Under the pieces are notes generated by a model that saw nothing but the letters and a program-made list of their open reading frames with translations, was not told the DNA's origin and did no database searches. From a virus, in the IMG/VR virus record IMGVR_UViG_3300020477_001177, positions 1 to 20,821 of that record: DNA of 20,821 bases, one strand, 5' to 3'. Below are positions 1 to 20,821 of this stretch, one piece after another. The stretch's first letter is position 1. Each line of letters begins with the position of its first letter. The position numbers and the translations under genes were made by a program.

Positions 1-1
1 T

Positions 2-223
2 AATACACTTGCTTCTTGTATGGAAGAATTTCCATACGATTATATTATTGACAAATACAAACCTATTGCAGATGATATTTTAAATGCATACGAACTTGAA
101 CCTACTAATAACTTGTGGCTTGGCAAAAAAGATAATATTACGTGGGATCATATGCCTTCAAAATATTGGAACTATAATAACCTTATCGGAATACACAGAT
201 TAATTGAAACACATGACATTTAA
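2..223 (+). CDS. Hypothetical protein, 3' part only (5' end outside window)
   Basis: The reading frame is open from base 2 and shows 73 residues before its TAA at 221-223. An ATG exists at 20 but has no ribosome binding site before it, and the frame stays open upstream, so the visible part is probably the C-terminus of a longer protein. It is rich in aromatic and acidic residues (for example KYWNYNNL near the end), with no membrane segment and no motif I recognise. Its last 11 bases overlap the radical SAM gene that follows, which suggests translational coupling and a shared transcript. No function is assigned. Confidence 0.6.
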   Translation, partial: NTLASCMEEFPYDYIIDKYKPIADDILNAYELEPTNNLWLGKKDNITWDHMPSKYWNYNNLIGIHRLIETHDI

Positions 224-1259
224 AAATATACACGGCTGGCCGCTTGAACATTGGCACATTGAACTATGTTCTAAATGTAGTTTAAAATGTCCTAGATGTT
301 CTAGACAAGAAGTTCCGGAAGGACTTACAAATAAAGAATTATCACTAGGATGGTTTCAAAAAAACTTTAAAGGTAAACTTTTAAAACAAGTTAAAAAACT
401 AACTTTCTGTGGAGATGATGGTGATCCAATATATGCTAAAGATTTACTAAAAATATTGTCTTGGTTTAGAAAAAATAATAATAAAGTACAATTTGTTATA
501 GTTACTAACGGTTCTTATAAAACAAAAACATGGTGGGAAGACTTAAATTCTATTTTAAATGAAAAAGATCATATACATTTTTCACTTGATGGATGGAATC
601 AAACTTCAAACAATCTATACAGGGTCAACTGCAATTGGTATTCTATAATGTTAGGAATTAATGTCCTACGTGAAAGTAAAGCATACAAAACATGGGCCGC
701 GATTGCATTTAAATTTAACGAAGATAAAATAGGATTTATGCGTCAGTTGGCAAAACAATATAAATTTGATAATTTCCAATTGACATTAAGTACAAAATTT
801 AACAAAAATTATCCAAGTTATCCTACCAATGATCCTTTACAACCAAGTGACAAATATATTGCAACTGGTAGGTTTACCAGACAATCTACTAAACTAACCA
901 ACAAAAAATGGGAAGATAACTGTCTTGCTCTTTACACAAAAAGATTTTATAATGAAAATATAGAACAAGAGTATGCTAGAGTATCTAGATCTATTGTTCC
1001 GTTATGTATGATAGGCAATAAAGGTTTATATATAAATGCTGAAGGAAAATTTTATCCTTGTTGTTGGACAGGGTTAAGATACGCACATAACAAAAACATT
1101 TTTAACTATATTAATATGACAAGTACTCTAGGAGAAATATTAGACGATCCTATGTGGAAAAAATTATTTACAGATTTATTATTTGGACAAGGTCCACGTG
1201 AATGCGGTGAAAAATGCTCCGCAAAAAAATGGAATTTAGATCATGCGACAAGTTGGTAG
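213..1259 (+). CDS. Radical SAM protein with Cys-rich SPASM/Twitch-like C-terminus
   Basis: A 348-residue enzyme of the radical SAM superfamily. The CxxxCxxC signature that binds the SAM-cleaving 4Fe-4S cluster is at residues 22-29 (CSLKCPRC). A glycine-rich GDDGDP stretch about 45 residues later fits the SAM-binding strand. The C-terminal third carries further cysteines (PLCMIGN, YPCCWTG, ECGEKCS), as in SPASM/Twitch domains that hold an auxiliary cluster; such enzymes often modify peptides or proteins. I chose ATG 213 over the in-frame TTG at 204 because it is the stronger codon and sits inside the upstream stop region (overlap 11 nt). The substrate cannot be read from the sequence. An IscA-like Fe-S carrier lies two genes downstream, consistent with cluster supply. 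The fold call is secure, the function open. Confidence 0.88.
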   Translation: MTFKNIHGWPLEHWHIELCSKCSLKCPRCSRQEVPEGLTNKELSLGWFQKNFKGKLLKQVKKLTFCGDDGDPIYAKDLLKILSWFRKNNNKVQFVIVTNGSYKTKTWWEDLNSILNEKDHIHFSLDGWNQTSNNLYRVNCNWYSIMLGINVLRESKAYKTWAAIAFKFNEDKIGFMRQLAKQYKFDNFQLTLSTKFNKNYPSYPTNDPLQPSDKYIATGRFTRQSTKLTNKKWEDNCLALYTKRFYNENIEQEYARVSRSIVPLCMIGNKGLYINAEGKFYPCCWTGLRYAHNKNIFNYINMTSTLGEILDDPMWKKLFTDLLFGQGPRECGEKCSAKKWNLDHATSW

Positions 1260-1581
1260 AAAAAGTTACGGAAAAGTAAAAGTAAAAAGAACAAAGCCAG
1301 GTTTAGATGAAGTACCTGAGGATTGTGGTTACGATAAAAGATTTAAGTATGATATCGACATGAATTCAAACGGTATTATGGGAGAATGTATTGAATGGTG
1401 TACAGCAAATTGTAAAAGCAAATGGGGTTGGTGGTTTGAAGGACCTAAAGATGCTGTTCCAAACCCTTATCACCATAATTGGGAAGATCAAAATAGTTTT
1501 ATGAGTTTTGAAGATAAAAAAGAAGCTACTGCATTTTTTCTAGCAATCGGAGTTGCCAATATGGGCAACAATAACAGGTAA
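1243..1581 (+). CDS. Conserved-looking hypothetical protein, 112 aa
   Basis: A 112-residue protein overlapping the radical SAM gene by 17 nt and followed 8 nt later by the IscA-like gene, so probably co-transcribed with both. The N-terminus is basic (RKSYGKVKVKR). The middle is rich in Trp and Cys (ECIEWCTANCKSKWGWW), and the C-terminal half reads like a small alpha/beta domain (SFMSFEDKKEATAFFLAIG). The three cysteines within about 10 residues could bind metal, but no known zinc or Fe-S motif fits. Position between two Fe-S related genes suggests a role with them; this is inference. No family recognised. Confidence 0.7.
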   Translation: MRQVGRKSYGKVKVKRTKPGLDEVPEDCGYDKRFKYDIDMNSNGIMGECIEWCTANCKSKWGWWFEGPKDAVPNPYHHNWEDQNSFMSFEDKKEATAFFLAIGVANMGNNNR

Positions 1582-1589
1582 ATATTAAT

Positions 1590-1925
1590 ATGAAATGGTT
1601 TGAAATTACAGATACAGCAAAAGCACAGATGGAAGGATTACTATCAAAAAATCCTGACAAATATGCAATTAGTTTAGCAGTCAAAGGTGGCGGATGTGCA
1701 GGCTTCAAATACGAATGGGGATTTGTTGAATCCAAAGACAACATAAAAGAAGATGATGTTACGGAAGACTGGGGCACTGGAAGATTTGTTGTAGACGAAA
1801 CTTCAATGATGTACGTTGCTGGTACAAAAATAGACTGGAAAGAAGAAGTTTTCGGATCTCAATTTGAAATCATTAATCCAAATGCATCAGGCGGCTGTGG
1901 CTGTGGAGAATCATTTGGAGTATAA
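1590..1925 (+). CDS. HesB/IscA-type iron-sulfur cluster carrier
   Basis: A 111-residue A-type Fe-S carrier, the normal length for the family. The three ligand cysteines are in place: C36 in GGGCAGF and C103/C105 in the C-terminal GGCGCGES. The N-terminal ITDTAKAQ segment is also typical. Proteins of this family hold a 2Fe-2S or 4Fe-4S cluster and pass it to apo-enzymes; they are known auxiliary genes in marine T4-like phages. Here the gene lies in an operon-like row with a radical SAM enzyme, which needs 4Fe-4S clusters, so it may serve that enzyme or replenish host Fe-S proteins during infection. The ATG at 1590 follows the previous stop by 8 nt. The stop at 1925 directly abuts the next gene. 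Confidence 0.93.
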   Translation: MKWFEITDTAKAQMEGLLSKNPDKYAISLAVKGGGCAGFKYEWGFVESKDNIKEDDVTEDWGTGRFVVDETSMMYVAGTKIDWKEEVFGSQFEIINPNASGGCGCGESFGV

Positions 1926-2672
1926 GTGGACACAGCATTTATAATAGGCAACGGCGAAAGCAGAGCAATTTTTCCTATAGAAGATTTAAAAAATAAAGGC
2001 ATAATTTACGGATGTAATGCCATATACAGAGATCGTCCTGATCTTTGTGATCATATTGTCGCAGTTAATCCTCCAATGTATGAAGAATTAAAATTATGGT
2101 ATGATAAAACAAATCCTAATTTAAAAATATACGGTCCGGAAGATATATCTAAGTGGAATTATGTAATGCCAAATGATAAAGAAGAAGATTGCCCTAAAGG
2201 TTTAAAACTTTACAGAATTTGGCGAGGTGGTGATCTTAAAAAAGGCAATAGAATTAGAACAGTTGATTTTTCTCAAAATAGAGGATCTGGTTGTTCAGCA
2301 ATTTTACTAGCCGCTGAATCAGGAATTAAAAATATAATAATTTTAGCATTTGATATTTTAGGTGCTCAACAATGGATTTATCAAGATCAATTAAGCAGAG
2401 AACAAAATAACGTTTATAAAAACAGTGAAAATTATCCAACAAGAGTTAGTATGAAAGCATATATGAAATATGAATGGATGTTTCAGTTAAGACAAATAAT
2501 TCGTAAACATAAAGATACAAATTTTTACTATATTAATCGCAGAGAATATATTGAAGCTAATCATTTCCTTCGACACTACTTTGATTTGCCTAATATTAAA
2601 GTTGGAATTTATGCTGACCTTAGAAGATGGGTAGATGGATTACGTGATGATATTAAATGGTTAAGACTATAG
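1926..2672 (+). CDS. Rossmann-like GNGESR protein (DUF115/glycosyltransferase-like?), unknown function
   Basis: A 248-residue protein starting at GTG 1926, immediately after the TAA of the IscA gene with no gap. It opens with a hydrophobic strand and a glycine loop (FIIGNGESR), then GCNAIYRDRPD. It has a second block (GSGCSAILLAAESGIKNIIILAFD) shaped like strand-helix-strand of a Rossmann fold. This pair of blocks resembles DUF115/MptE-like proteins and GT42-type sialyltransferases, in which SG..A...A...G...I...G.D lines the nucleotide site. That resemblance is from memory of the patterns, so the enzyme class is tentative. The gene converges on the - strand zinc-ribbon gene, and the two coding regions share 6 nt. 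A glycan-modifying role is possible but unproven. Confidence 0.75.
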   Translation: MDTAFIIGNGESRAIFPIEDLKNKGIIYGCNAIYRDRPDLCDHIVAVNPPMYEELKLWYDKTNPNLKIYGPEDISKWNYVMPNDKEEDCPKGLKLYRIWRGGDLKKGNRIRTVDFSQNRGSGCSAILLAAESGIKNIIILAFDILGAQQWIYQDQLSREQNNVYKNSENYPTRVSMKAYMKYEWMFQLRQIIRKHKDTNFYYINRREYIEANHFLRHYFDLPNIKVGIYADLRRWVDGLRDDIKWLRL

Positions 2673-2679
2673 AGTCTTA
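2662..2679. repeat. Perfect 7-bp inverted repeat at a convergent gene junction
   Basis: TAAGACT at 2662-2668 and AGTCTTA at 2673-2679 are exact reverse complements separated by ATAG. The hairpin covers the stop codons of the + strand gene ending at 2672 and the - strand gene ending at 2667. No T-run follows on either strand, so it is not a textbook intrinsic terminator. It could still slow or stop convergent transcription or protect 3' ends. Confidence 0.55.
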
Positions 2680-2921
2680 GTTGAACTAGCGTCTAATTGG
2701 TATATTTTTCTCATTTTAACACCTACTTTTTGTGCAAATTTCTTGCTATCACAGTATGAACAAACGTGTTTATAATCGTTAGAAGCCCGTTCTGGGTCTA
2801 CTTGTGATCTAGGTCTTAAAAACGTTACTCCGCACGAATCACACTTAAAATAATATATGGTATTTTTGCGGTGAAAGGTGTGGTATATGCCAAGTTTAGA
2901 CTGACGCTCATATAATCTCAT
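2667..2921 (-). CDS. Small zinc-ribbon/treble-clef protein, 84 aa
   Basis: The only convincing - strand gene. The domain has two CxxC knuckles (KCDSCG and VCSYCD) about 25 residues apart, followed by a conserved-looking basic tail (KKFAQKVGVKMRKIY). The spacing fits a zinc-bound treble clef or zinc ribbon. I recall similar small proteins in marine T4-like phages without assigned function. The start is uncertain: in-frame ATGs lie at 2984, 2945 and 2921. I prefer 2921 because 2984 lies upstream of a possible - strand late box (2951-2956) and overlaps the divergent fibre gene. 2945 would give a nearly leaderless start. No good ribosome binding site precedes any of them. A nucleic-acid-binding role is likely from the fold. 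Confidence 0.75.
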   Translation of the reverse strand: MRLYERQSKLGIYHTFHRKNTIYYFKCDSCGVTFLRPRSQVDPERASNDYKHVCSYCDSKKFAQKVGVKMRKIYQLDASSTKTL

Positions 2922-2950
2922 GGTTTTCAACGTTTCTATGAACATAAAAC

Positions 2951-2964
2951 TATTTAATAAATAC
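2951..2964. promoter_or_regulatory. T4-type late promoter box, possibly bidirectional
   Basis: On the + strand AATAAATAC (2956-2964) matches the T4-type late promoter core (TATAAATA-like) and lies 13 nt before the ATG at 2978. The same spot reads ATTAAATA on the - strand (complement of 2951-2958), facing the zinc-ribbon gene. In T4 such boxes are read by gp55-bound RNA polymerase. The + direction is well supported by similar boxes before other structural genes in this window. The - direction is inferred. Confidence 0.6.
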
Positions 2965-2977
2965 ACATAAACATAAT

Positions 2978-3655
2978 ATGGCACGATTAAACATAGACAC
3001 AGGAACAGAGGGAAATTCGGCGACAGGCGATACTTTACGTACCGCTTTTACGAAAGTCAACACGAATTTTGAAGATGTATACCAGTTAGTTGGTGATCCT
3101 TCTACTGGATTATTAACAACCTCACTAACAAACGGTGACGTTAAAGTACAACCGAACGGTACAGGGGTTGTAGAAATTGATCAATTACAAATTAACAATA
3201 CAACTATATCATCTATTACTACAAATGGAGACATCACAATTGAGCCTAATGGCACAGGTGACATTTTGTTAAAACCAGGCGGACAAGTAGGTATAGGAGA
3301 TGTTAGTTCACCTGACACTTCATTACACATCAAACAAGCTAATGCAATTTTAACACTACAAAGAACAACTAGCGACGCAAACACACCTGGCATTAATTTC
3401 CAAAGTATTGGTGGTAACGTAAGAGCCAAGATTTTCATGGATGGAACCGATGGAACGAACAAAGAAATAGTTTTCCAAAACCAAGATGGAAGTATGGCAG
3501 AAAAATTTAGAGTTACACTCAGCGGAGCAAAGGTAACAGGACATTTTGCGGCAACTGGTGCCCAAATAGACTTTACAGCACTTCCAACTTCAGATCCGGC
3601 AGTAGCAGGAAGACTTTGGAGAAGTGGTAACGACGTAAAAATTAGCACAGGATAA
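2978..3655 (+). CDS. Virion structural/tail-fibre-like protein, GTG-repeat family (225 aa)
   Basis: First of three tandem paralogues. The N-terminus carries the shared block TGDTLRTAFTKVNTNFEDVY (about residues 17-36). Two modules of the NGD(V/I)xxxPNGTG type follow (about 52-100). The C-terminal half begins at HIKQANAILTLQRT and ends in a compact RLWRSGNDVKIS segment. Such proteins in marine T4-like phages are annotated as virion structural or fibre proteins. The repeated short beta strands fit a trimeric beta-helical shaft with a tip domain, which is inference. A late box lies 13 nt upstream, giving a very short leader. The next paralogue begins 6 nt after the stop. Confidence 0.82.
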   Translation: MARLNIDTGTEGNSATGDTLRTAFTKVNTNFEDVYQLVGDPSTGLLTTSLTNGDVKVQPNGTGVVEIDQLQINNTTISSITTNGDITIEPNGTGDILLKPGGQVGIGDVSSPDTSLHIKQANAILTLQRTTSDANTPGINFQSIGGNVRAKIFMDGTDGTNKEIVFQNQDGSMAEKFRVTLSGAKVTGHFAATGAQIDFTALPTSDPAVAGRLWRSGNDVKISTG

Positions 3656-3661
3656 TAAACA

Positions 3662-4660
3662 ATGGCTCAGACAACGATAAACGTAGGTAGTAATGCAAAT
3701 GACGGTACAGGTGATGATTTAAGATCAGCCTTTATTGCTGTTAATGCCAATTTTACAGAATTATATGCGGCATCTCCAGTTACGTCTCAAATTTCTTTAG
3801 AAGGAAATGAAATTTCTACAAATACTTCAAATGCAAATTTAAAATTAATTGCAAATGGTACAGGTGTTATAGAATTAGAAGGAATTCAAATTAGAGATAA
3901 TAAAATTGAAGGTACAAGATCAAATGAAGATTTAGAAATTCAAGCATCTGGTACAGGTAATATTATAATTGGTGCAATTAGAATTAATGGTACAACTTTA
4001 AGTGCAGATGATTCAAGTTCAATTAAAATTAATGAAACGTTACACGTTAATACAATCGCATCTGACGATTCATCCGCTGTACAAGTAAGTGATGCTTTAA
4101 ATGTGTCTGGAGTCTTGAGCGTTGATACAATTGATACAAATACTATTAGTTCTAATGACTCAACAGCAATACAAATTATTGATGCATTAAACGTTGCTGG
4201 AACTTTAAGTGCAGACGTAATTGACACTAACGTTATTTCATCTACAGATTCTTCTGCTGTAACAATTTCAGATAATTTACAAGTTAATGGAACATTAACA
4301 GCAACAGCAATTACTGGATTATCGGTATTAAATAATTCTTCACAATCAGATGGCACAGTAACTCACTCAGGATCGTCGGCGGCACAACCATTGGATAGTT
4401 TTGCAGTAGCAACTTATAGAAGTGCAAAATATCAAGTTAGTATTACCGACACATCAAACAGTAGATATGGACTTGATGAAGTTTACGTAACTCATAATGG
4501 TTCAACTGCTTATATTTCAAGCACAGGCGTTAGTTCAACTGGCTCATCTTTAGTTACATATTCAGCAGATGTTAGTGGTGGCCAATGCAGAATATTAATG
4601 ATCCCTATTTCTAGTGACTCTGTTACATATAGATTTGTAAAAACACTAATCAACGTATAA
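3662..4660 (+). CDS. Virion structural/tail-fibre-like protein, GTG-repeat family (332 aa)
   Basis: Second tandem paralogue. N-terminal block NDGTGDDLRSAFIAVNANF (about residues 13-31) matches its neighbours. Residues 40-120 hold two GTG modules (IANGTGVIEL, QASGTGNIII). Residues 130-219 are three exact-length 30-residue repeats built on the pattern ISS.DSSAV.ISD.LNV.GTL. The C-terminal domain from about residue 245 (ATYRSAKYQVSITDT to the end) looks like a globular beta sandwich and resembles a domain seen at the ends of other marine phage structural proteins. It follows the previous gene by 6 nt with no separate promoter box. Probable role: elongated fibre or baseplate-attached spike, with the C-terminal domain outermost (inference). 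Confidence 0.82.
   Translation: MAQTTINVGSNANDGTGDDLRSAFIAVNANFTELYAASPVTSQISLEGNEISTNTSNANLKLIANGTGVIELEGIQIRDNKIEGTRSNEDLEIQASGTGNIIIGAIRINGTTLSADDSSSIKINETLHVNTIASDDSSAVQVSDALNVSGVLSVDTIDTNTISSNDSTAIQIIDALNVAGTLSADVIDTNVISSTDSSAVTISDNLQVNGTLTATAITGLSVLNNSSQSDGTVTHSGSSAAQPLDSFAVATYRSAKYQVSITDTSNSRYGLDEVYVTHNGSTAYISSTGVSSTGSSLVTYSADVSGGQCRILMIPISSDSVTYRFVKTLINV
4049..4318 (+). repeat. Three tandem 90-bp units coding 30-residue repeats
   Basis: Units at 4049-4138, 4139-4228 and 4229-4318 encode three 30-residue repeats without insertions or deletions; each contains a (D/N/T)DS(S/T)A core followed by D(A/N)L(N/Q)V. The DNA of the units has drifted while the protein pattern is kept. A shortened unit (LSADDSSSIKINETLHV) precedes them, so unit number has probably changed by recombination or slippage. 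Confidence 0.75.
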
Positions 4661-4685
4661 ATTACGTTCGGTTTATAGAATTCTA

Positions 4686-4694
4686 AATAAATAA
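4686..4694 (+). promoter_or_regulatory. Late promoter box
   Basis: AATAAATAA contains the TAAATA core of T4-type late promoters. A Shine-Dalgarno-like AGAGGA (4703-4708) and the ATG at 4716 follow, so the transcript would have a short leader with a normal ribosome binding site. Confidence 0.6.
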
Positions 4695-4715
4695 TCATAC
4701 AAAGAGGATTAATAT

Positions 4716-6251
4716 ATGGCACAACAAACTATTGGAATAGGATCAGCGGCTAATGACGGCACAGGTGATCCATTAAGAACAGCATTTACAAAGATAAATG
4801 CAAATTTTACAGAATTATACGGTGCATCACCGTTTGGACAACAAATAGAAATAACAGGAAATCAAATTAGTGCAAATAGCTCTAATGCTGATTTAATTTT
4901 AAATGGAAGTGGTACTGGAGGCGTTGTTGCAAGTGCAATAAGAATTAGTGGAACTTCAATTAGTTCAGATGATTCAAGTCAAGTACAAGTAAACGAAAAT
5001 TTAGACGTTGATGGAAATATTACAGCAACAGGAAATATTACAGCAACAGGAAATATATTTGCTAACGGAAATATTAACTTAGGAAACGCATCAAGTGACC
5101 AAACAAAAGTTGTTGGTGTGTTTGAAGCAGATAATATTCAAATAGATGGTACAACAATTACAACAAATACTACAAACGGATCTGTTACAATTACAGGTAA
5201 CGGTTCAGGTGGTGTAAACATTGACAATTTAACTTTTAATGACAACTCAATTACATCTTCTTCAAATGCAGATATAAATTTGACGCCAGGTGGTACTGGA
5301 AACGTAGTTGCAGGCGCAGTTACATTTAATGGTACAACTTTAAGTGCGGCTGACTCAACAAAAATTACAATAGCAGAAGCATTAGACGTAACTGGAGCAT
5401 TAACAGGAACATCAGGCAGTTTTAGTACAACATTAGGAGTAACTGGTGCAACTACTTTAAGTGGTGGAGCAATAGTAAATGGTAGTCTTACTGCAGGATC
5501 ATTAACTACAAATTCTATTACATCAAATGGATCAAATGCAGATATTTCAATCCAACCAAGTGGTACTGGTGCTGTATCAATTAGTGCGATACAAGTTGCA
5601 GGTACAGAAATATCAAGCACAGATTCATCACAGGTTACAATTAAAGAAAATGTTAGAATTACTGGAACAACAAATACAGCAGATGTTACAACAACAGGTA
5701 ATACAACAATTTCTGGAGCATTAACGTCAGGAACTTTTAATGTTGGTGATTTAAACATTACAGCAGATGGAACAATTTCTACAGATACAAATGGTGACGT
5801 TAATATTGATCCAGCTGGTACTGGTGTTGTTAATATTGCATCAAATATTACTCATACAGGTACACAAACTACAACTGGTCAATTTAATGTTGATAATTTA
5901 AGAATGGACGGCAACGTTCTTTCGGCTACATCAGGTGGTATTACATTAACACCAGCGGCAGGACAAAATGTTACTGTAGGTGGAACTAATACAAACTTCC
6001 AAGCGGCTGAGATTCACGGAACAGTTGGTGAATTTACTACTTTAAGAACAGACAAACTTGAAATGGACACTTCAGATGGAGATATGTCTATTAATACACA
6101 AGGTACAGGTACACTTGATTTTAATACACCTACACAAACTACTATAGGATCGGCAGGCGGAGCATCAGCTCTTCCGGGTGCACCAACAGGGTACTTAAAA
6201 GTCAAGATTGCAGGTACATTAAGAGTTATACCGTTCTGGGATCAAGCATAA
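4716..6251 (+). CDS. Virion structural/tail-fibre-like protein, GTG-repeat family (511 aa)
   Basis: Third and longest tandem paralogue. N-terminal block NDGTGDPLRTAFTKINANF is almost the same as in the preceding gene. The body holds about seven modules of the type SNADIxLxPxGTGxV, several followed by xISxxDSSQVxIxENLxVxG, and one perfect six-residue tandem repeat (GNITAT twice). The C-terminus (ALPGAPTGYLKVKIAGTLRVIPFWDQA region) ends in a short domain common in marine phage structural proteins, the sequence ending in FWDQA. Composition is almost entirely Thr, Ser, Asn, Gly, Ile and Val, as expected for a beta-helical shaft. Preceded by its own late box and SD. Role as fibre or baseplate decoration is inferred. 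Confidence 0.82.
   Translation: MAQQTIGIGSAANDGTGDPLRTAFTKINANFTELYGASPFGQQIEITGNQISANSSNADLILNGSGTGGVVASAIRISGTSISSDDSSQVQVNENLDVDGNITATGNITATGNIFANGNINLGNASSDQTKVVGVFEADNIQIDGTTITTNTTNGSVTITGNGSGGVNIDNLTFNDNSITSSSNADINLTPGGTGNVVAGAVTFNGTTLSAADSTKITIAEALDVTGALTGTSGSFSTTLGVTGATTLSGGAIVNGSLTAGSLTTNSITSNGSNADISIQPSGTGAVSISAIQVAGTEISSTDSSQVTIKENVRITGTTNTADVTTTGNTTISGALTSGTFNVGDLNITADGTISTDTNGDVNIDPAGTGVVNIASNITHTGTQTTTGQFNVDNLRMDGNVLSATSGGITLTPAAGQNVTVGGTNTNFQAAEIHGTVGEFTTLRTDKLEMDTSDGDMSINTQGTGTLDFNTPTQTTIGSAGGASALPGAPTGYLKVKIAGTLRVIPFWDQA
5013..5048 (+). repeat. 18-bp perfect tandem repeat (two copies)
   Basis: The 18-bp unit GGAAATATTACAGCAACA occurs at 5013-5030 and 5031-5048, and two decayed copies follow to about 5084. 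It encodes GNITAT repeats inside the fibre-like protein. Such units can gain or lose copies in frame. Confidence 0.8.
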
Positions 6252-6267
6252 TAACAATCTAATACTC

Positions 6268-6276
6268 CATAAATAC
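6268..6276 (+). promoter_or_regulatory. Late promoter box
   Basis: CATAAATAC matches the T4-type late core. It is followed by a good Shine-Dalgarno AAGGAG (6282-6287) and the ATG at 6297 of the 841-residue structural gene. Confidence 0.65.
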
Positions 6277-6296
6277 TGGTGAAGGAGTAAGTTTTA

Positions 6297-8822
6297 ATGG
6301 CAACACCAGTGTGGACTACCACAGCAGGTAAATTAGCGTCAATTGACGAACAAGTATCGTATTCTCTACAATTAGAAGCGAATACAAGCGACTCTACGAC
6401 CATAACTTATTCCATAATCGCAGGGAGCCTACCTTCAGGAATGGAACTTACTTCAACAGGCTTACTGACGGGTATTCCAGCAGAGGTTTCGAAAAGAACT
6501 AGATACACCTTCGTAGTACGTGCCACTGCTGGTACCCAGATTACAGACAGAACTTTTTATTTAGATGTTGATGGTGCAGATGCTCCAACATTTACAACTA
6601 CATCAGGACAACTACAATTAGATGACTCTACAAGAGTTGGTTTATATTGGATATTAGATGGCTCATCTTTATCATTTCAAATAGTAGCTAGTGATACTGA
6701 TACAAGAGCAGGACAAACTTTATTTTACGAAATAGTAGACGGAGAATTGCCGCCAGGAGTTACTATGTCAGCTACAGGTTTAATATCTGGTATAGTAGAA
6801 CTTACAGATGATCAACGTTATGGTGCAAGAGGTGGATATGCCGCAGAAGATTATCCAAAAGATGATGGTGGAAGTGGTGATCAAGAAATTTACGATCCTG
6901 CAGTAGTATCAAAATCTATTTCCAAAAACTTTGATTTTATAATACGTGTTTCGGATGGTACAAGTTATGTAGATCAAAATAATTCAATATTTGTTTATTC
7001 AGCAGATTATTGGAGAGTTTCTAATACGGCAATAAGAGCAGATATGAATACAATTGGTGGGTCAGCACTAACAGTTGACTTTTCTTCAAACAGAAGACCA
7101 ATATTTAAAACAGCATCTGACCTTGGAACATTTAGACACAACAACGCCTGTGTTATTAAAATTGATGTTGAGGATTTTGATCCATTACAAACTAGTTTAG
7201 AATATTCTATACAAGCAGGTGCATTACCAAGTGGGTTATCAATTAATATTAACTCAGGAGAAATTTATGGTACACTTGCAAAACAATCAGCAATTGAAAC
7301 TTCTTACACATTTACAATAAGAGCTAATAGGACTATTTCTACTGGTGTAAATGTATTCACTGATCAAATTTTTACAATGAAAGTTGTTGGAGAAATTGAT
7401 ATTGGAATTGCATTTACTACACCAACAGTTATAGGAACATTAAAAGCAGATATTCCAAGTATATTATCAATTGTAGCTGTTGCTGAAGCAACAGATAGAG
7501 TTTTATCTTATTCTGTTACATCAGGATCGTTGCCAACAGGTATAACACTTTCTGAACACGGAAATTTAATAGGAATAATTGATCCAAGTGATTTTACTGA
7601 TTCAACTAGAGCATATACATTTACAGTTACGGTTAGTGACCAATATCAATCGGCGGCAACATCAAAAGAATTTACATTAAACATTGACATTCCATATACT
7701 ACTGTTGAATATGGAAATATGACTGGACATTCAACATCGTTTATTGATCAAAACGTATTTTATGCAATAGCACAAGATCCAAATATTAATTCTCCTGCTT
7801 ACATTTATAGACCAGAGGATAAAAACTTTGGAATGAAACTAAATCCTGAGATGTTAATGTTAGCAGGACTACAAGCACAAACACTTACAACATTTCAACA
7901 ACAAATGGCACAAAATCATGATCCAAAAACTTTATATTTTGGAGATTTGAAAACAGCAGTTGCAAAAGAAAACGATGTTATAAAATATGAAATTGTTTAT
8001 ATTGAAATGAAGGACAAACTTGTTAATAAAGATGGTACAGCAATTAGTTCATCGGTTACATTAAGAACAGATGTTGCAAAACCTATGTTAGGTCCTAGAG
8101 CAGGAACAGTTAATTTAACTACAGATATGGATGATGTGAATATTACTACATCGGGCGGGTTATCATTTAGTACAGCAGGTTCTAAAGTTCCATATGCAGG
8201 TCAAATTTCAGCAGATTTAGATTTTATGGCAACACTTTATCCAAACGCAGTTGCAAATATGAGAAGCAGAATGAAAAGTTTAGGACACAAAGAATGGAAT
8301 CATTTACCATTATGGATGAAAACAATACAATCAAGTGGTAAAGCACCATTAGGCTTTGTATTAGCAGTACCAATTTGTTATTGCAAACCAGGTACTTCAG
8401 CTTTATTAAGAAAAAGAATTTCAGATAAAGGATTAATTTTTAGAAATATCGATTTTATTGTTGATAGATATCTAATCAGCAAGAGCAAAGTTACACCTGC
8501 TAAATTTACAGGTGATGGATCTACAACTACATTCCAATTAGACGAAATTGTACACGAAGAAGATATTTTAGTTAAAGAAGGAAGTGCTATTGTATACGTA
8601 GGAGATGGTGTAACAGCAGATGCAACAAATCCAACATATTTGACTGCTGACGGAACATTAAGATCTTCAGATCACGAGTATGGTATTGAACTTTCTCATA
8701 ATACTACCACTGCTAAGACTACTATTACTTTTACCAAAGAAGTACCGTCGGACGGCACTATTATTACGGTTGAAAGAGCTAACGATAAATATCTTAAATT
8801 TAGAAACAAAGGAATATTTTAA
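6297..8822 (+). CDS. Large virion structural protein with four Ig-like (He_PIG-type) repeats
   Basis: An 841-residue protein. Four copies of the Ig-like signature YS(I/V)xxGxLPxGxxLxxxGxLxGI lie near residues 37-60, 142-166, 301-327 and 403-428, each followed by a (Y/F)TF(T/V)(V/I)RA-type strand. This is the pattern of putative Ig/cadherin-like (He_PIG) domains, which bind sugars or other proteins. Residues about 470-715 are a different, more helical region (MLMLAGLQAQTLTTFQQQMAQ) without recognised family. The last 120 residues begin FTGDGSTTTFQL, a beta-rich motif seen in phage structural proteins. Late box and SD precede it and the next structural gene overlaps its stop by one base. Probable baseplate or fibre component involved in surface contact (inference). 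Confidence 0.83.
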   Translation: MATPVWTTTAGKLASIDEQVSYSLQLEANTSDSTTITYSIIAGSLPSGMELTSTGLLTGIPAEVSKRTRYTFVVRATAGTQITDRTFYLDVDGADAPTFTTTSGQLQLDDSTRVGLYWILDGSSLSFQIVASDTDTRAGQTLFYEIVDGELPPGVTMSATGLISGIVELTDDQRYGARGGYAAEDYPKDDGGSGDQEIYDPAVVSKSISKNFDFIIRVSDGTSYVDQNNSIFVYSADYWRVSNTAIRADMNTIGGSALTVDFSSNRRPIFKTASDLGTFRHNNACVIKIDVEDFDPLQTSLEYSIQAGALPSGLSININSGEIYGTLAKQSAIETSYTFTIRANRTISTGVNVFTDQIFTMKVVGEIDIGIAFTTPTVIGTLKADIPSILSIVAVAEATDRVLSYSVTSGSLPTGITLSEHGNLIGIIDPSDFTDSTRAYTFTVTVSDQYQSAATSKEFTLNIDIPYTTVEYGNMTGHSTSFIDQNVFYAIAQDPNINSPAYIYRPEDKNFGMKLNPEMLMLAGLQAQTLTTFQQQMAQNHDPKTLYFGDLKTAVAKENDVIKYEIVYIEMKDKLVNKDGTAISSSVTLRTDVAKPMLGPRAGTVNLTTDMDDVNITTSGGLSFSTAGSKVPYAGQISADLDFMATLYPNAVANMRSRMKSLGHKEWNHLPLWMKTIQSSGKAPLGFVLAVPICYCKPGTSALLRKRISDKGLIFRNIDFIVDRYLISKSKVTPAKFTGDGSTTTFQLDEIVHEEDILVKEGSAIVYVGDGVTADATNPTYLTADGTLRSSDHEYGIELSHNTTTAKTTITFTKEVPSDGTIITVERANDKYLKFRNKGIF

Positions 8823-9385
8823 TGGCAAGTAACATAGTACCAGGTAATATTGATGGAACATATCCTAAAGCAGGACAAGACAATTCATCTCAAGGTTTTA
8901 GAGATAATTTTAGCCATATTAAAAACAATTTTACTGAAGCAAAAACAGAAATAGAAGCATTACAAAATAACAAAGCAAACTTAAATGCTTCAAGTGACTT
9001 TTCAGATAATGAAGTTACTAGAGCAAAATTTAAAGACACATCTGAAACAATTTATGCACATGGTACTACTGGTGGTGTTATTACATTAAATCACACAAAC
9101 GGACATTACCAAACTTTAACAACAAATGCCACAGTTACTCTATCATTTACTAATTGGCCAGCCGCAACCGAGTTAGGAAGAATTATTTTAGACATAACTT
9201 ACATTTCTACTACTCACACAATTACCATACCAACAGCGGTACTAGTTGCTGACAACGTAAATGGCGGTGATGGTTCAAGTAACACTATTACTTGTCCTAC
9301 AACAGGTAGATACCTATATGAATTCTTGTCTCCAGATAACGGCACAACAATATTCATGCATCAATTAGGTAAAATGTACACCTAA
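8822..9385 (+). CDS. Virion structural protein with diverged N-terminal fibre block (187 aa)
   Basis: A 187-residue protein whose ATG overlaps the stop of the 841-residue gene by one base. Its N-terminus (DNSSQGFRDNFSHIKNNFTEA, about residues 20-40) is a diverged form of the GDxLRxAFxxxNxNF block at the start of the three GTG-repeat proteins upstream. A predicted helix with coiled-coil character follows (EIEALQNNKANL). The C-terminal half is a beta-rich domain with a GRYLYEFLSPDN segment. Marine T4-like phages carry similar proteins annotated as structural. Likely part of the same fibre/baseplate assembly; no catalytic motif. Confidence 0.78.
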   Translation: MASNIVPGNIDGTYPKAGQDNSSQGFRDNFSHIKNNFTEAKTEIEALQNNKANLNASSDFSDNEVTRAKFKDTSETIYAHGTTGGVITLNHTNGHYQTLTTNATVTLSFTNWPAATELGRIILDITYISTTHTITIPTAVLVADNVNGGDGSSNTITCPTTGRYLYEFLSPDNGTTIFMHQLGKMYT

Positions 9386-9386
9386 T

Positions 9387-9393
9387 AGGAGGT
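9387..9393 (+). promoter_or_regulatory. Consensus Shine-Dalgarno deciding the start at 9398
   Basis: AGGAGGT at 9387-9393 is one of the strongest ribosome binding sites in the window and sits about 5 nt before ATG 9398. The alternative in-frame GTG at 9392 lies inside it and can be dismissed. Confidence 0.75.
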
Positions 9394-9397
9394 GGTA

Positions 9398-9649
9398 ATG
9401 TATTTTCATCCCTTACAAGAAGAAATTAATAATATGTCTGAAGAGGACATTTCAAAAAGAATTAAAGATCTTAGTAGAAAAGTTGCTATTGCAAGAAGAG
9501 GAAGAAATCCCGATATGTTGCAAAAGCTACAACACGCACTAATGACATATCAAGATGCAATTAGACAAAGACGACTCGAAGAGTGGCATAAAAAATTTAA
9601 AGATGCCAGAGGCGAACCAGATATGGGTGACTTAATTAATATTGAGTAG
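9398..9649 (+). CDS. Conserved-looking hypothetical protein, 83 aa, helical
   Basis: An 83-residue, highly charged and almost fully helical protein (EDISKRIKDLSRKVAIARR, then LQKLQHALMTYQDAIRQRR) with an acidic end. I recall proteins of this size and pattern near structural genes of marine T4-like phages, but not a function. A consensus SD precedes ATG 9398. It lies 12 nt after the last structural gene, so it may be a late gene for a small virion or assembly factor (inference). No motif for catalysis or DNA binding. Confidence 0.75.
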   Translation: MYFHPLQEEINNMSEEDISKRIKDLSRKVAIARRGRNPDMLQKLQHALMTYQDAIRQRRLEEWHKKFKDARGEPDMGDLINIE

Positions 9650-9661
9650 TAAGTACTGTTG

Positions 9662-10294
9662 ATGTCAAACAGTTTCTCGTGGAAGACAAAATTCAAATCA
9701 ATAATAATCGTAGACGGCGAATTATTTTCAAACGAATATAATGTTACTATTCATATCACACCTCACACAGCAAATTTAAAAGACCAAACAGAATATTTTG
9801 ATAGATTAAAAAATCTTTTTGAAATGGTTTTTGCAAATACAATTACTACTTGGAGAGATGAACCTCTTTACCATATACTACAAAAATCTTCTAACAATAG
9901 ATTTATAGAATTACCAAAACCACCATATGATCAAATCATGGCGGCAGTATGTTTTTGCAAAGCAAATTCAATATTAGATTCTAAAATTACCATTAGTAAA
10001 CTAGAATTAAGCAGTTGGCAAGGCGATGGTATTACATATTCAGTTGACAAAAACAGTAAAGAACTTATATTATTAGATACACCCAATTGGTTTTCAGAAA
10101 AATATAAAACTTTTGATCCATGGTGGTTAAGGGCAGACACGGCAACATATGATAAAGAACTCGATAAAGGCATTTATACAGGACACTTTAGTTGGAACAA
10201 TAAAAATCCAGTTGACAAGAAGCACGAAGACCATGCTAAAATATTTGAGTTTAATCCAAAGGTTTTAGATGGCGGAAAAAATAAAAATAAATGA
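9662..10294 (+). CDS. Conserved-looking hypothetical protein, 210 aa
   Basis: A 210-residue soluble protein without membrane segment or known motif. It begins SNSFSWKTKFKSIIIVDGE, has a helix-rich middle (DQIMAAVCFCKANSIL) and an aromatic C-terminus (TPNWFSEKYKTFDPWWLR). Proteins with this shape occur in marine T4-like phages as conserved unknowns (from memory). ATG 9662 is preferred to the TTG at 9659. Its 3' end overlaps the polymerase III-like gene by 26 nt, so the two are likely co-translated. No function assigned. Confidence 0.72.
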   Translation: MSNSFSWKTKFKSIIIVDGELFSNEYNVTIHITPHTANLKDQTEYFDRLKNLFEMVFANTITTWRDEPLYHILQKSSNNRFIELPKPPYDQIMAAVCFCKANSILDSKITISKLELSSWQGDGITYSVDKNSKELILLDTPNWFSEKYKTFDPWWLRADTATYDKELDKGIYTGHFSWNNKNPVDKKHEDHAKIFEFNPKVLDGGKNKNK

Positions 10295-10790
10295 AACAGG
10301 CGATTGCATCTACACAGAAAACGATGCAATGGAATTACTATACTCTAATCCAAATCTAGATATTTCAAAACTATTCTTTGAAAATCCAAAACAATACAAT
10401 ATTAGTATAATGGACACAGGTTTGCCATTTAAAAAATTACAATCTGTTCCTTCTAGACCTTCACCAAAAGTTTTTGACGCAGATATGATTAACAATTGGT
10501 ATATGCCTATAAAATATTCAAAAATAGATGTTAAAGATTATCTATTAAAAAAATGTCAAACACAAGAAGAACGTAATAGGGTTGAACAAGAGTATAAACT
10601 GTTTGAAAAAAAGAAATTTATTCGTGTATTACAATTTTTAATTTACTTTGTAGACACATTACGAACAAATAATATAGTATGGGGAGTAGGCAGAGGTAGT
10701 AGTGTAGCAAGTTTTTGTTTATTCTTAATAGGCATACATAAAATAAATCCCCTGCAATACAACTTAAATATCGCCGAATTTCTACGATGA
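10269..10790 (+). CDS. Stand-alone fragment related to DNA polymerase III alpha (DnaE), no catalytic aspartates
   Basis: A 173-residue protein. Residues 100-173 follow the DnaE pattern in order: a charged helix (ERNRVEQEYKLFEKK), a hydrophobic FLIYFVDTLRTNNI segment, then GVGRGSSVASFCLFLIGI, HKINPLQYNL and EFLR. Bacterial DnaE has GPGRGSGAGSLVAYxLxIT, DLDPLxFxL and ERFLN at the same spacings. The protein stops right there, just before the PDFDxDF segment that supplies the catalytic aspartates, so it cannot polymerise DNA by itself. The N-terminal 95 residues match nothing I know. Marine T4-like phages carry similar short proteins, I believe. It could be a nucleotide- or DNA-binding module or interfere with host replication; these are guesses. 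Confidence 0.78.
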   Translation: MAEKIKINETGDCIYTENDAMELLYSNPNLDISKLFFENPKQYNISIMDTGLPFKKLQSVPSRPSPKVFDADMINNWYMPIKYSKIDVKDYLLKKCQTQEERNRVEQEYKLFEKKKFIRVLQFLIYFVDTLRTNNIVWGVGRGSSVASFCLFLIGIHKINPLQYNLNIAEFLR

Positions 10791-10815
10791 TAAGTAAACA
10801 TAATAGGAGCATATA

Positions 10816-11205
10816 ATGGTAGCAAGACCAACAAGAAAAAGAATGTATAGAACCATGCAAGGTCGTATGGTTGATATTGAAAAATTAAGAGCGGCTAACG
10901 AATCAGTTAGAGCAATTGGTAATATGAACGTTAATGCTAGAGGTGATATTTTAGGACCAAGTGGACAAGTTGCAGTTCCAAAAGAAAAAGTAATTGCAAA
11001 ATATTATGAACAACCACGTGGTAGAGCTGACGACACACAAACTAGAAGACCTGCTAGAAGAGTTGTACAATCAAAACCAGTACAAAAAATGACTCCAGTT
11101 GCTTCAAAACCAACACCTCAACCAAAAGCATCAAAACCAGATGCACCGGCAGTAGTTACACCTGAGAAAAAAGGTATTGACGCGGCACTTGACGGGTTAG
11201 AATAA
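10816..11205 (+). CDS. Hypothetical basic protein with Pro/Lys-rich tail, 129 aa
   Basis: A 129-residue protein. The N-terminal 70 residues are basic and look conserved (RTMQGRMVDIEKLRAANE, then GNMNVNARGDILGPSGQ). Residues 75-115 form a low-complexity Arg/Pro/Lys linker (KPTPQPKASKPDAPA), and the end is acidic (DAALDGLE). Similar N-termini occur in T4-like marine phages as unknowns (memory). The linker plus acidic tip suggests a flexible adaptor. A clear SD (AGGAG, 10805-10809) precedes ATG 10816. The next gene's -35 box lies within its last codons. Confidence 0.7.
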   Translation: MVARPTRKRMYRTMQGRMVDIEKLRAANESVRAIGNMNVNARGDILGPSGQVAVPKEKVIAKYYEQPRGRADDTQTRRPARRVVQSKPVQKMTPVASKPTPQPKASKPDAPAVVTPEKKGIDAALDGLE

Positions 11206-11217
11206 TTCTTATATAAT
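11189..11217 (+). promoter_or_regulatory. Sigma70-like promoter for the groES-like gene, leaderless arrangement
   Basis: TTGACG (11189-11194), a 17-bp spacer and TATAAT (11212-11217) match the sigma70 consensus closely. The -10 box ends 8 nt before ATG 11226, which puts the transcription start at or next to the start codon. No Shine-Dalgarno lies between. The -35 is inside the upstream coding region. Confidence 0.72.
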
Positions 11218-11225
11218 ACTTCTAT

Positions 11226-11669
11226 ATGGGACAAATAGAAGATTTACAGCAACGAGGCTTTGGATCACACGGTGGTAAACAATATACCATAAATCACGAC
11301 ATCACTCCACTTAAAAAAAGAGTATTAGTATCTCATATGCACTTTGGAGAAACAAAATCTGCAGGTGGTATTATACTTGTTGACGATGACGGATCTCAAG
11401 CAGGTATTCACCCACGTTGGGCAAAAGTATATGCTATTGGCAAAGAACAAGAAGATGTTACAGTTGGACAATGGGTAATGGTTGCACATGGCAGATGGTC
11501 TCGAGCATTAAAAGTTAGTAAAGACGGTGTTGAACTAGAAGTAAGAATGATCGACGAGAACGATATTTTACTTGTATCAGACGAAGAACCAGAACAAAAT
11601 AGAAAACAAGCCGGATATGTCAACACAGGTGGGCACCAACAAATGACATCACTTCCGGGCAATGACTAA
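11226..11669 (+). CDS. GroES/gp31-like cochaperonin
   Basis: A 147-residue protein related to the GroES family. After a 25-residue N-terminal extension the family's first strand appears (ITPLKKRVLVSHM), followed by the mobile-loop region GETKSAGGIIL (residues 41-51), which contacts GroEL. The barrel strands RWAKVYAIGKE, VTVGQWVMVAHGRWS and MIDENDILLV follow. It is longer than bacterial GroES (about 97 residues), with a polar C-terminal extension. In T4, gp31 replaces host GroES so that GroEL can fold the major capsid protein; the same role is likely here. The gene has its own host-type promoter with a leaderless start, suggesting early expression. It overlaps the zinc-finger gene by 8 nt. Confidence 0.9.
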   Translation: MGQIEDLQQRGFGSHGGKQYTINHDITPLKKRVLVSHMHFGETKSAGGIILVDDDGSQAGIHPRWAKVYAIGKEQEDVTVGQWVMVAHGRWSRALKVSKDGVELEVRMIDENDILLVSDEEPEQNRKQAGYVNTGGHQQMTSLPGND

Positions 11670-11916
11670 AAGACTTCATATTTGTTATAACTGTCAAAAA
11701 ACATTTTACGATGCTATATATTGGTTTGATTCATTACACTTTGATAACTTTGACAAAAGAATTATTAAACCATTTTGTGGTCCTAAATGTGTACAAGAGT
11801 GGAACGACTCTTCTGGTGCTCGTGAATGGCCAAATAGATCACATCCTTACCCTAAAGGTGAAGAATGGAAAATAATTTCTCAAATAGATTGGGATATTGA
11901 TTATGAAACGGACTAA
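11662..11916 (+). CDS. Small zinc-finger protein, 84 aa
   Basis: An 84-residue protein with CYNCQKTF at residues 8-15 and PFCGPKCVQEW further on, giving a CxxC...CxxxC set that can hold one zinc ion. The loop between is aromatic (YWFDSLHF), and the C-terminus is acidic with tryptophans. The fold resembles small treble-clef/MYM-type fingers, used for protein or nucleic acid contacts. It overlaps the GroES-like gene by 8 nt and the ParB-like gene by 14 nt, so all three are probably on the leaderless promoter's transcript. Function unknown. Confidence 0.75.
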   Translation: MTKRLHICYNCQKTFYDAIYWFDSLHFDNFDKRIIKPFCGPKCVQEWNDSSGAREWPNRSHPYPKGEEWKIISQIDWDIDYETD

Positions 11917-12295
11917 AAAAATTAAACTTAAAAGAATGTTTGTGCCTATAGACAAACTTGTCACTATGGCCGAACTAGGGTTAGGTGCAAAACGACCACT
12001 CAACAAAGAAAAGAGAGGTTGGATAAACAAACTGAAAAAACAATCAGAACCGTTAGATCCAATACTTGTAACACCCATAAAAGATTCCGGTTATTTTCTC
12101 TTAACAGATGGATGGCATAGAGTACAGGCCGCAAAAGCAATGAAAGAAAAAGAAATTGAAGCACTACCATTACCGGCAGATATAGGATTAAGCATGGCCA
12201 AGGCAAATAAAATTTTACGAGACATTGATCGGCAATATGGTTTTAAATTAGAATGCAGTGAAATTATAGGACAATGGGCATTTTACAAAGATTGA
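11903..12295 (+). CDS. ParB/Srx-like N-terminal domain protein, 130 aa
   Basis: A 130-residue protein with the ParB/sulfiredoxin fold signature: VPIDKLVTM, LDPILVTPIKD, then LLTDGWHRVQAAKAM (DGWHR at about residues 69-73) and KEKEIEALPL. In ParB-type proteins the G.HR loop binds nucleotide (CTP or ATP). The helix-turn-helix and dimer domains of full ParB are absent, so this is not a partition protein. Phage proteins of this type include stand-alone nuclease-like or NTP-binding domains. ATG 11903 is preferred to the TTG at 11897. It ends where the next promoter's -35 begins. Confidence 0.8.
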   Translation: MKRTKKIKLKRMFVPIDKLVTMAELGLGAKRPLNKEKRGWINKLKKQSEPLDPILVTPIKDSGYFLLTDGWHRVQAAKAMKEKEIEALPLPADIGLSMAKANKILRDIDRQYGFKLECSEIIGQWAFYKD

Positions 12296-12320
12296 CAATA
12301 AACCATAATTTATATATTAT
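12292..12320 (+). promoter_or_regulatory. Sigma70-like promoter before the small membrane gene and denV
   Basis: TTGACA (12292-12297), a 17-bp spacer and TATTAT (12315-12320) form a near-consensus promoter. The -10 ends 6 nt before the GTG at 12327, so the transcript would begin at about the start codon. It would also serve denV, the 72-residue unknown and gp44. Confidence 0.65.
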
Positions 12321-12326
12321 TAGTAT

Positions 12327-12503
12327 GTGATATTTAAAATTGCAACATTACTTAATTCTATTTGTATAATTTTAATGTTATTCATAATATCAAAACAATA
12401 TAGCGATATGGCTATGTTATGGGATATGATAACTGAAATTGATTTGATGTTTAAAGATATTATTACAAGGATAACAGAAGGAAACGCAGGACAACAAATA
12501 TGA
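12327..12503 (+). CDS. Small single-pass membrane protein, 58 aa
   Basis: A short reading frame fills what would otherwise be a 200-nt gap. Starting at GTG 12327 it encodes 58 residues with one clear transmembrane stretch near the N-terminus (ICIILMLFIISKQY), then a polar amphipathic part (MITEIDLMFKDIITRITE). Its TGA (12501-12503) overlaps the ATG of denV in the ATGA form seen elsewhere in the window, which supports it as a real, coupled gene. No ATG is available before the hydrophobic part; a later ATG at 12375 would lose half of the membrane segment. Function unknown. Candidates are a superinfection-exclusion or membrane-modifying peptide. Confidence 0.62.
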   Translation: MIFKIATLLNSICIILMLFIISKQYSDMAMLWDMITEIDLMFKDIITRITEGNAGQQI

Positions 12504-12928
12504 CAAGAATTAATTTAGTGCCTATTACCGAACTATCCGATCAACACCTTGTCGCTGAATATAGAGAAATTTTCATGGTAGGTCCTTCATTACAACGTTC
12601 ACTAAAATCACCTAATTGGAATAAAACAAAAGAAACATTACCAAAAGAGTTTACTCTTAACAAAGGCCACGTAAAATTCTTTTACAATAAGGGCAAATAC
12701 TTGTATAATAGATATTTAGAACTTATTAAAGAAATGAAAAATAGAGGAATGAATCCTGATCCTTTACGTAAGTTTAAAAGAGAACAATGGCCAGATGAGT
12801 TATTCAATGATTGGATGCCGTCTGCTAAAGATTTAGAAATTATAAGAGAAAGAATACAATTAAGAATAAAACAAAAGCCAAACTGGTACAGATGGAGTCA
12901 AAATGAAAGAATACAAATTAAACGTTAG
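12500..12928 (+). CDS. denV: Pyrimidine dimer DNA glycosylase/AP lyase (T4 endonuclease V type)
   Basis: A 142-residue protein that matches T4 endonuclease V (138 residues) along its whole length: MTRINLVPITELSDQHLVAEYRE at the start, GHVKFFYNKGKYL in the middle and KPNWYRW near the end. The enzyme cuts the glycosidic bond at UV-made cyclobutane pyrimidine dimers and then nicks the strand. The nucleophile Thr2 (free amino group after Met removal), Arg3, Arg22 and catalytic Glu23 are all present. Arg26 of T4, a DNA contact, is Met here, with the surrounding loop changed. Repair of sunlight damage suits a surface-ocean phage. The gene overlaps the small membrane gene by 4 nt and the next gene by 26 nt. 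Confidence 0.94.
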   Translation: MTRINLVPITELSDQHLVAEYREIFMVGPSLQRSLKSPNWNKTKETLPKEFTLNKGHVKFFYNKGKYLYNRYLELIKEMKNRGMNPDPLRKFKREQWPDELFNDWMPSAKDLEIIRERIQLRIKQKPNWYRWSQNERIQIKR

Positions 12929-13121
12929 AGTAGGAGATTTAATTTCCGTAGGACGTTTTAGAAATGTTCAAACAAAAATTAAAGCAATAGAAACCGATGA
13001 AAACGGACAACCAGTTGTTTATACAAGTAAAGGTAAAAAGAAATTATTAAGTTGTAGATTAGTAAAACTTGAGCCTGGGTCTAAAACACCAAAACAAATA
13101 TTAATGGAAAAAAATAAATGA
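12903..13121 (+). CDS. Hypothetical small beta-rich protein, 72 aa
   Basis: A 72-residue basic protein that reads like a small beta-barrel: NVRVGDLISVGRFRN, QTKIKAIETDENGQPVVYTSKGKKKLLSCRLVKLE. The VGDxIxVGRF start resembles KOW/SH3-like or OB-type barrels, which often bind nucleic acid, but no specific family is claimed. It overlaps denV by 26 nt and gp44 by 4 nt (ATGA), so it is coupled to a repair gene and a replication gene. Similar small proteins occur in this place in marine T4-like phages (memory). Confidence 0.7.
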   Translation: MKEYKLNVRVGDLISVGRFRNVQTKIKAIETDENGQPVVYTSKGKKKLLSCRLVKLEPGSKTPKQILMEKNK

Positions 13122-14047
13122 AAGAACTTTGGGTAGAAAAGTATAGACCAAAAACATTAAAAGAATATGTTGTTCGTGACGATGCACAACGACAACAAAT
13201 ACAAACTTGGATTAATGATAAAGCAATTCCACATTTATTATTAAGTGGTGCACCAGGTGTAGGTAAAACTACATTAGCAAAAGTATTATTCAATGAACTT
13301 GAAGTTAGCAGTTATGACATATTAGAAATAAATGCTTCTAGAGAAAATTCTGTAGATACTGTTAGAGAAAAAATTAATAACTTTGTACAAATTATGCCAT
13401 TTGGCGATTACAAATATGTATTGCTAGATGAAGCAGACTATATGAGTCCAAATGGACAAGCGGCATTACGTGGTGTTATGGAAACATATCATACTTCAGC
13501 AAGATTTATAATAACTTGCAATTATCCAAATAGAATTATTCCAGCAATTCATAGTAGATGTCAAGGTTTCCATATGGAAGTAATTGACAAAACAGAATTT
13601 ACAGCAAGGGTGGCAGAAATATTAATTGCAGAACAAACAGAACAAGACATTGAAACACTAGACACTTATGTAAAAGCATCATATCCTGATTTAAGAAAAT
13701 GTATTAATATGATACAACAAAATTGCAGAGATGGCAAATTACAAACACCACAAAAAGGAGACAGTGGACAACAAGATTATAGACTACAAATGGTTGAACT
13801 TTTTAAAGCAGGACAAATAAACGAAGCAAGAAAACTTGTTTGTTCACAAGCAAGACCAGAAGAGTGTGAAGAAATATATAGATGGTTATATGATAATTTA
13901 GATATTATATCCAAAGTTGAAGATCAACAAGATAAAGCGGTGCTAATTATAAAACAAGGATTAGTAGATCATTCGTTTGTTGCAGATCCAGAAATTAATC
14001 TAGCAAGTGTAATGATTAAACTAGCAAGATTAGACAATGGGCAATAA
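13118..14047 (+). CDS. 44: Sliding clamp loader ATPase, large subunit (gp44-like)
   Basis: A 309-residue AAA+ protein of the RFC/gp44 family. It begins with the family's WVEKYRPKTL box. Walker A is GAPGVGKT (residues 44-51), Walker B LLDEAD (102-107), sensor 1 sits in ITCNYPN (from about 132), and the SRC arginine-finger motif is at 146-148. The C-terminal collar follows. In T4, four gp44 subunits with one gp62 open the gp45 clamp and load it on primed DNA. Length is close to T4 gp44. The expected partner gp62 is not recognisable immediately downstream. Overlaps both neighbours, so it is expressed with denV. Confidence 0.93.
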   Translation: MKELWVEKYRPKTLKEYVVRDDAQRQQIQTWINDKAIPHLLLSGAPGVGKTTLAKVLFNELEVSSYDILEINASRENSVDTVREKINNFVQIMPFGDYKYVLLDEADYMSPNGQAALRGVMETYHTSARFIITCNYPNRIIPAIHSRCQGFHMEVIDKTEFTARVAEILIAEQTEQDIETLDTYVKASYPDLRKCINMIQQNCRDGKLQTPQKGDSGQQDYRLQMVELFKAGQINEARKLVCSQARPEECEEIYRWLYDNLDIISKVEDQQDKAVLIIKQGLVDHSFVADPEINLASVMIKLARLDNGQ

Positions 14048-14315
14048 ACATAATAAAAAAAGATATTTTTGTGTAAAATACGTTTTTAAACCAGATAAAA
14101 AATTTGATGAATTTGTTGAATTATCTAAGAAAAAAATAGGTTCTGGCAAAATGCTAGAATATACAGTAATTTTAGACCTTGTAAATGAGAAGATTATTAA
14201 AAACGACTTACCTGGTATACCGGTTGCAGAAAAAGACAATATACCGTATTCACGTATATTAGACCACTATAAACAATGGTATGCTGAAGCAATTAACACA
14301 TTTCTCAATAGTTAA
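14037..14315 (+). CDS. Hypothetical protein, 92 aa
   Basis: A 92-residue basic protein starting inside the last codons of gp44 (overlap 11 nt). It has a Lys-rich N-terminus (NKHNKKRYFCVKYVFKPDKKF), then helical segments (LEYTVILDLVNEKI, SRILDHYKQWYAEAINTFL). In T4 the gene after 44 is 62, the small clamp-loader subunit. This protein is about half that size and I see no sequence likeness, so the identity is left open. It ends just before a late box and so marks the end of the replication group. Confidence 0.68.
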   Translation: MGNKHNKKRYFCVKYVFKPDKKFDEFVELSKKKIGSGKMLEYTVILDLVNEKIIKNDLPGIPVAEKDNIPYSRILDHYKQWYAEAINTFLNS

Positions 14316-14320
14316 AATTC

Positions 14321-14329
14321 ACTAAATAA
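14321..14329 (+). promoter_or_regulatory. Late promoter box, leaderless arrangement
   Basis: ACTAAATAA carries the TAAATA core (14323-14328) and ends the gp44 group. Only 8 nt separate the core from ATG 14337, so a transcript starting at the usual distance would have almost no leader. No SD is present. Confidence 0.5.
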
Positions 14330-14336
14330 GACTATT

Positions 14337-14819
14337 ATGCATGATGTATTAGATATAATTCGTAACGTACAGTCTTTATACGCAGTAGGGCCTACTTTGG
14401 GCATACTAAAAGACTTCGAACGAGTTATGGATGAGCTAGACGTCTATGTTTTTGCTAATTGGGAAGACGGAGAATTACTTACAGGACCAGTTGATTCAAG
14501 ACATTTCGTAACTTGTTCATTTATGTGGCCTGCAGATAAGATGCCTGATCCTGATGGTGGTAAAAGATTACTAGATAGAGGTTGTAAAGTTACATATGCA
14601 AAAGACGAATTATTAAAACCAAGAGAAATAAAGTCTCCAGAAGATTACAGACCAGGTACTACAAAGGGTAAAATTGACGCCCATGATATTTGGGTTGTAC
14701 AAATTAAAATGCCAAAAGAATTAATTGGTAATTTTAAACACGGTAAAGATGAAATTGAAAATCAAGATGAATCTGACGTACAGGCTGGGGACCTAAATAG
14801 TTTAGATGCAACTACTTAA
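14337..14819 (+). CDS. Conserved-looking hypothetical protein, 160 aa
   Basis: A 160-residue soluble protein. Distinct segments are LKDFERVMDELDVYVFANWEDGELLTGP, FVTCSFMWPADKMPDPDGGKRLLDRG and a basic-then-acidic tail ending ESDVQAGDLNSL. I recall proteins of this pattern, paired with the next gene, in marine T4-like phages as conserved unknowns. No catalytic motif. A late box directly upstream suggests late expression, and a role in virion assembly is a guess. Its end overlaps the next gene by 14 nt. Confidence 0.74.
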   Translation: MHDVLDIIRNVQSLYAVGPTLGILKDFERVMDELDVYVFANWEDGELLTGPVDSRHFVTCSFMWPADKMPDPDGGKRLLDRGCKVTYAKDELLKPREIKSPEDYRPGTTKGKIDAHDIWVVQIKMPKELIGNFKHGKDEIENQDESDVQAGDLNSLDATT

Positions 14820-15549
14820 AGAAGGATTAAAAGCTGGAGATTTAGAAGGCGTTATTAATAAACGTTTTTCCGTAGATCAATTTAAATCCAAAATGGGTGA
14901 TGATAAGAACATTATGGTTCTTGCTTTCACTGTTGATTCTTTAGCACCAGCAAAAGACTTAGAACGTTTTGCAGAAACAGGATATAAAGAAGTATTAGAC
15001 GCAGATGCTACTCCAGGAACTATGTCAGATGGCAAACATAGAGTATTTGTTGAATTTGCTAGAGTAGAACAAGTTGATCAACACATTTTAAACTTTCTAG
15101 ATGGCTTAAAAAAACTTACAAACATTGAAGCTTTTGAATTTACATACCATAAAAGACCAGTACCGTTTGAAGCATCACCTAAAAACCTAGCAGATGTTTT
15201 ACCAAGAACACCAATAGCATACACACAAAAAATTAGTAAATTAAGATTAGGTGAGATACACTCATTTTTTGATAAATTTGCTATGATGGAATTTAAACTA
15301 AACAATAATATTATAAGTGTTAAAAAACAAGGTTCAAATGAAAATTTAAATTTTGAATTACACGCATTTGGAGAAACAAGAGCATTAATGACTGAAGTGA
15401 AAGCATTTAAAATTGATCAAGACTCCATGGCTGAATGTATGTTTCTTACAAAATACTTTGGTCCATTCCAAATTACCAAAACTACAGAAGATAGGTTCGT
15501 TTTTTCTAAAGGGCAGGAGTCTGCTCTGTTAAGTAAAAGCGGATGGTAA
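14806..15549 (+). CDS. Conserved-looking hypothetical protein, 247 aa
   Basis: A 247-residue protein with an N-terminal helix (QLLKEGLKAGDLEGVINKRFSVDQF) and an alpha/beta domain (IMVLAFTVDSLAPAKDLERF, HRVFVEFARVEQVDQHILNFLDGL). The second half is beta-rich and basic (ISKLRLGEIHSFFDKFAMMEFKL, FGETRALMTEVKAF). No membrane segment or known family. It is coupled to the preceding gene (14-nt overlap) and to the endolysin gene (7-nt overlap), so all three would be made at the same time, late in infection. Function unknown; the pair may form a complex. Confidence 0.74.
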   Translation: MQLLKEGLKAGDLEGVINKRFSVDQFKSKMGDDKNIMVLAFTVDSLAPAKDLERFAETGYKEVLDADATPGTMSDGKHRVFVEFARVEQVDQHILNFLDGLKKLTNIEAFEFTYHKRPVPFEASPKNLADVLPRTPIAYTQKISKLRLGEIHSFFDKFAMMEFKLNNNIISVKKQGSNENLNFELHAFGETRALMTEVKAFKIDQDSMAECMFLTKYFGPFQITKTTEDRFVFSKGQESALLSKSGW

Positions 15550-16007
15550 GATTAAGCGAAAATTTCCTGTTATCAGAATATACAAAAAGTCAAACTGCCA
15601 CTCGTAAGGGCATTGATAACACTCCAGGTTCGATTCATTTAGATAATGCACAGGCACTTTTTACCAATGTTGTTCAAAAAATAAGAAATAACTTTGGTGT
15701 AACAATTATAACATCTGGTTACAGAAGTGCTGATTTAAATTATGCAATTGGTGGCTCAAATACTTCACAACATTGTAAAGGACAAGCAGTAGATATAGAA
15801 TGTCCAGGCACTCCAAACTATGATGTTGCTAAATGGATTGAAGATAATCTTGAATTCGACCAATTAATTTTAGAATTCTACACACCAGGTATTCCAGATT
15901 CTGGATGGGTTCATGTAAGTTATAATTCAGAAGAGAATAGAAAATCGGTTCTTACTGCACTTAAAGAAAACGGCAAAACTGTTTACAAGCCTGGCCTAAT
16001 TCAATAA
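15543..16007 (+). CDS. Endolysin, peptidase M15-type (L,D/D,D-peptidase of peptidoglycan)
   Basis: A 154-residue single-domain zinc peptidase. The M15 pattern is complete: SGYRS at 58-62, SQHCKGQAVDIE with zinc ligands His77 and Asp84, and WVH with the third ligand His124. These enzymes cut peptide crosslinks of peptidoglycan. No signal peptide is present, so release would depend on a holin, which fits the two-TM protein encoded downstream. Size matches phage M15_3 endolysins. ATG 15543 overlaps the previous stop by 7 nt. Its stop codon TAA is part of the late box that serves the i-spanin gene. Confidence 0.92.
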   Translation: MVRLSENFLLSEYTKSQTATRKGIDNTPGSIHLDNAQALFTNVVQKIRNNFGVTIITSGYRSADLNYAIGGSNTSQHCKGQAVDIECPGTPNYDVAKWIEDNLEFDQLILEFYTPGIPDSGWVHVSYNSEENRKSVLTALKENGKTVYKPGLIQ

Positions 16008-16020
16008 ATACGTATATAAT
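15998..16020 (+). promoter_or_regulatory. 23-bp composite late promoter element, copy 1
   Basis: This 23-bp block is identical to 17459-17481. It contains the late box AATAAATAC (16003-16011) and, 3 nt further, TATAAT (16015-16020). The late core TAAATA (16005-16010) lies 8 nt before ATG 16019, again giving a leaderless or nearly leaderless transcript. The TAA of the endolysin gene is embedded in the box. Confidence 0.65.
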
Positions 16021-16492
16021 GTTCGGACAAATAAGAATGATATTCACTGTTATTATCATCGCGGGTATAGCCGGCGGTGTTATGTATGTGAATAAATTAC
16101 GATCTGATAATGCTATTCTTAAAACAAATCAAATAAAACTAGAACAAAGTATTGAATCGCAAACTAAACTATTAGAACAACAAAAAGCAGATTTTGAAGC
16201 AATACTTGAAAGCAATAAAAAATTAAACGAATTAATACAAACATTTAAAAAAGATCTAGAAGATTTAGATAAAAGATTTACCAAAAAGAACAGAGATGTT
16301 GGAAAACTAGCAATAGACAGAACAAAATCAGTTGAAAGAATTATAAACAAAGGTGCCAAAAATGCTCAAAGATGTATTGAGTTGGCTTCAGGCGCCGAAC
16401 ACACAGAAGAAGAATTAAAAGCAACTTTAAAATCGGAGATAAACCCGGAATGCCCGGCGTTAGCAAACCCAAGTTATGTACCATATCAATAA
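16019..16492 (+). CDS. i-spanin candidate (Rz-like inner membrane subunit)
   Basis: A 157-residue protein with one N-terminal membrane anchor (about residues 7-24, MIFTVIIIAGIAGGVMYV). A long charged coiled coil to about residue 115 (LEQSIESQTKLLEQQKADF, LNELIQTFKKDLEDLDKRF) and a short tail with Cys119 and Cys145 follow. This N-in, C-out design with periplasmic coiled coil is that of Rz-type i-spanins. The lipoprotein gene starting inside its 3' end (17-nt overlap) is the usual Rz/Rz1 layout. Together they would span the periplasm and fuse inner and outer membranes after the wall is cut. Sequence likeness to lambda Rz is not expected; the call rests on architecture and place. Confidence 0.82.
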   Translation: MFGQIRMIFTVIIIAGIAGGVMYVNKLRSDNAILKTNQIKLEQSIESQTKLLEQQKADFEAILESNKKLNELIQTFKKDLEDLDKRFTKKNRDVGKLAIDRTKSVERIINKGAKNAQRCIELASGAEHTEEELKATLKSEINPECPALANPSYVPYQ

Positions 16493-16841
16493 AATATTTG
16501 CAGTAGCACTAATTATTTTCCTTACTGGTTGCAGTATTGGTGGTGAAAAGAAAATTAAAATATTTCAAGTAGAAGAACCTAGAAAAAATCTAGATTATCC
16601 AATGCCAACTGCATTACAACTTGAAGAAATTAAATGGATTATTATTACAAGTGAAAATGCAGAAGAAGTATTTGCTAAACTAGAAGCGGCAGGAATTGAT
16701 CCTGTACTATTTGGAGTAACAGATAAAGATTTTCAAATACTTGCTAAAAACTTTGCACAAATAAGACAAAAATTACAAGAAACAACTAACTTACTAGAAG
16801 AATACAAAAAATATTACGAGACAGATGAGAATTCTAACTAA
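16476..16841 (+). CDS. o-spanin candidate (Rz1-like outer membrane lipoprotein)
   Basis: A 121-residue lipoprotein: short basic N-terminus, hydrophobic core (FAVALIIF) and lipobox LTGC with Cys19 as lipidation site. The mature part is about 103 residues, longer than lambda Rz1, with a domain around ALQLEEIKWIIITSENAEEVF and a C-terminal helix (FAQIRQKLQETTNLLEEYKKYY) that could pair with the i-spanin coiled coil. It overlaps the i-spanin gene by 17 nt and the next gene by 17 nt. Serine follows Cys19, which favours sorting to the outer membrane. Confidence 0.82.
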   Translation: MYHINKIFAVALIIFLTGCSIGGEKKIKIFQVEEPRKNLDYPMPTALQLEEIKWIIITSENAEEVFAKLEAAGIDPVLFGVTDKDFQILAKNFAQIRQKLQETTNLLEEYKKYYETDENSN

Positions 16842-17031
16842 CATATGGTATTGGATAGTAGGACATCCAGCACAATTAACTTACTGGTTTGAAGGTAAAG
16901 CAGAAACTTTACAAGTTAGAAAGTTTAATGAGATTAAACCTAACCATATTACATTTAAAAATATGGAAACTGACAAACAAGTTGTTGTTAAATCAGATGA
17001 ACCAATCAAATATATTATAAGGGAAGAATAA
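16825..17031 (+). CDS. Hypothetical small protein, 68 aa
   Basis: A 68-residue protein that begins with an aromatic amphipathic segment (ILTNIWYWIVGHPAQLTYWF), which could lie on a membrane but is short for a transmembrane helix. A small beta-rich part follows (NHITFKNMETDKQVVVKSDE). Similar short proteins occur in marine T4-like phages (memory), function unknown. It sits between the o-spanin and the nuclease gene and overlaps both, so it is a member of the lysis transcript. Confidence 0.68.
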   Translation: MRILTNIWYWIVGHPAQLTYWFEGKAETLQVRKFNEIKPNHITFKNMETDKQVVVKSDEPIKYIIREE

Positions 17032-17468
17032 TGTACGAATACAGATGTAAAGTGTTAAAAGTAATCGATGGAGATACTGTTGATATTGATATTGACTTAG
17101 GTTTTGGCGTTTGGATAAAAAATGAACGTGTGAGAATTATGGGAATAGACACACCCGAATCAAGAACAAGTAATGACATAGAAAAGAAGTTTGGTTTAGC
17201 GGCTAAAAGTAGATTACAAGAGTTGTTAGGTGAGACTGCTATTCTAAAAACACAGGTAAACAAAAAAGGTGAAGATATGAAGGGTAAGTTTGGACGTATC
17301 TTAGGAAATTTTACAACTGAAGACGGTCGTAATTGTGCAGATATATTATGTGAAGAAGGCCATGCAGTATCTTATTTTGGTGGCGCTAAAGAAGATGTAC
17401 AAAAACAACACATGATTAATAGAAAAAAACTCGTTAAACAAGGTATTGTTGAGGGTGCAATTCAATAA
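17031..17468 (+). CDS. Staphylococcal nuclease-like thermonuclease
   Basis: A 145-residue SNase-fold nuclease that cuts DNA or RNA with calcium. The start KVIDGDTVDIDID is the OB-fold entry. Catalytic residues are visible: Arg35 in VRIMGIDTPE, Glu43 in the same motif, and Arg89 in KFGRILG, matching the Arg-Glu-Arg triad. No signal peptide is seen, so it would act in the cytoplasm, either in host DNA breakdown or after lysis. Such nucleases are known in marine T4-like phages. Its ATG shares one base with the previous stop. Its own TAA lies in the second copy of the composite promoter. Confidence 0.9.
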   Translation: MYEYRCKVLKVIDGDTVDIDIDLGFGVWIKNERVRIMGIDTPESRTSNDIEKKFGLAAKSRLQELLGETAILKTQVNKKGEDMKGKFGRILGNFTTEDGRNCADILCEEGHAVSYFGGAKEDVQKQHMINRKKLVKQGIVEGAIQ

Positions 17469-17481
17469 ATACGTATATAAT
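17459..17481 (+). promoter_or_regulatory. 23-bp composite late promoter element, copy 2
   Basis: Identical over 23 bp to 15998-16020, with late box AATAAATAC (17464-17472) and TATAAT (17476-17481). Unlike copy 1 it is followed by a Shine-Dalgarno (AAAGGA, 17485-17490) and the ATG at 17499, so the leader is normal. The stop codon of the nuclease gene is inside the box. Confidence 0.65.
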
Positions 17482-17498
17482 AATAAAGGAACAAAAAC

Positions 17499-18089
17499 AT
17501 GGAATTTATAATAGCACTTGCAATGAAATTTTGGCAATGGACTTTAGTGATTGTTTTTATTCTAATAGGTTGGCTTATAAACGTATTAGATAAAAGAAAG
17601 CCACCTAAAGTAGAATTTACATATAAAGAATTTCCACATATGCAACCATTAAAAATATCTACAAAAGGTATAGGATTTTTTAAAGGTATATTAATGTGGA
17701 TACTATCAACAAGAAACTGGACTGTCACAAAAGATTGGCATTACAACATAAACGGAACTGATTATGTGATACCTGCCGGCTTTACATTTGATGGTGCAAG
17801 TATTCCAAAATTCCTAAGAACTTTTTTCTCTCCAGTTGGAGTATTATTAATGGGTGGACTTGTACACGACTACGGTTACAAGTATGCAACACTATTAAAG
17901 AAAAATAAAAAAGAAACTATTGGCATTAAAGATCAAAAATGGATGGATAAAACATTTAGAGATATTAACATTTATGTTAATGGCTTTTATACTATGAACT
18001 ACTTGTCATATTGGTCATTAAGAGTAGGTGGCTTTTTGGCTTGGAATGGTCATAGAAAAAGAAATGCTAAAATTGAGGGCATAAAATAA
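17499..18089 (+). CDS. Membrane-anchored DUF1353 family protein
   Basis: A 196-residue protein with an N-terminal membrane segment (about residues 12-28, WQWTLVIVFILIGWLI) and then a DUF1353 domain. The domain is marked by VIPAGFTFDGASIPKFLR (about 90-107), the histidine motif LVHDYGYKYA (121-130) and a later aspartate in QKWMDKTF. Its conserved Asp and His-Asp look like a metal or catalytic site, and the family is common near phage lysis genes with unproven activity. The extra membrane anchor places the domain either at the cytoplasmic face or in the periplasm. It has a late box and SD. It shares one base with the holin candidate. Confidence 0.85.
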   Translation: MEFIIALAMKFWQWTLVIVFILIGWLINVLDKRKPPKVEFTYKEFPHMQPLKISTKGIGFFKGILMWILSTRNWTVTKDWHYNINGTDYVIPAGFTFDGASIPKFLRTFFSPVGVLLMGGLVHDYGYKYATLLKKNKKETIGIKDQKWMDKTFRDINIYVNGFYTMNYLSYWSLRVGGFLAWNGHRKRNAKIEGIK

Positions 18090-18412
18090 TGGCTGACGAT
18101 TTAGTTAAAGTTAAAAAAACAACAGAAGAATACGAAGTAAAAAAAAGCGATCTAATTCCTGATACCGGTGAAGACGCACCTACATGGTATAATAAATTAG
18201 CAGGACTATTAGACAAGTTTAGAATTATACCTCGATTAGTGATGTTGGCTTATATTTTTGCTTTTTATAAATCAGTAACTTGGTTTATGCAGTTACCTGA
18301 TCCTACAAATTCACAAGCTATGTACATATCAACTATCGTTGGTGCCGGCGCGGCATTCTTTGGTTTATATGTTGGTAAGCCGGGTGCAAAAATCCCAAAC
18401 GGTAAAAAATAA
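18089..18412 (+). CDS. Two-TM membrane protein, holin candidate
   Basis: A 107-residue protein: charged 30-residue N-terminus, then two hydrophobic segments (about 46-68, including RLVMLAYIFAFYKSVTWFM, and 78-96, MYISTIVGAGAAFFGLYVG) and a basic tail (KPGAKIPNGKK). Length, two helices, small residues in the second helix and a basic C-terminus fit a class II-like holin. The endolysin upstream has no signal peptide and needs one. No other holin is visible in the window. Holins have little sequence conservation, so this is a call from architecture and position. A different small membrane protein is possible. Confidence 0.65.
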   Translation: MADDLVKVKKTTEEYEVKKSDLIPDTGEDAPTWYNKLAGLLDKFRIIPRLVMLAYIFAFYKSVTWFMQLPDPTNSQAMYISTIVGAGAAFFGLYVGKPGAKIPNGKK

Positions 18413-18421
18413 TTACCAAAC

Positions 18422-18450
18422 ATTGACATTCTGTCAATCTATTATATAAT
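18422..18450 (+). promoter_or_regulatory. Consensus sigma70-like promoter with operator-like palindrome before dnaJ
   Basis: TTGACA (18423-18428), a 16-bp spacer and TATAAT (18445-18450) are perfect hexamers. ATTGACA (18422-18428) and TGTCAAT (18432-18438) form an exact 7-bp inverted repeat with a 3-bp centre, covering the -35 box. The -10 ends 7 nt before ATG 18458, with no SD between, so the mRNA would be leaderless. A repressor or activator bound at the palindrome would control the dnaJ operon. Confidence 0.75.
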
Positions 18451-18457
18451 ATTATAA

Positions 18458-19297
18458 ATGAAGAACTATTACGACATCCTTGGTGTGTCTGAAAATGCAT
18501 CTAATGATCAAATTAAAAAAGCATTTAAAAATATTGCTAAAAAAGAACACCCGGATCGTGGCGGAAATGAAAAAGTATTTAAAGAGGCCAACGAAGCATA
18601 CGACACATTAAAAGATACTCAAAAAAGACAAGAATACGATACAATAAGAAAATACGGACAACCAGGTACTGGTGGAAATTTTAGTTTTAGATCTGGTGAC
18701 TTTTTTGGAGAAGATATATTTGAAGATTTTTTTTCTGGGTTTGGTGGTCCTGGTATGCGAACAAGAACATTTCGATCAAGACAACGTGGAAACAAATCAA
18801 TTAATGTACGTATGTCAATATCAATAAAAGAAGCAATGATGAATCATGAAAAAACTATATCATATACATTGCCTTCAGGTAAAGAAGAATTTGCAACAGT
18901 AAAAATACCAGCTGGAGTACAACACGGTATAACTTTTAGATATAAAGGAATGGGAGATAATTCACTTAAAGGTGTGCCACGTGGAGACTTAATGGTACAG
19001 ATGAGTGTGTTAGATTCAGATGGTTATACAAGACAAGGAAATGATTTATATACTGAAAAAACTATTGATTGTTTTCAAGCAATACGTGGTTGCGAACTAA
19101 ATTTAAAAACATTAACTGACTCTATAATAAAAGTACAAGTACCTGCAGGTACACAACCAGGAACATTAATTAATTGTAAAGGTCAAGGTATGCCTATACA
19201 CAAAACGTTAAATATTAGAGGAAACCTTTATGTAAAAATAGTGGTTTTAATTCCACAACTATCGGCGGGAGATTTAAAAAAAATAAAAGATCTATGA
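18458..19297 (+). CDS. dnaJ: DnaJ-type cochaperone without zinc finger (class B)
   Basis: A 279-residue Hsp40. The J domain covers residues 1-65, with HPD at 31-33, which stimulates the ATPase of the host DnaK. A short Gly/Phe-rich linker follows (about 68-100, GQPGTGGNFSF, FFSGFGGPG). The CxxCxGxG zinc-binding repeats of DnaJ are missing, and the two C-terminal substrate-binding domains come directly (VKIPAGVQHGITFRYKGMG, VQVPAGTQPGTLINCKGQGMP). This is the layout of CbpA. It opens an operon with deformylase, a small unknown and ClpA, and its promoter is host-like and leaderless, suggesting early expression. Its TGA overlaps the next ATG (ATGA). Confidence 0.94.
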   Translation: MKNYYDILGVSENASNDQIKKAFKNIAKKEHPDRGGNEKVFKEANEAYDTLKDTQKRQEYDTIRKYGQPGTGGNFSFRSGDFFGEDIFEDFFSGFGGPGMRTRTFRSRQRGNKSINVRMSISIKEAMMNHEKTISYTLPSGKEEFATVKIPAGVQHGITFRYKGMGDNSLKGVPRGDLMVQMSVLDSDGYTRQGNDLYTEKTIDCFQAIRGCELNLKTLTDSIIKVQVPAGTQPGTLINCKGQGMPIHKTLNIRGNLYVKIVVLIPQLSAGDLKKIKDL

Positions 19298-19821
19298 TAC
19301 AAGTATTTCAATATCCACACAAAACATTAAGCGAAGTAAGTTCTGATTGGACTAAAGACGATTCAATCGAAGGTTACAACGATATAGAAAAATTTGAATA
19401 CGATATGATAAAATTAATGATAGAAAGCAGAGGAATGGGTTTAGCGGCAAATCAAATAGGAATTACCAAACGATTTTTTGCAATTGGTAGTGAGACATTT
19501 GACAAACTTAAAAAACCTGTTATAATGTGGAATCCGTCTGTCGTTAGAGAAAGTGAAGAAAAAGTTTTAGACGAAGAAGGATGTTTAAGTTTTTTAGGTG
19601 TGTTTGTTAAAGTACTTAGACCAAAAAAGGTAACAGTTAAATGGCAAAACATAAGAGGAGAAACATTGTTAAATCATCTAGACGGAATGGAATCAAAGTG
19701 CTTTCAACACGAACTAGACCACTTAAACGGTATAACGTTCAATCAAAAAGTTTCAAAGCTATCATGGGAAATGGCAAAGAAGAGGGCAGAAAAGATAAGA
19801 AAAAAATATGGAAAATCTTAG
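19294..19821 (+). CDS. def: Peptide deformylase
   Basis: A 175-residue metalloenzyme that removes the formyl group from new proteins' N-terminal methionine. All three motifs are present: GMGLAANQ (residues 47-54), EGCLS (95-99, with metal ligand Cys97) and HELDH (139-143, ligands His139 and His143, catalytic Glu140). Length matches bacterial enzymes, so it is longer than the trimmed cyanophage versions, which usually lack the C-terminal helix; here a basic helix is retained (SWEMAKKRAEKIRKKYG). Starts in ATGA overlap with dnaJ. In cyanophages the enzyme is thought to favour turnover of photosystem proteins; with no photosystem gene here, general protein processing is more likely. Confidence 0.93.
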   Translation: MIQVFQYPHKTLSEVSSDWTKDDSIEGYNDIEKFEYDMIKLMIESRGMGLAANQIGITKRFFAIGSETFDKLKKPVIMWNPSVVRESEEKVLDEEGCLSFLGVFVKVLRPKKVTVKWQNIRGETLLNHLDGMESKCFQHELDHLNGITFNQKVSKLSWEMAKKRAEKIRKKYGKS

Positions 19822-19997
19822 ACGGAACATACAAACCAAAACAAAGGCCAATTGGCAAAGAGGATGTGGAATATTTAATAGCAGGTATTCAACAGGAATG
19901 CTATTGGGACGACAGAGATGTGAAAACCTGGGACGCAATAAATTCGGGCAAAATAGATTGGAGTGGAGAACGTGTTAGAAGCAAACGAAAGTCTTGA
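19764..19997 (+). CDS. Hypothetical protein, 77 aa, overlapping deformylase
   Basis: A 77-residue protein starting at ATG 19764 inside the deformylase gene, 58 nt before its stop. The frame is open further up to an ATG at 19641, but that part is only a frame-shifted reading of deformylase. The C-terminal part looks like a folded conserved domain (DGTYKPKQRPIGKEDVEYL, QQECYWDDRDVKTWDAI), with a basic start. It overlaps clpA by 26 nt. No family recognised. Position between deformylase and ClpA suggests a small adaptor or regulator in the same process (inference). Confidence 0.66.
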   Translation: MGNGKEEGRKDKKKIWKILDGTYKPKQRPIGKEDVEYLIAGIQQECYWDDRDVKTWDAINSGKIDWSGERVRSKRKS

Positions 19998-20821
19998 AAA
20001 TATATTTGAAAACGCAGTAAGAGAAGCTGAAAAAAGAAAACACGAATACGTAACAATTGAACACGTACTTCTTGCACTAATCAAAGATGAATATATCGGC
20101 ACAACATTAGTTGATTTTAAGGTTCCAGTTGGAACTTTAATAAAAGATGTTGAAGATTATTTAGATACAAAATGTAATGATATTGTAGCAAAAAGTAAAG
20201 ATAAAGTTGTTCCAAGAAAAACTGCTTCATTAGAAAGATTAATGAATAGAGCATTTACTCAAGCACTATTCCAGGGTAGACAAGATGTTAGCTCTATTGA
20301 TATATTAATATCTATATTTTCTGAGAAGAAAAGTTATGCTTCATTCTTTATAAAAAAACATAATGTAAAAAAACAAGATTTAATAGATCTAGTATCTACA
20401 GAAACTATACTTGACGAAGGTATGGCAGTAATGAGTGGGCAACAACCACACCATGGTGGAGAACAAAAATTAAGACCAAATCAAGCAGATAGAATATTAA
20501 AAAGCTATTGTGAAAATTTAAATCAAAAGTATTTTGATAAAAAAATTGATCCTGTTATAGGTAGAGAAGATGAAACAAATCAATTAAAACAGATATTAGC
20601 AAGAAGAAACAAAAATAATGTATTAATTGTAGGTGATCCTGGTGTTGGTAAGACAGCAGTAGTAGAAGGACTTGCTAGACGTATAGCTAAAAACAAACAA
20701 GATGTTCCAGAGTATATTAAGGATCATATTGTTTGGAATTTAGATGTTAATGCCTTAATTGCTGGTAGTAAATTTAGAGGTGACTTTGAAGAAAGATTAA
20801 AACTAATTGTAAACGCATTAG
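19972..20821 (+). CDS. clpA: ClpA-like AAA+ unfoldase, N-terminal part (cut by window end)
   Basis: The frame runs from GTG 19972 to the window end without a stop, giving 283 residues. GTG follows an SD-like TGGAGA (19964-19969). Residues 1-145 form a Clp N domain (LEANESLENIFENAVREAEKRKH, TIEHVLLALIKDE, then ASLERLMNRAFTQALFQGRQD and SSIDILISIFSE). A linker leads to the first AAA+ module: DPVIGREDE, Walker A GDPGVGKT (221-228) and pore loop GSKFRGDFEERL (265-276). ClpA feeds unfolded proteins to the ClpP protease. A full-length phage copy would let the phage direct host proteolysis. Whether the ClpP-docking loop and second module exist cannot be seen. Confidence 0.93.
   Translation, partial: MLEANESLENIFENAVREAEKRKHEYVTIEHVLLALIKDEYIGTTLVDFKVPVGTLIKDVEDYLDTKCNDIVAKSKDKVVPRKTASLERLMNRAFTQALFQGRQDVSSIDILISIFSEKKSYASFFIKKHNVKKQDLIDLVSTETILDEGMAVMSGQQPHHGGEQKLRPNQADRILKSYCENLNQKYFDKKIDPVIGREDETNQLKQILARRNKNNVLIVGDPGVGKTAVVEGLARRIAKNKQDVPEYIKDHIVWNLDVNALIAGSKFRGDFEERLKLIVNAL

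Follow-up and report, generated by a model that had tools for sequence, protein, structure and literature searches.

Sigma70-like promoters placed directly before start codons point to leaderless groES and dnaJ mRNAs in a marine phage lineage

The window analyzed here, the whole 20,821-nt stretch of viral DNA (IMG/VR record IMGVR_UViG_3300020477_001177), carries a groES-like gene whose start codon lies immediately downstream of a sigma70-type promoter, together with a DnaJ-like chaperone gene in a similar arrangement (Table 1). The groES product scores 31.3 bits against the Cpn10 domain PF00166 (cut-off 21.1), identifying it as a GroES/Cpn10 homolog, and the spacing of its two promoter boxes falls within the 16-18 nt of a sigma70-type promoter. 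The promoter that the earlier note had placed before this gene, without a Shine-Dalgarno (SD) sequence, proved exact in coordinates and spacing, and the SD match was zero for both groES and dnaJ. The window GroES also has a conserved 24-aa N-terminal extension and a C-terminal extension, both absent from cultivated phage homologs. A peptide deformylase gene (19294-19821) directly follows dnaJ and overlaps its end, an order also found in Sinorhizobium phage Phosso; no tRNAs were found in the window, G001 or G002.

Table 1. Promoters and genes discussed in the window.
Feature	Position	Strand	Remark
Upstream ORF, 129 aa, phrog_14844	10816-11205	+	3' end contains the groES -35 box
-35 box TTGACG (5/6 matches)	11189-11194	+	inside 3' end of upstream 129-aa ORF
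Spacer of groES promoter, 17 nt	11195-11211	+
-10 box TATAAT (6/6 matches)	11212-11217	+	17 nt after -35
8-nt gap, -10 box to groES ATG	11218-11225	+
groES-like gene, 147 aa	11226-11669	+	ATG 11226-11228, without SD
Promoter TTGACA-17-TATTAT (11/12)	12292-12320	+	before 58-aa ORF
58-aa ORF, doubtful gene	12327-12503	+	GTG start 6 nt after -10
Promoter TTGACA-16-TATAAT (12/12)	18423-18450	+	before dnaJ
DnaJ-like chaperone, 279 aa	18458-19297	+	ATG 7 nt after -10, without SD

The groES ATG is the only plausible start of the gene, because an in-frame TAA within the TATAAT box (11214-11216) closes the frame upstream. Across 62 distinct sequences, variation in codons 2-24 was distributed 113/35/360 over codon positions 1/2/3, and this pattern from codon 2 onward supports translation from the same ATG; the 5' AUG of the groES RNA is predicted to be unpaired. 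Transcription usually starts at the seventh base after the -10 box. For the window groES this would be the A at 11224, giving a two-nucleotide leader (AU), and a start at the A of the ATG, the ninth base, would give none. Leaderless bacterial genes of the 'TA-led' type (Zheng et al. 2011, PMC3160421) have a -10-like box whose second base lies 8-14 nt before the transcription start and ~12 nt before the start codon; the corresponding A of the groES box (11213) lies 13 nt before the ATG, and groES and dnaJ share with TA-led genes the lack of an SD.

Two ATG-start genes in the window have a promoter with at least 11/12 matches at a gap of 5-8 nt, whereas chance predicts 0.006, and a count of two never arose in 500 dinucleotide shuffles. 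The earlier note had counted two loci besides groES; both exist, and the dnaJ promoter stands firm, with its arrangement conserved in relatives. The third site is a weak leaderless case, since it precedes a GTG-initiated ORF without a homolog among the loci compared, and since the equivalent promoter stands before the clamp-loader ATG in three related loci (L002, L118 and L027). Promoter adjacency as a general property of the clamp loader was rejected, being present in only some relatives.

We then compared groES loci across IMG/VR, where 181 relatives were confirmed and 80 of these 181 fetched, with more added by a profile search. After removal of duplicates, a promoter (at least 9/12 matches, -10 ending 5-9 nt before the ATG) was present in 91 of 106 distinct phage loci, with a gap of 8-9 nt in 80 of the 91. 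The 15 loci without an adjacent promoter were the more distant groES homologs and cultivated jumbo phages, and ten of them had an SD match of at least 4 nt. On a poorly resolved groES tree (147 columns, 106 rows) the trait is clustered and requires two changes. The promoter also persists where the upstream sequence is unrelated (L009, L031, L033, L048, L050, L443, L445, L450 and L455), indicating that it was re-formed or retained independently of the neighboring gene.

Contigs of the same lineage were reassembled from the sequence pieces retrieved; all are fragments and share ancestry with each other, and their genes were predicted with a simple caller based on codon usage. In 11 related contigs, 56 of 1,036 genes (~5%) had a promoter with at least 11/12 matches at a gap of 5-8 nt, against a mean of 0.12 and a maximum of 2 in dinucleotide shuffles; the earlier note had itself named enrichment over shuffled sequence as the check on its proposal, and the enrichment is there. 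The gap distribution peaks sharply at 6 nt (59/113), and strong promoters in lineage contigs show a peak of ATGs 5-7 nt downstream, a peak not seen in another phage, G015. When boxes were selected on the -10 alone (gap 5-8), a -35 box stood at a spacing of 16-18 nt in 52%, compared with 4% and 3% at wrong spacings. Contigs with a promoter-adjacent groES contained 1-8 strict pattern matches in 34-197 kb, and G023 contained eight in 115 kb even though its groES lacks an adjacent promoter, so the architecture extends beyond groES. A/T-rich intergenic DNA could in principle yield TATAAT-like strings before start codons by chance: weak promoter-like sites across the window show no overall excess (100 compared with 95 expected), and one recurrent strict sigma70-like match (G009:13362, G012:36605, G004:19240 and orthologs; TTGACGAAAACAACAAAAAGTTGTATAATG...) proved to be a false positive within conserved coding sequence (DENNKKLYNEN). 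Such a compositional artifact is refuted both by shuffled sequence and by the spacing of the -35 boxes, and A/T-rich Pelagibacter genomes have no excess either, leaving chance a vanishingly small probability. At the level of sequence, the promoter-adjacent pattern is genuine, runs through the whole lineage and reaches far beyond what the earlier note saw.

Other phages place their promoters differently. Promoters with at least 11/12 matches lay at gaps of 5-8 and 15-40 nt in 81 and 31 cases in the lineage, versus 3 and 43 in four comparison phages (G024 and parts of 121Q, HTVC008M and Atu_ph07; Fisher p = 4e-15, a value that overstates independence because the contigs are related), and the leadered promoters of these four mostly come with an SD. 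Strict matches numbered 0-3 in each of six cultivated jumbo phages (genomes of 287-490 kb), none in T4, one in HTVC008M, three in P-SSM2 and two in Melnitz-1. The jumbo phages RaK2, 121Q, PA5oct, SCTP-2 and Atu_ph07 encode a GroES homolog (38-47% identity) that likewise lies upstream of the clamp loader, but there groES lacks an adjacent promoter and strict promoter-adjacent starts number 0-3 per genome. Pelagibacter is the only genus-level host hint for the lineage, and the pattern is absent from its genomes (four strict matches in ~14.6 Mb, not above a reversed-pattern control). Matches to the groES were found in two MAGs, assigned to Ca. Pelagibacter and Rickettsiales, which may reflect co-binned phage contigs.

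SD usage separates the promoter-adjacent genes from the rest: an SD match of at least 4 nt precedes 4% of them, an absence that is partly forced because the -10 box occupies the SD site, versus 44-53% in other gene classes. Many genes without a promoter-adjacent start carry SD sequences, and ~44% of genes in the window bear out the earlier statement that a clear SD precedes other genes. These figures bear on the alternative that groES is expressed mainly from a longer upstream polycistronic mRNA, translated by coupling to the upstream ORF or through a bS1-bound, unstructured A/U-rich leader, with the adjacent promoter secondary. The gene does follow same-strand genes, with 20 nt between the upstream stop codon and its ATG, and the order Pol III alpha-like gene, unknown ORF, GroES, clamp loader is common to the window, 121Q and RaK2; in cultivated relatives groES sits inside this order and lacks an adjacent promoter. 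We nonetheless consider this account unlikely, given that the promoter is kept or re-formed with different sequences where the upstream region differs, and that 47% of genes lying close behind a neighbor, on the same strand or not, have an SD, far above the promoter-adjacent value. Read-through from upstream genes could still supply an additional, leadered groES mRNA.

The earlier note had cast the class as early chaperone mRNAs, a description that does not survive the gene list. Its narrower proposal, that leaderless starts serve to time or favor translation of such mRNAs, is unsupported in that form, and the sequence reveals no effect on timing. With 10/12 promoters and gaps of 4-9 nt added, promoter-adjacent genes comprise 28 protein families; alongside GroES and DnaJ, members of the class include UvdE (UV endonuclease), an Rv2179c-like exonuclease, a phosphoribosyltransferase, a cupin, a glycosyltransferase, primase, dNMP kinase, NUDIX, a T4-like portal, ThyX, radical SAM, clamp loader, ClpS, ribonucleotide reductase small subunit, a 5'-3' exonuclease, an ATP-dependent DNA ligase, a cell-wall hydrolase, bS21 and many unknowns. 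Such mixed functions, from DNA repair and nucleotide metabolism to the portal, speak against an early-chaperone class. They also fit a compaction scenario, in which a shortage of space has crowded promoters up to the genes, with leaderless mRNA accepted as a side effect that has no regulatory role; dense gene packing, with the groES -35 box inside the upstream ORF, points the same way, whereas other dense jumbo phages (121Q, Atu_ph07 and G024) keep SD leaders. We give this scenario about an even chance, and it is a reading of purpose that is compatible with leaderless transcripts as the best explanation.

Our preferred interpretation, to which we assign a probability of about 0.85, is that transcription would start near the ATG and yield leaderless groES and dnaJ mRNAs that host ribosomes would translate from the 5'-terminal AUG without an SD. 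Host-type sigma70 promoters would put the transcription start at, or at most ~3 nt from, the A of the start codon; at the predominant gap of 6 nt this A is the seventh base after the -10 box, the canonical +1, and at the 8-9 nt typical of groES, no leader and a leader of 2-3 nt are equally likely. Comparative sequence evidence strongly supports leaderless transcription or leaders of 0-3 nt, presumably by host sigma70 RNA polymerase; a phage sigma-70 region 2 domain was not found in 10 contigs. Promoter recognition by host sigma70 and a host capacity for leaderless translation are assumed here. Other leaderless mRNAs are known to be translated from an AUG at their very 5' end (PMC9031893, PMC12340547), and studies of such mRNAs suggest that initiation may involve intact 70S ribosomes.

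Leaderless mRNAs might further constitute a distinct translational class, favored during a stage of infection in which ribosomes or initiation factors change, possibly through a phage bS21, and letting proteostasis and nucleotide genes escape SD-dependent control; we hold this to be improbable. The related proposal that the phage itself switches translation at some point in infection, shifting ribosomes or the initiation-factor balance (for example through its own bS21) in favor of leaderless mRNAs, is similarly doubtful. Two related contigs encode bS21, one copy being promoter-adjacent, and phiYS40 is reported to raise IF2 and lower IF3 (PMC3594737). However, bS21 was found in just 2 of the 10 contigs, all of which are fragments, one copy is not promoter-adjacent, no IF3 match exceeded the cut-off, and SD-led genes remain common. 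Of the two bS21-like genes, that at G023:67681-67929 (L494:7681-7929, - strand) is preceded by its own 12/12 promoter, whose end lies 8 nt from the ATG, and that in G017 lacks tight promoter spacing. A weak IF3 C-terminal-like match (G017:113726-113845; 21.8 bits, below the cut-off) lies in a 252-aa frame.

The lambda cI mRNA made from PRM is a known counterpart, transcribed from a sigma70 promoter and starting at the A of its AUG. The same start is predicted for the marine lineage, although cI is a single repressor gene and the marine phages have a lineage-wide class; leaderless cI is also covered in PMC9031893. TA-led genes and the -10-adjacent ORFs of Deinococcus-Thermus (PMC12340547) likewise have a -10 box ~10-12 nt before the start codon and no SD, but are cellular rather than phage genes, and the Deinococcus motif works with a -10 alone, whereas the marine phage -10 boxes are accompanied by a strong -35. 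Thermus thermophilus phage phiYS40, with leaderless middle and late transcripts (reviewed in PMC3594737 from its refs 155 and 156), is the nearest phage precedent: it too is a large lytic phage with many transcripts lacking leaders. Its transcripts were studied experimentally and its host phylum is rich in leaderless genes, whereas the marine lineage is known from sequence alone, uses full -35/-10 promoters and has a suggested host genus, Pelagibacter, without the pattern. A literature search on leaderless transcripts in jumbo or marine phages yielded only general or Thermus-related papers.

If confirmed, these observations would mean that many mRNAs of a widespread marine phage group begin at the start codon, unlike those of its sister phages and of its only suggested host genus, and comparison of sister phage lineages would offer a test of the long-standing problem of why bacteria that use SD sequences have leaderless mRNAs at all. 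For annotation, gene finders that rely on SD sequences may misplace promoter-adjacent starts. Contrasting with the leaderless class, a conserved leadered promoter with a strong SD, CAGGAGTGTAC, lies at G001:132236-132300 (L112:12236-12300, - strand) and precedes a 366-aa protein resembling an AAA+ ATPase; similar sites occur in G009, G012 and G017.
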